Below, piece after piece: positions 1-64,000 of a stretch of 64,000 nucleotides of DNA. The stretch is from Bacteroides sp. Lineage in GTDB: Bacteria > Bacteroidota > Bacteroidia > Bacteroidales > Muribaculaceae. Under the pieces are notes generated by a model. It was given only the letters and a program-made list of their open reading frames with translations. It ran no database searches and had not been told where the DNA came from. The stretch covers positions 17,263 through 81,262 of the forward strand of contig JAMPBJ010000004.1 of the NCBI GenBank assembly GCA_023666835.1, written 5' to 3'. Made by a program: the position numbers and the translations under genes. Each line of letters opens with the position of its first letter. Position 1 is the first letter of the stretch.

Positions 1-191
1 CCATGATGAAACGCGGAGGCACCTATCGCCTTTACATCCCTGCCGAGATCGGTTACGGCCCGGAAGGCGTGGTCGGTCTGATACCCGGTGGAGCTGCCAC
101 GATATTCGACGTTCAGATGATCGACTTCCGCCACCTTGATGCCGACGGCAATGTCATTTCGCCTGAAGAGACTCCGGCTTCAGCCGAATGA
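1..191 (+). CDS. FKBP-type peptidyl-prolyl isomerase, 3' end only
   Basis: The gene enters from the left edge and only its last 62 or so codons are visible. They match the end of an FKBP domain: a turn with GGTYRLYIPAEIGYG, then a glycine-rich loop and the closing strand TIFDVQMIDF. After the fold there is a short acidic tail (about 18 residues) ending PASAE. FKBPs catalyse cis-trans isomerisation of Xaa-Pro bonds; the neighbours are exported paralogues, so a periplasmic or outer-membrane location is likely but the signal peptide is outside the window. It is the first visible member of the array that continues to position 5200. The family call is firm; full length is unknown. Confidence 0.88.
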   Translation, partial: MMKRGGTYRLYIPAEIGYGPEGVVGLIPGGAATIFDVQMIDFRHLDADGNVISPEETPASAE

Positions 192-216
192 TCCGTACTG
201 ACTAATGAATTGAAAT

Positions 217-244
217 CAAACAAACAAACAAACAAACAAACAAA
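217..244 (+). repeat. (CAAA)7 tandem repeat
   Basis: Seven perfect CAAA units lie in the leader, 20 bases before the ATG of the FKBP lipoprotein at 265, and are followed by the near-copy TAAACA. A run of 4-base units can change length by slippage. Here it is outside the coding frame, so any effect would be on leader length, ribosome access or spacing to a promoter. Confidence 0.95.
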
Positions 245-264
245 TAAACACTTAACACAACACA

Positions 265-1197
265 ATGAAAAAATTACTTTTGATCGGTAGCGTTGCTCTG
301 CTTGCTATCGGATTTTCAGCTTGTAAAGGAAAAGGCACCGGCAACGGCCCCAAAACCTACGGCGACTCCCTTTCTTATTATATGGGTCAGGCTTCAGGCT
401 ACGGATTGCTCAACAACCTCAACAACATGCCCGAAGATATGCGCGACAAAGTCAACAAAGACGACTTCCTTATCGGCTTGAAGACCGTACTCGACGCCGA
501 CACATCTCGTCAGGACTATCTCCAGGGTCTCGCTTATGGCCTTCAGCTGTGCAACCAGCTTCTGGAAATGGAAAAAGCCGGCGTTAATTTCGACCGCGAA
601 GTGTTCTTCAAAGAATTCAAAGCCTCTTTCCTTGCCGACACCGTAAGCACCGACCAAATGATGCTCCTTAACGAAAAGCTTCAGCCTCTGATGGAACGCG
701 CCTATAACGAAATGATGAAAGCCCGCGTCAAAGAGCAGGAAGCCTATCAGAAAGCTCTTCAGGAAAAATACGACAAGAACAAAGCCGAAGGCGATAAGTT
801 TGTTGCCGAAGCCATGACGAAAGACAAAGATCTTAAAAAGACCGAATCGGGTCTCGTCTACAAAGTGACCAAACTCGGCACCGGTGAAGTGGCCAAAGAC
901 ACCGACAGAGTCAACGTGGTCTACAAAGGCACCAAAATCAACGGTGAAGAATTCGATTCGTCAAACGGTCAGGAAGTGGCATTCTCGCCCCGCGGCGTTG
1001 TGAAAGGCTTCGGCGAAGCTCTCACCACATTCCCCGCCGGTTCGCAGGTGACACTCTATATTCCTGCCGAACTCGGCTACGGCAAGCAGGCTCAGGGCAA
1101 AATCCAGCCGGGTGAAACCCTCGTATTCGACATCACCATCGGCGATGTTGTTAAGCCCCAGGCTCCCGCAGCTCCGGCCGACACCGTAAAGAAATAA
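265..1197 (+). CDS. FKBP-type peptidyl-prolyl isomerase lipoprotein (FkpA/Mip-like)
   Basis: A 310-residue exported isomerase. The N-terminus is a lipoprotein signal ending FSAC (Cys20), so it should be anchored to a membrane after export. Residues about 31-185 form the helical FKBP N-terminal dimerisation region with a charged alpha-helix rich in K, E and Q. Residues about 193-295 are the FKBP domain: SGLVYKV, VVYKG, FDSS, KGFGEAL, YIPAELGYG and a closing FDITIGDVV. The pocket positions Tyr, FD and the final Tyr are present; the usual pocket Trp is Phe in GFGEAL. A short Pro/Ala tail follows. It is the best preserved member of the array and is preceded by the CAAA repeat. The start is set by the signal peptide. 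Confidence 0.93.
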   Translation: MKKLLLIGSVALLAIGFSACKGKGTGNGPKTYGDSLSYYMGQASGYGLLNNLNNMPEDMRDKVNKDDFLIGLKTVLDADTSRQDYLQGLAYGLQLCNQLLEMEKAGVNFDREVFFKEFKASFLADTVSTDQMMLLNEKLQPLMERAYNEMMKARVKEQEAYQKALQEKYDKNKAEGDKFVAEAMTKDKDLKKTESGLVYKVTKLGTGEVAKDTDRVNVVYKGTKINGEEFDSSNGQEVAFSPRGVVKGFGEALTTFPAGSQVTLYIPAELGYGKQAQGKIQPGETLVFDITIGDVVKPQAPAAPADTVKK

Positions 1198-1270
1198 TTG
1201 TTTGAAAACCATAACTTGGTGCTACGGCCGAAATCTTTTGGTCGTGGCACTGAGTGTAATATGTGTTCCT

Positions 1271-1984
1271 ATGAACGGCTCAGCTTCATCATCAGTCAAA
1301 AAGCCTCGTCTGGTGTTTCTCACCGGTGCAGGGGTCAGTGCCGAAAGCGGCATCTCCACGTTTCGCGACAGCGGTGGCCTGTGGGACAAATATCCAGTGA
1401 TGGACGTGGCAAGCGCCGACGGGTTTGCCCGCAATCCGGCACTTGTGCATCAGTTCTACAATACGCGTCGTCGCGAACTGCTCGGCGTTGAACCCAACCA
1501 GGCTCATCGCGACATCGCATTTCTGCAGCGATGGTATGACGTCAGCGTGATTACACAAAACGTTGACAATCTACACGAACGTGCCGGAAGCTCCGATGTG
1601 CTCCATCTTCACGGCGAACTGATGAAAGTAAGATCAATCCCCCACCCGGAGCGAATCTATGAACTGACACCCGACAATCTCGACACCGACATCGACAGTC
1701 GCGACAGCTACGGCGATCCCATCCGTCCACACATCGTTTTCTTCCAGGAGGCAGTGCCCAACATCGAACCGGCAGCCGAAATTGTCAGCGAGGCCGATGT
1801 GCTGGTCATCATAGGGACTTCGATGGCCGTCTATCCGGCTGCAGGATTGGTCTACTACGCACGTCGCGGGGTGCCCGTCTACTACATCGACCCCAATCCG
1901 GCTCCGGTGCCCGACGGCATCACCGTGATCAAGGCCACCGCCACCGAAGGCATGAAACAACTTTTGAAAATACTCGTGAAATGA
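1271..1984 (+). CDS. cobB: Sir2-family NAD-dependent deacylase, zinc-tetrad-less
   Basis: A sirtuin that uses NAD+ to remove acyl groups from lysines. Seen: NAD loop GAGVSAESGI (residues 19-28), FRDSGGLW, TQNVDNLHE (about 95-103) and the catalytic His in LHLHGEL (about 114). FYNTRR matches the Tyr/Arg pair that marks class III sirtuins acting on succinyl or malonyl lysine. The four zinc-binding Cys normally found after HGEL are absent; the 237-residue protein has no Cys. ATG 1271 is chosen: extending to a TTG at 1202 would add a hydrophobic leader resembling a signal peptide, unlikely for this cytosolic enzyme. Its stop overlaps the next FKBP start (ATGA), so the two are probably co-translated. 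The symbol is by family. Confidence 0.88.
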   Translation: MNGSASSSVKKPRLVFLTGAGVSAESGISTFRDSGGLWDKYPVMDVASADGFARNPALVHQFYNTRRRELLGVEPNQAHRDIAFLQRWYDVSVITQNVDNLHERAGSSDVLHLHGELMKVRSIPHPERIYELTPDNLDTDIDSRDSYGDPIRPHIVFFQEAVPNIEPAAEIVSEADVLVIIGTSMAVYPAAGLVYYARRGVPVYYIDPNPAPVPDGITVIKATATEGMKQLLKILVK

Positions 1985-2856
1985 AAAAATTACTCATAGC
2001 GGTCGTAGCCGCCATAGCATGCTCACCATTGGCAGGCGCACAGAATCCAGATGCCGACTCCCTCGGCTACTATATCGGAGCAACGCAAGGAGCCATGTTC
2101 AACCACATGATAGCGTCCGAACAGCCCCAGGCCAATCAGGAAGCATATAAAAAAGAATTTCTCGACGGACTGGCATCAACACTGCTCGCCGACACTTCGC
2201 GTGCGGCCTTTCGTCGCGGCCAGACTGTAGGTTTGAACATAATCGACGAACTCGGCAAAATGAACGTTGCCGGACAGACGGCCAATCTTCAGAAGCTCTA
2301 CGATGCTTTCGCCCAACTCCTTGGACAAAGCGACGTCACCGAACAGCAATATCGGGTTTTCTACGAAAACCTTGCCCGGCTCATGGAGCCAACCCGCACC
2401 TACTATCAGCAGCAGCAGGATGCGCGTCGCGCCGAGGCCGAACGCGCTCAGCGTGAAAGCGTGGAGACCAACATAAAGGCCGGCGACGAATTCATGGCTC
2501 GGTTGAAAGCCAACAACAAAAACATCGTGACCACTCCCTCAGGCCTCGTTTATGAAGTCAACAAAAAGGGAACCGGCCCTACACTTGCCGAAGGACAAGA
2601 CGCAATGGTGCGCTACACCGGACGTCTGGTCGATGGCACACAATTCGACTCTTCGGGCGACAAAGCAATTCGATTCAACCCCAACCAGGTGATCAAGGGC
2701 TTCGGCGAAGGTCTGCGACTGATGAACAAGGGCTCGAAATACACTTTCTACATTCCCTATCAGCTGGCCTACGGCATGCAGGGTCCTCCCGCAATCGGCC
2801 CGGCTCAGACACTCATTTTCGAAGTGGAATGCGTCGATATCCTGCCTGAAAAATAA
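1981..2856 (+). CDS. FKBP-type peptidyl-prolyl isomerase, exported
   Basis: A 291-residue member of the array. The N-terminus is a signal peptide; the likely cut is by signal peptidase I at AGA-Q, giving a soluble periplasmic protein, though a weak lipobox-like AIAC just before it leaves lipidation possible. Residues about 25-180 are the helical N-terminal region, with a Q/R-rich helix. Residues about 184-289 are the FKBP domain with SGLVYEV, VRYTG, FDSS, IKGFGEGL, FYIPYQLAYG and FEVECVDI, so pocket residues look intact with Phe for Trp. The start codon overlaps the sirtuin stop by four bases, which ties expression of the two genes together. Confidence 0.92.
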   Translation: MKKLLIAVVAAIACSPLAGAQNPDADSLGYYIGATQGAMFNHMIASEQPQANQEAYKKEFLDGLASTLLADTSRAAFRRGQTVGLNIIDELGKMNVAGQTANLQKLYDAFAQLLGQSDVTEQQYRVFYENLARLMEPTRTYYQQQQDARRAEAERAQRESVETNIKAGDEFMARLKANNKNIVTTPSGLVYEVNKKGTGPTLAEGQDAMVRYTGRLVDGTQFDSSGDKAIRFNPNQVIKGFGEGLRLMNKGSKYTFYIPYQLAYGMQGPPAIGPAQTLIFEVECVDILPEK

Positions 2857-2891
2857 TACTCGAAACAATAATAAACAATCAATAAACTGAC

Positions 2892-3782
2892 ATGAAAACA
2901 AAAGTTCTTTTGGCCGGATTATTTCTGGCTGCCGTGTCGCTCACTTCGTGCAAGGGCGGCGCAAAAGGTGCTGACGCACCCGAACCCAAAACATTCGAGG
3001 ACTCGGTTGCCATGCTTCAAGGCATCGCATTCGGATCCGACATGCTTGCCACTTATCAGCAACTTCCCGATTCGGTGAAGGCCAAATTCGACCGCGATAA
3101 ATTCCTCGCAGGTATCAAACTGATCCTCGATGCCGACACAACCGAAGCTTATCAGTCGGGCATTCAGATCGGCCTTAATCTCCTCAATGCTATGCAACAG
3201 GGTCGCGTGGCTGGCGTTGACCTCGACCCTAATATGCTCTACAGCTACTTTGCCGAAACATTTATGGCCGACTCCGTAGATTCTAAAAAGATTGACGGTA
3301 TGAGGGACAGATTCGAACCGATCATGACCAGATATCAGGACAAACTTCAGACTTATGCCTACGAATCGCAGATCCGCTATCAGGCTCAGATGCAGAAGAT
3401 GTTTGACAAGAACGTGGCTGAAGGCACAAAATTCATGGCCGACCTCAAAGCCAAGGATCCCGAGGTTAAAACCACTGCATCAGGTCTTAGCTATAAAGTT
3501 ACCAAAATGGGCACAGGCGAAGTGGCTAAAGAAGGTGAAGTGCCCGTGATCTACACCGGCAAATTTATTGACGGCACCGTGTTCGACTCGAGCAACAACG
3601 AAGTGGTTCCGTTTGCTATCGACGGCGTTGTTCCCGGCTTCAAAGAAGCTCTCACCACCTTCCCCGCAGGCACTCAAGTCACTCTCTATGTACCCTACGA
3701 TCTTGGCTACGGTGCCAACGGCAGCAGCGTCGTTCAACCCGGTCAGACCATGATTTTCGACATGGAGATCTGCGAGAAATAA
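2892..3782 (+). CDS. FKBP-type peptidyl-prolyl isomerase lipoprotein
   Basis: A 296-residue lipoprotein with signal ending LTSC (Cys20). Residues about 35-190 are the helical N-terminal region and about 195-296 the FKBP domain with SGLSYKV, VIYTG, FDSS, VVPGFKEAL, YVPYDLGYG and a closing IFDMEICEK. Pocket residues are retained. It is closely similar in layout and wording to the protein at 265 (for example the shared TGEVAK and LTTFPAGTQVTLYVP region), suggesting recent duplication. It lies 35 bases after the previous FKBP and 9 bases before the next, so a common transcript is likely. Confidence 0.93.
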   Translation: MKTKVLLAGLFLAAVSLTSCKGGAKGADAPEPKTFEDSVAMLQGIAFGSDMLATYQQLPDSVKAKFDRDKFLAGIKLILDADTTEAYQSGIQIGLNLLNAMQQGRVAGVDLDPNMLYSYFAETFMADSVDSKKIDGMRDRFEPIMTRYQDKLQTYAYESQIRYQAQMQKMFDKNVAEGTKFMADLKAKDPEVKTTASGLSYKVTKMGTGEVAKEGEVPVIYTGKFIDGTVFDSSNNEVVPFAIDGVVPGFKEALTTFPAGTQVTLYVPYDLGYGANGSSVVQPGQTMIFDMEICEK

Positions 3783-3791
3783 CGAACCGAT

Positions 3792-4712
3792 ATGTCTAAA
3801 AGACTATACCGCATATGCTTGACAGCAGCCATGGGCCCCGTGCTCGTGGCTCTGTCTGCTTGTGGCAGCAGTGGATCGGCCGACGGCGCCGACTCCACCA
3901 TCGTTGCCACTACATTTGCCGACTCCATTTCCGAGGCCCTTGGCAATCAGTGGGGTTGCATGCAAAACATCGACTTCCTCTCGCTTGCCGACTACAAGGG
4001 CACACGCATTGATGTCGACGACTTCATGGAAGGACTGGCCGCCCATCTGCGCACCGACATCAACACCGCATCAAAATCCGAAGGCATTGCCAAGGCTTCT
4101 GATGTGGCTGCGCAAGTCGACAGCTACGCCGCTGTAGGCGTTTATCTTTCGCCCGCTAAGGTGGGAGAGGCCATGAAGACGCAACTGATGGCCGACACGC
4201 TGACCCGGCAACAGGCCGACGAAATGCAATTTGAATTTGACCAAAAAATGTCGGTGGTGCAGAATCTGATTCTCGAACGCATGCGCAACGAGCGCCGCCA
4301 AGAGATGATACGCGACAACAAATTGCGAAAAGCCAACACCGAAGCAGGTCGAAATTTTCTCGAAGAGAAGATGAAAACCGATCCTGAGATCAAGCGCTCC
4401 GCATCTGGTCTCGCCTACAAGATCACCGATCCGGGCACCGGCGAAAAGATTCCCTCCGGCTCCACCGTTCAGATAGTCTACAGCATGAAAGCTCCCGATG
4501 GCCATATCATTGATTCATCACGCAATCAAATAATCGACGTGCCACTCGACGACAACATGATCGCCGGCCTGCGCGAAGGCATCGATCTGCTGAGTCTCGG
4601 AGGCGAAGGCGTGCTTTACGTGCCTGCTTCACTGGGATTTCAACGCGAAGTCGATGGCGTGCAACCGGGTCAGCTCATCATCATCGAACTACAAATCAAA
4701 GGATCCAAATGA
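3792..4712 (+). CDS. FKBP-like lipoprotein with degenerate active site
   Basis: A 306-residue lipoprotein, signal ending LSAC (Cys24). The helical N-terminal region (about 35-195) is kept. The FKBP domain (about 203-306) is recognisable from SASGLAYKI, VQIVYSM, IDSS, IAGLREGI, LYVPASLGF and LIIIELQI. Several pocket positions are changed: FDSS has become IDSS, the GF/GW motif is GL, and the usual AYG/GYG is FQR. This suggests lost or altered isomerase activity, with a chaperone or dimer-partner role as one possibility; that role is inference. Its stop overlaps the start of the next gene (ATGA at 4709). Confidence 0.88.
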   Translation: MSKRLYRICLTAAMGPVLVALSACGSSGSADGADSTIVATTFADSISEALGNQWGCMQNIDFLSLADYKGTRIDVDDFMEGLAAHLRTDINTASKSEGIAKASDVAAQVDSYAAVGVYLSPAKVGEAMKTQLMADTLTRQQADEMQFEFDQKMSVVQNLILERMRNERRQEMIRDNKLRKANTEAGRNFLEEKMKTDPEIKRSASGLAYKITDPGTGEKIPSGSTVQIVYSMKAPDGHIIDSSRNQIIDVPLDDNMIAGLREGIDLLSLGGEGVLYVPASLGFQREVDGVQPGQLIIIELQIKGSK

Positions 4713-5200
4713 AAGCAATAATTCCAATTTTGGCCGCAGTCATTCTGACTTGCATGCTTCCCAGTTGTAAAAACGGATCGTCGAGCTCCGACGCTGCCGA
4801 CTCGACTTCTGTCGACGTCAAAATTGACAGCGTGGTCGATTCTGCACAGGCCGACACCCTGGCTATGCTTCTTGGCACCCTGGTGGCCAACGATGTTCTG
4901 CTCGAGAAAAACCTGAATGATTCGGCACGTGCCGAATTCGACGCTGCCCAATACGCCGAAGGTGTCGCCATCGCACTGAGCGACAAGAACAAATCAGCTT
5001 CATACACATATGGCGTACAGGCTGCCCGCGACCTTCGTCGACGCGTCGATGAACTTCGCCAATATGGTGTCGACGTCAATATCGATCTTCTGATTCAGGC
5101 CATCCGCCAAAATCTTCAGGCCGACAGCATATCGGAAGCAGACCTCGAACGAGCTAACACTGTCTACAACAACTTGCTTCAACACGTCTACTCCGATTGA
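4709..5200 (+). CDS. Lipoprotein related to FKBP N-terminal domain, FKBP domain absent
   Basis: A 163-residue lipoprotein, signal ending LPSC (Cys20), then an S/D-rich linker. The rest resembles the helical N-terminal region of the upstream FKBPs: ADTLAMLLGTLVAND matches their DSLSYYMGQ-type helix, AEFDAAQYAEGVAIAL their FDRDKFLAGI-type segment, and DVNIDLLIQAIRQNLQADS their repeated ADS/ADT helix. It stops where the FKBP domain would begin. It may therefore be a dimerisation-only paralogue able to pair with its neighbours. The start overlaps the previous stop. It is the last gene before a terminator. Family link is by layout and short motifs only. Confidence 0.8.
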   Translation: MKAIIPILAAVILTCMLPSCKNGSSSSDAADSTSVDVKIDSVVDSAQADTLAMLLGTLVANDVLLEKNLNDSARAEFDAAQYAEGVAIALSDKNKSASYTYGVQAARDLRRRVDELRQYGVDVNIDLLIQAIRQNLQADSISEADLERANTVYNNLLQHVYSD

Positions 5201-5250
5201 TCAACGTCATTTACACGACGATCAACAATACGGACTTTCATCATCATACG

Positions 5251-5277
5251 AGGCTCTGCACCTGGCAGAGCCTTTTT
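5251..5277 (+). terminator. Rho-independent terminator of the FKBP array
   Basis: A perfect 9-base stem (AGGCTCTGC and its complement) with a 5-base loop, followed at once by TTTTT. It lies 50 bases after the last FKBP-array gene and separates that operon from the dcw operon. Confidence 0.88.
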
Positions 5278-5311
5278 CATATCCGTCCCTCCAAATTTAC
5301 AAATGCAAATA

Positions 5312-5357
5312 TCAACGCGTGGTATTTCAACGCCATTACGTCACTAAAAATCAACGC
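5312..5357 (+). repeat. Three TCAACGC direct repeats upstream of the dcw promoter
   Basis: TCAACGC occurs at 5312-5318, 5327-5333 and 5351-5357, starts spaced 15 and 24 bases apart, about 60-100 bases before the predicted promoter. Such iterated boxes can be operator sites. No MraZ gene is visible next to it, and the boxes do not look like the TGGGN repeats known for MraZ. A regulatory role is a guess. Confidence 0.5.
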
Positions 5358-5413
5358 CTTGTCATAGTGTTAATAACTTCCGGCTAAATTTTGTCAAAAA
5401 ATCACAGTTTAAA

Positions 5414-5446
5414 TTTGTAAACTTTATGTAAATTTCCGTAACTTTA
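5414..5446 (+). promoter_or_regulatory. Predicted Bacteroidetes-type promoter of the dcw operon
   Basis: TTTG at 5414-5417, then 21 bases, then TAACTTTA at 5439-5446, close to the Bacteroidetes consensus TTTG / TAnnTTTG. Transcription would begin near 5453, about 40 bases before the rsmH ATG at 5492, which also argues against the TTG at 5465 as start. Confidence 0.65.
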
Positions 5447-5491
5447 CATCGGTATAAAGCGTCCTTGCACAAAAACAATAAACCATTGGTT

Positions 5492-6406
5492 ATGAACGAA
5501 ATGCCCGTCTACCACATACCTGCTCTGCTTCCTCAGTCGCTTGAAGCACTCGACATTCAGCCAGGCGGAGTGTATGTCGATGCCACTTATGGCGGCGGCG
5601 GACACTCAAAAGCGATTGTGGAAAAGCTTTCCGAGCAAGGGCACCTTTATTCGTTCGACCAGGACGATGAAGCGGTCGAAAGAGCCATTTCCGACCCGCG
5701 GTTTACGATTGTGTACGGCAACTTCCGATATCTGAAAAATTTTCTCCGCTACTATGACGTCAACAGCGTTGATGGCATACTTGCCGACCTCGGCGTGTCG
5801 TTTCACCACTTCGACGATTCCAACCGCGGTTTCAGTTTCAGATTCGATGGAGCCCTCGACATGCGCATGAACCGCCACGCCACAGCATCGGCAGCCGACA
5901 TTCTCAACGAATACGACGAACAGCGGCTGGCCGATATCTTCACACTCTACGGCGAACTCAAGCAGGGACGCCGAATGGCTGCCGAAATCGTCCGTCTGCG
6001 TCAGCAGGGAAAACCGGTCGACACCGTGAGCGCCCTGACTTCCGCCCTGGCAAAATTCATCTCGCCCAACCGCGAGAAAAAAGAACTCGCAATGCTCTTC
6101 CAGGCTCTGCGCATCGAGGTTAACCACGAAATGGATGCCCTCGAGCAGTTTCTCAAACAAAGCGTCGAAGTGCTCCGACCCGGCGGCCGTCTGGCCATCA
6201 TCACCTACCACTCGCTTGAAGATCGTCTTGTCAAAAACTTCATGCGCAGCGGCAACTTCACCGGCCACGTCGAAAGCGACCTGTTTGGTAACGTTCGCAC
6301 CCCACTCAAGCAACTCACGTCAAAACCGATCGTCCCCACCGACGAGGAAATCGAAAGAAATCCCCGGTCGCGTTCAGCAAAACTCAGAGTCGCCACAAAA
6401 CTTTAA
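5492..6406 (+). CDS. rsmH: 16S rRNA (cytosine-1402-N4)-methyltransferase RsmH
   Basis: A 304-residue SAM-dependent enzyme that methylates N4 of C1402 in 16S rRNA at the decoding centre. Seen: entry motif PVYHIPALLPQSL, SAM loop DATYGGGGHS (residues 31-39), DGILADLGVS, the RGFSFRFDGALDMRM segment, ALRIEVNHEMDAL and ITYHSLEDRLVK, all typical of MraW/RsmH. Length is normal. ATG 5492 is preferred because it matches the family start and lies at a suitable distance from the promoter. It is the first gene of the dcw operon here; mraZ, its usual upstream partner, is missing. Confidence 0.96.
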   Translation: MNEMPVYHIPALLPQSLEALDIQPGGVYVDATYGGGGHSKAIVEKLSEQGHLYSFDQDDEAVERAISDPRFTIVYGNFRYLKNFLRYYDVNSVDGILADLGVSFHHFDDSNRGFSFRFDGALDMRMNRHATASAADILNEYDEQRLADIFTLYGELKQGRRMAAEIVRLRQQGKPVDTVSALTSALAKFISPNREKKELAMLFQALRIEVNHEMDALEQFLKQSVEVLRPGGRLAIITYHSLEDRLVKNFMRSGNFTGHVESDLFGNVRTPLKQLTSKPIVPTDEEIERNPRSRSAKLRVATKL

Positions 6407-6424
6407 CCCAAACATTCGACCATC

Positions 6425-6799
6425 ATGACCTCGACAAGAAATAAAAGCAACACCGCTGCAAAGACGGAGAATTCATCAAACATTCTCCGCCAGGTGATGT
6501 TTGGCAAAATAGTGTCGAGCGACTTCTTCGCCCGCAACTGGGTGGCCATGCTGATAATCGTGTCGATGATTCTGGCCTACACCGCCGGAAAATACACATG
6601 CCAGACCAAAATGGAGCAAGTGCGCCGACTGACATCCGAACTCGAGATCGTCAGAGCCGAACGCATCCGCGCCAAAAGCGAATATATGGGCAAAGTCCGT
6701 GAATCTGCCATGCAGAAAATGGTCGACGAACTCAACCTCGGCCTGACCGTGCAGGAATTCCCGCCCTATGTGATCAACGAACAGGAGGAAAAGAAATGA
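6425..6799 (+). CDS. ftsL: FtsL-like cell division protein
   Basis: A 124-residue single-pass protein. About 37 mainly polar residues precede one membrane helix (WVAMLIIVSMILAYTAG), followed by a charged alpha-helical periplasmic stretch with heptad character (MEQVRRLTSELEIVRAERIRAKSE broken by polar residues). Size, topology and position between rsmH and ftsI fit FtsL, which joins FtsQ/FtsB and activates FtsWI at the septum. Sequence conservation in FtsL is low, so the call rests on topology and synteny. The stop overlaps the ftsI start (ATGA). Confidence 0.85.
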   Translation: MTSTRNKSNTAAKTENSSNILRQVMFGKIVSSDFFARNWVAMLIIVSMILAYTAGKYTCQTKMEQVRRLTSELEIVRAERIRAKSEYMGKVRESAMQKMVDELNLGLTVQEFPPYVINEQEEKK

Positions 6800-8865
6800 A
6801 AAGAGAAAACCGCAAAAACATTCTTTTCCGCTACGGCCTGATCATATCCGCGATCATATTGCTGTCCATAGTCATCATCTATCGCCTGATGGACAACACC
6901 ATGTTTTCGGCCGACAAGTGGAATGCCAACGCTGAAAAGACCCTCTCCAAGCTCGACACCATCATGCCGGTGCGAGGCGACATCCTCGGATGCGATGGCA
7001 CTGTGCTGGCCACAAACATGATCATCTACACCCCGATGATCGATTTTCGCGTGCCGAAATTCAACGAAAAGCTCTATCGCGATAGCCTCAACCGCCTGTG
7101 CGACAGCATGGCCAAGCATTTCCCGGTGCGCGACAGTGATGGTTGGAAAGAATACCTGTCGAAACCGCTTGCCAAAAAGAAAGAAAATCGGCCACGTGCC
7201 TTCCCCGTACTCCGAAAAATTTCATACGACGACAGTCAACTGCTGAAAACGTTCCCCTTCTTCAACCAAAAGAAACGCTATTCGGGACTCCACATCGACA
7301 GCGAACTGGCTCGTGTGCGCCCCTATGGCGAGATGGCACGTCGCAGTATCGGTGCCGTTGGCGAAACCGACGACGACCGTCGTCGCCGTGGCATCTACGG
7401 CCTTGAAAAGTCGCTTGACTCCCTGCTTGCAGGCACTCCGGGCATTTCAAAGAAAGTGCGCCTGACCAATGCAATTGTCGACTGGGCCGACCGCGAGCCC
7501 ATCGATGGCTACGACGTGATGACCACCATCGACATCAAGATGCAGGACATCGTGGAAAACGAGCTCAACAAAGTGCTCGAAGTATGCAAAGCCGATTGGG
7601 GCACAGCAATCATGATGGAGGTGGGGACCGGCGACATCAAAGCAATAGCCAATCTCGAATACGACATAAAACGAGGCTACTACATCGAAAGCCAGGACTA
7701 CGCCGTCAACCGCTACGAACCAGGGTCAGTGGTCAAAACTCTCTCGCTGATGATAGCAATGGAAGATGGTCGCGCACCGTCGCTCGACAAGGTGTACACC
7801 ACCGGCGGATCATTCAAGATCAGCGGATTTTCAACATCTGATTGCTCCAAGAGCGACACACTGTCGCTGCGTCGCGCCCTCGAGATATCTTCGAACATCG
7901 TGATGTCGAAAATGATTCTCGAAGCCTACGGCGATGATCCGGGCCGCTTCTACAGCCGCATTCGTCGCTCAGGATTCCTTGACCGCTTCAACACCGGCAT
8001 TGCCGGTGAAGTGCCGCCGCGCATCGATTCGCTTGCCAAAACCAACAAGCTTTCGCTCACGCGCCAGAGCTTCGGCTACGGCACAGAAATATCTCCCCTC
8101 TACACCTGTGCGCTCTACAATGCCATAGCCGGCGGAGGCCGCTTTGTGCGCCCGCGTCTTGTCAAAGGTCTGCGAGGCAACGGCGTCGACACTATATTCG
8201 ACGTCAGCTACGTGCGCGACCGCATATGCTCCGAAGAGACTGCCCGCGAACTCCGCGACATGCTCCACCGGGTGGTGTGGGGTCCGCGCGGCACTGCCCG
8301 CTCAGTGCTCAAGAGCGACAAAGTGGAGATTGCCGGCAAGACCGGCACCGCCAACATTATCGTTGACAAGAAATATGCCAAAGGCGTCAACCGACTTGCA
8401 TTCTGCGGGTTCTTCCCATACGACAATCCACGCTACACATGCATGGTGCTGATATCATATCCCAAAGAGACATGGATCAGCCCGGCCACAACCAGCGGAC
8501 GTGTAGTGAAAAACATTGCAGAGGCAATGTATGCCCGCGGCATGCTGGGCAACAATTCCGACTTCCGCTCCGCCGGATCGAAAGTGGGCGACCACCCGAC
8601 CTACTACGGTTCGAACGACGACCGCATGAAGAAAGCCAACAAAACCATCGGTGCACCTACGATGGCCACTCTCTCCAAGCCCCACCGGGTGAAATCCGGT
8701 GTGCCTGATGTGGTTGGCCTCGGCCTTCGCGAAGCCATCAGAGACCTCGAGTCGGCCGGCTACAACGTCAGCTTCACCGGCACCGGATACGTGTCGGGCC
8801 AACTTCCCACCGCAGGTACGCCCTCAAAACCGGGCACCACGGTCAACCTTGTGCTTCGCGAATAA
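6796..8865 (+). CDS. ftsI: Septal peptidoglycan transpeptidase (PBP3/FtsI) with PASTA domain
   Basis: A 689-residue class B penicillin-binding protein that cross-links septal peptidoglycan. Order: short cytoplasmic tail, one membrane helix (about 12-30), N-terminal pedestal domain, transpeptidase domain, C-terminal PASTA domain (about 633-689, VPDVVGLGLREAI to NLVLRE). Catalytic motifs are visible: SVVK with Ser311, SSN at 365-367 and KTGTA at 515-519. The linker before the PASTA domain is basic and low in complexity. FtsI works with FtsW, encoded six genes on. It begins inside the ftsL stop, suggesting translational coupling. Confidence 0.96.
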   Translation: MKRENRKNILFRYGLIISAIILLSIVIIYRLMDNTMFSADKWNANAEKTLSKLDTIMPVRGDILGCDGTVLATNMIIYTPMIDFRVPKFNEKLYRDSLNRLCDSMAKHFPVRDSDGWKEYLSKPLAKKKENRPRAFPVLRKISYDDSQLLKTFPFFNQKKRYSGLHIDSELARVRPYGEMARRSIGAVGETDDDRRRRGIYGLEKSLDSLLAGTPGISKKVRLTNAIVDWADREPIDGYDVMTTIDIKMQDIVENELNKVLEVCKADWGTAIMMEVGTGDIKAIANLEYDIKRGYYIESQDYAVNRYEPGSVVKTLSLMIAMEDGRAPSLDKVYTTGGSFKISGFSTSDCSKSDTLSLRRALEISSNIVMSKMILEAYGDDPGRFYSRIRRSGFLDRFNTGIAGEVPPRIDSLAKTNKLSLTRQSFGYGTEISPLYTCALYNAIAGGGRFVRPRLVKGLRGNGVDTIFDVSYVRDRICSEETARELRDMLHRVVWGPRGTARSVLKSDKVEIAGKTGTANIIVDKKYAKGVNRLAFCGFFPYDNPRYTCMVLISYPKETWISPATTSGRVVKNIAEAMYARGMLGNNSDFRSAGSKVGDHPTYYGSNDDRMKKANKTIGAPTMATLSKPHRVKSGVPDVVGLGLREAIRDLESAGYNVSFTGTGYVSGQLPTAGTPSKPGTTVNLVLRE

Positions 8866-8932
8866 TCTGACACAGATCAAACATCAATATATAATAACAG
8901 AACAAAACCCACCACGCAATAAAACATAGATT

Positions 8933-10390
8933 ATGAAATCACTGTCCGACCTCCTTTCGGCAATTGCAGTCGAAGAAATCATTGGTAGCGATTCGAAAGA
9001 AATCACCTCCATAGAGTGCGATTCACGCAAGATCAAACTCGGCTCTCTGTTTGTGGCCATCAGAGGCTACAACGTCGACGGCCACAAATTCATTCCGCTG
9101 GTCACTCTGGCCGGAGCTTCGGCCATCGTATGCGAGGAACTGCCCGAGCGACTGGAGTCATCAATCACCTACATCCGCGTGGCCAACACTTCGGTGGCAC
9201 TCGGCTATCTCGCCTCGCAGTGGTGGGGCAACCCTTCTCGCAAACTGAAGCTGGTAGGCGTCACCGGCACCAACGGCAAAACCACCACTGCCACACTTAT
9301 CTATGAGATGGCACGTATGATGGGCTACAAGGCCGGTCTGCTTTCCACTGTTGCCAACTATATAGAGGACGAGCGCATCCCCGCCACTCAGACCACTCCC
9401 GGAGCACTCGAACTCAACGAACTGCTCCATCGCATGGTTGTGGCCGGTTGCACCTACGCCGCTATGGAGGTCAGCTCTCATGCTGCCCATCAGCACCGCA
9501 TTGCCGGACTGACATTTGCCGGAGGTATCTTCAGCAACCTCACCCGCGACCACCTCGACTATCATGAGACAGTCGATGCCTACATAGCCGCTAAAAAAAT
9601 GTTTTTCGACCAACTCTCGAAAAACAGCTTCGCTCTTATCAACGCCGACGACCGTCACGGTTCGGTGATGGTGCAGAACACCATGGCAAAGGTCTATACC
9701 TACTCCCTTCGCCAACAGGCCGACTTTATGACCAAAATCGTGGAAAGCCGTCTCGACGGCATGCTTCTGTCGCTCAACGGACGCGAAGTTGAGGTGCTGT
9801 TCACCGGACGATTCAACGCCTACAATCTGACGGCCGTCTATGGCGCGTCGGTGCTTCTCGGATGGGATGTGGATGAAATACTGCGCAACATGAGCCGACT
9901 CGTCCCCGTTGCCGGCCGCTTCCAGACCATTCGTGGCGGTCAGAACATCACTGCAATCGTCGATTATGCTCACACGCCCGATGCGCTGGTTAACGTGCTC
10001 GACACGATCCGCGACGTTGTCGGTGCCGACGGCCGCATCATCACCGTGGTAGGCGCCGGAGGCAACCGCGACAAAGGCAAGCGCCCGCAGATGGCCCGCG
10101 AAGCAGCCCTGCGTTCACAGGTACTTGTGCTCACGTCCGACAACCCACGCAACGAAGAACCTGCCGACATCATACGCGACATGCGAGCCGGTCTCGACTT
10201 CGCCACCGATTGCCGGGTAGTTGAAATCGTCGACCGTCGCGAAGCCATCAGCAAAGCACTGACATCGGCTGAAGCCGGCGACGTGGTGCTGATAGCCGGC
10301 AAGGGTCATGAAGACTATCAGGAGATCAACGGTGTCAAGCACCACTTCGACGACCGCGAAGTTGCAACCGAAATACTCAACCAACTCTAA
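8933..10390 (+). CDS. murE: UDP-MurNAc-tripeptide synthetase MurE, meso-DAP type
   Basis: A 485-residue ATP-dependent ligase that adds the third stem-peptide residue to UDP-MurNAc-L-Ala-D-Glu in the cytoplasm. Three domains follow the family: UDP-binding N-terminal part (CDSRKIKLGSLFVAIRG), ATPase part with GVTGTNGKTTT (Lys116) and SSHAAHQHR, and the C-terminal ligase part. DNPR at 403-406 is the signature of enzymes that take meso-diaminopimelate rather than lysine, in line with dapB at 48110. It sits 67 bases after ftsI and 12 before mraY. Confidence 0.97.
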   Translation: MKSLSDLLSAIAVEEIIGSDSKEITSIECDSRKIKLGSLFVAIRGYNVDGHKFIPLVTLAGASAIVCEELPERLESSITYIRVANTSVALGYLASQWWGNPSRKLKLVGVTGTNGKTTTATLIYEMARMMGYKAGLLSTVANYIEDERIPATQTTPGALELNELLHRMVVAGCTYAAMEVSSHAAHQHRIAGLTFAGGIFSNLTRDHLDYHETVDAYIAAKKMFFDQLSKNSFALINADDRHGSVMVQNTMAKVYTYSLRQQADFMTKIVESRLDGMLLSLNGREVEVLFTGRFNAYNLTAVYGASVLLGWDVDEILRNMSRLVPVAGRFQTIRGGQNITAIVDYAHTPDALVNVLDTIRDVVGADGRIITVVGAGGNRDKGKRPQMAREAALRSQVLVLTSDNPRNEEPADIIRDMRAGLDFATDCRVVEIVDRREAISKALTSAEAGDVVLIAGKGHEDYQEINGVKHHFDDREVATEILNQL

Positions 10391-10402
10391 ACAGTCACAA
10401 TC

Positions 10403-11662
10403 ATGCTTTACTATCTGTTTGAGGTATTGAGAGAATATGGAGTCCCGGGCGCACGCCTGATGGACTATATCACCTTCCGTTCGGGAATGGCTTTGTTGCT
10501 TGCTCTGCTGATAGCTCTCGTGTTTGGCAAACGCATAATCGAAAGACTGCAGCTGATGCAGGTAGGCGAAATAGTGCGTGACCTCGGGCTGCAGGGTCAG
10601 ACAGAGAAAAAAGGCACACCCACAATGGGAGGTGTCATCATCATACTTTCCATACTCGTGCCGTGTATCCTGATCGGCAATCTTTCGAACGTCTACATGG
10701 TGCTGATGATCGTGGCCACCGTTTGGCTGGGCATCCTTGGCTTTCTTGATGACTACCTGAAACTCAAGCGCCATAACAAGGACGGCATGAGCGGCAAGTT
10801 CAAAATCATCGGTCAGGTGGGCCTCGGCCTGCTTGTGGGTCTGACCATGTGGTTCAGCCCCAAAGTTGTGATGCAACCCAACGCCGAAATCACCGAACCT
10901 ACACCTACCGAAATCGAAATTACCCATACCGACCATAGCATCAAAGCTCCGCAGACCACAATACCCTTCGTCAAGAACAACAACTTCGACTATACTTGGC
11001 TCACCGAGTGGATGGGCGACCACGCAGCAACAGGCGGCTGGATCGCTTTTATCCTCGTAACAATCTTCGTGGTAGCCGGTACTTCCAACGGTGCCAATTT
11101 GACCGACGGACTCGACGGACTCTGCACGGGCACTTCGGCAATAATCGGTGTGGCCCTTGCCATAATGGCATATCTCGGCGGCCACATAGGCTATTCGGCC
11201 TACCTCAACATCATGTATATACCTGACAGTGCTGAACTTGTGGTGTTTATATCGGCCTTCATCGGTGCACTGATCGGATTCCTGTGGTACAATACATACC
11301 CGGCACAGGTGTTTATGGGCGACACCGGTTCGCTCACCATCGGTGGCATCATAGCAGTGTTTGCCATCCTTATCCGCAAAGAGCTGCTCATCCCGATCCT
11401 TTGCGCCATTTTCTTCATCGAAGACCTTTCGGTGATCATCCAGGTGTTCTACTTCAAACTCACCAAACGTCGCACAGGCACAGGCCGTCGCATATTCAAA
11501 ATGACTCCTCTCCACCACCATTTCCAGAAGGAGGGAAAGGGAAGCGAGTCGCTGCTGACATGGCCTCAGCAACCCATCCACGAATCGAAAATCGTCACCC
11601 GCTTTTGGATCATCGGAATTCTTCTGGCCATCGTGACCTTCGTCACACTCAAAATCAGATAA
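10403..11662 (+). CDS. mraY: Phospho-MurNAc-pentapeptide translocase MraY
   Basis: A 419-residue polytopic enzyme that moves phospho-MurNAc-pentapeptide onto undecaprenyl phosphate to form lipid I. Seen: KKGTPTMGGV, the acidic FLDDYLK motif on a cytoplasmic loop, NLTDGLDGL, FMGDTGSL and the TPLHHHFQ motif. About ten membrane helices are expected. It is longer than the E. coli enzyme because of a polar insert around residues 155-190 rich in T, E and P, which is usual in Bacteroidetes MraY. Position between murE and murD is canonical. Confidence 0.97.
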   Translation: MLYYLFEVLREYGVPGARLMDYITFRSGMALLLALLIALVFGKRIIERLQLMQVGEIVRDLGLQGQTEKKGTPTMGGVIIILSILVPCILIGNLSNVYMVLMIVATVWLGILGFLDDYLKLKRHNKDGMSGKFKIIGQVGLGLLVGLTMWFSPKVVMQPNAEITEPTPTEIEITHTDHSIKAPQTTIPFVKNNNFDYTWLTEWMGDHAATGGWIAFILVTIFVVAGTSNGANLTDGLDGLCTGTSAIIGVALAIMAYLGGHIGYSAYLNIMYIPDSAELVVFISAFIGALIGFLWYNTYPAQVFMGDTGSLTIGGIIAVFAILIRKELLIPILCAIFFIEDLSVIIQVFYFKLTKRRTGTGRRIFKMTPLHHHFQKEGKGSESLLTWPQQPIHESKIVTRFWIIGILLAIVTFVTLKIR

Positions 11663-11677
11663 ATCTCATCAACAGCA

Positions 11678-13045
11678 ATGAAATCAAACGATAAAAAACG
11701 CATTGTAGTACTCGGCGGCGGCGAAAGCGGTGTCGGTGCAGCCATTCTTGCCAAAGATAAAGGCATGGACGTGTTCCTGTCCGACATGGGCTCGATAGCA
11801 CCAAAATACCGCGACATGCTTCAGTCCGAAAACATAGCTTGGGAAGAAGGACATCACACGGCTGAACTCATACTTAATGCCGACGAAGTGGTGAAAAGTC
11901 CGGGCATACCACCGACAGCTCCTATGATGAAAGCTATTGTCGAGCGCAACATTCCGGTAATCTCCGAAATTGAATACGCCGGACGATTCACCGATGCAAA
12001 AATGGTATGTATCACCGGAAGCAACGGCAAGACCACCACTACTATGATGACCTATCACATACTGCGCGATGCCGGCATCAATGTCGGTCTGGCCGGAAAT
12101 GTAGGCAAGAGCCTGGCTTTGCAGGTGGCTCGCGAGCCCCACGACGTATATGTGATCGAATTGTCGAGTTTCCAGCTCGAAAACATGTACGACTTCAAAG
12201 CCAACGTGGCTGTGATGCTCAACATCACCCCTGACCACCTCGACCGCTACGACTACAAGATGCAGAATTATATAAATGCCAAATTCCGCATCCTCAACAA
12301 TCTGACTGTCGACGACGCATTCATCTTCTGGCAGGACGACCCCGTGATACAGGCCCAGATGCGCCGCATCAGCACCGAGGCAACACTTTATCCCTTTGCC
12401 GAACACCGCCACGATGGAAGCCGGGCATATGTCGACGAAAGCGACCGGGTGGTTTTCGACACTCCCGACACATCGCTGACGATGCCTCGAAGCGAACTGT
12501 CGCTCCACGGACTCCACAACCTGTACAACTCAATGGCAGCAGGTCTGTCGGCTTGCTTGCTGAACATACGCAAAGACGACATACGCCGTGCACTCAGCAA
12601 CTTCGAAGGCGTCGAGCACCGCCTTGAATTCGTGGCCGACATCGACGGCGTGCGCTACATCAATGACTCCAAAGCCACCAACGTCAACTCCTGCTGGTAT
12701 GCCCTTGAATCGATGCACGCAGCCGAAGAGCCCAACGTTGTGCTAATTTTAGGCGGCAAGGACAAAGGCAACGACTACACCGAGATCGAACAACTGGTGA
12801 AAGACAAAGTCAAAGCCATCGTATGTATGGGCAAAGACAACGCCAAACTTCTCGACTTCTTCAGCAGCAAAGTGGCTTCGATAGCCGACACCCATTCGCT
12901 CGATGATGCTTTGGCCGCAGCACGTGGCTTCGCCTCAACCGGCGACACCGTGTTGCTCTCGCCCTGTTGCGCCAGCTTCGACCTCTTTCATTCCTATGAA
13001 GAACGCGGCACGCTCTTCAAGGAAGCCGTCAAAGCTCTCCGCTAA
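11678..13045 (+). CDS. murD: UDP-MurNAc-L-alanine:D-glutamate ligase MurD
   Basis: A 455-residue Mur ligase that adds D-glutamate to UDP-MurNAc-L-Ala. Seen: N-terminal nucleotide fold VVLGGGESGVGAAILA, KSPGIPPTAP, P-loop ITGSNGKTTTTMM (about residues 111-123), SSFQLE, NITPDHLDRY, the NDSKATN motif and SPCCASFDLF near the end. Length and domain order are normal. It is 15 bases downstream of mraY and 68 bases upstream of ftsW. Confidence 0.97.
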   Translation: MKSNDKKRIVVLGGGESGVGAAILAKDKGMDVFLSDMGSIAPKYRDMLQSENIAWEEGHHTAELILNADEVVKSPGIPPTAPMMKAIVERNIPVISEIEYAGRFTDAKMVCITGSNGKTTTTMMTYHILRDAGINVGLAGNVGKSLALQVAREPHDVYVIELSSFQLENMYDFKANVAVMLNITPDHLDRYDYKMQNYINAKFRILNNLTVDDAFIFWQDDPVIQAQMRRISTEATLYPFAEHRHDGSRAYVDESDRVVFDTPDTSLTMPRSELSLHGLHNLYNSMAAGLSACLLNIRKDDIRRALSNFEGVEHRLEFVADIDGVRYINDSKATNVNSCWYALESMHAAEEPNVVLILGGKDKGNDYTEIEQLVKDKVKAIVCMGKDNAKLLDFFSSKVASIADTHSLDDALAAARGFASTGDTVLLSPCCASFDLFHSYEERGTLFKEAVKALR

Positions 13046-13113
13046 TCTCGCCATCTCATACTCTCTAAAATAAATCAATCCTCAAACTCTCTTCAAAACC
13101 ACTACCCACCAAC

Positions 13114-14457
13114 ATGGAATCAGATTCCTCAACGATCATCAACCCCATACAGTCAGCCGCTCCGGCAGTTCAAACCGATGCAGCCAGCGATGCGCCCGTA
13201 GCCAAAGGCGACAAGCACATCTGGGGCATCTACATATTCCTCATACTGATTTCGGTCATCGAACTCTACAGCGCTTCGTCGCGCGAGGTGTCGACGGCCG
13301 GACTCGGCGTCTACGGCACTATAGTGCGTCACGTCATTCAGCTGTTCATGGGCCTTTGCATCATCTATTATCTTCAGAAAACCCACTATCGCAAGATTCT
13401 CAAATGGGTGATACCGTTCACGCTGCTCAGCGTAGCGCTGATGGGCTACACCATGTTTTTCGGTGAGGTCGTCAACGGAGCCCGACGTAATTTCCATCTG
13501 ATGGGCATCTCCATTCAGCCATCTGAACTTTTGAAGATATCGGCGGCCATGATGACCGCTCTGATCATGTCGCGCACCCAGGTAAAAGGAGGCGGCGTGT
13601 CCAACAAGGGTATTATCTGGAGCGCGGCAGTCATATTGCTCTTTTGCGCCATGCTTGCCCCTCAGGGGTTGACCAACACGTTGCTTCTGATCAGCATCAG
13701 TATGTCGATGATGATAATCGGAGGAACACCATTTCGCAAAGTGGGCTACGTGATCGTGGTCTATGTCGCATGCTTCTCCCTTTATGTGGGAGTCCAGATG
13801 ATCAGACACGCCCATGCGGCCAATGCTACAAAAACCGAACAAACCGACGGCACGGCAAAAGAGGAAAAATCTGATCCACGTTTCGTCACATGGATAACCC
13901 GTCTGACCAATTTCGGCGACTCCAAACCCAAATATGAACAGGAAATGACGAGCGACAACCAGCAGGAAATGCTCGGCTACATGGCTCAGGCCCACGGCGG
14001 AGTGTTCGGCGTAATGCCCGGCCACAGCCGCGAAACGTCGCGTCTGCCCCTTGCATTCACCGACTATATCTACTCGATCATCGTGGAAGAGATGGGGCTG
14101 ATAGGCGGACTCTTCGTACTGGTACTCTACCTGTGGCTATTGGGGCGAGCAAGTGCCATAGCCTCACGATGTTCGCGTGCCTTCCCTGCTTTGCTTGTCA
14201 TAGGCATGGCTCTGACCATTGTGTTCCAGGCTCTGTTCCACATATGCATCGTCACCGGCGTCATACCGGTTTCCGGTCAGCCACTACCTCTGATATCAAA
14301 GGGTGGATGTTCGATTCTTGTCACCTCAATAGCATTCGGCATAATGCTTAGTGTCAGTCGATTCGCAGTAAGGACAGGAGCCAAGAACAAAGAAATACGT
14401 CAGGAAATCGACTCACTGCCCGAGGACATGCGAGCCGACAATCCTTCGCAACTGTAA
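13114..14457 (+). CDS. ftsW: Septal peptidoglycan glycosyltransferase FtsW (SEDS family)
   Basis: A 447-residue SEDS-family membrane protein that polymerises lipid II at the septum together with FtsI. About ten membrane helices are visible, with the SEDS signatures NGARRNFHLMGISIQPSE and GQPLPLISKGGCSILVT. The N-terminal cytoplasmic tail (about 35 residues) and a polar, charged loop of roughly 50 residues between about 230 and 285 (rich in K, E, T) are extra compared with E. coli FtsW but fit Bacteroidetes versions. The stop is directly followed by a TA microsatellite. Confidence 0.95.
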   Translation: MESDSSTIINPIQSAAPAVQTDAASDAPVAKGDKHIWGIYIFLILISVIELYSASSREVSTAGLGVYGTIVRHVIQLFMGLCIIYYLQKTHYRKILKWVIPFTLLSVALMGYTMFFGEVVNGARRNFHLMGISIQPSELLKISAAMMTALIMSRTQVKGGGVSNKGIIWSAAVILLFCAMLAPQGLTNTLLLISISMSMMIIGGTPFRKVGYVIVVYVACFSLYVGVQMIRHAHAANATKTEQTDGTAKEEKSDPRFVTWITRLTNFGDSKPKYEQEMTSDNQQEMLGYMAQAHGGVFGVMPGHSRETSRLPLAFTDYIYSIIVEEMGLIGGLFVLVLYLWLLGRASAIASRCSRAFPALLVIGMALTIVFQALFHICIVTGVIPVSGQPLPLISKGGCSILVTSIAFGIMLSVSRFAVRTGAKNKEIRQEIDSLPEDMRADNPSQL

Positions 14458-14458
14458 A

Positions 14459-14483
14459 TATATATATATATATATATATATAT
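14459..14483 (+). repeat. (TA)12 microsatellite between ftsW and murG
   Basis: Twenty-five bases of alternating TA begin two bases after the ftsW stop. Such tracts melt easily and change length by slippage. It is intercistronic, 39 bases before the murG ATG. Confidence 0.95.
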
Positions 14484-14522
14484 CGACAACTAAACAGTCA
14501 TAACCATTTGCAATAACAACAC

Positions 14523-15659
14523 ATGAGCAAACAACATAAATCAGAAACCGAAATAAACCGTCCGATGCGAGTGCTCGTCAGCGGCGGTGGCACCGGCGGA
14601 CACATATTTCCGGCCGTGGCCATAGCCAATGCCGTACGTCGTCGCCATCCCGACGCCGAAATTCTGTTTGTCGGAGCACTCGGACGCATGGAAATGGAAC
14701 GAGTACCCGCCGCCGGCTACGAAATCGTAGGCCTTCCCATCGCCGGTTTTGACCGTCGCCGAATCTGGCGCAACTTTGCCGTGATGGTCAAACTGATCAG
14801 AAGCATGCGCAAGGCGCGCAAGGTGCTCCGCGAATTCAAGCCCGACATAGCCATTGGCGTGGGAGGCTATGCAAGCGGTCCGATGCTCAAGGAAGCTCAG
14901 CGACGCGGCATTCCCACTCTGCTGCAGGAACAGAACTCCTATGCAGGAGTGACCAACAAACTTCTCGCTCGCAAAGCCAAAGCCATTTGTGTGGCATATG
15001 AAGGCATGGATCGCTTCTTTCCGGCCGATAGCATCGTGATGACAGGTAATCCCGTACGCTACGAGATAGCCACTGCCGACATGGATCGTCGGAAAGCCAA
15101 AGCCAAACTCGGCTTCGACCCCGACCGCAAACTGCTTGTGGTGGTAGGTGGTTCGCTCGGAGCCTGCACCATCAACGACAGCATCGGTGCATCCCTCGAC
15201 AAAATCACCGATCACGACATACAGATTCTGTGGCAGACCGGCAAACTCTACGCCGACGAATGTGCTGCCACAGCCTCAGGCAAAAAAGACGTCAAAGCCA
15301 TGGCTTTCATATCCGACATGGCCACAGCCTATCGCGCCGCCGACCTGATAGTGGCCCGCGCAGGAGCAGGCACCATATCCGAACTGCAACTGCTCGGTCT
15401 TCCGGCCATACTCGTGCCCTCGCCCAATGTAGCTGAGGACCATCAACGCAAAAACGCCCAGGCGCTCGTCGACCATGACGCGGCAGTGATAGTGCTCGAT
15501 GCCGACGCACGCACCCGACTCGCCGACACCGTGATCGATCTTATGGCCGACAGCGATCGCCGCGACCGGCTGGCTGATAACGTCGGCAAGATGGCTCTTC
15601 GCGGTAGCGATGAGGCCATTGTCGACACCATTGAACGTGTACTTTCCAATCTCGATTGA
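14523..15659 (+). CDS. murG: UDP-GlcNAc:lipid I N-acetylglucosaminyltransferase MurG
   Basis: A 378-residue GT28 enzyme that converts lipid I to lipid II on the inner membrane face. Seen: GGGTGGHIFP at 21-30, the GVGGYASGP loop, LLQEQNSYAGVTNK, VVGGSLGA, the AGAGTISEL donor-site motif and HQRKNAQAL. A basic polar leader of about 15 residues precedes the first strand. Its stop is immediately followed by the murC ATG with no gap. Confidence 0.97.
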   Translation: MSKQHKSETEINRPMRVLVSGGGTGGHIFPAVAIANAVRRRHPDAEILFVGALGRMEMERVPAAGYEIVGLPIAGFDRRRIWRNFAVMVKLIRSMRKARKVLREFKPDIAIGVGGYASGPMLKEAQRRGIPTLLQEQNSYAGVTNKLLARKAKAICVAYEGMDRFFPADSIVMTGNPVRYEIATADMDRRKAKAKLGFDPDRKLLVVVGGSLGACTINDSIGASLDKITDHDIQILWQTGKLYADECAATASGKKDVKAMAFISDMATAYRAADLIVARAGAGTISELQLLGLPAILVPSPNVAEDHQRKNAQALVDHDAAVIVLDADARTRLADTVIDLMADSDRRDRLADNVGKMALRGSDEAIVDTIERVLSNLD

Positions 15660-17024
15660 ATGAAGCAGAAGAAAAACATATATTTCGTAGGCGCAGGCGG
15701 CATAGGCATGGCTGCCCTCGAACGCTATTTCCTCTCCAAGGGCTACAACGTCGGCGGATACGACCGCACCCGCACTGCCCTGACCGATGCTCTGACAGCT
15801 GAAGGCGTGAAGATCACATTCGACGATTCAGCCGAAGCTATAACCGAAGAATTTCGCAATCCGGCCGACACGCTGGTGGTCTACACTCCGGCAGTACCTG
15901 ATTCGCATCCCGGTCTGACCTACTTCCGCGCCAATGGATTTGAAGTGGTCAAACGCGCTGCAGTCCTTGGCCTTGTCACCCGCGGCAGCAAAGCACTGTG
16001 CTTCGCCGGCACTCATGGCAAGACCACAACATCATCGATGGCTGCCCACGTGCTTCACAGCTCTTCGGCCGGGTGCAATGCATTTCTTGGGGGTGTACTC
16101 CGTAACTACGGCAGCAACTTTCTGCTCGACCCGAATTCCGACATTTCGGTAGTTGAAGCCGACGAATATGACCGTTCATTCCACCATCTGCGCCCCATGG
16201 TAGCCGTGGTCACATCAACAGATCCCGATCATCTCGACATATATGGCACAGAAGAAGCCTATCTTGAAAGCTTCGCACGATTCACCGAACTCATTGCCGA
16301 CGGAGGTGCCCTTATCAAGCACACCGGACTGAAAATGCGCGAACGCGTGTCGTCCACGGTCAAAGTCTACACCTATTCGCGCGACGAGGGCGACTTCCAT
16401 GCAACCAATATCCGCCACACCGACGGCGACATCATCTTCGACCTTCTGACCCCCGACGGCACCATTGCCGACATCAAGCTCGGAGTACCCGTCGAAATAA
16501 ACATCGAAAACGCTATCGCATCACTTGCCGCAATATGGGCCGCCGGACTGCTCGAATGCGATAACGCCCGCAGCGCAATGGCCTCGTTCATGGGGCCCAA
16601 ACGCCGCTTCGAATCGTGGCTTCGCACGCCTGACCACGTGGTGATCGACGACTATGCCCATCATCCCGACGAACTGCGTAACTCCATCCGCTCCGTCAAG
16701 GCACTCTATCCCGATCGCCGCCTGACCGTGGCTTTCCAGCCTCATCTCTACAGCCGCACACGCGACTTTGCCCCACAATTTGCTCAAGCACTGTCGGAAG
16801 CCGACAGCGTCATACTGCTCGACATCTACCCTGCCCGCGAACTTCCGATCGAAGGCGTCACTTCGGGCATTATATTCGACCGAATCACTTCGCCCAAGAA
16901 GGTGATGACCACCCGCGATGAACTTCCCCGCGCCGTTGCCGACGATGATCCGGAGGTGCTTCTAACAGCCGGTGCCGGCGATATATGTGACAAACTTCCC
17001 GAAATAGTAGAAATTCTCAAGTAA
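15660..17024 (+). CDS. murC: UDP-N-acetylmuramate:L-alanine ligase MurC
   Basis: A 454-residue cytoplasmic ligase that starts the stem peptide by adding L-alanine to UDP-MurNAc. Seen: GAGGIGMAAL at 11-20, P-loop GTHGKTTTSSM (about 117-127), VVEADEYDRSF, STDPDHLDIYG, and DDYAHHPDEL in the C-terminal domain, all MurC hallmarks. Its ATG directly follows the murG stop. No ddl or murB follows; ftsQ comes next, as is common in Bacteroidetes dcw clusters. Confidence 0.97.
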   Translation: MKQKKNIYFVGAGGIGMAALERYFLSKGYNVGGYDRTRTALTDALTAEGVKITFDDSAEAITEEFRNPADTLVVYTPAVPDSHPGLTYFRANGFEVVKRAAVLGLVTRGSKALCFAGTHGKTTTSSMAAHVLHSSSAGCNAFLGGVLRNYGSNFLLDPNSDISVVEADEYDRSFHHLRPMVAVVTSTDPDHLDIYGTEEAYLESFARFTELIADGGALIKHTGLKMRERVSSTVKVYTYSRDEGDFHATNIRHTDGDIIFDLLTPDGTIADIKLGVPVEINIENAIASLAAIWAAGLLECDNARSAMASFMGPKRRFESWLRTPDHVVIDDYAHHPDELRNSIRSVKALYPDRRLTVAFQPHLYSRTRDFAPQFAQALSEADSVILLDIYPARELPIEGVTSGIIFDRITSPKKVMTTRDELPRAVADDDPEVLLTAGAGDICDKLPEIVEILK

Positions 17025-17040
17025 CAGTCCCTCAACCGGA

Positions 17041-17988
17041 ATGGCCGACAAAATCAGCATAAAACGTTCATGTCTCTTCGCCGCTCTGACCGCAGGTGTG
17101 GTGATCTACTTGGGCATCATGGCCTTTGTGGCATCATCGATGGCCGGCACACGCAAATGTACCGGAGTGACCATTGTGGTTCACGATACGGCACAATACC
17201 GGTTTGTGACTCCCGAAGAATTGAAGCTCGAACTCGGCAACCTGCCGAAGAGAGCCAAGAGCATACCACTGAGCAGCATCAACACCGACTCGCTTGAACG
17301 TGCACTGGCTCGATTTGACAAAATAGAAAGCGTCAGCGTCAATATCCTGTCCGACGGCCGGCTGCTCATCGATGTAGTGCCCATGAAACCGGTGGCCCGC
17401 ATATTCGACACATCCGGCGAATCATACTACATCAACCGAAGCGGCAAACGCATCAAGGCCGACGCCCGATATCACCTCGACGTGCCCGTGATCACCGGCA
17501 ATTTCGAAGGCGACTTTTCACCGGTGTCGCTCATACCATTGGTGGACTATATCAACTCAGATTCACTGCTGACCAACTTTGTGTCGATGATCAAGGTGGA
17601 TTCACCGACCGACATAATCGTCGTCCCATCGATACGCGGCCACGTCATCAACCTTGGCGACACTCTCAACTACGCCGACAAATTCCGACGCGTCAAGACG
17701 ATGTATCAGCGTGTGATGAACGTCAGAGGCTGGCAGCTCTACGACACCATTTCAGTGAAATGGGACGACCAGATAGTGGCCACGCGCCGCGACAAGACGC
17801 TCCACGAAGCCGAGCTGGTGGCCGAAACAACAAATGCCGAAGACGTCGATGTTTCGACAATGCTGAGCGGCCATGACGTGGCGCCTGGCCAATCGTTGCC
17901 CAACCGTCCGGTTAAAAACGAAAAGCTGATACCGGGACGCACTATTCCGGCCTCGCGCTTGGCCGACCCACCAACCCTGACACCTTAG
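17041..17988 (+). CDS. ftsQ: Cell division protein FtsQ
   Basis: A 315-residue bitopic protein. After about 10 polar residues there is one membrane helix (about 11-33), then a POTRA-like periplasmic segment beginning CTGVTIVVHDTAQYRFVTPEEL and a beta-rich domain. A polar tail of some 50 residues closes the protein. Topology, length and position between murC and ftsA identify FtsQ, which bridges early and late division proteins. The stop is TAG, showing that amber is an ordinary stop in this genome. Confidence 0.9.
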   Translation: MADKISIKRSCLFAALTAGVVIYLGIMAFVASSMAGTRKCTGVTIVVHDTAQYRFVTPEELKLELGNLPKRAKSIPLSSINTDSLERALARFDKIESVSVNILSDGRLLIDVVPMKPVARIFDTSGESYYINRSGKRIKADARYHLDVPVITGNFEGDFSPVSLIPLVDYINSDSLLTNFVSMIKVDSPTDIIVVPSIRGHVINLGDTLNYADKFRRVKTMYQRVMNVRGWQLYDTISVKWDDQIVATRRDKTLHEAELVAETTNAEDVDVSTMLSGHDVAPGQSLPNRPVKNEKLIPGRTIPASRLADPPTLTP

Positions 17989-18009
17989 AAAACAAATAAA
18001 ATTCACGAT

Positions 18010-19359
18010 ATGGAAGAAAAAAACATTATAGTCATTGAGATAGGCAGCTCCAAAGTGAGAGGCGCTATCGGCACCTACAGCAGCTCGGGTGTGCTCACCG
18101 TCAATGCTGTGGAAGAAGAATCGATGCTCGAATGGGTGCGCCACGGTGTGGTAAGCAACGTCGAGGAAGTGGCAATGCTGGTCAACCGCATCATACGCAA
18201 GATCGAAAACCGCGTGTCGCCGCGCAAGGTCGAATCGGTCTATGTCGGCATCGGTGGCCGTTCGTTCTGCTCAGTGTCGCGCGATGTCGAAATGCAGTTT
18301 GCCGACGATATTGAGATCACCGAATCGATCATCAACGACCTGATCTCAGAAGCGGCCAGCTCAACATTTGCCGACCGCGAGCTACTTCAGGTGATACCTC
18401 GCGAATTCTATGTCGACAACAAGAAGGTCAACCGCCCCAAAGGCACCGTTGGCCACAAAATACGCATGTCGGCCAACCTGATCGTTTGCCGCCCAAGCTA
18501 CAAGCGCAATATTGAGCGCCTGTTCAACGACAAACTCAAAATCAAGGTCAACGACTATTTGGTGCGCCAGATTTCGATGGGCGACGTTGTGTTGACTTCG
18601 GAGGAGAAACGCCTCGGTTGTATGCTCGTCGACTTTGGAGCCGAAACCACCACTGTTTCGATCTACAAACACGGCTGCCTGCAGTATATGGCCACTCTGC
18701 CGATGGGTTCGCGCAACATCACCCGCGACATCATGGCGCTGAATTATCTCGAAGAGAAAGCCGAGAAGCTCAAACGCGAAGTGGGCAATGCCAGTCCACA
18801 CTCCAATCACGCATCGGCAGGATTCCTGCAGCGCGGCGACGTCGACTTCGATGAAGTCAACACATATGTGTCGCACCGCGCCAACGAGATCATAGCCAAC
18901 ATACACAAGCAACTGGAATATGCCGGCTTCAACTACGAACAGCTCACCGGCGGTCTCATCGTGGTGGGTGGCGGTTCGCGTCTGGCCGGATTCAACGACT
19001 GTCTGGCACAGCGCATGGCCATGCCCGTGCGTATCGGCAGCATCAATGTGGCCGAAATCCGCATCCCCGACAGCCGTATTTCACCCACAGGCTCTTGCGA
19101 CGTGGTTTCTGTGCTGTACTGCGCAGCTGTCAACGACGGTGTAGACTGCCTGTCGACTCCGGAAGAAGCTCCGAAAGAAGTTGTAGAGATCACTGAAACC
19201 GTAGTTGCAGAAAAACCGGTTGAAACTCACAATGAACCTGAAGAGAAACCGAAGGAGACTGAACCCGCACGAAAATCCAACTGGTTTACAAAACTTCAGG
19301 ACATGGTGTCGAAAGTGATGACCGAAACCGACGACGATTCGGATTTCGACGACGATTGA
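18010..19359 (+). CDS. ftsA: Cell division protein FtsA
   Basis: A 449-residue actin-like ATPase that tethers FtsZ to the membrane. Seen: N-terminal phosphate loop IEIGSSKVRGAIG, MLVDFGAETTTVSIY, and GGLIVVGGGSRLAG in the second nucleotide-binding segment. After the fold there is an acidic, Pro/Glu-rich linker of about 50 residues and then a short amphipathic helix (NWFTKLQDMVSKVM) and an Asp-rich end. The helix is the expected membrane-targeting sequence. It is next to ftsZ in the canonical order. Confidence 0.96.
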   Translation: MEEKNIIVIEIGSSKVRGAIGTYSSSGVLTVNAVEEESMLEWVRHGVVSNVEEVAMLVNRIIRKIENRVSPRKVESVYVGIGGRSFCSVSRDVEMQFADDIEITESIINDLISEAASSTFADRELLQVIPREFYVDNKKVNRPKGTVGHKIRMSANLIVCRPSYKRNIERLFNDKLKIKVNDYLVRQISMGDVVLTSEEKRLGCMLVDFGAETTTVSIYKHGCLQYMATLPMGSRNITRDIMALNYLEEKAEKLKREVGNASPHSNHASAGFLQRGDVDFDEVNTYVSHRANEIIANIHKQLEYAGFNYEQLTGGLIVVGGGSRLAGFNDCLAQRMAMPVRIGSINVAEIRIPDSRISPTGSCDVVSVLYCAAVNDGVDCLSTPEEAPKEVVEITETVVAEKPVETHNEPEEKPKETEPARKSNWFTKLQDMVSKVMTETDDDSDFDDD

Positions 19360-19437
19360 TCAAATCTCATCAAACTTTCACCCCATCAAAAACGTAAATA
19401 AAAATTAGATAATCCCATTCAACGACAGAACAACAAT

Positions 19438-20748
19438 ATGGACGACAATCTGGATATAGACGCATTCGCCGAGCAATTCAACACCAACACACCGATTGAA
19501 CAAAACGACATCATGGTGGTGGGCGTAGGCGGCGGTGGCGGCAATGCCGTCAACCACATGTATCGCGAAGGCGTGGAAAATGTCACCTTCGTAGTGTGCA
19601 ACACCGACCGCATGGCCGTGGAAAACTCACCGGTGAAAAACAAAGTGGTCATTGGCGACGGCCGCGGAGCCGGCAACCGTCCCGAAAAGGCACGCAACTT
19701 CGCCGAAGAAGACATCGACAAGATCGAAGCAATATTCAACAATAAGGCACGCATGGTGTTTGTCACCGCCGGCATGGGTGGTGGCACCGGCACCGGAGCC
19801 GGCCCTGTAGTGGCCCGTGTAGCCAAAGAAAAAGGCCTGCTGACAGTAGGCATCGTCACAATTCCCTTCGTGTTTGAGGGCCGCACAAAGATCAGCAAGG
19901 CACTCGACGGAGCACAGGAGATGTCGAAATATGTCGACGCTCTTCTGATCATCAACAACGAGCGCCTGACTGAGATCTATCCCGACCTCGACTTCTTCAA
20001 CGCATTTGCCAAGGCCGACGACACACTTTCAACAGCCGCACGTTCGATATCGGAGATAATCACCACCCACGGATATATCAACCTCGACTTCGAGGATGTG
20101 GACACTACGCTGCGCAACGGCGGCACGGCCATCATATCGACCGGCTACGGCGAAGGCGACCACCGCGTGACGAAAGCATTGGAAAACGCACTGAAATCGC
20201 CGCTGCTCAAAAACCGCGACATCTACGGATCGAAGCGACTGCTGATCAATCTCTACATGTCGCGCGACGAAGAGGGCTCGGCCATGTCGATGGTGGAAGT
20301 CAACGAGCTGCGCGACTTCGTGTCGGCCATTGATTCGGAAGTCGATGTGATTTGGGGTGCATCGGTCGACAACTCTTTGGGCAACAAAGTGAAAATCACC
20401 ATCCTCGCATCGGGTTTCGATGTGACCATCCGCGACGAAGGCACCGAAACACTTGACTTCGGACGTCCTACTGACACTACGAGCAGTAAACCTCCCAGAG
20501 GCACCACCGACAAGGAGCAGCAGATCACCGACGAGTATGGTCCGAAGTTCGCGAATTTCAACACCAACTATGTGATTCTCTCACCGGAGCAGATGGACAA
20601 TGATGCAGCCATCGACCTGTTTGAACAGCACCCGGCACTCAACCGCCCGCGCACGATATCCGAGCAGTTCAAAAACGGACTCAAAACTCCGGTTCAGAAC
20701 ACCGACGACAAACCCTCGACATCGACAGGCAACGTGATCAGCTTCTGA
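19438..20748 (+). CDS. ftsZ: Cell division GTPase FtsZ
   Basis: A 436-residue tubulin-like GTPase that forms the Z ring. Seen: VGVGGGGGNAVNHM near residue 25, the tubulin signature GMGGGTGTGAGPVVA around 110-124, the NNERL and NLDFEDV segments, and a disordered C-terminal linker from about residue 345. The last residues (TSTGNVISF) are in the place of the partner-binding tail. A 78-base gap separates it from ftsA. Transcription is stopped by the hairpin at 20774. Confidence 0.98.
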   Translation: MDDNLDIDAFAEQFNTNTPIEQNDIMVVGVGGGGGNAVNHMYREGVENVTFVVCNTDRMAVENSPVKNKVVIGDGRGAGNRPEKARNFAEEDIDKIEAIFNNKARMVFVTAGMGGGTGTGAGPVVARVAKEKGLLTVGIVTIPFVFEGRTKISKALDGAQEMSKYVDALLIINNERLTEIYPDLDFFNAFAKADDTLSTAARSISEIITTHGYINLDFEDVDTTLRNGGTAIISTGYGEGDHRVTKALENALKSPLLKNRDIYGSKRLLINLYMSRDEEGSAMSMVEVNELRDFVSAIDSEVDVIWGASVDNSLGNKVKITILASGFDVTIRDEGTETLDFGRPTDTTSSKPPRGTTDKEQQITDEYGPKFANFNTNYVILSPEQMDNDAAIDLFEQHPALNRPRTISEQFKNGLKTPVQNTDDKPSTSTGNVISF

Positions 20749-20773
20749 TCAACCGCCCTACACTATTAACACA

Positions 20774-20806
20774 AGAGGCTGCGCTTCACAATGGAGCGCA
20801 GCCTCT
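20774..20806. terminator. Bidirectional terminator between ftsZ and the Bax1 gene
   Basis: A perfect 12-base stem (AGAGGCTGCGCT and complement) with a 9-base loop lies between two convergent genes. Flanking ACAA and TTGT extend the pairing after one mismatch. T-runs are weak on both sides, but placement and stem strength support termination in both directions. Confidence 0.75.
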
Positions 20807-20832
20807 AGTTGTGTATTGATGGATCGTGTGGA

Positions 20833-21543
20833 TCAATCGCGGGAGTTGCCGAAGAAACGGAGCAGATAGAGGAAGAGGTTGATGAAGTCGAGGTAGAGAT
20901 TGAGAGCTCCGATGGTGGCAAGCTTGCCAACTGTCTCCATAGGACTCATCTGCGCCAAGCGTTTGATCTGCTGGGTGTCCCATGCAGTGAGGCCGATAAA
21001 GATGAGCACACCGGCGCCGGAGATGATCCATTCGAGCGTGGTGCTCTTGAGGAAGATGTTTACCAGCGACACAATGATTAAACCAAAGAGACACATGATC
21101 AGTATCGAGCCCCATTTTGTGAGATCCTGCGATGTGAAATATCCGTAAACACTCATGGCGCCGAATACGCCTGCAGTGATAAAGAAGGTCTTGTAGAGTG
21201 AATCAGGGGTATAGACAAGCATAACCGGAAACACCATCAGACCCATGCAGATGGAAAACAGGAAGAATAGGAGAGTAGCTGTGGAAGAGCTGATGCGGTT
21301 GATACCGCCCGATACGCCGAACACGATGAGCAGGCCCACAATGGCGGGAAGCCACATGGTCCAGCCGGAGCTGAGGAAGAATCCATAAATGGCAGGGGTG
21401 GTGGCTGCGAAATATGCAGTCAGAGCTGTCACGATGAGAGCGAGTGTCATTTTGAGATAGACACGCTTCATGACCATCGACACCTTGGTATCGATGTCGA
21501 AAGATTGCTGATAGGAATAAGGATCCTGATAGTTGTTGTTCAT
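20833..21543 (-). CDS. Bax inhibitor-1/YccA family membrane protein
   Basis: A 236-residue polytopic protein with about seven membrane helices. The segments MKRVYLKMTLALIVTALTA, GAMSVYGYF and the C-terminal GLTAWDTQQIKRLA match the BI-1/UPF0005 family, whose members are membrane proteins linked to calcium leak or membrane protein quality control. The N-terminal 30 residues are polar, rich in N, Q and Y. Specific function here is unknown. It follows argS in the same direction after 63 bases. Confidence 0.9.
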   Translation of the reverse strand: MNNNYQDPYSYQQSFDIDTKVSMVMKRVYLKMTLALIVTALTAYFAATTPAIYGFFLSSGWTMWLPAIVGLLIVFGVSGGINRISSSTATLLFFLFSICMGLMVFPVMLVYTPDSLYKTFFITAGVFGAMSVYGYFTSQDLTKWGSILIMCLFGLIIVSLVNIFLKSTTLEWIISGAGVLIFIGLTAWDTQQIKRLAQMSPMETVGKLATIGALNLYLDFINLFLYLLRFFGNSRD

Positions 21544-21606
21544 ATCGTAATATTTGTTTTTAGAGTCAATTATATTATTTGACTGAATTAAGGAGAATAG
21601 GTTTAA

Positions 21607-23394
21607 CTACATACGTTCGGGCACGCGGATGCCGAGAAGGCTCATGGCCGATTGAATCACGCGGGCAGTGCACTCGGAGATGGCCAGACGCAGTGCGCGG
21701 AGTTCGGGATCTTCCTCTTTGAGGATTGAGCAGTCGTGGTAGAACGAATTGTATTCCTTCACCAAATCGTAGGCATAGTTGGCGATGAGCGAAGGGCTGT
21801 AGTTGGCACCGGCAGCTGCTACGACCGAAGGATAATCAGCCAGACGTTTGATCACGGCAGTTTCGCGTTCACCGGGCTTGACTCCGATATAGCCTGTGGT
21901 TGCCATGCCGGCTTCAGCGGCTTTGCGAAGCACCGAGCGGATGCGGGCATAGGTATACTGGATGAAAGGACCTGTATTGCCGTTGAAATCGATGGTTTCC
22001 TCGGGGTTGAACACCATGTTTTTTCGCGGGTCAACCTTGAGAAGGAAATACTTGAGGGCTCCAAGACCCACCATTTCGGTGATGTCGCGGATCTCCTCTT
22101 CGGAGCATCCGTCGAGTTTGCCGAGCTCAGCGCTGACGGCGCGGGCCGTGTCGACCATTTCGTCCATAAGGTCGTCGGCGTCGACCACGGTGCCTTCACG
22201 GCTTTTCATCTTGCCGTTGGGCAGTTCGACCATACCGTAGGAGAAGTGAACCAGATCCTTGCCCCATTTGAATCCGAGGCGGTCGAGCAGGAGCGATAGC
22301 ACTTGGAAATGATAGTTCTGCTCGTTGCCTACCACATATATCATTTTGTCGATGGGATAGTCGATATAGCGGAGTTTCGCTGTGCCGATATCCTGGGTCA
22401 TGTAGACGGAGGTGCCATCGGAGCGCAGAAGCAATTTGTGGTCAAGACCTGCATCAGTCAAATCGGCCCACACCGAACCATCGTCCTTGCGGTACATGAG
22501 ACCCTTTTCAAGGCCTTCGAGCACTTTTTCCTTTCCTTCGAGATAGGTATTACTCTCGTAGTAGATCTTGTCGAAATCAACGCCCATGCGCTTGTATGTT
22601 TCGTCAAATCCGGCATATACCCAACTGTTCATCATGGCCCAAAGTTCTCTCACTTCGGGATCTTTAGCCTCCCAGGCGCGGAGCATGGCACGGGCTTCCT
22701 GCATGAGCGGAGAAGCTGCTTCGGCTTCTTCTTTGGTCATGCCTTCGGCCATAAAGGCGGAGAGTTCCTCTTTGTAGTGTTTGTCGAAAAGCACATAGAA
22801 ATCGCCGATCAGATGGTCGCCTTTTTTACCGGTTGACTCGGGTGTGGCACCATCGCCCCACTTTTTCCATGCGAGCATCGACTTGCAAATGTGGATGCCG
22901 CGGTCGTTGACAATGTTGGTTTTCACCACGCGATTGCCACAAGCCTTGAGAATTTCCGACAGCGAATATCCGAGAAGATTGTTGCGCACGTGACCAAGAT
23001 GAAGCGGTTTGTTTGTGTTGGGCGATGAGTATTCGACCATCACAAGGGGAGATTCGTCGGTGGCTGTTTTTATGCCGTAGTTGCTCTCCGACTGGATATG
23101 ATTGAGCACCGTTGACCAAAATGATGGCTCGATGACAATATTGAGGAAGCCTTTGATCACGTTGAAACGATCGACTGCAGGTTCATTGTCGACAAGCCAT
23201 TGACCTATCTCGGTGGCCACGTCCTCGGGGCGCTTGCGCGCTGCCTTCACCCAGGGGAACACAACAACCGTGAGGTTGCCCTCAAATTCTTTTTTTGTGG
23301 TTTCGAGTTTGATGCCGGCGGGATCAACTTCAAGTCCATAGAGATCTTTCAAGGCCTTGGATATGCCGGATGCTATGATATCGTCGATTGACAT
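21607..23394 (-). CDS. argS: Arginyl-tRNA synthetase
   Basis: A 595-residue class I aminoacyl-tRNA synthetase. Seen: N-terminal additional domain with FLNIVI, signature SSPNTNKPLHLGHVRNN (the HIGH motif as HLGH), DIGTAKLR, the KMSKS equivalent NGKMKSREGTVV, and a C-terminal all-alpha anticodon domain ending GIRVPERM. Length is normal. A near-perfect promoter overlaps the 3' end of the upstream gene, so argS can be transcribed on its own. Confidence 0.98.
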   Translation of the reverse strand: MSIDDIIASGISKALKDLYGLEVDPAGIKLETTKKEFEGNLTVVVFPWVKAARKRPEDVATEIGQWLVDNEPAVDRFNVIKGFLNIVIEPSFWSTVLNHIQSESNYGIKTATDESPLVMVEYSSPNTNKPLHLGHVRNNLLGYSLSEILKACGNRVVKTNIVNDRGIHICKSMLAWKKWGDGATPESTGKKGDHLIGDFYVLFDKHYKEELSAFMAEGMTKEEAEAASPLMQEARAMLRAWEAKDPEVRELWAMMNSWVYAGFDETYKRMGVDFDKIYYESNTYLEGKEKVLEGLEKGLMYRKDDGSVWADLTDAGLDHKLLLRSDGTSVYMTQDIGTAKLRYIDYPIDKMIYVVGNEQNYHFQVLSLLLDRLGFKWGKDLVHFSYGMVELPNGKMKSREGTVVDADDLMDEMVDTARAVSAELGKLDGCSEEEIRDITEMVGLGALKYFLLKVDPRKNMVFNPEETIDFNGNTGPFIQYTYARIRSVLRKAAEAGMATTGYIGVKPGERETAVIKRLADYPSVVAAAGANYSPSLIANYAYDLVKEYNSFYHDCSILKEEDPELRALRLAISECTARVIQSAMSLLGIRVPERM

Positions 23395-23425
23395 AGGTTC
23401 TGATTAGTTTATTATAAACAATATG

Positions 23426-23457
23426 CAAAGTTACTATTTTTTAGCCAACTCCTCAAA
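23426..23457 (-). promoter_or_regulatory. Predicted promoter of argS
   Basis: On the minus strand TTTG (23454-23457), 20 bases, then TAACTTTG (23426-23433): an exact match to the Bacteroidetes consensus and spacing. It lies within the last codons of the glycosyltransferase gene and places the start of transcription about 25 bases before the argS ATG. Confidence 0.75.
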
Positions 23458-24726
23458 CAGTTCGATGAACTTGCAGGCCACGGCGTGTGATGAGAACCGC
23501 TCTCCCACCTGGTCATGCAGGCGGTTTCGGTCGGTGTTGGCGTTGAGTGCCCAGATTATGCCGTCGGCAAAGTCGTCGATATCCTTGTAGCGTGCTATGT
23601 AGCCATTGACTTTATGGTCAACGATGTCGGCCTGACCGCCGCGCCCGAAAGTCACGGGTAGCGCTCCGGCAGCCTGTCCTTCGATCAGCGTGCCGGGCAA
23701 CGTCTCGTAGTGGGATGTGGAAATAACCACTGATGTGCGGGCATAAATGTCGCGCAAAATGCGGTCGTCGGTGATCGGTCCGAGAACTACGTGAGGGAAT
23801 CGGAGATTGTCGAATATAGATCGGTCGCGGATGCTTCCGAAGAACACTGCAGTGGCTCGACGTGCCACCTCGGGATGATTGTCAAACAGATGGTTGAGGC
23901 TGTCGATCGCTATATCAAGACCCTTAATGGAGTCGTCGAGACGGGCAGCGCCCATGAGAATGATCTCGGTGTTCGACGGCAATTTGGGGAGTTCAAGCTG
24001 CGGAGATGTATAGAATGATTTTATGGGGAAGGCATTGGGGATCACGCGCAGATCACGGTCGCACATCAGCCCGCTCTCGCGGCAACATTTAGCAAGCCAA
24101 CTGCTGACTGCCACAAACGTAATGGGCACGTTGTCGTAGAGATGTTTCTTGCGACGCCACACTTTGTGCGAAAGATCGTTGTCGCCGTTTCCGGTCAGGA
24201 ACTGGCAATGGCCGCATTCCTTTTTATAGGCTCGACAGTCGAGGGCATGGTGGCATATTCCGGTAAGGTTCCACATGTCATGCATCACCCACACGATCGG
24301 TTTTCCCATGCGTCCTATTTTTTCGATTTCGCGCAGCGATACGAAGCCCTGGTTTATCCAACTCAACACCACAACATCTGCGTCGCGGACAAGTGGATGC
24401 TTGCTGACGGGCAGACCGGTGTTGGCTATCGACACCTTGAAGAGATTTTCGCGCGAGAAGCCGTTGGACATGGCAATGCGCAGACGTTCGGTCATGAACT
24501 CCCATCCGCGACGCAGACGATTCACCTTGACGCCTTCGACGCATTTGTCGTCGCTCAACCGATAGAACACCAGCATGCGTGCATCGATACCCTCGCCATT
24601 GAGAGCCTGCACGAGTCGGCGCGTGACGACGGCCGCTCCGCCGAGGTTGTCACTATTGCTGAGAAACACCACTTTTAAAGGGCGTTGTGTCGGTTGCTGG
24701 CCGGTGGTTGCGGATGTCTGGTTCAT
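23434..24726 (-). CDS. Glycosyltransferase, GT4-like
   Basis: A 430-residue protein with the two-domain GT-B fold. The N-terminal part carries LKVVFLSNSDNLGGAAVVTRRL, typical of GT4 enzymes, and a Cys/His-rich patch (CHHALDCRAYKKECGHC) often found in Bacteroidetes members. The donor-site region is seen in the E-x7-E-like stretch SHYETLPGTLIEGQAAG. It should transfer a sugar from a nucleotide sugar to a surface glycan; donor and acceptor cannot be read from sequence. Its ATG overlaps the stop of the DUF389 gene, and a flippase lies one gene upstream. Confidence 0.88.
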   Translation of the reverse strand: MNQTSATTGQQPTQRPLKVVFLSNSDNLGGAAVVTRRLVQALNGEGIDARMLVFYRLSDDKCVEGVKVNRLRRGWEFMTERLRIAMSNGFSRENLFKVSIANTGLPVSKHPLVRDADVVVLSWINQGFVSLREIEKIGRMGKPIVWVMHDMWNLTGICHHALDCRAYKKECGHCQFLTGNGDNDLSHKVWRRKKHLYDNVPITFVAVSSWLAKCCRESGLMCDRDLRVIPNAFPIKSFYTSPQLELPKLPSNTEIILMGAARLDDSIKGLDIAIDSLNHLFDNHPEVARRATAVFFGSIRDRSIFDNLRFPHVVLGPITDDRILRDIYARTSVVISTSHYETLPGTLIEGQAAGALPVTFGRGGQADIVDHKVNGYIARYKDIDDFADGIIWALNANTDRNRLHDQVGERFSSHAVACKFIELFEELAKK

Positions 24727-26096
24727 TTTTTGTTCTTTATGTCGAGTGTGATGATGTCGATATTAGGTAAATTGAGTCGAGCTTCAAGATATTCTTTCAA
24801 TCGTATCCGTTCGGCCGGGGTGATGACATGGTCGTGACCCACGAGCGCCACGTTGACTGTGTCGTAAGCCGACTTTTCTATATTGTAGACCCGGTTGCAG
24901 CTGAGTGAAAGCTCGGTGATCTGCGGAAAAACGACCTTAAGTTCGGGAGCTATTTCGGCACTTTTGCCGGCAATGGCCGAGCGTAGCCGGCTCTGCAGTG
25001 AATCTATTTCGTTTTTCTGCTTTTCGATAGTGGCTTGAGCGGAAGCATACACTGCTTTCATCTCATCGGTTGCCTCCTTGCTCAGTGCCGCCGGAGCGGA
25101 TGCAAGTGTGCCCTGCATTATCTTCAGTTCTGCACCTTGCAGGTCGTAGAATTTCAGGCGCGCATCGAGGGCTCGGGTGAGCGAGTCGATCGGCATCGGC
25201 TGACCAAACAGTGTCATGGATATGATTTTGCGCCCGTTGTCGATATAGGCGCGGTTGCTGATCACCTGGGCGTTGGGAAACACACACTCATGGGCGATGA
25301 AATTATTTGCATCCATTTCAAACTGATTCTGACGATACATGTTGATCGTCAGCCAAATACTTGGCAGCATGGTCAGTATGGCAAGTGTGTAGACAATGCG
25401 GCGCACACGGCGAGAGCGCTGATTATCGACATCGTCCGCCGATTTGTAGCCGAGCAGTTTGATACCGATAAACGTAGCGAAGGCAATATATATCGAATTG
25501 ATTATAAACAGATAGAATGCTCCGAAAAAGTAACTGAGCTGCCATGTGGCAAGACCGTAGCCGGCAGTGCACAGCGGAGGCATAAGGGCGGTGGCGATGG
25601 CTACACCAGGTATGACGTTGCCCTTGCTGCGCGAACCGATGGCAAGGATACCCGCGCCACCGCCAACGAAGCCAATCAGCACGTCGTATATGGTAGGAGA
25701 TGTGCGTGCCAACAGCTCACTGTGCCCTTCTCCTACAGGAGAAATGAGGAAGAACAGCGTGGAAGCTACGACCGAAAACAATGCCGCCATGACAAGATTG
25801 CGCAAAGCCACTTTTATCAGGCTGAAATCCTGAATGCCAACACCTAAACCGATGCCAATGATTGGCCCCATCAGCGGAGATATGAGCATGGCGCCAATGA
25901 TCACAGCCGTGGAATTGGTGTTGAGTCCCAGCGATGCGATGAGAATGGCCAACACAAGGATGAATATGTTGGTGCCTCGAAACGAGACATCGTCGCGTAT
26001 CGACTGCTCCGCTTCTTGCTGAGGCACAAGCTGCGACCTAATGGTGAAGTAGTTGCGCAGGAAATTGGTAATCTTTGTGGCTGCGTTTTGTGTCAT
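24723..26096 (-). CDS. DUF389 (TIGR00341-type) membrane protein
   Basis: A 457-residue protein. Residues about 30-245 hold several membrane helices with the DUF389 signature around NSTAVIIGAMLISPLMGPI and GVAIATALMPPLCTAGYGLA. A soluble C-terminal half follows, with a short coiled coil (about 345-375, rich in K, E, Q, S) and a small alpha-beta end domain (AERIRLKEYLEARLNLPNI). Function of the family is not established. It overlaps its neighbours by four bases on both sides, so it is translated together with a flippase and a glycosyltransferase, an unusual linkage. Confidence 0.88.
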   Translation of the reverse strand: MTQNAATKITNFLRNYFTIRSQLVPQQEAEQSIRDDVSFRGTNIFILVLAILIASLGLNTNSTAVIIGAMLISPLMGPIIGIGLGVGIQDFSLIKVALRNLVMAALFSVVASTLFFLISPVGEGHSELLARTSPTIYDVLIGFVGGGAGILAIGSRSKGNVIPGVAIATALMPPLCTAGYGLATWQLSYFFGAFYLFIINSIYIAFATFIGIKLLGYKSADDVDNQRSRRVRRIVYTLAILTMLPSIWLTINMYRQNQFEMDANNFIAHECVFPNAQVISNRAYIDNGRKIISMTLFGQPMPIDSLTRALDARLKFYDLQGAELKIMQGTLASAPAALSKEATDEMKAVYASAQATIEKQKNEIDSLQSRLRSAIAGKSAEIAPELKVVFPQITELSLSCNRVYNIEKSAYDTVNVALVGHDHVITPAERIRLKEYLEARLNLPNIDIITLDIKNKK

Positions 26097-27598
26097 CGAC
26101 GGGAATGTGGAATGAGTGAACGGAAAGTTGCGGCGTTAAGTTTGATCTTCTCTACTTTAACAACTATCAGCATATAAAAGATCAGTAGCAGTGCACGCAC
26201 AGCGAAATTAATAATATCGGACTGAACGGCTATGAGCAACGACACACACCACAAGACCATTGCAACTGCGAAATAGAACACCAGTCGGCCTACGTGGTAG
26301 TTGATCGGATAGTATCGCCGGGCCACGACATAGCTTGCAGTCATCATCACAAAATAGCAGGAGAAAGCCGCCCAGGCACAGCCCATGTAGCCAAACACAG
26401 GCACGAGTAGCCAGTTCATGAACAGCGTGACCAACAGCCCTGTGAGCGTGAACCACATGCCCCATTGAGTGCGGTCGGTCAGTTTGTACCACACCGAAAG
26501 GTTGAAGAACACACCGGTGAAAAATTCAGCTATCATGATGATGGGCACCACAGCCAGTCCCTCCCAATATTTGGGCGAAATAAAATAACGGACAATGTCG
26601 AGATAGAACATCACCACCAGAAATATGGCAAGAGCGAATATGACGAACCATTTCATGGCGTCGCTGTAGCTCTGCTTTCCACTGCTCCCCTTCTCCTTGC
26701 TCTGGGCAAAGATAAATGGCTCGTAGGCGAAACGGAAAGCTTGAATGAACATGACCATGATGATGGCAATCTTGTAGTTGGCGCCATAGACGCCGAGTTG
26801 CTGCATGGCAGTGGCTCGATCGGCAACCAGTGTCGGAAGCAATATCTTGTCGATGGTCTGGTTCATGATGCCGGCCACGCCGAGTATGAGAAGCGGATAG
26901 CTGTAGGCAAGCATTTCGCGCCAGAGCGTGGAATTGAAACGCCATCGAAATCCGCGGAGCTCCGGCATGAGGAGAACCAGATTCAATATCGAAGTGATGA
27001 AATTGGCAAGAAATATGTAGCCAACGCCAAACGAAGGATCGTAGAACCACGAGATGGTACCGGGATATCGACTCCATAGCCAGGGGCACACTACGATAAA
27101 GAATATGTTGAGTGCGATATTAAGGCCGATATTGATGAGTCGCAACAGGGCGAACCTCATCGGGCGCTTGCGGAATCGCAGATAGGAGAACGGAATGGCA
27201 GTGAATGCGTCGAGCGCTACCGTGGCAGCCATAAGCCACACGTAGGAATAATGTGTGCCGCATTTCAGAAGGTCGCTCAACGGATGCAGACACACAAGCA
27301 CTCCGGCCATGAACACCGTGGAACTGACGCCCAGTGATATCAGCGCTGTGGAGTAGACCTCCATCGGATCAGTGTAGCGTTCGTGGTTGGCAAATCGGAA
27401 AAATCCGGTTTCCATGCCATAGGTGAGAATAACCAGCGCAAGAGCCACGAAAGAGTAGATATATGTCACCAGACCATACTCGCTTTCGGGAAAACAAATG
27501 GTGTAGAGCGGCACCAGGCACCAATTGAGAAAGCGCCCGATGATGCTGCTGACACCATAAATGGCGGTGTCCTTTGCCAAACTTTTTACTCCGGCCAT
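26093..27598 (-). CDS. Polysaccharide flippase (MOP/MATE superfamily, PST-like)
   Basis: A 501-residue protein with about 14 membrane helices. It opens with LAKDTAIYGVSSIIGRFLNW, the usual start of Wzx/PST-type exporters, and ends in a basic cytoplasmic tail. Such proteins flip lipid-linked oligosaccharides across the inner membrane. Its stop overlaps the DUF389 start by four bases, and the glycosyltransferase follows, which fits a surface-glycan role. The substrate is unknown. It begins 57 bases after the ruvB stop. Confidence 0.9.
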   Translation of the reverse strand: MAGVKSLAKDTAIYGVSSIIGRFLNWCLVPLYTICFPESEYGLVTYIYSFVALALVILTYGMETGFFRFANHERYTDPMEVYSTALISLGVSSTVFMAGVLVCLHPLSDLLKCGTHYSYVWLMAATVALDAFTAIPFSYLRFRKRPMRFALLRLINIGLNIALNIFFIVVCPWLWSRYPGTISWFYDPSFGVGYIFLANFITSILNLVLLMPELRGFRWRFNSTLWREMLAYSYPLLILGVAGIMNQTIDKILLPTLVADRATAMQQLGVYGANYKIAIIMVMFIQAFRFAYEPFIFAQSKEKGSSGKQSYSDAMKWFVIFALAIFLVVMFYLDIVRYFISPKYWEGLAVVPIIMIAEFFTGVFFNLSVWYKLTDRTQWGMWFTLTGLLVTLFMNWLLVPVFGYMGCAWAAFSCYFVMMTASYVVARRYYPINYHVGRLVFYFAVAMVLWCVSLLIAVQSDIINFAVRALLLIFYMLIVVKVEKIKLNAATFRSLIPHSRR

Positions 27599-27655
27599 TT
27601 CTTTGATGATTGTTTAAAACCTGAGTGATGAATGTCAAAAACAATGCGGTCGATG

Positions 27656-28696
27656 TCAATCAAACAGACTGCCTTCCTGCGACGGACGCACATGTCCAAG
27701 ATGGACATAGGCAAGCTCGGTCACCTCACGCCCACGCGGAGTGCGCTTGATGAATCCCTCCTTGATCAGGTAAGGCTCGTAGACTTCTTCAATCGTGCCG
27801 GGATCTTCGCCAAGAGCTGTGGCAATGGTACCGAGACCGACAGGACCGCCTTTGAATTTGGTTATGATAGTTGTCAGAATCTTGTTGTCAATTTCGTCGA
27901 GACCATAGCGGTCGATGTTGAGAGCTTCGAGGCCGTAGCGGGCAATCTCCGTGTCGATAGTGCCTGATCCCTTGACCTGAGCAAAATCGCGGATACGGCG
28001 CAGAAGCGCATTGGCTATACGGGGCGTGCCACGGCTTCGCAGTGCAATCTCCCGGGCAGCATCGGCAGTGCATTCGACATTGAGCAGACGAGCCGAGCGC
28101 AGAATGATGCCCTGGAGCACCTCATGGTCATAGTATTCCAGATGGCAGTTGATGCCGAATCGGGCTCTCAGCGGTGATGTCAGCAATCCGCTGCGGGTGG
28201 TCGCTCCCACGAGAGTGAAGGGCGAAAGCGACAACTGCACGCTGCGCGCGCCCGGACCCTTGTCGATCATGATGTCGATACGATAGTCCTCCATGGCGGA
28301 GTAGAGATACTCCTCCACAACGGGGCTCAAGCGGTGGATCTCGTCGATGAACAGCACATCGTTTTCCTCAAGCGAAGTCAGTATACCTGCCAGATCGCCA
28401 GGTTTGTCGAGCACCGGGCCGGAAGTCACTTTGAATCCCACGCCAAGCTCATTGGCTATGATATTGCTGAGGGTAGTCTTTCCGAGCCCGGGAGGACCGT
28501 GAAGGAGAAGATGGTCGAGAGCCTCACCACGCATTCGGGCTGCTGCCACGAACACCTTGAGGTTTTCAACCACCTTGTCCTGTCCGCTGAACGAGTCGAA
28601 ATGCGACGGGCGAAGCGCTTTTTCTATCTCACGTTCGCGCTCCGGCATCGCAGCTCCCTCGCGGGCCGACCGTATGTCGAAATCGTCAGGTGTCAT
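27656..28696 (-). CDS. ruvB: Holliday junction branch-migration helicase RuvB
   Basis: A 346-residue AAA+ motor that works with RuvA and RuvC on recombination intermediates. Seen: Walker [10 protein letters not shown] at 67-75, Walker B FIDEIHRL (Asp118, Glu119), sensor GATTRSG, arginine finger region LRARFGI, and the winged-helix end with [12 protein letters not shown]. Length is normal. It follows the DUF4254 gene by three bases. Confidence 0.98.
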
Positions 28697-28699
28697 CGG

Positions 28700-29320
28700 T
28701 TAATCCTCAAGGGTCTTGCCCGACTGATAGAGCACGGGATTGGTGGCCGGATCGTTGTACATCTTCATCTGGCGATACACCTTCATGTATTTGCGACCCG
28801 CTTCAATGTCGTCGAGGAGCTGGTTGATGGCTGTGGTCAGATCGGTCAGCTGCTCGCGGAGCACCGCCAGTTTTGCACCGCATTTGGCCAGATGTGCTGC
28901 ATCGGCATCAGTGCGGTTGGTCTCGACCTCCATGTGGTAGATCTTCAGAGCCAGAATCGACAGGCGATCCAAAGCCCAGGCAGGACTTTCGGTATTGATG
29001 GTAGCATCGGCCTTCACCTCCACGTCGGCATATTTATCGCGGAAGTAGCTGTCGATCTGTTCGACCATGTCGGTACGCACTTGGTTGGAGCGGTCGATGC
29101 GGCGTTTCAGAGCCAAAGCTTCTACCGGATCAATCTCCGGATCGCGTATGATGTCTTCGAGATGCCATTGAACGGCATCCACCATATTTTTTTCGAAGAG
29201 CGTGTGTTCGAATGTTCCTTCCTCGTAGGGATTTGCTACCTTGGCATCCACATCATCGGTGATGTGGTAGGCCTCTGTGGCCTGACGGAACACGTCGTAA
29301 CATCTGTCGGCTTGTTTCAT
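28700..29320 (-). CDS. DUF4254 family protein
   Basis: A 206-residue, mainly alpha-helical, soluble protein without signal peptide or membrane helix. The phrases NPYEEGTFEHTLFEKNMVDA, WHLEDIIRDPEID and IDRSNQVRTDMVEQID are typical of the Bacteroidetes family DUF4254, whose function is unknown. Charged heptad-like stretches (about 110-180) suggest coiled coil. It is directly upstream of ruvB with a three-base gap; shared transcription does not prove shared function. Confidence 0.85.
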   Translation of the reverse strand: MKQADRCYDVFRQATEAYHITDDVDAKVANPYEEGTFEHTLFEKNMVDAVQWHLEDIIRDPEIDPVEALALKRRIDRSNQVRTDMVEQIDSYFRDKYADVEVKADATINTESPAWALDRLSILALKIYHMEVETNRTDADAAHLAKCGAKLAVLREQLTDLTTAINQLLDDIEAGRKYMKVYRQMKMYNDPATNPVLYQSGKTLED

Positions 29321-29347
29321 ATTGTGTAGTGTTTTTTGTCGGGGGGG

Positions 29348-30661
29348 TTATTTGAGATATGGTTGTTCGGCAGGAAAGCGGCCGCCGTCCTCGCCTATGA
29401 GATCAATGTAGGCTTTGCGCACATCGGTCCAACGGTAGTACGGGCCATCGACAGGAGTGGCCGGGAGAGTCACCTCGCGCTCATTGAGCAAGGCTTTTAC
29501 CAGCACTTCATCGTCAGTATAAGGGCGTCCGATCGGACGATAAAATATCATCTGAATGTTTGCGCCCATCGGTATGATTTCGTAGTTGCGCCAATAGTCG
29601 GTGACTTTGGTCAGATCGTCGATCTGAGTGCCAAGGCTGTCAAGATCCATCAGTGTAGCCATGGGAGCAACCACCACCTCGTGGCCAAACCGAAGATTGG
29701 CGCCGGGGGCAGAGCGATGGATCATGGAGTCGGCGCTGTCGATCCAGTCGCGCATCAGATAGCGTTGGCGCATAGGACCGGTGCCGTCGGTGAGAGCTGT
29801 GCGGCCGTAGCGCAGAAACCATTCGGCATTGTCATGACGCCATTTGTCTTGTAGCTGACGGTCGGTGAAGAGATCATACAGGGTGGGCTGGCCATAATGG
29901 CTCTGAGCATTGGATGTGATGCGAAACAGCGAGTTGAACAGTTCCTTGGAGTTAATGCTGTCGGCCACATATTGCGGATCGTCGACCAATTGGAGCACAA
30001 ATGCATCGTAGTCGATATGGAAAGCCGAATCGACCGGTGCCATGGCTGCTGAATAGGCCGCATCGTGAATACGGTTGGCCACTGTATCGTTGAAATTGAG
30101 AATCCTGACGGTGCTTTTCGAAGCATCGCTTGTCACATCGAGCGACGGGTTGAACGCCATCATCTCCATAAGTTCGTTTTCCATCGAAAGGATGCAACGC
30201 ACCACATCGGTGGAGCGGGCGTTGACCTTAGCCTCACCACTGAAGATTTCAGGGAAATTGGCTATCATACGCTTGGCAATGCCGCGATGCTGGTCGGCAC
30301 CAAGCTGTGTCAGTTCGCCGTCATGGCCTCGGGCCTCCATCTCGATTTTGCGTAGATGTTCCATCAGTTCCGCTCCACGTGGTGTCAGTTTACCGGCTTT
30401 TTCTGCACCATGGAGCAGAAATATCGGCTGAGTGTAGACCCACTGGCCGATGTGCCAGCGACTGCCGTGGCGACCGTAGTGCTCCATGTGAAACGGTTCG
30501 TAGCCTGTCGGTGTGGCCGTTAGTTTGGGCAACTGCAGTTCGGGATACGGATAAGCGTAATAGTTGCTTGCCGTGCGCCGATTGTCCATAGTGGGCTCAG
30601 CTGCTCTCAGCACAGCGGCAGCAAAAATAAGCACAAGCAACGATAATATCAGTCGTTTCAT
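29348..30661 (-). CDS. Exported histidine-type (acid) phosphatase
   Basis: A 437-residue exported enzyme. A signal peptide (MKRLILSLLVLIFAAAVLRA) is followed by a branch-2 histidine phosphatase domain. The catalytic RHGSR lies at 64-68 and a C-terminal proton-donor motif is seen as RFGHEVV. Relatives include phytase-like and multiple inositol polyphosphate phosphatases, so it probably releases phosphate from organic esters in the periplasm or outside; the substrate is inferred only by family. It starts 37 bases after the stop of the unknown gene at 30698. Confidence 0.88.
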   Translation of the reverse strand: MKRLILSLLVLIFAAAVLRAAEPTMDNRRTASNYYAYPYPELQLPKLTATPTGYEPFHMEHYGRHGSRWHIGQWVYTQPIFLLHGAEKAGKLTPRGAELMEHLRKIEMEARGHDGELTQLGADQHRGIAKRMIANFPEIFSGEAKVNARSTDVVRCILSMENELMEMMAFNPSLDVTSDASKSTVRILNFNDTVANRIHDAAYSAAMAPVDSAFHIDYDAFVLQLVDDPQYVADSINSKELFNSLFRITSNAQSHYGQPTLYDLFTDRQLQDKWRHDNAEWFLRYGRTALTDGTGPMRQRYLMRDWIDSADSMIHRSAPGANLRFGHEVVVAPMATLMDLDSLGTQIDDLTKVTDYWRNYEIIPMGANIQMIFYRPIGRPYTDDEVLVKALLNEREVTLPATPVDGPYYRWTDVRKAYIDLIGEDGGRFPAEQPYLK

Positions 30662-30697
30662 GGTCGTGGAGTGATTTGAGATGACAGCAATCGATGA

Positions 30698-32785
30698 TTA
30701 TTTGCGGCTTGGACGGGCTTCAGTGTTGTATTCTTCGGCCTTGGGCATGCGCTTGGCCACTTCCTCATAGAGACTGTGGATGTCAAGCGAACCTTTGTCG
30801 GCAGCCTTGGTCATCAATCGGCGATGCGATTTTGCCTGACCTGTGCCTTTGGCTTTCCACATCATGTCGACAGCTTTAAGCGCTTCGCTGTTTTTGCAAC
30901 GAGATTCGACGGCAAAATAGTCGTTGTTGACAATCTCGTCGATCGATCCGGCCACAAATGCGCCATAAAGAGCTTTGTATTTATCGCTGCGAAGTCGGTC
31001 TTCTTTCCATACTTTGTTGTCGTTGAGGTAGTCGATGTCGGCTTGTTCGTCGGCAGTAGGCGTGGTGACGGCCTGCGCTGCGTCGACAACCTGACCGCCA
31101 TCAGTCGTTGTCACCATGGTGGCGGAGTCACCGGTCAGCTCATTTCCAAGATTATCGTCGTGTGAACCTCCACAGCTGCTGAACATCTTGATGATACCCC
31201 AAAGAACCAACAGGGCTACCACTGCTATGGCGGCATATTTGCCATATTTCTTATAGTCAATCTCGATGGTTCTTTCTTTTTCTTCGCCTTTGGTCACATT
31301 GGCAAATTCAGGAGCTTTGATCTCAGGCTTTTCGTCTTCCCAGATAGCTGTGGGTGCTTTCTGAAATTCGGGAGCCACGGGACCGTTGGATACAGCTGCT
31401 GCAGGCTTTTTGGCTTCGGGCGCAGGTGATTCTACCGGCGCTTTTACAGGCGTGGCGGGAGCTTCGGCCTTCACTTCAGCCGGTGCGGCGGTGCGGACCG
31501 GCTCCGATACCGGTTCATCGAACGGCAGAGTGGCCTCAGCGCGGGTACGTGCCGAAGGCGTTGCGTCGTAGGTTGGTTTGACGTCGATGTTGTAAGTTTC
31601 GGGCGATGATCCCATCAAGCGGTGGGCGCGGAAACCATGGAAACGTCCGGCGCGGAGCTGATTGTATTCCGGAGTATTCTTTTCGATGTTTACACGATCC
31701 TCAATCACGCGTCCTTCGCCAAAGTCGAGACGAAGAAGAATGTCGCGCGATTCGGGTTCAAGCACTATGGCCAGCGGGATGGATTCTTCCAGCATTTCGG
31801 GGGTGAATGTCTGGCTGTAGGTGCTGTAGTTGGTCGACGACACAGTGATTTTCACCTTACCGTCCTCGAAGTCGGTGTTCGAGACTTCGAAGCCCTCGTC
31901 GGTGCGGCTTGCAGTGCGGTCGTTGATGAGAATGGTATATGTGTTGATCGGAGAGCCACCAAGCGACACCACGGTATAAGGTACACGACGACGGAACACA
32001 ATGCCGGCGTGGAGTGCATTGTTGACTATCAAAGCCGGGCCGTTGATGCGGACGTAGCGGTTGGTTGTGCCTACCTCAAACATCACCGACACCGGATCGA
32101 ATCCCTGGCTGCTGTAGGTCACTTTCAAATGGTCGGAGAAGTTGACGCTCTCGGCCGATGCTGTCACGCCTTCGGGACAAATGACGAGCAGAGCCTTGTC
32201 GACGGGCGAAGTGATCTGAGGCAATTCTTCGCCCGACACCATCAAGACGCTCGACGGCACAACAACGACGCCGCGATAGCGGTTGTAGGCCTCCTGGCGG
32301 GGAAATCCGATAATGTTGGTCAGTTCGCCTGCCGAGGCATAAGTGCGGCAGCAAACGCCACCGGTGGCCGGAGTGCCCCAGGCATCGAATTCGCTGCGGA
32401 GCGGTTCCTCAACAAATCCGGCTTCGGATGCCATGCGGTCAACGCTCTCGGTGGTGAGAGCCTCGCCTTCGGTCACACGGCCTTTGATGGCCGAGATCAA
32501 GTTGATCACCGATCGGCCGGAAAGTATGGCATCGCGGTCGACCAGAAGCGTGATGGTCATGATCGGCTGACCGGCAAGGCCATCGAGCATGAAAAAGGTA
32601 TAGGCACGCTTGTTGCCGGCGGGCCACATCAGGTAGCCTTCGTCGAGGCCGGTGAAGTGTGAAGCGAGTCCGCTGAGAGCCGGCAATTGCACGGCCGGCG
32701 CTCCTTCGGTCAGAAAATCCACTGCGGGTTGTGCTCCTTCGGCTATGTTGACAGCGACATCGATATAGGGATATTTTGTACTCAT
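30698..32785 (-). CDS. Unrecognised protein with one C-terminal membrane helix
   Basis: A 695-residue protein I cannot assign. There is no signal peptide. Residues 1 to about 405 look folded and beta-rich, with repeated strands such as YTVVSLGGSPINTYTILIND. A Pro/Ala/Glu-rich low-complexity linker (about 410-500) leads to one hydrophobic segment (AAIAVVALLVLWGIIKMF, about 516-533), then roughly 160 polar, mostly helical residues ending RPSRK. This suggests a large cytoplasmic part, a single span and a periplasmic tail, though the orientation is inferred. It has its own predicted promoter and heads the run towards the phosphatase. Confidence 0.8.
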   Translation of the reverse strand: MSTKYPYIDVAVNIAEGAQPAVDFLTEGAPAVQLPALSGLASHFTGLDEGYLMWPAGNKRAYTFFMLDGLAGQPIMTITLLVDRDAILSGRSVINLISAIKGRVTEGEALTTESVDRMASEAGFVEEPLRSEFDAWGTPATGGVCCRTYASAGELTNIIGFPRQEAYNRYRGVVVVPSSVLMVSGEELPQITSPVDKALLVICPEGVTASAESVNFSDHLKVTYSSQGFDPVSVMFEVGTTNRYVRINGPALIVNNALHAGIVFRRRVPYTVVSLGGSPINTYTILINDRTASRTDEGFEVSNTDFEDGKVKITVSSTNYSTYSQTFTPEMLEESIPLAIVLEPESRDILLRLDFGEGRVIEDRVNIEKNTPEYNQLRAGRFHGFRAHRLMGSSPETYNIDVKPTYDATPSARTRAEATLPFDEPVSEPVRTAAPAEVKAEAPATPVKAPVESPAPEAKKPAAAVSNGPVAPEFQKAPTAIWEDEKPEIKAPEFANVTKGEEKERTIEIDYKKYGKYAAIAVVALLVLWGIIKMFSSCGGSHDDNLGNELTGDSATMVTTTDGGQVVDAAQAVTTPTADEQADIDYLNDNKVWKEDRLRSDKYKALYGAFVAGSIDEIVNNDYFAVESRCKNSEALKAVDMMWKAKGTGQAKSHRRLMTKAADKGSLDIHSLYEEVAKRMPKAEEYNTEARPSRK

Positions 32786-32817
32786 CAGTCTGTTGTATAC
32801 ATTGGTTCTAATTTCTG

Positions 32818-32850
32818 CAAAGATAATAAATATTTAATCTAATTTTCACA
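32818..32850 (-). promoter_or_regulatory. Predicted promoter of the gene at 30698-32785
   Basis: On the minus strand TGTG (32847-32850), 21 bases, then TATCTTTG (32818-32825), an exact -7 consensus with a three-of-four match at -33. Transcription would begin near 32811, about 26 bases before the ATG. Confidence 0.6.
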
Positions 32851-32885
32851 CAGCGATATCAAAATGTGCTGCTGATGATACAATA

Positions 32886-33047
32886 AGACCCCATATCATA
32901 AAATTTTTATGTCTTAGGGGTCGCAGCCTTGGAGATATTTTTGACTTGCAGACTTAGGAACATAGCGAGCTATGTGACTGAGCCAAAGGACTAAAAGAAC
33001 ACAAGGATGCGACCCCAAATACATTAAAATTTTATGAGACGGGGTCT
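32886..33047. repeat. 162-base imperfect palindrome (possible MITE or extragenic repeat)
   Basis: This gene-free stretch is one long inverted repeat. The outer arms (32886-32911 and 33022-33047) match in 23 of 26 positions and start AGACCCC / GGGGTCT. Inner arms share GGGGTCGCA (32917-32925) with its complement (33008-33016), and the centre is CATAGC-GA-GCTATG at 32961-32974. The middle arms pair less well. It lies between two genes, outside the terminator of one and the promoter of the other. It could be a non-autonomous mobile element or a structured RNA. No open frame of note is inside. Confidence 0.85.
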
Positions 33048-33079
33048 AAATGTTAACTGTTAACGGATCAAAAGAAAGA

Positions 33080-33110
33080 GAGTCGCACCTCCGTGGTGGA
33101 GATGCGACTC
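33080..33110 (-). terminator. Terminator of the TonB/DUF5689 operon
   Basis: A 13-base stem with one mismatch (33080-33092 with 33098-33110) and a 5-base loop. Read on the minus strand it is followed by the T-rich TCTTTCTTTT. It lies 33 bases after the last gene of the operon. Confidence 0.8.
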
Positions 33111-33142
33111 ATGATTATTGGTTGTCAGTGGAATCGTCGGGA

Positions 33143-35899
33143 TTAATTTTCCCAGGCGATGTTCCAGATCGAAACGCGGTCTTTGTTGCCCGACGCACCC
33201 GATACGCAGTCGTTGACGATTTCGATGGTGAAGTCGCCGCTGACGCTCACTGCCCATTCAAATGTGTAGACTTCAAATTTGGTGATCGAAGTGAGCTCGA
33301 CAGTCTTGGTCTGCACAACTGTGCCACCCTGCTTGATATTGACGGTGAATGTGCACTTGGTATCGGTGAAGGCAAAGCCGTAGTTGAAGGTCAGCTTGCT
33401 GAGACCGCCTGTCAGAGTGGGCGATACGAGCGAACCGGGAGCCGAAGTCTTGCCGTTGAGACACACAGCGCGAACGTCGGAGCCACCGATGAACTTGTAA
33501 GTGGGGTTGCTGTCCTTATCACCGCCCGACTGGATGGCTGCATTTGTAGCAACCCAGCCCTCAGCAGTTGTGTATGTTGAGTAGGCGCTGTTGGCGGTCA
33601 GGGTATTGATATCGGAGGTGTTGCTGCCCGAAACCGGAGGATTGACCGGATCGGTAGTGCCACCGCCCTGCGAGCCACCGCCGCCGGGGAAGTTGGCGTC
33701 GGCCGTTGTGGTGATCGAGCCTGTGCCGTTGATGGCGATGTTCTTGATCTCCCATGTGCCGGAAGCACCGTCGGCGCTGGTGTAGCAGAAGCCGAGCTTA
33801 ATCTTCTTGCCGGCGTAGGCCGATAGATCGATGTTGCCTGAGCTTACAAATGTCCAGTTGGCGTTGGTCGACCATGTGGGGATGGTCAGCGTCTGCCAGT
33901 TGCCGCCGTCAACGCTGACAGCGAGCTTAACCTGCTGCTTGGCCACGTCGAGCGAGGGGAATTTGTTGACCACGTGGTCGAATGTCAGCACGGGGTTCTG
34001 ACATGCAGAGAGGTCGAGAATCGGCGACATCAGCCATGATTCGGAAGCATAAGAAGTGCCGTTGGCATAGGCCGAGGCTTTCATGTAACCGTAGGTTTCA
34101 TCGAGTTTCCAAATGTAGGTGAGTGCTGAAGGCATGTTGACGTTGTGGATCACGAACTGTCCCTGACCGTTGGCAAATGTCTCTTCAAACAGAGCGTTGC
34201 CCGGATTGGGAGTGTCGCCACCCGAAGCACCGTCGAGTTTGTAGTTGCTGGTTTCCTTCACACCGGCCACGAGGAAGTACTTGGCCAATGTGCCATAGAC
34301 GCTGCACTTCTTGCCCAGGTTGCCGGGGTTGTCCATCAGGTTGAGGGCTGTGCGGGGAGCTGTCTGCTTAACGAGCTGCACGGGCACGCACTTGGTGTAG
34401 TCGGTTTCGTCGGGAGTAGTGGCGATGAGAATATTGGAAGCCGAGGTAGCGGGAACTGTGAAGAGGGCGCCATCGAGAGCCTTGTCGGGGATGTAGCCCA
34501 CGATGTAGCCGCTAACCCACTGGCCTGTTTCGTTGACATCGGCACCCTTGGCGAGAACCTGGGTCGGGTTGTAGGGAGAATCTTCCGTGCCGTTGCCGTT
34601 GGGAATAGCATCACCTTCAGCACCGGGAATGGTCACACCTTCGATGCGGAATTCGTTGGCTGCGCCTGTGTTGGACAGGAAGGCATTCATGCCGAGCGAC
34701 TGACCCGGAGTGGCGAGCACCCAGATCTGCTTGAGATAGTTTTCAGGCACGTCGCGCAGGTTGCCGTATTCGCGCAGAGGCGAACCTTGAGGCAAGCTGA
34801 TGAGCATGCAGTCTTCGAGGCTGTTGCTTTCGGGAGTCTGGCCGATGATGAGGTTGTTGGAGAGCTCGGCGTCAGCACCCCAAATGATGTCGGAAGCCGA
34901 TTCAACGGTTTCTGTTCCGGAGCGGAGCGAGCCTACGATATAACCGGTGTACCATGCAGACACGGCAGTGCCGTTCTTAACCATATCGATGGCGTCGAGC
35001 ACGTCGTAGGGGTTGTTTTCAGTGCCCTTGGGCAGAGTGGGATCGCCGAAGTTGAGTAGATCCTCGGGGGAACGAAGGAGGAGCTGCCACTGTAGAGTGC
35101 CACCCGATTTGTAGGTGGAGAGGATGCCCACCACGTCGCCGCTTTCGGCAGGGAGCTTGAGGCTCCAGAAGTTGGAGTAGCCCGAGGTGCGCACGATGAT
35201 GGAGTTGCCGTTGGCATCTTTCAGGGTGCGGTTGGTAGTGACTTTTGAAGCGTCGCAGAACGATTTCTCACCGCCGTCTTGGAAGTACACATTGTTGAGG
35301 CGCACCAGCTGGCTCTGATATTTCTGAAGGTCGGCAGTGCCGTTGCCAAGCTGACCGAGGTCAATGGTAAGGGTGTCGATCTTCGAAGGAGCGGGAAGTC
35401 CGTTGAGTTGGGTGTGCTGCTTGAAAAACTCCAGAGGCATGAAGGTTGCCTGCCAGCCATAGGCTGCCGAATAGTCGGGGAAACCGAGCTGCTGAAGAGT
35501 GGAGTATTTACCGATATACATGTCGGTCAGATCGACCACAATCTCCTGGCCGATGCGATACTCGTTGTAGAGCGAGTTGGCATTGATCGACATTGTCAGA
35601 GCGCCTGTGGCGTCCTGAATCATGAGGTTTTTGTAGATGTTGCCCGAAGCATCGGAGCTGATCACGCGACCGGCAATGATCACGTGATCGCCGTTTTGCG
35701 CGAGACGAATGGTGTCGATATAATTATCGGCATCATTCCAGAATTCGGCCTTGACGTCGGCAATGGTGGTGTTAGGCTGAAGGGTGGCAACAGGCACATT
35801 CATGGCAGGATCGTTGAAATCGTCCTGACACGAGGTCATTGTCCAGCCCGCCAACAGTGCAGTCAGCATCAGCCCAACATATGATTTGATTTTTTTCAT
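33143..35899 (-). CDS. Large surface lipoprotein: DUF5689, two DUF6359-like repeats, choice-of-anchor domain
   Basis: A 918-residue lipoprotein, signal ending MTSC (Cys24). Residues about 40-290 resemble the DUF5689/OB-fold domain (ADVKAEFW, IIAGRVISSD, NIYKNLMIQD). Two DUF6359-like modules follow, each opening like GTENNPYDVLDA or GTEDSPYNPTQV and containing GYIVG. About residues 575-735 form a jelly-roll choice-of-anchor J type domain (LFEETFANGQGQF, SWLMSPILDLS). A Gly-rich linker leads to a final beta domain. Third gene of the TonB receptor operon; likely a cell-surface binding or processing partner. Domain names are from memory of such patterns, and the ligand is unknown. Confidence 0.8.
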   Translation of the reverse strand: MKKIKSYVGLMLTALLAGWTMTSCQDDFNDPAMNVPVATLQPNTTIADVKAEFWNDADNYIDTIRLAQNGDHVIIAGRVISSDASGNIYKNLMIQDATGALTMSINANSLYNEYRIGQEIVVDLTDMYIGKYSTLQQLGFPDYSAAYGWQATFMPLEFFKQHTQLNGLPAPSKIDTLTIDLGQLGNGTADLQKYQSQLVRLNNVYFQDGGEKSFCDASKVTTNRTLKDANGNSIIVRTSGYSNFWSLKLPAESGDVVGILSTYKSGGTLQWQLLLRSPEDLLNFGDPTLPKGTENNPYDVLDAIDMVKNGTAVSAWYTGYIVGSLRSGTETVESASDIIWGADAELSNNLIIGQTPESNSLEDCMLISLPQGSPLREYGNLRDVPENYLKQIWVLATPGQSLGMNAFLSNTGAANEFRIEGVTIPGAEGDAIPNGNGTEDSPYNPTQVLAKGADVNETGQWVSGYIVGYIPDKALDGALFTVPATSASNILIATTPDETDYTKCVPVQLVKQTAPRTALNLMDNPGNLGKKCSVYGTLAKYFLVAGVKETSNYKLDGASGGDTPNPGNALFEETFANGQGQFVIHNVNMPSALTYIWKLDETYGYMKASAYANGTSYASESWLMSPILDLSACQNPVLTFDHVVNKFPSLDVAKQQVKLAVSVDGGNWQTLTIPTWSTNANWTFVSSGNIDLSAYAGKKIKLGFCYTSADGASGTWEIKNIAINGTGSITTTADANFPGGGGSQGGGTTDPVNPPVSGSNTSDINTLTANSAYSTYTTAEGWVATNAAIQSGGDKDSNPTYKFIGGSDVRAVCLNGKTSAPGSLVSPTLTGGLSKLTFNYGFAFTDTKCTFTVNIKQGGTVVQTKTVELTSITKFEVYTFEWAVSVSGDFTIEIVNDCVSGASGNKDRVSIWNIAWEN

Positions 35900-35930
35900 A
35901 TCCTATATATTAATAATGTGTGGATCTGGA

Positions 35931-38057
35931 TTAGTTAACTTTCTCGTAGAGGGTGGGCATGGTGCCGGTCTCGGTTGAGTAGCATCCATAGGAAGTGTAG
36001 TTGGCGGAGTACTGAATCCACTTGCTTGTGGAGACATTGGTGATCTTGGCTGCACCGGTGCTGTCGAAAGTGATGGTGAACACGCTTCCGTCGACAGCCG
36101 TGTCGGAGAAGTTAAAGCTGTTATATGAGCCGGTCTGGTAGAGATAACGCTTGTCCGACATCTGGATGGTGTAGCCACCTGTTGTTGAAGTGATGGTGAA
36201 GGCATTTTCAGCTGCGGCCTGGATGACATCGCCGCTGATGGTGGCAGCGTCGACGTTGAGATAGCCGTAGTTGGCGGTATTGAGTTTTGCCATCTTGCCA
36301 TCGGCTACGAGCAGATAGGTCTTGCCCGAAGTGATGCTGGTCACTTTCTTGTATTGGTTGGTGGTGACAGGAGTGTTGTTGCCCTGAGCGCCCATCACAT
36401 AGTCGGAGGTAGATTTGATACCGGCCTGACCGAAGTATTTCTCAAGGTTGCCTTTGAGCGTCACTTGCTTGCCGAGAAGGTCGGCGTGGTCCACGAGGTT
36501 GAGCGCTGTGCGCACGTTGCCGGCAGGAAGCTGCACGGGCACGCAGTTGGCAGCGTTGGTCTCGTTGGGGGTGGCTGCGATGAGGATGTTGGTGTTGAGC
36601 GAGAAGGGAGCTGCAAATGCTGCATCAGAGATCGACTTGTCGTTGACTGCGCCTACGATGTAGCCGGTCACCCATACGCCTGTGCCGGTTGCACCGCCGA
36701 TCACTTGTGAGCAATCGAAAGGCTTATCGGCCGATCCGTCGCCCGGACCTTCGGGGTTGGAGGGATTGTCGGGAGTGGTAGTACCGCTGTCGTCGCCGGT
36801 TGCGCCCCATGTGTAAGCAGTGGTGGTCTTAATACCGGAGGCTCCGAAGTAGGACTGGAGGTCGCCCTTGATGGTCACTTGCTTGCCAAGATTGTCGGCG
36901 TGATCCTTGAGGTTAAGAGCCGAACGAACGGCGCTGCCTGAAGTCAGCTGTACGGGGATGCAGTTGGCCACGTTGGTTTCGTTGGGCGAAGCGGCGATGA
37001 GGATGTTGGAAGCTACGGTGGCGGGAGTGGTGAAATGTGCACCGTCGGCCAACACCTGACCTTCAACCCAACCTACGATATAGCCGGTCACCCAAACGCC
37101 CGAGCCTTCAGCTCCTGCAAGAACACCACCCACGGTGAAGGGCTCTGCGGCTGTGCCTTCGCCTTCCATCTCGGGAGCATAGCTTTCACCGCCAAAGTCA
37201 GTGCAGTCGTCGGGAGTGCGGAAAAGGAACTGCCATGTGCCGTTGTAATATCCGAGGATACCAACGACATTGCCGTGGCCGGTGGGGAGCACCTGGTCGC
37301 AGAAGTCGGATTTGTTACTGTTGCGCACGAGCAGACGGTTGCCGGCCTTGTCGATCAAATAGCGGTTGACTGCTGTCGATGAGCTGCCGGTTTCACCCCA
37401 GTTGAGGCTGCCACCGCCAACGAACGACACGTCTTCGATTCTGACGATCTGGCTTTGATATTTCTGCTGGTCGGCCACCGATTTGAAACCGTTGATTTCA
37501 GCAATGGTGACATCAGTGATGGTGATAGCCGATGGATCGGGCAGACCGTTGAGATAGGTGTGGCTGAGGAATTCGGTCGCAGCCATCTTTGAAGTCTGGG
37601 GAGTGCCGTTGTAGTCACCGGCCGTACCGATCTGGAAGAGTCCGGCATACTTGCCTGCGTAGAGCTCAGTGACATTGATATACATCTCTTCGCCCACTTT
37701 GTACTTGGTGTTGAGGTCGCTCAGGCCGTCGTTGCTCGACGTCAGAGTGGCTATGGTGATGGCTCCGGTTTCGTCCTGGAGCATCAGGTTCTGATAGATA
37801 TTGCCACCCTCATCGGAGGCAATGATGCGTCCGCCGAGTATGATGTCCTCGCCGTCGTCATTCTTGCCCACCTGGGTGCAATAGTTGTTTTCGGTCGACC
37901 AGTATTTGGCCTTGAAGTCGGCAATTGTCATATTGGCGCGAACGTCGGTGGTCGGAATCGACAATGGGGGCACGGCGAGATCTTCGTCGCATCCGGTCAT
38001 CACCGTTGCCGATACCGCAAGAGCCATGGCTGCCAACAATGATTTGTATAATTTCAT
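35931..38057 (-). CDS. Surface lipoprotein: DUF5689 plus two DUF6359-like repeats
   Basis: A 708-residue lipoprotein, signal ending MTGC (Cys23), followed by DED, an acidic start often seen on surface lipoproteins. Residues about 38-290 match the DUF5689/OB-fold domain of the next gene (ADFKAKYW, ILGGRIIASD, NIYQNLMLQD). Two near-identical modules follow, each with GTGVWVTGYIVG or close, ATPNETN, CVPVQL and a LGKQVT strand; they look like an internal duplication. The last 140 residues form a separate beta-rich domain. It lies 49 bases after the TonB receptor gene, the position of SusD-like partners in other operons, but it is not SusD-like itself. Confidence 0.82.
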   Translation of the reverse strand: MKLYKSLLAAMALAVSATVMTGCDEDLAVPPLSIPTTDVRANMTIADFKAKYWSTENNYCTQVGKNDDGEDIILGGRIIASDEGGNIYQNLMLQDETGAITIATLTSSNDGLSDLNTKYKVGEEMYINVTELYAGKYAGLFQIGTAGDYNGTPQTSKMAATEFLSHTYLNGLPDPSAITITDVTIAEINGFKSVADQQKYQSQIVRIEDVSFVGGGSLNWGETGSSSTAVNRYLIDKAGNRLLVRNSNKSDFCDQVLPTGHGNVVGILGYYNGTWQFLFRTPDDCTDFGGESYAPEMEGEGTAAEPFTVGGVLAGAEGSGVWVTGYIVGWVEGQVLADGAHFTTPATVASNILIAASPNETNVANCIPVQLTSGSAVRSALNLKDHADNLGKQVTIKGDLQSYFGASGIKTTTAYTWGATGDDSGTTTPDNPSNPEGPGDGSADKPFDCSQVIGGATGTGVWVTGYIVGAVNDKSISDAAFAAPFSLNTNILIAATPNETNAANCVPVQLPAGNVRTALNLVDHADLLGKQVTLKGNLEKYFGQAGIKSTSDYVMGAQGNNTPVTTNQYKKVTSITSGKTYLLVADGKMAKLNTANYGYLNVDAATISGDVIQAAAENAFTITSTTGGYTIQMSDKRYLYQTGSYNSFNFSDTAVDGSVFTITFDSTGAAKITNVSTSKWIQYSANYTSYGCYSTETGTMPTLYEKVN

Positions 38058-38106
38058 ATTCTTGTTGATTTATCTGAATTATGATTTTGTACTGATTAAT
38101 GTGAGC

Positions 38107-40860
38107 TTAGAATCGCAATCCAACATTGACAAACACCTTAATACCCTGAGCGAAGTAGTACTTGTTGGGGTATTTCAGACGGTTGAAGTCAGTGTAGTCG
38201 AAACGACCCTGCTGATAACCATAGGTCATGATATTCTTCTTGTTGAGAATGTTGTCGACGTTGACGTTGATGTTTAGGCTCATCGAGCGGTTGAGATAGA
38301 TCAGTTTGCCAACGGATGCATTCAGAGTGAAAGCATTGTTGAGTTTGTCCTCGGCAGTGATGTCGCGCACGGCTTTCTCGAGCTCGGCAGCATCGGGATA
38401 GGCTGTCCAGAGATCGGTGAGGGCTTCGTGACGGATCGGGCTGAGGTTAACATATGCATTGCCCATCCATGATGCGTTGATGTTGAAGAACCACATATGG
38501 GGAGCAGCCCAGTCAAGACCTACGTTGAAGGCAGTCTGGGGAGTGCCGCCGATATGGTAATTTTTGATATAAACGGTGGTTGCGGTATCGGGCGCCATGC
38601 CGTTTTCATAGCTGCGCACACCGGTGGGATTGTTTTTGTAGCGGTAGCTTGCAATTGTACCGGCAGCAGTGGCAGTAAGGCTCGGGGTGATCTTGAAGGC
38701 CATACCGAATTCGATGCCCTTGTAGTTTTGCTTCACGCCTTTGAGCACGTAGTTCATGAATGTGGAGTACTGGTCATCATAGTACGATGAACGTTCGGTC
38801 ATGTCGTACATGTCGGTGTAGAATGCTCCGATTGATCCGCGGAAACGACGATAGTTCCAGTTGTAGGAGAGGTCAACCGACACAATGCGTGTGCTGGTCA
38901 GACCGTCGATAGCGTCGTCTTTGATACGCGGCGAAATGTAGGCGTATTCAAACAGAGGAGCCATCGTGGAGTATTCGCCGTGGAGCGAGAGGAAGTTGCG
39001 ACCGTTGAACTTGTAGGTTGCACCGGCTTTGATGGCACCGTTGTCGAAGCGGTGAGTGACGCCTTTGCCATAGGAGTTCTGAGGAGCGCGGCCATTGCGC
39101 ATCTTACCGTCGCGCTGGAACTGGGTGTAGCTCATTTCAACGCCATAGTTGATGTCCCATTTCGGCAGGGTGATCATGTTCTGGATCCATGCTTTGGCCT
39201 GGATGGCGTTGATGTAGTAGTTGTAGCCGAACGTATCGCCGTCGGTCACCTTGCGGTTGGGATCGTTGAGGTTGTTCTGCAATAGTTCGGGATTGTCGGG
39301 GTAGTCGCGTTCGGAAAACTGGTCGATATCGAGCCAGAATTCGCCTCCGAGAAGATCACGGATGGTCTTGTAGTAGTGGGCGCGGGTGTAGTTGGCGGAA
39401 ACACCGGCCTGCAGGCTCATCTGCTCGTTCAGCTGGTGGTTGAGCACCGAGTTGAATATGAAGTTGAGCTGATTGCTGTGGCGGTTTTCCAGGATGTAGG
39501 TCGAACCTTTCTGGGTGCCGTCGGGGTTGAGACGGTTGGCCTCGTTGTTGAGGTAGTTGGTCTGATACATGGCATCCCAGTCGAGCTGACGGAAAGCAGT
39601 GGTGTGCCACAGATCGGTATAGAGATCGTAGGCCTGCTGATCGTCGGAGTAGTAAGAGGGAAGATAACGGTAGTAGTCGGGTCGCGGGTCGCGGGCATTG
39701 TACCAGTTGAGGGCCGACGACGAGTAGTTGACCGAGCGGAACGCAAAACCGGTGTTGAGCGATGTTCCTGCTTTCGGTTTCCAGATCCAGTTGAGGATTG
39801 CTGTGGGGTCGAAAGTTTCCACGATCTTGGAGCTGCGTTTCTTGCCGTCCTGATAGCCCCAGTTGGGGTTATAGAGATTATTGTCAGCCAGGTCGTAGGC
39901 TTCGAGATAGGTAGCAGAGTTGGTGGCACGCTGAGTGGGAGCACCGAAGGTGGTCAGCGTCAGCGAGTGGCGAGAGTTGAATTGTTTTTCAACCGACAGG
40001 AAGTAGCCTGCCGAGTTGTAGAATGTGCCGGGGATCACACCTTCGTTGGCGTAGCGGCCGATGGCACCTACAGTCACACCCCATCCGTGCTTGTTGATGC
40101 CGGTGGAGTAGAGCAGCATGGCACGCAGCATGTAGGCAGCGTTGGTATAGGCCACAGAGCCGTTGAATCCCGATGCATAGTTTTCGGTGATGGTGTTGAT
40201 GTTGGCACTTCCACCGATGTTGCCGAAACCATAGGTTGAGGCACCCATGCCGAGGGTGTTGGTGCGGTTGCGGAATGCGCGGTTCATGCCACCGAGGGTC
40301 GAATAGTTGAAGCGGCCGCGGGCAAGATCGTTGAACGGAATGCCGTTGATGTAGGTGGTGTTGAGATAAGAGTCATAACCACGCATGCGGAAACGCATCA
40401 CCGAGAAGTTGTAGTTGGAAGCGTTGTAGTACACGTTGTCGGATGCTCCCGAAAGCACACCCACCGATTGGGCATTGCCTTCTTCGTCTTCGAGGGCATT
40501 CTGATCGAACAGAATTTCCTGGCGTGCTTCGGAGAAAGCTTTTTCAGCACTCTGGACACCGGCCACGCGGAGCACACCAAGGTTTGAATCTGAGCCTTCG
40601 TAGATCACGAGAGGCTGGTTCAGATCATTGTAGCCATAGGCGGCAACGATAATCACATCATTGCCCGGCTTCACATCGCTGATACTGAAACCTCCGTCAG
40701 GACCGGTCAACACGACTGTACCCTGATCGTTGAGCATGACAGCTGCACCCTGAACGGGAGTGCCTGTCGAGGCATCGACTACCTTTCCGGTAACAACCTG
40801 TTGAGCCAGAAGAGGGAAAGTCGCTGTCAGCAACATTAGCAAAAACAGTTTAATTCTCAT
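38107..40860 (-). CDS. TonB-dependent outer-membrane receptor with carboxypeptidase-like domain
   Basis: A 917-residue outer-membrane transporter. After the signal peptide (ending FPLLAQQ) comes a CarboxypepD-regulatory-like domain (about 22-100, VTGKVVDASTGTPVQGA), then the plug (with the region SVGVLSGASDNVYYNASNYN) and a 22-strand barrel ending in an aromatic strand VFVNVGLRF. It uses TonB energy to import a bound ligand. It heads an operon with two DUF5689-type lipoproteins rather than a SusD, so the ligand is probably not a plain polysaccharide; this is inference. Divergent from the Na/Pi transporter gene. Confidence 0.92.
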   Translation of the reverse strand: MRIKLFLLMLLTATFPLLAQQVVTGKVVDASTGTPVQGAAVMLNDQGTVVLTGPDGGFSISDVKPGNDVIIVAAYGYNDLNQPLVIYEGSDSNLGVLRVAGVQSAEKAFSEARQEILFDQNALEDEEGNAQSVGVLSGASDNVYYNASNYNFSVMRFRMRGYDSYLNTTYINGIPFNDLARGRFNYSTLGGMNRAFRNRTNTLGMGASTYGFGNIGGSANINTITENYASGFNGSVAYTNAAYMLRAMLLYSTGINKHGWGVTVGAIGRYANEGVIPGTFYNSAGYFLSVEKQFNSRHSLTLTTFGAPTQRATNSATYLEAYDLADNNLYNPNWGYQDGKKRSSKIVETFDPTAILNWIWKPKAGTSLNTGFAFRSVNYSSSALNWYNARDPRPDYYRYLPSYYSDDQQAYDLYTDLWHTTAFRQLDWDAMYQTNYLNNEANRLNPDGTQKGSTYILENRHSNQLNFIFNSVLNHQLNEQMSLQAGVSANYTRAHYYKTIRDLLGGEFWLDIDQFSERDYPDNPELLQNNLNDPNRKVTDGDTFGYNYYINAIQAKAWIQNMITLPKWDINYGVEMSYTQFQRDGKMRNGRAPQNSYGKGVTHRFDNGAIKAGATYKFNGRNFLSLHGEYSTMAPLFEYAYISPRIKDDAIDGLTSTRIVSVDLSYNWNYRRFRGSIGAFYTDMYDMTERSSYYDDQYSTFMNYVLKGVKQNYKGIEFGMAFKITPSLTATAAGTIASYRYKNNPTGVRSYENGMAPDTATTVYIKNYHIGGTPQTAFNVGLDWAAPHMWFFNINASWMGNAYVNLSPIRHEALTDLWTAYPDAAELEKAVRDITAEDKLNNAFTLNASVGKLIYLNRSMSLNINVNVDNILNKKNIMTYGYQQGRFDYTDFNRLKYPNKYYFAQGIKVFVNVGLRF

Positions 40861-41193
40861 AAATTTTTAAGGTTAGTTATTTGGTTTATATTCTCTATTT
40901 TTGGCTATATTTTTGACTTCATACAAGCCTCCAAAATTAAGCATTTTTTTGCAATCATTCACGATTTTATCACATATTTATATACGCGGGAGGCGTTTTT
41001 TCGACATTTGATGCGGTATTTTGGCATTCGAATATCGACGCCAAAACATAGCCTCAGATTTTTTTGTTAAATATTTTAGAATTTATCGGATTTCTCATAT
41101 ATCTTTGTAGACGGAAAAATAGTTGTTTTCCTCTCTATATTGACAACCCGTTTTAACATTACAAGGATCGAGCGATCCAAATAACCAAACAAG
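40861..41193. other. Divergent intergenic region between TonB receptor and Na/Pi transporter genes
   Basis: An AT-rich, gene-free stretch. On the minus strand TAATTTTG (40932-40939) fits the -7 element for the TonB operon, but no good TTTG lies 19-21 bases upstream, so this promoter is weakly supported. The plus-strand promoter is listed separately. A perfect small palindrome GGATCG-AG-CGATCC (41165-41178) sits in the leader of the transporter gene. Confidence 0.5.
41075..41107 (+). promoter_or_regulatory. Predicted promoter of the Na/Pi cotransporter gene
   Basis: TTTA at 41075-41078, 21 bases, then TATCTTTG at 41100-41107: an exact -7 consensus with a three-of-four -33 element. The leader would be about 80 bases. 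Confidence 0.6.
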
Positions 41194-43014
41194 ATGAACT
41201 ACAGTTTTTTAGATTTTCTGGGTTTGATAGGAGCCGTCGGATTGTTTCTCTACGGCATGAAAGTGATGAGTGAGGGTCTGCAGAAAGCCGCGGGCGATCG
41301 TCTGCGCAACATCCTCTCGTCCATGACTCGCAACCGCTTCACCGGCACTCTGACCGGTTTCTTCATCACTGCTCTGATCCAAAGTTCGTCGGCTTCGACC
41401 GTGATGGTTGTCAGCTTCGTCAACGCCGGATTGATGACTCTCGCACAGTCGATCGCCGTCATCATGGGTGCCAACGTCGGCACAACGTTCACGGCATGGA
41501 TCATAGCCCTGTTTGGTTTCAAGGTCAACATATCGGCATTCGTGCTGCCGCTCATCGGCCTCTCGGTGCCGCTGCTCTTCAGCAAGAAAAGCCGCACGAA
41601 GTCGATCGGCGAGTTCCTCGTCGGCTTCGCATTCCTGTTCATGGGTCTCGACTTGATCAGCACCTATGTGCCCGACCTGCAGAGCAACCCCGAAATGTTT
41701 GCATTCCTGCAGTCGTATTCCGACATGGGATTCGGCTCAGTGCTCATATTCGTACTCACCGGCATATTGCTGACGGCCATAATCCAGTCGTCGGCTGCCA
41801 CGTTTGCAATCACCCTCATCATGTGTTCGAAAGGCTGGATACCGTTCAACCTTGCATGTGCCATCGTGCTCGGTTCGCATATCGGCACCACGGCCACCCC
41901 GCTTCTGGCATCGCTCAGCGGCAACGTGGCCGCCAAGCGCACGGCCATGGCCCACTTGATGTTCAACGTGTTTGGTGTGGCATGGATGCTGTGTGTGTTC
42001 AACCCGTTTGTCGAGCTGTCATCATGGATCACCGAATCGATCGGACAGGGCGACCCCAACCAGCTTTTCGGATTCGTCAACCACATCCGCGAAACAGATC
42101 CTACGACCTACAATCATCTGTTCGATAAGACAACACTGAGCGACACATCGGCAGTGGCCAAAATTGCCACGCTCCAGATGAGCGTATCGTTCGGCATGTC
42201 GATATTCCATACGGTGTCGAACCTCATCAACCTCTCCATCATGATATGGTTCACCAATCTGTATGTCAAACTGGTAGAGAAACTCGTTCCGGCCAAGCAC
42301 AAAGAGGACGAGGAATTCCAGCTCAAGTTCATATCCGGCGGTCTGCTGAGCGCATCGGAACTCAACCTGACCCAGGCTGAAAAAGAAATCTACGTCTACG
42401 GCGAACGCGTGCAGCGCATGATCGACATGGCGCAGAAACTCACCCATACCAAGGGCGAAAGCAACGATTTTGTGGAGCTGTATTCGCGTCTTGAGAAATA
42501 TGAGGATATATCCGACCGCATGGAGATTGAGATAGCCCACTACCTCAACCGATGCTCCGAAGGACGTCTGTCGAACGAAGGCAAGCTCAAAATCGCCGCA
42601 ATGCTGCGCATTGTCAGCGAAGTGGAAAGTATAGCCGACTGCTGTCTGGGCGCCGGCAAGATCCTGGTTCGCAAAAACCAGGCTTCGGTGCAGTTCAACA
42701 AAGAGATCGAAAGCAATATCGACCAGATGTTTGATTATGTCAAGCAAGCCATGTCGAGCATGCTCCAGCTGCTTCGCGACCCGGATCACGTGCGTGAAAA
42801 TGAAATCATCGTGTCCTACAACAAGGAGCGCGAGATCAACAACTATCGCAACACGCTGCGCACAACCAACATCGAAAACATCAACAACCGACTTTACGAA
42901 TATCAGGCCGGCATTTACTACATGGACCTCATTTCCGACCTCGAAAAAACGGGCGACTACATCATCAACGTGGTCGACACGATCAAGGACCAAGTGCGTA
43001 GACTCAACTCGTAA
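41194..43014 (+). CDS. Na+/phosphate cotransporter family protein with PhoU-like domain
   Basis: A 606-residue inner-membrane protein. Residues about 1-370 hold two inverted repeats of membrane helices, each with the family's QSS signature (LIQSSSASTV at 62-71 and IIQSSAATFA near 197-206). Residues about 385-606 are a soluble, helical PhoU-like domain with charged four-helix character. The family imports phosphate with sodium. It stands alone with its own promoter and is divergent from the TonB receptor operon. Confidence 0.92.
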   Translation: MNYSFLDFLGLIGAVGLFLYGMKVMSEGLQKAAGDRLRNILSSMTRNRFTGTLTGFFITALIQSSSASTVMVVSFVNAGLMTLAQSIAVIMGANVGTTFTAWIIALFGFKVNISAFVLPLIGLSVPLLFSKKSRTKSIGEFLVGFAFLFMGLDLISTYVPDLQSNPEMFAFLQSYSDMGFGSVLIFVLTGILLTAIIQSSAATFAITLIMCSKGWIPFNLACAIVLGSHIGTTATPLLASLSGNVAAKRTAMAHLMFNVFGVAWMLCVFNPFVELSSWITESIGQGDPNQLFGFVNHIRETDPTTYNHLFDKTTLSDTSAVAKIATLQMSVSFGMSIFHTVSNLINLSIMIWFTNLYVKLVEKLVPAKHKEDEEFQLKFISGGLLSASELNLTQAEKEIYVYGERVQRMIDMAQKLTHTKGESNDFVELYSRLEKYEDISDRMEIEIAHYLNRCSEGRLSNEGKLKIAAMLRIVSEVESIADCCLGAGKILVRKNQASVQFNKEIESNIDQMFDYVKQAMSSMLQLLRDPDHVRENEIIVSYNKEREINNYRNTLRTTNIENINNRLYEYQAGIYYMDLISDLEKTGDYIINVVDTIKDQVRRLNS

Positions 43015-43112
43015 AAACCCGGAACACGTACCCCGATAGGGCACAAAACATTGGCCTGTTCTCGCAAAACGAATGCAATTCAGTGACAATTGCAATACAA
43101 TTAGCATTTGAT

Positions 43113-43144
43113 ATTGTAAATTGAATTGCTTGTTTATATATTTG
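43113..43144 (+). promoter_or_regulatory. Predicted promoter of the response regulator gene
   Basis: ATTG at 43113-43116, 20 bases, then TATATTTG at 43137-43144, an exact -7 consensus. It implies a start of transcription near 43151 and a leader of about 32 bases, which rules against a TTG start at 43126 and favours ATG 43183. Confidence 0.6.
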
Positions 43145-43182
43145 CTTACACCAGGATTAGACCATACTTCCCATTCTCACAA

Positions 43183-43896
43183 ATGTCAGCACCCGAACAG
43201 AAGAATAAGCCCACTAAAGGCAAGCTGCTAATCGTCGACACCGACACGTTGTCGTCAGAACTTTTGCAGCTGCGTTTCGAGACCGAAGGATATCAATCCG
43301 ATATCCTGACCGACGGTCGTGCGGCTTTCGATCGCGATCTGACAGTATATAATCTCATACTGGTCGACCTGATGAACCAGCCGTTCGACGGACTGAAGTT
43401 CACCCGAAGCATCAAGATCAACGATGAGTTCTTCAACATCCCGGTCATCATCGTTTCGGCCGTCGACGAAGAAGACAAGATCGTGGCCGGATTTGATGCC
43501 GGTGCCGACGACTACATCATCAAGCCATTCTCTACCCGTGAGTTGATAGCTCGCGTCAACTCCATCATACGCCGCCAGTCGCTCCGATCAATCAAGCGCA
43601 GCAACAAACTGCTCGAATATGAAGGACTTAAACTCGACTTGACGGCCGGATCCGTATCGGCCGACGGCGCACAGCTGTCGCTGTCACGAATCGAGTTTGT
43701 GATTCTCGCCATGTTTATGCGTAACCGCAACTCGTTCTTCGATCGTAGCGAGATACGCCACGAAGCCTGGGAAGACGACTCCGAAATTTCCGACCGTGCG
43801 GTCGATACCAACATTTCACGCCTGCGCAAAAAGATCGGCACCTACGGCCGTCACATCGTCAATCGTCAAGGTTTCGGCTATGGATTCATCGACTGA
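43183..43896 (+). CDS. OmpR-family response regulator transcription factor
   Basis: A 237-residue two-domain regulator. The receiver domain (about 14-130) has the acidic pair Asp19/Asp21, phospho-acceptor Asp62 (LVDLMNQPFDG), Ser92 and Lys114 (DDYIIKPFS). The C-terminal winged helix (about 140-237) ends GYGFID and contains SDRAVDTNISRLRKKIGTYG, typical OmpR/PhoB DNA-binding elements. No histidine kinase gene is adjacent, so it is an orphan here. The 3' end overlaps rnhB by 17 bases in another frame. Confidence 0.94.
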   Translation: MSAPEQKNKPTKGKLLIVDTDTLSSELLQLRFETEGYQSDILTDGRAAFDRDLTVYNLILVDLMNQPFDGLKFTRSIKINDEFFNIPVIIVSAVDEEDKIVAGFDAGADDYIIKPFSTRELIARVNSIIRRQSLRSIKRSNKLLEYEGLKLDLTAGSVSADGAQLSLSRIEFVILAMFMRNRNSFFDRSEIRHEAWEDDSEISDRAVDTNISRLRKKIGTYGRHIVNRQGFGYGFID

Positions 43897-44530
43897 TCAA
43901 TCAACGGCTTCAAAGCACCATACACAGGAAAAAAGACTCCCCTCAGCCTATACTGTCGGCACACTTGAGGCCGGATGCGACGAGGCCGGGCGCGGCTGTC
44001 TGGCAGGTCCGGTGGTGGCTGCTGCCGTTATTCTCCCACCCGATTTTTCGCACCCCTGGCTCGACGACTCAAAAAAACTCACCGAGCGTCGCCGCGAACA
44101 GCTTCGCCCCATCATCGAAAGCGAGGCCATAGCATGGGCCGTGGCCGAAGTGTCGAACACCGAAATCGACAGCATCAACATACTCAATGCCTCCATTCTG
44201 GCCATGCATCGCGCTCTTGACATGCTGACGGTCAGACCCACTTCAGTGATAGTCGACGGCAACCGATTCAAACCCTACGGCGATTTGCCCTGGACCACTT
44301 TTGTCAAAGGCGACGGACGTTTCGGCAACATTGCGGCAGCATCAATTCTCGCTAAAACCCACCGCGACCAACTGATGCGCGAATTCCACGACCGATATCC
44401 TCACTACGGATGGGACATCAACAAAGGCTACCCTACAAAAGCTCATCGCCACGCCATTGAACTACATGGCCCGACCGAGCTTCACCGCATGTCGTTCAAA
44501 CTGATCGACAATCAGTTGACTCTGTTTTAG
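43880..44530 (+). CDS. rnhB: Ribonuclease HII
   Basis: A 216-residue enzyme that cuts the RNA strand of RNA-DNA hybrids, including single ribonucleotides in DNA. Seen: GCDEAGRGCLAGPVVAAAV with catalytic Asp34 and Glu35, DSKKLTERRRE, VIVDGNRF with the third Asp, and AAASILAKTHRDQLM with the fourth nearby. An extra polar leader of about 25 residues precedes the fold. ATG 43880 is chosen; it lies inside the end of the response regulator gene, so the two are likely co-translated. The stop is TAG. Confidence 0.95.
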   Translation: MDSSTDQSTASKHHTQEKRLPSAYTVGTLEAGCDEAGRGCLAGPVVAAAVILPPDFSHPWLDDSKKLTERRREQLRPIIESEAIAWAVAEVSNTEIDSINILNASILAMHRALDMLTVRPTSVIVDGNRFKPYGDLPWTTFVKGDGRFGNIAAASILAKTHRDQLMREFHDRYPHYGWDINKGYPTKAHRHAIELHGPTELHRMSFKLIDNQLTLF

Positions 44531-44559
44531 AGCCTGTCCCATAATATATGTCAGGCTCT
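44529..44559. repeat. Inverted repeat joining the stops of two convergent genes
   Basis: AGAGCCTG (44529-44536) and its complement (44552-44559) flank a 15-base loop and touch both the rnhB stop and the stop of the minus-strand gene. It may slow or end transcription both ways, but neither side has a T-run. Confidence 0.45.
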
Positions 44560-45587
44560 TAGAGGTATACGTAGATCTCGATTTTATACGAATCCTTCTT
44601 TCTGTAGTCAGTGGCTTCTTTAAGACTGACATTGATTCGTTTGCCCTGTTTTTCCAGCGTGGCGAAGAGAATAAAGTCCGTCTCCGAAGCGAAATTGGGA
44701 TATTTCTTTGGATCAAGCGTTATGAGCGTATAGCCCAAATCTTTTAGTTGCTTAATCACACTCTTGGTCCTCTTGACCATCTCTTGCTGCGATGTTTCGG
44801 TTTTCTTTCCGTAGCAATACATATTGTAGCGCCACAGTTTGCCCTTCTTGTACCATGACGACATGCCACGTACGGGCATTCCTTCAAAAATATACGGTAT
44901 CGTAAAACCTTCGCGATTATCAATCGAAACAAGATCGTTTGGATTCACCAACCCGGGTTTGTTGGGCCAGCCGGCCGCGCCCAGTGCTTTCAATGTAGAT
45001 GAAACCGTTTTGCAACTTGTAATGCTAAGAAAACCGAAAGGATGATCCAAAAAATCATTTATAGTCAACGTCTTCAGTGATGCGGACTGACTCTTAGGAG
45101 TGGTAGTGGCAGAGGCCGATGAAGGAATGGTCAATGTGCCCTTGGCATATTCTTTTTTCAATGATTGGAAATCGTTAAGGAATTTGGTGTCACCTCTCTT
45201 GTTTTCCACCTTGAATTCAATTTCTTCATTCTTGTTGTTAATGTATGCTATGGAACACACAGTGCCATTACTATTGGCATACAGAATAAAAACCGGATTA
45301 TTGTTTTGATTGTACATGACCACGGCACCGTTTAGTATATTCTGATTTGATGATTTTATTTCATGCACCGATGATATTTTTGACTCTCGCAGAATTTCAT
45401 CCTTGATTTGTGCATTTTGCATCACACCTTGTTTAATTTTTGCCATATTGCCATCGAAGGTAAAAGTCCAGTCAATAGCCATATTGACATCCATTTTGAC
45501 CAATACAAACTCGTATGATTTTGCCTGAGAGGCAAATGCACCGATAAAAATCAATGCCATCAACAATACAATGCGTCGCAGTTTCAT
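44559..45587 (-). CDS. Secreted protein of unknown function
   Basis: A 342-residue protein I do not recognise. A clear signal peptide (MKLRRIVLLMALIFIGAFASQA) has no lipobox, so the product is probably periplasmic or secreted. Residues 23 to about 150 are a beta-rich, Lys/Asn-rich part, then a Ser/Thr linker (about 155-172), then a second part with the phrases INDFLDHPFGFLSI, FEGMPVRGMSSWYKKGKLWR and KQLKDLGYTLITLDPKK. No other domain is evident. It is convergent with rnhB and lies downstream of the frr operon in the same direction. Confidence 0.75.
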   Translation of the reverse strand: MKLRRIVLLMALIFIGAFASQAKSYEFVLVKMDVNMAIDWTFTFDGNMAKIKQGVMQNAQIKDEILRESKISSVHEIKSSNQNILNGAVVMYNQNNNPVFILYANSNGTVCSIAYINNKNEEIEFKVENKRGDTKFLNDFQSLKKEYAKGTLTIPSSASATTTPKSQSASLKTLTINDFLDHPFGFLSITSCKTVSSTLKALGAAGWPNKPGLVNPNDLVSIDNREGFTIPYIFEGMPVRGMSSWYKKGKLWRYNMYCYGKKTETSQQEMVKRTKSVIKQLKDLGYTLITLDPKKYPNFASETDFILFATLEKQGKRINVSLKEATDYRKKDSYKIEIYVYL

Positions 45588-45618
45588 TTCTTATCTATAC
45601 TTATGTAGTTAATCAAGA

Positions 45619-45644
45619 AGTGGCAGGCAATCTTGCCCGCCACT
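45619..45644 (-). terminator. Possible terminator after frr
   Basis: An 11-base stem with one mismatch and a 4-base loop (ATCT) lies 45 bases after the frr stop. The sequence after it on the minus strand (CTTGATTAAC) is only weakly T-rich, so termination is probable but not certain. Confidence 0.5.
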
Positions 45645-45688
45645 CTTCATATACTGATTATCAGCTTTTATTTTTAATATATTGAATA

Positions 45689-46246
45689 TCAGACTGTCAG
45701 GATCTCTTTTTCCTTGGCGGCAAAGAGGTCGTCGATCTTCTTCAGGTATTTGTCGTGAAGTTTCTGGGCTGATGCTTCGGCGTCTTTTTCAACGTCCTCG
45801 GGCATACCTTGTTTCACGGCTTTTTTCAGACCATCGATGGCATCGCGGCGTGCGTTGCGCACCGATACTTTTGCATTTTCTGCTTCGGCTTTCGACTGTT
45901 TGACGAGCGATTTACGACGTTCCTCTGTCAACGGCGGGATCGACAGACGGATCACTTCACCATTGTTTTCAGGTGTGATGCCGAGTTCTGAATTGATGAT
46001 AGCCTTTTCGATTTCCTTGAACATCGATTTCTCCCAGGGAGTGATGGCAATGGTACGTGCATCGGGCACCGACACATTGGCCACATTGCTAATGGGCACT
46101 GCGCTGCCATAATATTCGACACGGATGCCGTCAATGAGTTTCGGATTTGCCTTGCCGGCGCGGATGTGCGACAATGATTCGTCGAGATAAGCCACGGCCA
46201 TCTCCATTTTTTCCTCAGCGGGATTGAGATAATCTTTAACTTCCAT
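45689..46246 (-). CDS. frr: Ribosome recycling factor
   Basis: A 185-residue protein that with EF-G splits the post-termination ribosome. Seen: [73 protein letters not shown] and a C-terminal helix ending in ILTV. ATG 46246 ([13 protein letters not shown]) is preferred over a TTG nine codons upstream because it matches the family start and length. It follows pyrH by 53 bases, the standard order. Confidence 0.97.
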
Positions 46247-46299
46247 ATGATTGTTTGTTTTTTTGATTGTCAAAGTAATATTAGCGTCAAGGATGAAGA

Positions 46300-47010
46300 T
46301 TAATAAACCACCGTGCCGATAGGTTTGCCTTCAACCACCTTGGCGAGATTGCCCACAGTGTCCATGTCGAACACCACGATAGGGAGATTGTTTTCCTTGC
46401 ACAGTGCTGTAGCCGTCAGGTCCATGACGCGCAAACCGCGTGCAAGCACTTCATCGTAGGAAATACGGTCGAATTTTGTTGCCGATGGATCTTTTTCGGG
46501 ATCAGCGGTGTAGACTCCGTCGATACGCGTACCCTTGAACATTGCATCGGCTTTGATTTCAACACCACGCAGAGCAGCTCCAGTGTCGGTGGTGAAAAAC
46601 GGATTGCCCGTTCCTCCGGCCATGATAGCCACCACGCCCGCTTCAAGAGTTTCGATGGCTCGACGGTTGCTGTAGTGTTCACCGATGGGAAACATGTTGA
46701 TGGCCGTCAACACCTTTGCGGGCTGACCAATGGCTTCGAGAGCCGAACTAAGTGCAAGCGAATTGATGGTCGTGGCAAGCATGCCCATCTGATCGCCCTT
46801 GACACGGTCAAAGCCTTTGGCAGCACCCTGCACTCCACGGAATATATTGCCTCCGCCGATAACTATGCCTACTTCCACACCACGCGACACCACGTCGGCT
46901 ATCTGTCGGGCATATTCGGCAAGACGAACCGGATCAATGCCGTAGCCCTGCTTTCCCATCAGCGATTCGCCGCTTAGTTTCAATAAAATACGTTTATATG
47001 TCAATTCCAT
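46300..47010 (-). CDS. pyrH: Uridylate kinase
   Basis: A 236-residue amino-acid-kinase-fold enzyme that phosphorylates UMP to UDP. Seen: [13 protein letters not shown] at the N-terminus, VVIGGGN-type loop ([12 protein letters not shown]), [17 protein letters not shown] and [14 protein letters not shown]. Length is normal. It lies between a SPFH-protein gene and frr on the minus strand; rpsB and tsf, its usual upstream neighbours, are not here. Confidence 0.97.
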
Positions 47011-47046
47011 TGTAGCTTTGTATATATATTTGAATGATTGATATGC

Positions 47047-47970
47047 TTACTGGTTGCCCGTGTTGACTATCGGTTGGGCCGGCTCGTCGGCACAAAGCAC
47101 AACCAACAGATTGCTGACCATGGCTGCTTTGCGCTCGTCGTCGAGAGTGACCACCTTGTCTTCTTCTAGACGTCGGAGTGCCATATCGACCATGCTGACA
47201 GCTCCTTCCACTATCTTTTCGCGGGCCGAGATGATGGCTGCAGCTTGCTGTCGGCGAAGCATCACAGCAGCAATTTCGGGAGCGTAGGCCAGATAGTTGA
47301 TGCGTGCTTCCACCACTTCCATGCCGGCCATGGCAAGGCGGTCGTTGATTTTCTGTTCGAGAAGTTCGTTGATTTCATCGCCACCGTCGCGCAATGTCAA
47401 CTCCGTTGTCTGATTGTCGGTCTGATCGTAAGCATAATGGCCTGTCACTTCACGAAGGGCGGCGTCGCTCTGGATGCGCACGAAGTTCTGAAAGGCAGCA
47501 TTGTAATTGCCACCGTTGACACCAAGCGACGCCGAATCAAGATCAAACACCGCACGATAGGTGTCCTTGATGCGCCAGACCAGCACCATGCCGATGAGCA
47601 CCGGATTGCCCACCTTGTCGTTGACTTTGATGGGCTCGATGTCCATATTGCGGATACGCAGCGAGAGTTTGCGTCGTGTCATGAACGGATTGGCCCAATA
47701 GAAGCCAACCTGTCGGCATGTGCCCTTGTATTGGCCGAAGAATATCATGACGCGCGATTCGTTGGGTTCCTGAGTGAAAAATCCTGCAAGACAGATCAAT
47801 ATGCCGGCTACACCAACTACGGTTGCAATGGCTCCGGGCACGTCACTGCCGATTGAATCGCCGATCCACCAGCACACTCCACACAATGCCGGGACTACAA
47901 TAAACAGCACCACAAGCATGACAAAGCCGCCTACCAGCCAGCCGCCATATTCATATTCTTCGTTTTTCAT
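47047..47970 (-). CDS. SPFH (band 7) domain membrane protein
   Basis: A 307-residue protein. Two hydrophobic segments (about 9-30 and 38-65) form a hairpin, followed by an SPFH domain (about 80-260) with MIFFGQYKGTCRQVGFYWANP, DIEPIKVNDKVGNPVLIG and the EVVEARINYLAYAPEIAAVM region. The C-terminus is a short helix and an acidic end. SPFH proteins form large membrane assemblies linked to protease control or membrane order. The role here is not known. It is 36 bases upstream of pyrH. Confidence 0.9.
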   Translation of the reverse strand: MKNEEYEYGGWLVGGFVMLVVLFIVVPALCGVCWWIGDSIGSDVPGAIATVVGVAGILICLAGFFTQEPNESRVMIFFGQYKGTCRQVGFYWANPFMTRRKLSLRIRNMDIEPIKVNDKVGNPVLIGMVLVWRIKDTYRAVFDLDSASLGVNGGNYNAAFQNFVRIQSDAALREVTGHYAYDQTDNQTTELTLRDGGDEINELLEQKINDRLAMAGMEVVEARINYLAYAPEIAAVMLRRQQAAAIISAREKIVEGAVSMVDMALRRLEEDKVVTLDDERKAAMVSNLLVVLCADEPAQPIVNTGNQ

Positions 47971-48038
47971 AATGGGTTAGTCGGGTTCTTATTAGTTGCA
48001 AAAATAATGAATTATCTTTATATTACAACTCAAATCGG

Positions 48039-48064
48039 TTTTTCTTGTTCGTTTTTCTTGTTCG
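48039..48064 (+). repeat. Perfect 13-base tandem duplication at the dapB promoter
   Basis: TTTTTCTTGTTCG occurs twice back to back. The second copy contributes the predicted -33 element of the dapB promoter and the first may provide an alternative; the duplication could thus affect promoter strength. Confidence 0.85.
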
Positions 48065-48089
48065 TGATAGATACTTTTTTTTACCTTTG
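48057..48089 (+). promoter_or_regulatory. Predicted promoter of dapB
   Basis: CTTG at 48057-48060, 21 bases, then TACCTTTG at 48082-48089, an exact -7 consensus. The dapB ATG is 20 bases further on, giving a very short leader. A minus-strand -7 element (TATTTTTG, 47999-48006) for the SPFH gene lies just upstream with a less clear -33 partner. Confidence 0.6.
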
Positions 48090-48109
48090 TAGTTGTTAAT
48101 TATACGTAT

Positions 48110-48862
48110 ATGAAGATTGCACTTATAGGATATGGAAAGATGGGCCATGCTATCGAAAATATAGCCCGCCAACGTGGCCATGAAATCGTAGCCATCATTG
48201 ATCAGGACAACATCGACGATATCGACAGCGATGCATTTCGCAGTGCCGACGTGGCCATAGAATTCACAACACCTGCAAGTGCCTTCGACAACTATCTGCG
48301 CGCATTTCGCCAGGGAGTGAAGGTGGTGTCGGGTTCAACCGGTTGGACCTCACGCATGCCTGAAATCGAAGAGATATGCGCCCGCGATGGAGCCACATTT
48401 TTCTGGACATCCAATTTCAGTATAGGAGTCAACATCTTTTTCGCCCTCAACAAATATCTGGCTGCAATGATGAGCGGATTTCCGCAATATCATCCTTCGA
48501 TGAACGAGATCCATCACATTCACAAACTGGACCATCCGAGCGGCACAGCTGTATCGCTTGCATCAGGCATCATAGCAGAAAACGAACGCATCGAATCGTG
48601 GACCGAATCGATGCCCGATTCTTCTGAACAGATGCAGATCACCCATCAACGCATCGGTGAAACTCCCGGCACTCACTCCATCACATGGGATTCGGATGTC
48701 GACTCCATCACCATCACTCACGAGGCCAAAAGCCGCATGGGGTTTGCCTTGGGCGCAGTGACAGCCGCCGAATGGGTAGCTTCTCAAAAGGGTTTTCTCA
48801 CCATGGACATGCTCATGCACCGCATCATCTCCGACTCGCGTCTGCTCGATGTGGTCAAATAG
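48110..48862 (+). CDS. dapB: 4-hydroxy-tetrahydrodipicolinate reductase
   Basis: A 250-residue NAD(P)H-dependent reductase of the lysine/diaminopimelate pathway. Seen: nucleotide loop LIGYGKMGHAIENIA, VAIEFTTPAS, VSGSTGW, SNFSIGVNIF and the catalytic region EIHHIHKLDHPSGTAVSLA. Length is normal for Bacteroidetes. It supplies the meso-diaminopimelate that the MurE in this window is predicted to use. The stop is TAG. lepB follows after 37 bases. Confidence 0.97.
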   Translation: MKIALIGYGKMGHAIENIARQRGHEIVAIIDQDNIDDIDSDAFRSADVAIEFTTPASAFDNYLRAFRQGVKVVSGSTGWTSRMPEIEEICARDGATFFWTSNFSIGVNIFFALNKYLAAMMSGFPQYHPSMNEIHHIHKLDHPSGTAVSLASGIIAENERIESWTESMPDSSEQMQITHQRIGETPGTHSITWDSDVDSITITHEAKSRMGFALGAVTAAEWVASQKGFLTMDMLMHRIISDSRLLDVVK

Positions 48863-48899
48863 GCTGACAGCCTCACCAAGAAAGAATCAGAGTAAAATA

Positions 48900-50471
48900 A
48901 TGAACGATAAAATCATAAAGCCGGATAGCAATCTTCCGGGCAACTACAACAATAGCAATCCTTCCGACAACGGTTTCGCCGCCGATTTCAAGCGTCGCAT
49001 ATCCGAAATACGCACCACACGATGGATCAGATTTTCCATCGTAGCCTTGATTTTCATCCTTTGGGTGATATGGCTCGGCAATTGGTGGGTAATACTGTTT
49101 CTCCCTCTGCTTTTCGACATTTATATCACCGGCTACATTCCCTTCACCTGGTGGAAGAAGAGTAAAAACAAAAATCTGGTTATGGTGATGAGCTGGGTCG
49201 ATGCAATTGTTTATGCTTTGATCTTGGTATATTTTGCTTTCTCCTTCATCGGACAGAACTATCAGATACCGTCGCCTTCGCTTGAAAAGACGCTGATGAC
49301 CGGCGACTATCTGTGGGTGAGCAAGGTGAGCTATGGACCTCGTGTGCCCATGACTCCTATCCACTTCCCCTTGGTTCAGAACACATTCCCGATACTAAAC
49401 TCAAAAAGCTACACCGACAATCCGCAGTTGCCCTACCATCGCCTTAAGGGCCTTGGCGAAATTGAGGTCGGCGACATCGTGGTGTTCAACTTCCCGGCCG
49501 GCGACTCTGTGGTGGTCAATCAACAAAACCCCGACTATCATTCGCTTAAAAAGATGATAGGCGACGAAATAATAGCCCACGACGCCCAATCTGCTTCTGT
49601 ATTCAATTCGTTGCCGAAATATGAAGCGGCACTTTATCGCGACGAACTGGGTAAAAACTATATGCTTTCGTTGCCTTCGGAATTCGGTGAATTGCTGTAC
49701 CGACCAGTCGACCGCAGAGAAAACTACGTGAAACGCTGCGTCGGCCTCCCCGGTGATACATTGAAGATAGTCGACGGACAAATCTATGTCAACGGTCGCA
49801 AGCAGCCGTGGCCCGAAGAAGCTCAGTTCAACTATATTTTCCAGACCACAATACCTCTGTCGGAAGATGACTGGGAAGAACTTGGCGTTTCGGTCGACGA
49901 CCGTCATCTTCTCCAGCAATCCTATACTGAAGCCCAGCTGCTTGCTCAGGGATTCAAAACCAACGGCTCGATGTATTGGGTTCCTCTGACCAATGCAATG
50001 GTGGAAAAGGTGAAAAAACTTCCCGGTTTTGTCAACATCATCCGCGAACCTGACCGCGAAAACGAGTATCTGTTCCCGGATTTCATTTCGCAGTCATGGA
50101 CACGCTCCAACTATGGTCCGGTCTACATACCCCGCAAGGGACAGACCGTTGAACTGACTGCCGAAAACTGGCCCATGTATGAGCGCATCATCCGCAACTA
50201 TGAAAATCATCCCGACTCATATGTCAAAGGTTCCACAGTTTATATCGATGGGAAGCCAACAACTTCCTACACGTTTGAGATGGACTACTACTTCATGATG
50301 GGCGACAACCGCGACAACAGTCTCGATTCCCGCTATTGGGGATTCGTGCCTGAGGATCATATCGTAGGCAAGCCTATACGCGTGCTCATCTCGTTTGACA
50401 AGGACAAATCGATTTTCAACGGCGGAATCCGCTGGAACCGCATATTCAAGGACGCCAACCCGGGATTCTGA
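48900..50471 (+). CDS. lepB: Signal peptidase I, long Bacteroidetes type
   Basis: A 523-residue inner-membrane serine protease that removes signal peptides. Two or three membrane helices (about 43-75 and 94-118) precede the catalytic part. Catalytic Ser127 is in IPSPSLEKTL and the general-base Lys278 in NYVKRCVGLPGD; GDNRDNSLDSRYWGFVP near the end is the family's last box. About 170 residues are inserted between the Lys box and the last box, which makes it much longer than the E. coli enzyme. ATG 48900 is chosen over an upstream in-frame start within dapB. Its stop overlaps the next ATG by one base. Confidence 0.95.
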   Translation: MNDKIIKPDSNLPGNYNNSNPSDNGFAADFKRRISEIRTTRWIRFSIVALIFILWVIWLGNWWVILFLPLLFDIYITGYIPFTWWKKSKNKNLVMVMSWVDAIVYALILVYFAFSFIGQNYQIPSPSLEKTLMTGDYLWVSKVSYGPRVPMTPIHFPLVQNTFPILNSKSYTDNPQLPYHRLKGLGEIEVGDIVVFNFPAGDSVVVNQQNPDYHSLKKMIGDEIIAHDAQSASVFNSLPKYEAALYRDELGKNYMLSLPSEFGELLYRPVDRRENYVKRCVGLPGDTLKIVDGQIYVNGRKQPWPEEAQFNYIFQTTIPLSEDDWEELGVSVDDRHLLQQSYTEAQLLAQGFKTNGSMYWVPLTNAMVEKVKKLPGFVNIIREPDRENEYLFPDFISQSWTRSNYGPVYIPRKGQTVELTAENWPMYERIIRNYENHPDSYVKGSTVYIDGKPTTSYTFEMDYYFMMGDNRDNSLDSRYWGFVPEDHIVGKPIRVLISFDKDKSIFNGGIRWNRIFKDANPGF

Positions 50472-51109
50472 TGCAGGGCGATATCTTATTGCTTTCTCCC
50501 GCTTTCTTAGGGTCGATCGACCGCTATGCAGCAATGCAGCGTGCCAAAGCGGTGATAATTGACACTTCGATGCCTTTCAACAAGCGCATGAAGTCGACGC
50601 ATCGCACCGAGATCATTGATGCCAACGGCATGTCGATGCTGACCGTGCCCATCGAAAAGCCCAAAAGCATGCTGCGGGCGCGCTGGACCGATATAATAGT
50701 TTCGGCACACGACGAGTGGTGGAACAATCTGATGACAGCACTCCATTCGGCCTATGGGCGCACTCCGTTTTTCGAATTCTATGCCGACGATTTTCATTCG
50801 CTAATATGTCGTAATGCCGTTGGTCGTACGTTGATGGATCTGGACAATGCGCTCGATAGTCTGATGCGGAGATTACTTTACATGACCACGCCCACATTCT
50901 ACGGCAATCCTGAAGAAGTGATCGCGACAGAAGGACTGGAAGGAGCGGTAGCTGACTATCGCACCCGCCCGATTGATTTCACCCGCGTGGTCGAATACTA
51001 TCAGGTCAGAGCACAGCGTCACGGCTTCCAACCCCATCTAAGCTGCGTAGATCTGCTTTTCAACATGGGACCGGAAGCACAGTTGGTGCTTGACAAAATG
51101 GTGCTTTAG
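50471..51109 (+). CDS. WbqC-like family protein
   Basis: A 212-residue soluble protein. The phrases SPAFLGSIDRYAAM, FNKRMKSTHRTEI, LTVPIEKPK and a W-x-N-NLMTALHSAYGRTPFFE-like stretch match the WbqC family, which is found near surface-glycan genes elsewhere but has no proven reaction. Here it follows lepB with a one-base overlap, so it may be co-expressed for reasons other than function. The 3' end overlaps the convergent minus gene by four bases. Confidence 0.85.
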   Translation: MQGDILLLSPAFLGSIDRYAAMQRAKAVIIDTSMPFNKRMKSTHRTEIIDANGMSMLTVPIEKPKSMLRARWTDIIVSAHDEWWNNLMTALHSAYGRTPFFEFYADDFHSLICRNAVGRTLMDLDNALDSLMRRLLYMTTPTFYGNPEEVIATEGLEGAVADYRTRPIDFTRVVEYYQVRAQRHGFQPHLSCVDLLFNMGPEAQLVLDKMVL

Positions 51110-51633
51110 ATTAAAGATAGTGCACGGAGCTGATCGAGTACATCCATGCGGGTCAACCGACGGCGCGAATTGAGCACACGGGCAAATTCATGAGCCACCG
51201 TGCGCACACCGTTGTGATGAAACACACGGTCGAGATATTGGAAGTTTTTCTCAAACAGATGACGCGATTCGTCTTCCTCAAGCTGACAATTGTCGCTGCC
51301 CTCGCTTATCATCAGATCACGAAGGAAACTCTTCACATCGTCGTCTACATCATGATTCTCAAAGATGACGTGTCGACAAAGAACATTTCCGATAGATGTG
51401 GCCATGGCAAGATTGAAATTCTTCAAAATCTGGTTCCAGGCGTTTTTGGCTGAAAAACCCGGATTGCCATTGAAATAAAATTCGTCGGTAAATTCAACCA
51501 TAGACCCGGGCTCTGCATCAAGATCGACGGCCGAAAGAATATCTTCACCATCGTAGATCACCAAAGCCATAGCCATGCCGGTGGCACCGTAGCATTTATC
51601 TTCCTCGTTCTTATATCTTAGTTTTTCTTTCAT
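51106..51633 (-). CDS. Unknown Bacteroidales protein
   Basis: A 175-residue soluble, acidic protein with no signal peptide or membrane helix. Visible phrases are YGATGMAMALVIYDGEDILSA, FYFNGNPGFSAKNAW and a helical C-terminus with RRRLTRMDVLDQLRALS. I do not recognise a domain. It follows the PorZ-like gene by 54 bases in the same direction and ends against wbqC on the other strand. Confidence 0.7.
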   Translation of the reverse strand: MKEKLRYKNEEDKCYGATGMAMALVIYDGEDILSAVDLDAEPGSMVEFTDEFYFNGNPGFSAKNAWNQILKNFNLAMATSIGNVLCRHVIFENHDVDDDVKSFLRDLMISEGSDNCQLEEDESRHLFEKNFQYLDRVFHHNGVRTVAHEFARVLNSRRRLTRMDVLDQLRALSLI

Positions 51634-51687
51634 GAGTCAAATGATATGAAGCATTAGAGTGTATCTAATAACAAAAATCGATATGTT

Positions 51688-54138
51688 TTAGTTTACAACC
51701 ATGATCTTTGCAACGGCAGCTGACGATGAGCCGGAGGCATTCTGCGATGCCAGTACATAGTAAACGCCGGTTTTCACGCGCACTCCTGCAGAGTTGCAGC
51801 AATTCCACACGAAGCGTCCTCCTTCCGAACGGCCCTGTGCCACTACACTGCCCGATGCATCAGCTATCTTTACGAGTGAATTGTCCATAAGACCGGTGAT
51901 ATTTACGTTGCCTCTATATTCGGGACGAACCGGATTGGGATATACAAGAATATCGTCGAAATCTGTTGCAACAGGTGTTGCATCACTGGTATATGACATT
52001 AGACCGTAGTCGGTGCCTACATAAACAATTCCGGTGGCTTTGTCGGCATAGACACAGTTGATCTTGTTGGTGGGCAGAAGAGAATTTTCAGCCGTGAAAT
52101 TCTCAATTATTTTGTCGCCCGATGCACTGACAAGGAAGAGTCCTGAAGCCGTGGTGGCAATCCATTTGCGGTTGGCTGCATCGACACTCATATCCATAAC
52201 CATATCGCTGCCCAAAAGGTAATCGGCAAGATTCGATCCATCGTTGCGAGGCACTTTGAGATGAGTGAAAGTGGCCGACGAATTAAACAGATTGGCAGGA
52301 TTTATTTCGATTATACCTTCGTTGGTTCCAACCCATATCTTTCCGTTGAGATCCTCGATGACCGAGCCGTAGAAGCGAGGTGAGAACTGCTTGCCGTCCT
52401 GGTCATAGATTTTTTCCCACAGCATGAATTTGTCGTCGGCAAAGTTTGACCCTGTGCCGCGATGGTCGTAAGCAAGACCGAAATCGCCGCTTGTGGATAT
52501 GATGAATACTATGTTGGACTTTTTGCAGAACACCATTCTTACATCCTGTCCGCCCCAGTAGTCCACTTTGCTCAGATCAGGCACAACCCAATCGGATGCT
52601 TTGACATCGGCCGGATCAAGTTTCACCTTATCAGCCGGGAGAATCATGATGGGCGAGTTTTTCCATCCGTTGTTGTTGATAGACGTCCATAAGTTACCAT
52701 AGTTATCGAACACGCCGGCGTAGAAAATATCGCGATTATCGATATATGGCACCGGACTGTTGAGATGGCCATAACGACCTACTATTTCTCCGTCGGTGAT
52801 TTTGTATACACCATCGTCGGCCGTGGCCATAAAAAGCGTATTCTGATCGTTGGGATCTTCGGCAAGACCCATCGGTGCAAGAATATACTTGCCATAGGTG
52901 CGCTGATAGTTCTTCACTATATTGGTAGTGGCTTCTACGGGATAAGGTGTCACATTGTGATACTCGCCGGTAGCAAGATCAATATAGGCTGCTGTCTGGG
53001 CATTTTCAAGACCACGGGTCGAGCCTGAAAATTTAAACGAAGTCAGACCGCTGTTCTGTGCATAAAGACGTTTACCGTCGGGCGATGGATAGAAATATCT
53101 GACAAGCATAACAGGGAATCCTCCGGCTTTTAATCGGTCGATATTGACCGTCAAACCTCCAAAGCCGTCGAGAGTATAATTGGCCAGACCCTCTCCGGAG
53201 AGCGACCACACGGATTTCAATCCCGAATTGGTGCCAATCATTGAACCCTGAAGTGGTTCCGGAAGATCGGCGAGCTTCACTTCTTCGAAATCGTTGGACA
53301 CTTCATAAAGAGCATCATCGGCCACATACATGATCCTTCCGTCGGATGTGTGGATGAGATAGGGAGGCATGGCATCGTGGTGAGACGTGAATGTCTTCCA
53401 TCCCTGCATATGTCCGGTTTCGAAATTGATGGTGTGAAGAGCCATCACGTAATCGTTGTGGTTGAGTTGTACAAGCATTCTGGTATCATCGACAGGCACA
53501 ATTTCCGTCGGCCCGTTGTGAGCATACAGTTCCTGATAAGAGTCAAGACGGCTGATGTTGCCGTTTTTATCGGCACAACGAAAATGTCCGTCGGCATGGA
53601 TGACAAGACGGTTGCCCATTATGGCAAGTGCATTGACACGAAGGCCGTAGTTGCCCGACGTCACCACTTCGGCACGCTGTATATTGAACTTGACAACACC
53701 GAATTCAGTAGCCACATACATAAAGTCACCGTCAAATGCCACAGCATTGATGGTCAGCGGCGGATTGATGCTCGAATCCTTGATGTCGGACATGTTGACC
53801 ACATGGCCGTCATCGTAAAGCAGGTCGATGTTGCCGTTCGAGTAGCAAATCACGAGATATTTCTTCTCGAAATTGTAGAATATATTGGCTATCGACGAGT
53901 CGTTGAGTTTGTTGTCGATGGTATAGCTGTTGGTTTCATCGTTCTTCATGTCGTAGGAGAACAGATTGTTGCCCGTTAGCATATAGACCTGCTCATCTGT
54001 TTCCAACACCTTTTGCGGAGGATTGGCATAAGTGGGATGTATGGTCCATGTGCCGGGCACCGAATTGGCGGCATGTGAGGCTACTGCCGTAGCAATCACA
54101 CAAGCCAGGAGAGATATTGCCTGCAAGAGTCTTTTCAT
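51688..54138 (-). CDS. PorZ-like secreted beta-propeller protein with type 9 C-terminal domain
   Basis: An 816-residue exported protein: signal peptide (ending ASHAANS), two propeller-like domains with repeated YVGTDYGLM / VGTNEGIIEI type blades (about 30-360 and 370-715), and a C-terminal domain (about 730-816) starting ILVYPNPVRPEYRGNV and ending AAVAKIMVVN. That end matches the type 9 secretion sorting domain. The N-terminal propeller phrase EQVYMLTGNNLFSYD is reminiscent of PorZ, the surface part of the type 9 attachment complex. The PorZ assignment is by layout and is moderate; a generic propeller cargo is the alternative. It lies three bases after rdgB. Confidence 0.75.
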   Translation of the reverse strand: MKRLLQAISLLACVIATAVASHAANSVPGTWTIHPTYANPPQKVLETDEQVYMLTGNNLFSYDMKNDETNSYTIDNKLNDSSIANIFYNFEKKYLVICYSNGNIDLLYDDGHVVNMSDIKDSSINPPLTINAVAFDGDFMYVATEFGVVKFNIQRAEVVTSGNYGLRVNALAIMGNRLVIHADGHFRCADKNGNISRLDSYQELYAHNGPTEIVPVDDTRMLVQLNHNDYVMALHTINFETGHMQGWKTFTSHHDAMPPYLIHTSDGRIMYVADDALYEVSNDFEEVKLADLPEPLQGSMIGTNSGLKSVWSLSGEGLANYTLDGFGGLTVNIDRLKAGGFPVMLVRYFYPSPDGKRLYAQNSGLTSFKFSGSTRGLENAQTAAYIDLATGEYHNVTPYPVEATTNIVKNYQRTYGKYILAPMGLAEDPNDQNTLFMATADDGVYKITDGEIVGRYGHLNSPVPYIDNRDIFYAGVFDNYGNLWTSINNNGWKNSPIMILPADKVKLDPADVKASDWVVPDLSKVDYWGGQDVRMVFCKKSNIVFIISTSGDFGLAYDHRGTGSNFADDKFMLWEKIYDQDGKQFSPRFYGSVIEDLNGKIWVGTNEGIIEINPANLFNSSATFTHLKVPRNDGSNLADYLLGSDMVMDMSVDAANRKWIATTASGLFLVSASGDKIIENFTAENSLLPTNKINCVYADKATGIVYVGTDYGLMSYTSDATPVATDFDDILVYPNPVRPEYRGNVNITGLMDNSLVKIADASGSVVAQGRSEGGRFVWNCCNSAGVRVKTGVYYVLASQNASGSSSAAVAKIMVVN

Positions 54139-54141
54139 AGG

Positions 54142-54735
54142 TCAATTGTTGGAGTTGAGATAGTGGATCAGTTTTGCAGTGGCTCTGCCGCGATGACTGA
54201 TGGCATTTTTTTCGTCGGACGACATCTGCGCAAAGGTGCAGTCGAAGCCGTCGGGTCGAAACACGGGATCATAACCAAAGCCGTCGATACCCGACGGAGA
54301 TTCGGTTATGACACCATCGACACGCCCTTCGAAGAAGATGGTGTCGGAGCCAAGGATAAGAGCAATGACAGTGGAAAAATGAGCCTTGCGGTCATCGTTC
54401 CCCTCGAGATTGCGTAGAAGCAGCTTCATATTAGCCTTTGAGTCATGACCCGGTCCGGCATAACGCGCCGAATACACACCCGGTGCACCTCCGAGAGCAT
54501 CGACCATTAGTCCCGTATCGTCGGCAAAACAATCCAGTCCGTAACGGTCGCGGATATAACGGGCTTTCTGTTCGGCATTGCCTTGCAGCGTGTCGCACGT
54601 CTCAGGTATATCGTCATGACATCCTATATCATTCAACGACAATATGTTCCAATCATCACCCATAATCTCTCTTATTTCGGAAAGTTTATGGGCATTGTTG
54701 GTGGCAAAAACTATTTCTCTTTTTTTCTTATCCAC
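54142..54735 (-). CDS. rdgB: Non-canonical purine NTP pyrophosphatase (RdgB/HAM1)
   Basis: A 197-residue enzyme that hydrolyses ITP, dITP and XTP to monophosphates, keeping them out of nucleic acids. Seen: IVFATNNAHKLSEIREI, DDTGLMVDALGGAPGVYSARYAG, SPSGIDGFGYDPVF and SHRGRATAKL. No in-frame ATG fits; GTG 54735 gives the usual short start (VDKKKREIVFATNN), with a TTG five codons upstream as alternative. It lies between leuS and the PorZ-like gene with very short gaps. Confidence 0.95.
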   Translation of the reverse strand: MDKKKREIVFATNNAHKLSEIREIMGDDWNILSLNDIGCHDDIPETCDTLQGNAEQKARYIRDRYGLDCFADDTGLMVDALGGAPGVYSARYAGPGHDSKANMKLLLRNLEGNDDRKAHFSTVIALILGSDTIFFEGRVDGVITESPSGIDGFGYDPVFRPDGFDCTFAQMSSDEKNAISHRGRATAKLIHYLNSNN

Positions 54736-54764
54736 GTAGTAATAACGCAAATATGCCCTGAATA

Positions 54765-57539
54765 TTATGCTACTACTATGTTGACTATTTTGCCGGGTAC
54801 AACAATGATCTTACGTATGGTCTTACCTTCAAGCCACTTGGTCGCTCCTTCGTGATTAAGGGCTATTCGTTCCACTTCCTCGCGGGGTGTGTCGGCCATC
54901 ACATGAATATTGAAGCGGGCTTTGCCGTTGAACGATACGGCATAGTTGACCACATCCTCCTTAAGGTATTCTTCCTTATATTCAGGCCATTGTGCATCAC
55001 ATACAGTGCTAACATTACCCAATGTATGCCACAATTCTTCCGATATGTGGGGAGCAAATGGTGCAAGCAGCACTACCAAATCTGAGAGCACCTCGCGATT
55101 GTGGCAATGCAGCTGAGTTAGTTCGTTGACACAGATCATGAATGCGGCCACAGAGGTGTTGAATGAGAAATTCTCTATGTCCTGGCTAACTTTCTTTATG
55201 AGTTTATGGATCGATTTTAACTCTTCTTTTGTCGGTTGGCCGTCGGTCAGCAGAAGGGAATCACCCTTATAGAAGAGACCCCAAAGTTTTTTCAGGAAGC
55301 GGTTGACACCGTCAATGCCGTTTGTATCCCACGGTTTGCTCTGCTCAAGCGGGCCGAGGAACATTTCGTAGAGTCGAAGTGTGTCGGCTCCATAACGCTC
55401 CACAATATCGTCGGGGTTGACGACATTAAACATCGATTTCGACATTTTTTCCACTGCATAGCCGCATATGTATTTGCCATCTTCAAGTACAAATTCTGCA
55501 TCGTTGAATTCGGGACGCCAGCGACGGAATGCATCCAGATCCAGCTGATCGTTGCTGACGATGTTGATGTCGACACGTATGGGTGTCACATCATATTGTT
55601 TGCGAAGATTGTAGCTGACAAATGTGTTGGTGTCTTTTATACGATACACGAAGTTGGAGCGACCCTGAATCATACCCTGGTTGATCAGCTTTTTGAAGGG
55701 TTCTTCTTCGCACACCAGACCCAGGTCGAAGAGGAATTTGTTCCAGAAACGGCTATAGATAAGGTGGCCTGTGGCATGTTCGGTTCCTCCTATATAGAGA
55801 TCTACATTGCGCCAGTATTCATCGGCTTCTTTCGATACGAGTGCCTCAGCGTTGTGCGGATCCATATAACGAAGATAGTAGGCCGACGATCCGGCAAATC
55901 CCGGCATGGTGCAAAGTTCAAGGGGATAACCGTCGGGCGATACCCAGTTTTTTGCTCTTCCCAGCGGCGGTTCACCGGTTTCTGTAGGCAGATATTTGTC
56001 TATCTCCGGAAGTTGCAGAGGCAACTGATCGTCGGAAAGCATGTGTGGTATGCCATCTTTATAATATACTGGGAAGGGTTCGCCCCAATAACGCTGACGG
56101 CTGAATATAGCATCGCGCAGTCGATAGTTGACCTTTACCCGGCCTATACCTGCCTTTTCAACGAATTCCTTTGTTTTGGCAATGGCTTCCTTCACATCAA
56201 GTCCGTTAAGGTCAAGCAGGTCGTTTGATGAATTTATCATCTTTCCACTCTTGGCCTCAAACGATTCTTCACTTACGTCGGCTCCTTCTATCAGAGGAAC
56301 TACAGGCAGATCGAAATGGCGTGCAAAAGCATAGTCGCGACTGTCGTGGGCCGGTACAGCCATAATGGCACCCGTGCCGTAGCCTGCCAATACATAATCG
56401 CTTACCCAGATAGGTATTTGTTTACCGGTCACGGGATTGATGGCATAAGCACCGGTGAACACACCGCTCACCTTTTTGTCAATCATTCGCTCGCGCTCGG
56501 TTTTATGCTTGATTTCGTCGCGATAGTCGGCCACAGCCTGCTTTTGCTCATCAGTGGTGACCTTATCCACATACTCGCTTTCGGGAGCAAGCACCATGAA
56601 AGTGACACCGAATATTGTATCGGCACGTGTGGTGAATATTTCCATCACAACATCACTGTCGGCTACCTTGAATTTCATTTCAGCACCTTCCGAACGGCCA
56701 ATCCAGTTGCGCTGTGTCTCCTTAAGCGAATCGGTCCAGTCAATGGTTTCAAGTCCTTCAAGCAGACGGGGAGCATAGGCCGACACACGCAGACACCACT
56801 GATACATCAGTTTCTGCTCCACAGGATAACCTCCTCTGACCGACACTCCTTCGCTCACCTCATCGTTGGCGAGTACAGTGCCAAGTTTCGGACACCAGTT
56901 CACCATCGTATTGCCCAGATAGGCTATACGATAATTCATAAGTGTATCGCTCTTTTGTTTTTCATCCATAGCATTCCACTGCTCTGCTTTGAAGCTGAGG
57001 CTATCGTCGGAGCATGCAGAATTGACCCCTTCATTTCCATACTTTTCAAAATGGTTGATAAGGTCAGTTATCGGACGGGCTGCATTAGCCTTCGTGTCGA
57101 AATAGTGGTTAAACATGCGTATGAAAGCCCATTGTGTCCACTTGTAATAATCCGGGTCGCATGTTTTTATCTCACGGTCCCAATCGTAGCAGAATCCTAT
57201 CTTGTCTAGCTGCTTGCGATAGCGGGCAGTGTTTTCGCGTGTTGTTATTTCAGGATGTTGACCTGTCTGTATGGCATATTGTTCGGCAGGCAATCCGTAG
57301 GCATCGTAGCCCATGGGATGAAGCACATTGAAACCTTTCAGACGTTTGTAGCGCGAATATATATCCGATGCTATGTAGCCCAGCGGATGACCCACATGCA
57401 GTCCTGCCCCCGATGGATAGGGAAACATATCGAGCACATAAAACTTAGGTCTGGTGCTGTCATTATCTGTTTTATAAGTCTTGTTTTCTTTCCAGTAGTT
57501 CTGCCACCGGGTTTCTATATCTTTGTGATTATATTCCAT
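54765..57539 (-). CDS. leuS: Leucyl-tRNA synthetase
   Basis: A 924-residue class I synthetase. Seen: HIGH motif in [18 protein letters not shown], a CP1 editing domain with [11 protein letters not shown] and [14 protein letters not shown], the catalytic-core [10 protein letters not shown] region, KMSKS in [16 protein letters not shown] and a C-terminal domain ending [12 protein letters not shown]. Length is usual for the bacterial type with its extra insertions. It follows nadA by 18 bases and is probably on its transcript. Confidence 0.98.
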
Positions 57540-57557
57540 TATATATATATGTGTTGT

Positions 57558-58538
57558 TTATTTATTCAGGGATTCGCTAAGGGCAAGCATGCGGTCAATG
57601 GGACGGCGGGCTTTCTCGATGATGGCTTCATCCACTTCCACCACGGGCATTTCATAGCGAAGGCTGTTGTAGAGCTTTTGAAGCGTATTGAGTTTCATGT
57701 AGTTGCATTCGTTGCATGCACAAGTGGAGTCCGACGGCGGAGCTGCTATGAACTGCTTTTCAGGACATTTCTTTTGCATTTCGTGGAGAATACCGCTTTC
57801 AGTGGCCACAATGAAGCTGTCGGCCTCGTCGTTGCACGCATATTTAAGAAGCACGGCAGTGGATCCAACCTTGTCGGCGAGGAGTTGAAGAGGTCGCTTA
57901 CATTCGGGATGAACAAGGAGCTTAGCCTGTGGATACTGCTTTTTCAACTCTATGATTTTTTCAAAAGAAAATTGCTCATGCACATGGCAGGCTCCATTCC
58001 ACACCACCATGTTGCGGCCGGTGCGGCTATTGATGTATTCGCCGAGGTTGCGATCGGGACCGAAGATGATCTTTTCATCTTCCGGAAGCGATTCAACTAT
58101 TTCGCGCGCATTTCCCGAAGTCACAACAATATCGGTGAGAGCCTTCACATCAGCCGTAGTGTTGACATAGCTTATCACAGTGTGGCCGGGATGCTGCTCA
58201 ATGAACCGCGCAAATTCTTCCGCATTGCAGCTGTCGGCCAGCGAGCATCCGGCATTCATGTCCGGTACTATCACCTTTTTGTCGGGACAAAGTATCTTGG
58301 CTGTCTCCCCCATGAAGTTGACACCACAGAGCACAATTATGCCTGCATCTACCGTTGTTGCAATTCTGGCCAGTGCAAGGGAGTCGCCTATATAATCGGC
58401 CACATCCTGTATTTCCGGTTTCTGATAGTAGTGGGCCATGATGACTGCATTCTTCTCTTTCTTTAGGCGTGCAATCTCACTCTTCAGATCTATCGAAGGA
58501 TCAATCGGGGCATCCACGTATCCTTTGTCAACATTCAT
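57558..58538 (-). CDS. nadA: Quinolinate synthase
   Basis: A 326-residue [4Fe-4S] enzyme that condenses iminoaspartate with dihydroxyacetone phosphate to quinolinate in NAD synthesis. Seen: AHYYQKPEIQDVADYIGDSL, GVNFMGETAKIL, and candidate cluster ligands Cys98 (NAGCSLADS), Cys184 (WNGACHVHEQF) and a Cys in CACNEC (273-278). Length is normal. nadB and nadC are not in the window. It has an exact-consensus promoter and heads the run nadA-leuS-rdgB-PorZ-like. Confidence 0.97.
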   Translation of the reverse strand: MNVDKGYVDAPIDPSIDLKSEIARLKKEKNAVIMAHYYQKPEIQDVADYIGDSLALARIATTVDAGIIVLCGVNFMGETAKILCPDKKVIVPDMNAGCSLADSCNAEEFARFIEQHPGHTVISYVNTTADVKALTDIVVTSGNAREIVESLPEDEKIIFGPDRNLGEYINSRTGRNMVVWNGACHVHEQFSFEKIIELKKQYPQAKLLVHPECKRPLQLLADKVGSTAVLLKYACNDEADSFIVATESGILHEMQKKCPEKQFIAAPPSDSTCACNECNYMKLNTLQKLYNSLRYEMPVVEVDEAIIEKARRPIDRMLALSESLNK

Positions 58539-58606
58539 TTTCTTTATTTATAAATTTAAAATTTTAAAAATCTAAAATCAATAAGAAGAATAAGGCATGT
58601 TGATAG

Positions 58607-58638
58607 CAAAGATAAGTTTTCAGGCATTTTCTTGCAAA
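58607..58638 (-). promoter_or_regulatory. Predicted promoter of nadA
   Basis: On the minus strand TTTG (58635-58638), 20 bases, then TATCTTTG (58607-58614): exact consensus and spacing. The leader would be about 62 bases. A second -7-like element (TAACTTTG, 58745-58752) further upstream lacks a good -33 partner. Confidence 0.75.
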
Positions 58639-58937
58639 TATTGTTTATTGAAGTTGATATTTGCATTATCTTACTTTTATCTACATCGCCCTTTATTGAT
58701 AGATAATGATTTATATGGTTTATCAACATTGTGTTAATAATGTGCAAAGTTAACAACTTTCTGCCAATTTCATATCAATAAATGTTGAAATAGGTATGGA
58801 TAAAACTTGCAAAAGCAAAGTGTAAGTTATTTTGCAATCACCAGCCGGGTCGTTATATGGCCAAAGATTCATGAAAACCAAATTTAATTATAAAAATTCA
58901 TTGAAAAAATATCAACGGTTTTCAACATTGTTATCAA

Positions 58938-58977
58938 CAACAACAAGAGACCGCACCAAGCGGCCTCTTGTTTGTTG
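58938..58977 (-). terminator. Terminator-like hairpin after the sigma factor gene
   Basis: A stem of 13 pairs (one internal mismatch, extendable across a bulge) around the loop ACCAA at 58955-58959; the core pairs CCGC with GCGG. Read on the minus strand it is followed by TTGTTGTTGTTG. It lies about 75 bases after the sigma factor stop. The rest of the gene-free stretch 58539-59051 is AT-rich; apart from the nadA promoter I see nothing else in it. Confidence 0.6.
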
Positions 58978-59051
58978 AATTTTGGCAGTAATATAAAAGT
59001 AGTAAGGGAGGTGTATTCTTTTGGAATATACGAGCTTATGTGAAACGGCAA

Positions 59052-59555
59052 TTAGCGGTAGTCGGCAAAACGGCGCTGCAATTGCTGGCGTGCAAAGAAG
59101 ATACGGCTTTTGATGGTGCCGATCGGAAGACTCATCTTTTCGGCTATTTCGTTGTATTTAAAGCCCTGCACGTGCATCGAGAAAGGTATGCGGTATTTGT
59201 CGGGAAATTCGCTGATGGCACTTGTAATTTCGGTGGCGGCATATGATCCTTCGGGCGATTCAAGTCCGCTGTCCTGCGAGAGGTTCAGATGGTAGTAGTC
59301 TTCAGTCTGGTCGATGATAGTGGCCGAACGAACCACACGACGGTAGTTGTTGATGAAGATGTTGCGCATGATGGTGAATACCCATCCTTTGAAGTTGGTG
59401 TTCTCAACATATTTTTCACGATTGTTGAGCACTTTCATTGTGGTGTCCTGGAGAAGATCGTAAGCATCATCGCGGTTCGACGTAAGCATGTAAGCGAAGT
59501 TCAGCATGTTGGCCTGAAGACCCATTAGGCGATTGGTGAAAGTTGTAGTTTCCAT
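59052..59555 (-). CDS. ECF-type RNA polymerase sigma factor
   Basis: A 167-residue sigma-70 family factor with only regions 2 and 4. Region 2 (about 12-80) includes DDAYDLLQDTTMKVLNN and FKGWVFTIMRNIFINNYRR; region 4 (about 110-160) includes FKYNEIAEKMSLPIGTIKSRIFFAR, a classic helix-turn-helix. No anti-sigma gene is adjacent, and its size and wording match a widespread stand-alone Bacteroidetes ECF factor. Upstream, TACTTTTG (minus strand, 59656-59663) could be its -7 element, without a clear -33. A divergent kinase gene starts 295 bases away. Confidence 0.92.
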   Translation of the reverse strand: METTTFTNRLMGLQANMLNFAYMLTSNRDDAYDLLQDTTMKVLNNREKYVENTNFKGWVFTIMRNIFINNYRRVVRSATIIDQTEDYYHLNLSQDSGLESPEGSYAATEITSAISEFPDKYRIPFSMHVQGFKYNEIAEKMSLPIGTIKSRIFFARQQLQRRFADYR

Positions 59556-59808
59556 AATAGCTCGTTTTATTATATAGATAATTGAAATGGCATGAATGAA
59601 TAAATAAATAGTAATGTAGCGTCAGGTGGTCATTGGTTTATGTCCGTCGACATTGCAAAAGTAACAAGTTTGTAACATAAAAAATAATTTTAATGTTAAA
59701 ACATGTTAAAATTATTACATCGTTGTTACAACTTTGTTTAAACTATTTATTTATAATTAGTTAAACGATTAAATAAAATCATAAAAATTTTATTTAGTAA
59801 CGAGCTTG

Positions 59809-59840
59809 TTTGTATGGAAACATAAAATTAGGTATCTTTA
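59809..59840 (+). promoter_or_regulatory. Predicted promoter of the interrupted kinase gene
   Basis: TTTG at 59809-59812, 20 bases, then TATCTTTA at 59833-59840 (one mismatch in the -7 element). Transcription would begin only a few bases before the ATG at 59851, giving an almost leaderless message. Confidence 0.55.
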
Positions 59841-59850
59841 TAGTGCTATT

Positions 59851-61191
59851 ATGATAAAGTCCTATACTACTACAATCGAAGGTACTTCTGTGTTCGCTGC
59901 CGAGGAAAATTTAAGTGAAAAAAATTCGCTGGAAGCGCAGTTCACAGACGAAAATATTTGTGGATCAGGCGCTTCGTGTACGGTCTATAGCGTACGACTT
60001 ATAGGCAGACATTTGGCTGTCAAACGTCTGGAAGAAGCCGAAAGACTCAATTCCACATGCGTAGCAGCTTTCAGAAAAGAATATGAGATGGGCAGTCGCT
60101 TGCGGCATAACGGCTTGCCTGTCTATCACAGCATGCGCGAAGATGTCGACGAGGTGTATCTTGTGATGGATTTCATCGATGGTTGCACACTGCAACATTA
60201 TATGTCGACTCCCCGGGGCAGATCAAGGATGGACAATGATGAAAACATAGTCAAGGTCATGAAGCAGTTGATAGAAGTGACTGACTATCTGCATCGGTGC
60301 GGAGTGATTCATTGCGATATAAAGTAGGAAAATATAATGGTGCGACGCAGCGATGAGGCTTTAATGCTGATAGATCTCGACAAAGCATATTGCGACACAC
60401 TCGACAAAACACATGGAGGTACGCCTGGCGTAAGTGATGCGGTCAGTGCCGGTCAACGACCTGTTGCCGCCAAGGACTATGCTGCGATTGGAAAAGTATT
60501 TGAAAGTATATTTAAGTGCAACGACAAACCAATACCTCGCAAATACAGGAAATTTCGACAACTGTGCGATGATCCGAATGTCACCTCCGACAAACTTATA
60601 GCTGCCCTTGAATCGCGATACGGATATTCAAAAATCATGTTATTGGCAATAATTATTATTGTTAATATAATGATTATATGTGCGTTACTGTATCTTTTCA
60701 TGAGCAGAACCAAAGCCAATAATGAATCGGAAGCTAATGCTTCAGCTGTTGTAGAAGAAATGGTTCAAGATACCATACATGACGAGCCAACACTGACAAT
60801 AGAAGAAAATAAAACGTCCTCTTCTTTCCCTCAACCCCCAAAAAGCGATGCAATCGAAAATGATCTAACTGAACAACACGAAGAGATCACTGACTTCGAT
60901 CAGCGAATGGAAGAATATATCAAGGAAGTAGGTTCGGCATTGAACGCATTGCGATCAGGCAGATTGACGGAGTCAGAGATTCAAGATATTGCAACACATC
61001 TTTCACAGACCTATAAATCTTCCTGGGAACAAATAAAAAATGACTTCAGAAAAAACAATACTGAAGCCTCGGAAAGTGAAGTGACAATGGCTATGGCCAC
61101 TGCACTTGGTGAAAGCAAAACTTTCAAACTGATGAACGATTTCAACAAAGAGTTGATTGATACGATAAACCGTCGTGTAGGCCGTGAATGA
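59851..61191 (+). pseudogene. Membrane-bound Ser/Thr protein kinase, interrupted by in-frame TAG
   Basis: Read through one stop, this is a 446-codon frame. The kinase half has a Gly-rich loop (CGSGASCTVYS, 38-48), Lys58 in LAVKRL, catalytic HCDIK (154-158), then TAG at codon 159 (60325-60327), then ENIMV, the metal motif DLD (175-177) and GTPGVSDAV in the activation segment. One membrane helix follows (about 261-284), then an acidic linker and a helical tail to VGRE. The stop replaces the residue between Lys and Glu-Asn in the family pattern HxDxKPEN. As is, translation yields 158 residues without Asn or DLD. A restart at ATG 60337 could make the second half. TAG ends ftsQ, rnhB and dapB, so it is a normal stop here. 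Confidence 0.85.
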
Positions 61192-61192
61192 G

Positions 61193-61744
61193 TCAGGCTA
61201 TTATTTCAAGCGAAAGCAGTCCGCCATCCTTCGCTCCACGATAGGCTCCAAGCGATTTTCCGTCGCGAACCACATCGCCGGCTATAAGCTCCTGGTTGAT
61301 GATAAGATGTGTGATTTTCAGTTTGTCGCCCGCAATCAGTTTACTGTTTATTGAGTCATTGACCAGAAATTCAAAATTGCCAAGATAGGTCATGACTATG
61401 GTGCGACACGGATGATAAGTAAGTCTGATTTTTGTACCGGTGGCAAGTTCGGCCACCTTGACACTGTCCAACGATGTGAACTCCGACGATCTTGTGCCTT
61501 CGCCCACATCATTGAGCAGTGCCAAATGGTTTTCGTAGCCGAGCCATTTTGCCAGAATGTCCATGGTGGAATTGTGCGGAGTGCGGTAACGTTCCTTTGA
61601 ATCGGCGCCCACAAGGCCCAACATGCGTTTCACCGTGGTTTCGCTTATACCGATTTCCTTTCCCAGCGGTGCACAATCAGCAGAGAAAATATGCTCCTTA
61701 CCATATTTGGCGAGTATCTTATCTATAATTGACTGAGAAAGCAT
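61193..61744 (-). CDS. Putative DNA-binding protein, HTH-like N-terminus
   Basis: A 183-residue soluble protein. Residues about 1-75 are helical with PLGKEIGISETTVKRMLGLVG followed by TPHNSTMDILAKWLGY, which resembles a helix-turn-helix pair used by small Bacteroidales regulators. The rest is beta-rich, with repeated GTKIRLTY and GDKLKITHLII type strands. No family is named with confidence. It is convergent with the interrupted kinase gene: the two stops are one base apart, so each transcript can run into the other. Confidence 0.7.
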   Translation of the reverse strand: MLSQSIIDKILAKYGKEHIFSADCAPLGKEIGISETTVKRMLGLVGADSKERYRTPHNSTMDILAKWLGYENHLALLNDVGEGTRSSEFTSLDSVKVAELATGTKIRLTYHPCRTIVMTYLGNFEFLVNDSINSKLIAGDKLKITHLIINQELIAGDVVRDGKSLGAYRGAKDGGLLSLEIIA

Positions 61745-61797
61745 GACGGGTGAAAACTATTTTTAAGCGAAATATAATGGCAAAATGTGTTTGTTTA

Positions 61798-62280
61798 TTA
61801 TAAGCCGAGGCTGTTGAGATCAACGCCGCCAACCGACTGAATGGCATCAACGCTGACGTCGGCTGCCTTTGCTGCGATGGATGAGAATTTCGAAACGAGT
61901 TTCGACATACGCTGGAGCTGTGCCGACGACATTTCAGACTCCATGCCTTCGAGTGTGCTCTGTACTTTTTGAGCTTTCTCGGCAATGCTCATAGCGCTCG
62001 ACATGTCCACCTTGCCGGCTTTGTATTTGGTCATGAAGTTGTCGTACTCAGTGAGCAGTTCCTCATATTCGTCAAGGAATTTGTCGATTTCAGAATTGTC
62101 GGCAGTAGTTTCAGCAGCAGGTTCAGCAGTTTCCACCGAAGTGGCGATTGTATCATTACCTCCTGCTACGGTTGTGATTTCGTCGGTTTCTACTTCCGTT
62201 TGAGTGTCATTTGATTTGCTGCCGCAAGCTGTCATGCCCAGCACTGTGAGTGAAATGAGAAAATAATTGATTGTTTTCAT
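61798..62280 (-). CDS. Small lipoprotein, Thr/Glu-rich then helical
   Basis: A 160-residue lipoprotein: signal MKTINYFLISLTVLGMTAC (Cys19), an acidic Thr/Glu/Ala-rich linker (about 22-65), and a helical domain (about 66-145) with LDEYEELLTEYDNFMTKYKAG and AEKAQKVQSTLEGM, then VGGVDLNSLGL. ATG 62280 is set by the signal peptide; upstream codons are spurious. Similar small lipoproteins are common in Bacteroidales and have no known role. Two -7-like elements on the minus strand (62339-62346 and 62388-62395) may serve it. Confidence 0.82.
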   Translation of the reverse strand: MKTINYFLISLTVLGMTACGSKSNDTQTEVETDEITTVAGGNDTIATSVETAEPAAETTADNSEIDKFLDEYEELLTEYDNFMTKYKAGKVDMSSAMSIAEKAQKVQSTLEGMESEMSSAQLQRMSKLVSKFSSIAAKAADVSVDAIQSVGGVDLNSLGL

Positions 62281-62539
62281 TGGTGATAATAAATGATTAA
62301 TGGTGTGAAAAGTTATAATGATCTCTGTCAGTTGTAGGCAAAAGTAGTCTGTATGGCATGATAAAACGCATTCTTCCCATGCCACGACAAATTTAGATAT
62401 TTTGACTGACACCACCTCAGTTCATTTTGTTCACTTTAGTGAAGTATATGACTTTTTCTGTACTCGGTTTTTCAAGTATACAAAATATGACATTAATAAC
62501 AATACTGGTGAAAGGTTGATCTATGTAAATCACCGCATT

Positions 62540-63250
62540 TTAAATTCTTTTAAAAACTTTATTTCCCGAATATTGTGAGACCTTTCTTAGGTTTTTTTCT
62601 ACTAATTTGGTTCTATAATATCTTTTACTGATAGAATCCCCTAAGTCTGTTATATAAGCAAAATTTAAAAATGAGTCTGGATTGTTCTCTTCGCCGCGTT
62701 TAAAACCGGATTTATTTATTGCCTTATTAAAAAAATCTAAAACTTCAATTGAATCATACATGACAATACCATCCTTACTATAAATGAAGAAGTCTTTTTC
62801 CTTATCAAGTATACCTACTAGTTTAATACTTTCTACAAAACCACTGACTAATTGCGCTACTTGGAATATTGTATCGTCTTTTATATATCAATCAATTATT
62901 CGTGGATTCGGACAATCTGCACATAAACAAGGATATGTACCTGCATATTCCATTTGGTATTCTTGTCGGATGTGCCAGTAATCTCCATCTTTGGTGAATA
63001 TATATGCTTTGGAGAGGCTGTCCGAAAGACGCACCGTTATGCGATTTTTTTCTCGTTTTACAAACACGTATGGCGTATCTGTCACCTCTTCTTTGCCCGT
63101 CAAACTATAATAGTCGAAGTATTGGAACCGCTCATACTGAGTTGAATCCCTCAGAAATGCTTCCTCTGTAATTTCATCACTGTGTGAGCTACAACCGAAA
63201 AATCCCGATAAAATAATTCCTATTAAAATAAAAACTAATAAATTTTTCAT
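62540..63250 (-). pseudogene. Lipoprotein gene interrupted by in-frame TGA; possible immunity gene
   Basis: The frame opens with a lipoprotein signal (MKNLLVFILIGIILSGFFGC, Cys20) and runs 120 codons to TGA at 62888-62890. It then continues open in the same frame for another 115 codons, beginning YIKDDTIFQVAQL and ending GNKVFKRI. The second half reads as normal protein (VGILDKEKDFFIYSKDGI, FNKAINKSGFKRGEEN). The simplest view is one 235-residue lipoprotein broken by a nonsense change (TGG or CGA to TGA). It lies 14 bases after the RHS-derived gene, the usual place of an immunity gene in toxin loci. Function is inference from position only. Confidence 0.72.
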
Positions 63251-63264
63251 TATAGTATGGATTT

Positions 63265-64000
63265 TTAAAAGTGTTTTCGTAAAGGAGTCATAAACCTGTA
63301 ATATCTCATGCCGGATTTTGGATCCAATTTGATATGGGTTATCTCACTGACGGCCTTCTTGGGACGGGCTATTTTCATAATCCCCAATCTTAGTCTTACC
63401 GATTTATTACCCTTAATTTTTTTAGTAACTATGTTGTTTCCATTCAATCCAAAATCAGGTTTACCGTTAAATAGGAAGCTTGCCAGGAGAGGTACAGTAG
63501 ATGCTATTACGTTACAATTCATGTCATTTGACATTTTTTGAATGAATTGTGTGCCCTCCTCATATTTGGCAGAATTACAAGAAAATAGTATCAAAGTTGA
63601 ACCTTGAAATCCTTATTTTAAAGGCGTAAAGTCAGTGAGGATATCAACTTGATCTTTGCCAATGTTTGCGAACCCATAATTGCCATGTCCACTTATAGCA
63701 TACACAGCTGCCTTTGTATTTTTCTTCGACAAATCATTTATAGCATAGCATAGGTAATATCTTCCATATCAGCAACTTATATTCGCCGAACATTGTTCTT
63801 TACAACTGCTTCATATCCTGCCTTTAAAGCTCTATCATTACCTTCCTCAGCAGCTTTACTATAATGAATACTTATGAATGGATAAGTTATTCCATCCTTG
63901 ATTCCTTCAAGGGTATAAAGTCCGGAAGGATCGATAAGCCGCATCGGGTTGGCGGCGCAGTAGAGGTAGGGGGAAAGGGGGTGGTATTTGTCGGCGAGGT
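63265..64000 (-). pseudogene. RHS-repeat gene 3' end with degraded caspase-like C-terminal domain
   Basis: The minus strand enters with the RHS core ending DKYHPLSPYLYCAANP and LIDPSG, the junction after which variable toxin tips start. The frame hits TAA at 63777-63779, continues VADMEDITYA, then shifts at a duplicated 5-mer (GCATA twice at 63743-63752). With one copy removed it continues INDLSKKNTKAAVYAISGHGNYG to a second TAA (63613-63615), then GSTLILFSCNSAKYEEG and on to the stop at 63265. The His-Gly (63685-63687) and Cys (63577-63579), each after a hydrophobic strand, fit clan CD (caspase/CHAT-like) peptidases. So the tip was one domain, now inactive. The catalytic reading is inference. 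Confidence 0.78.

Follow-up and report, generated by a model that had tools for sequence, protein, structure and literature searches.

The window, the whole stretch of 64,000 nucleotides analysed here, corresponds to G000:C6:17263-81262 of a draft genome that comprises 1,785,936 bases in 11 contigs and is 79% complete. On its forward strand it carries the gene of a Hanks-type membrane kinase whose reading frame is broken by a single stop codon. The ATG at 59851 opens an ORF of 158 codons (59851-60324, +) that covers the N-lobe with Lys58 and Glu77 and runs up to the motif HCDIK. This ORF is closed by an in-frame TAG (60325-60327, +), which is codon 159 of the kinase frame. The frame then remains open for 287 codons (60328-61191, +), through ENIMV, DLD, GTPG, one transmembrane helix and a C-terminal tail, until it ends in TGA at 61189-61191. 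Contig C6 ends approximately 3.7 kb from the TAG and approximately 2.8 kb from the last codon of the kinase gene. Upstream of the kinase, a gene for an ECF-type sigma factor (59052-59555, -) is arranged divergently. Downstream, an intact gene of 183 codons converges on the kinase (61193-61744, -), and is itself followed by a small lipoprotein-like gene (61798-62280, -).

The break falls within the catalytic loop, which reads HCDIK-[TAG]-ENIMV. A preliminary description of this DNA had claimed that the frames on both sides join exactly and that Lys58, HCD, Asn, DLD, GTPG, a transmembrane helix and a tail are all retained; each of these elements was found as described. The 158-residue piece alone matches the Pkinase family (PF00069) with 64.6 bits over profile positions 3-125. 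Once the stop is read as X, the match extends across the break (residues 33-178) and rises to 82.1 bits against a cut-off of 31.7, which indicates that the two frames form one kinase domain. Lys58, Glu77, His154, Asp156, Lys158, Asn161, Asp175 and Asp177 are all encoded and are invariant in eight orthologues; we take Lys58, Glu77, Asp156, Asn161 and either Asp175 or Asp177 to be those with catalytic roles. They do not reside on one uninterrupted polypeptide, as the TAG parts Asn161 and DLD from the rest. The strongest hydrophobic stretch of 19 residues starts at residue 262 and was taken as the transmembrane helix. This is the layout of the Hanks-type membrane serine/threonine kinases of bacteria, in which a kinase domain with Lys, HCDxK, Asn and DLD precedes a transmembrane helix and a tail. 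Among solved protein kinases, CaMK1G (2jam) is the best sequence match (E 1.2e-10), and the bacterial PknB and StkP rank lower. These proteins share the Hanks-type domain with the window protein (X at the stop), the match being remote and limited to the kinase domain.

In order to place the gene among its relatives, 397 genomes drawn from the larger family, the own genome included, were searched with at most four candidates scored per genome and a threshold of E <= 1e-25. This yielded 64 kinase matches in 53 of the 397 genomes, and the only one with an internal stop is that of the window. Orthologues at E <= 4.6e-57 are present in eight of the 396 other genomes (L041, L010 and L042-L047). Their identity to the window protein is approximately 29-41%, they align with it past the break as far as approximately residue 442, and none carries a stop. 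Within the genus, an orthologue at that level was found in one of 33 relatives (G029), so the kinase gene is sporadic. Across the 34 genomes of the genus, one of 130 Pkinase matches contains an internal stop, and this is again the window's kinase; it is also the only interrupted one among the eight Pkinase matches of its own genome. Together with the alignment across the break, this distribution indicates that the interrupted gene is more than a chance succession of two open frames. The own genome further encodes a second HCDxK kinase, free of stops (C9:39407-40252), which makes loss of the window's kinase plausible. When the 34 genomes of the genus were searched at the nucleotide level (at most eight candidates scored in each), the kinase region was matched only by a piece of 73% identity in G029, and the stop is therefore not dated by this comparison. 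A plasmid collection gave no match, three pattern matches on viral contigs include no relative, and a literature search on kinases of this kind returned nothing on this gene.

The alignment of related genomes at the interrupted codon, which the preliminary description had proposed as a check, has now been carried out. Sixty kinase loci were aligned to the window protein, of which 59 matched and one (L008) did not. Six of the 59 are further kinase loci from the own genome. L005 and L009 (the window itself) had been set aside beforehand, as had L039 and L040, which were taken to lie on the contigs of L041 and L010. All 59 loci have a sense codon at column 159, namely Pro in 48, Ala in six, Ser in two, Thr in two and Leu in one. 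Where the window copy has its stop, seven of the eight uninterrupted orthologues read Pro and one reads Ala. Five of the 48 Pro rows (L007, L033, L035, L036 and L037) have a changed loop, HFPxRPxT, and without them Pro accounts for 43 of 54. These five represent a related family of kinase-like proteins whose catalytic loop reads HFP[IV]RPxT and lacks HxD; the family occurs in five genomes including the own one, and its members are possibly pseudokinases.

The codons at this column also bear on how the TAG arose. A one-base change from CAG, GAG or AAG had been suggested as its source. The arithmetic of this suggestion is right, but none of the three codons was seen in the relatives: the 59 loci use 11 codon types at column 159, each two or three bases away from TAG. 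Hence either an intermediate codon absent from the observed set or a double change is needed, and by the same reasoning a single base-call error becomes less likely. The case advises caution in this respect, as an obvious one-step origin of a stop was not borne out by relatives.

If the kinase had been released from selection long ago, decay might be visible behind the stop. No second stop or frameshift was seen in the kinase frame. Where all eight orthologues agree on a residue, the window protein has the same one at 27 of 29 columns ahead of the stop (positions 30-158), at 16 of 18 in the part of the kinase domain behind it (160-255) and at three of four in the tail (345-442). When each of the eight orthologues was left out in turn and compared in the same way, the corresponding values ranged from 27/27 to 27/30, from 16/16 to 16/20 and from 3/3 to 3/4; after the stop, five orthologues lose no invariant column, one loses one, one loses two and one loses four. 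The terminal branch of the window has a length of 0.70 before the stop, 0.70 after it (kinase-domain tree) and 0.53 in the tail, compared to 0.49, 0.57 and 0.46 for its tree neighbour L041. The window thus has the somewhat longer branch of the two, with no greater excess after the stop. In these trees the split that unites the window and L041 has a support of 97, and several inner branches are weak (21 to 44). The ratio of differences at first plus second positions to those at third positions, taken between the window and three of the eight orthologues, falls among the values that pairs of orthologues give. Altogether, the region behind the stop displays no excess divergence, in a comparison with orthologues (~29-41% identity) that are too distant to reveal recent change; the decay figures reflect the whole of a long divergence, and no date for the stop follows from them. 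When substitutions alone were simulated in the absence of selection, the probability that the 287 codons behind the stop stay free of stops was 0.73 at 0.01 substitutions per site, 0.23 at 0.05 and approximately 0.05 at 0.10. An allele not under selection would accordingly need to be of recent origin. Counting open stretches in the same frame behind stops was also tried as a measure and rejected, because it did not separate interrupted genes from ordinary neighbours such as the ORF before ftsA.

The decoding apparatus of the genome was surveyed for signs that UAG is read as sense. Both an RF00005 search and ARAGORN report 32 tRNAs. The search for an amber-suppressor tRNA that had been recommended for this locus found a CUA anticodon in none of the 32 (ARAGORN). 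This absence is weak evidence, as the tRNA set is visibly incomplete: the list from this 79%-complete genome contains no Asn, no Asp and no assigned Ile tRNA. PylS was likewise not found in the 79%-complete genome, and release factor RF1 is present (446.3 bits, cut-off 423.25). The earlier claim that TAG ends normal genes nearby, and that global recoding is therefore unlikely, holds up well: argS (21607-23394) ends in TAG with its C-terminal DALR domain complete. In a sample of 401,262 bases (the window and 17 further stretches), a mechanical selection of ORFs with a minimum length of 100 amino acids gave 327, of which 50 terminate in TAG; in the window the figure is seven of 52, and the kinase fragment is included in both counts. 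Recoding of TAG throughout the genome was rejected on account of RF1 and of the TAG codons at the end of argS and other ORFs. Programmed readthrough would be expected to leave the stop conserved at the same place in orthologues; it is found there in 0 of 59 relatives, and with the eight orthologues uninterrupted a conserved recoding site was discarded as well. A stimulatory RNA structure behind the stop was also rejected: the region has a z-score of +1.64, and 191 of 200 shuffled sequences fold at least as well.

These observations are best explained by a recent nonsense allele of a sporadic, accessory membrane serine/threonine kinase that has been lost in this lineage, a reading to which we assign a probability of approximately 0.65. 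The stop would accordingly be real in the organism, and the loss is probably recent, since the rest of the frame is not visibly decayed. A nonsense mutation arising in this lineage would interrupt the gene, and translation would most likely end after 158 residues and release a soluble fragment. Such a fragment would possess the ATP-binding Lys and the catalytic Asp, and would be devoid of the metal-binding Asn161, DLD, the C-lobe and the membrane anchor. As these parts are missing, it should have no kinase activity. A recent pseudogene had been among the options listed at the outset, and it is now the best supported one: eight orthologues lack the stop, and a young pseudogene is characterized by a stop that disables a gene whose counterparts in relatives are unbroken. 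Against the nonsense allele we count that no other decay is present, that the window's branch has equal lengths on the two sides of the stop, that TAG lies two or more changes from the codons of relatives and that a suppressor may have escaped the incomplete tRNA set. Bacterial genes interrupted by nonsense codons, as described in the part of a survey drawn on here, likewise have a single in-frame stop in an otherwise open frame, with a downstream region that resembles intact copies (PMC7918605). They differ from the present case in that here only one genome represents the species, which places the age of the stop and selection behind it beyond measurement. The explanation is most likely an ordinary one, and no sign of a special decoding trick was found.

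Several other readings need to be weighed against the nonsense allele. One of them holds that the TAG is an error of the consensus or assembly, and that the codon is a sense codon in the organism, whose kinase would be intact. The draft state of the genome (11 contigs, 79% complete), the proximity of the site to a contig end (~3.7 kb) and the integrity of everything else in the gene speak in its favor. We nevertheless regard it as unlikely, as the 11 codon types of the column are two or three bases away and one wrong base would need a prior codon that was not observed; in addition, none of the 28 ABC, 12 Plug and two release-factor matches of the same genome contains an internal stop. Leaky readthrough, in which near-cognate tRNAs would occasionally read UAG and yield a little full-length kinase, so that the stop acts as a tolerated down-regulator, fits a post-stop region that is not more diverged than the region before it. 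In-frame stops are widespread in bacterial genes and the dN/dS around them lies below 1, according to the survey (0.82 for TAG in its Table 1, PMC7918605), which also fits readthrough, as does the fact that the two other isolated in-frame stops we met are TAG, too. However, the absence of the stop from the column in all 59 relatives means that no conserved device is involved, a recent origin accounts just as well for the undecayed frame, and neither a CUA tRNA nor PylS was found (in an incomplete tRNA set), while RF1 is present and no structure follows the stop. Taken together, this makes readthrough quite unlikely.

A further reading assumes two products, in which termination at TAG is followed by a restart at the ATG at 60337-60339 (+), giving two fragments, a soluble N-lobe and a membrane-bound C-lobe, which might pair or stay apart. 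This ATG lies nine bases behind the stop in an A-rich stretch, and the preliminary description had taken it as a possible restart. The codon is, however, that of Met163, a residue shared by all eight uninterrupted orthologues; the ATG thus has another reason to be there, and we regard it simply as encoding a conserved Met, and not as evidence for two products. The sequence AGGA in front of it is weak evidence as well, because the ribosomes of Bacteroidia are reported not to recognize Shine-Dalgarno sequences, as stated in the part of the source consulted (PMC9976891). Moreover, a break within the catalytic loop parts HCD from Asn161 and DLD. We consider a two-piece product highly improbable, and note as a caution that an invariant Met codon behind a stop can mimic a restart site. 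CrAss-like phages have their hosts among the Bacteroidales. It may be imagined that the amber stop is kept as a switch, with active full-length kinase made only when UAG is misread, for instance by a suppressor tRNA from a TAG-recoding crAss-like phage; the kinase would then act as a sensor of foreign decoding, and the TAG codons of L154 and L155 described below would reflect the same habit. We give this idea next to no credence. As far as the cited description of crAss-like phages with genetic code 15 goes, the present case resembles them in its in-frame TAG and its Bacteroidales setting, and differs in that the interrupted gene is cellular and has a single TAG, that TAG ends ordinary genes and that the search for a CUA tRNA found none (PMC9523058).

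Isolated stops of the same kind were encountered in homologues of the convergent partner gene. Among the partner matches listed, two homologues, in G097 and G237, contain one internal TAG each (L154 897-899, +, and L155 928-930, -). In both, the frame is otherwise open and alignable, and the positions of the stops differ. None of the 48 and 47 tRNA genes in G097 and G237 has a CUA anticodon; Asn and Asp tRNAs are present in both sets, and the Rfam counts are 50 and 47. Single TAG codons at unrelated positions, in genomes where no CUA tRNA was found, indicate that isolated nonsense alleles occur in this group, and judged by their sequences the two partner stops are in keeping with ordinary nonsense mutation. 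The isolated in-frame stops that we met number three, one in the kinase and two in the partner homologues, and each is TAG; this number is too small to weigh but points away from chance.

The partner gene itself adjoins the kinase orthologue in seven of the eight other genomes; in G245 the two matches lie on different contigs. Its family is broader than this pairing, with matches in 172 of the 397 family genomes at E <= 1e-5 (L124-L153 among the relatives). The 183-residue protein has no match above the cut-off in Pfam or NCBIfam, and its N-terminus resembles, by eye, a possible helix-turn-helix. If the allele is real, the locus adds a further case in which nonsense mutation removes an accessory signalling kinase and leaves the conserved gene beside it unharmed. 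A more useful lead than the stop may be the association of the kinase with its convergent partner, a pair that is itself conserved.

Some minor observations concern the remaining neighbours. The lipoprotein-like gene at 61798-62280 (-) has a match below the cut-off to DUF6591, and a similar-looking gene (L039 6198-6695, -) also follows the partner gene in L039. The ECF sigma factor gene at 59052-59555 (-), together with the intergenic stretch at approximately 59638-59737, has many similar copies across the genus. Over most of the gene these are up to ~80% identical at the DNA level, and another copy is located on the same contig (C6:15044-15541).
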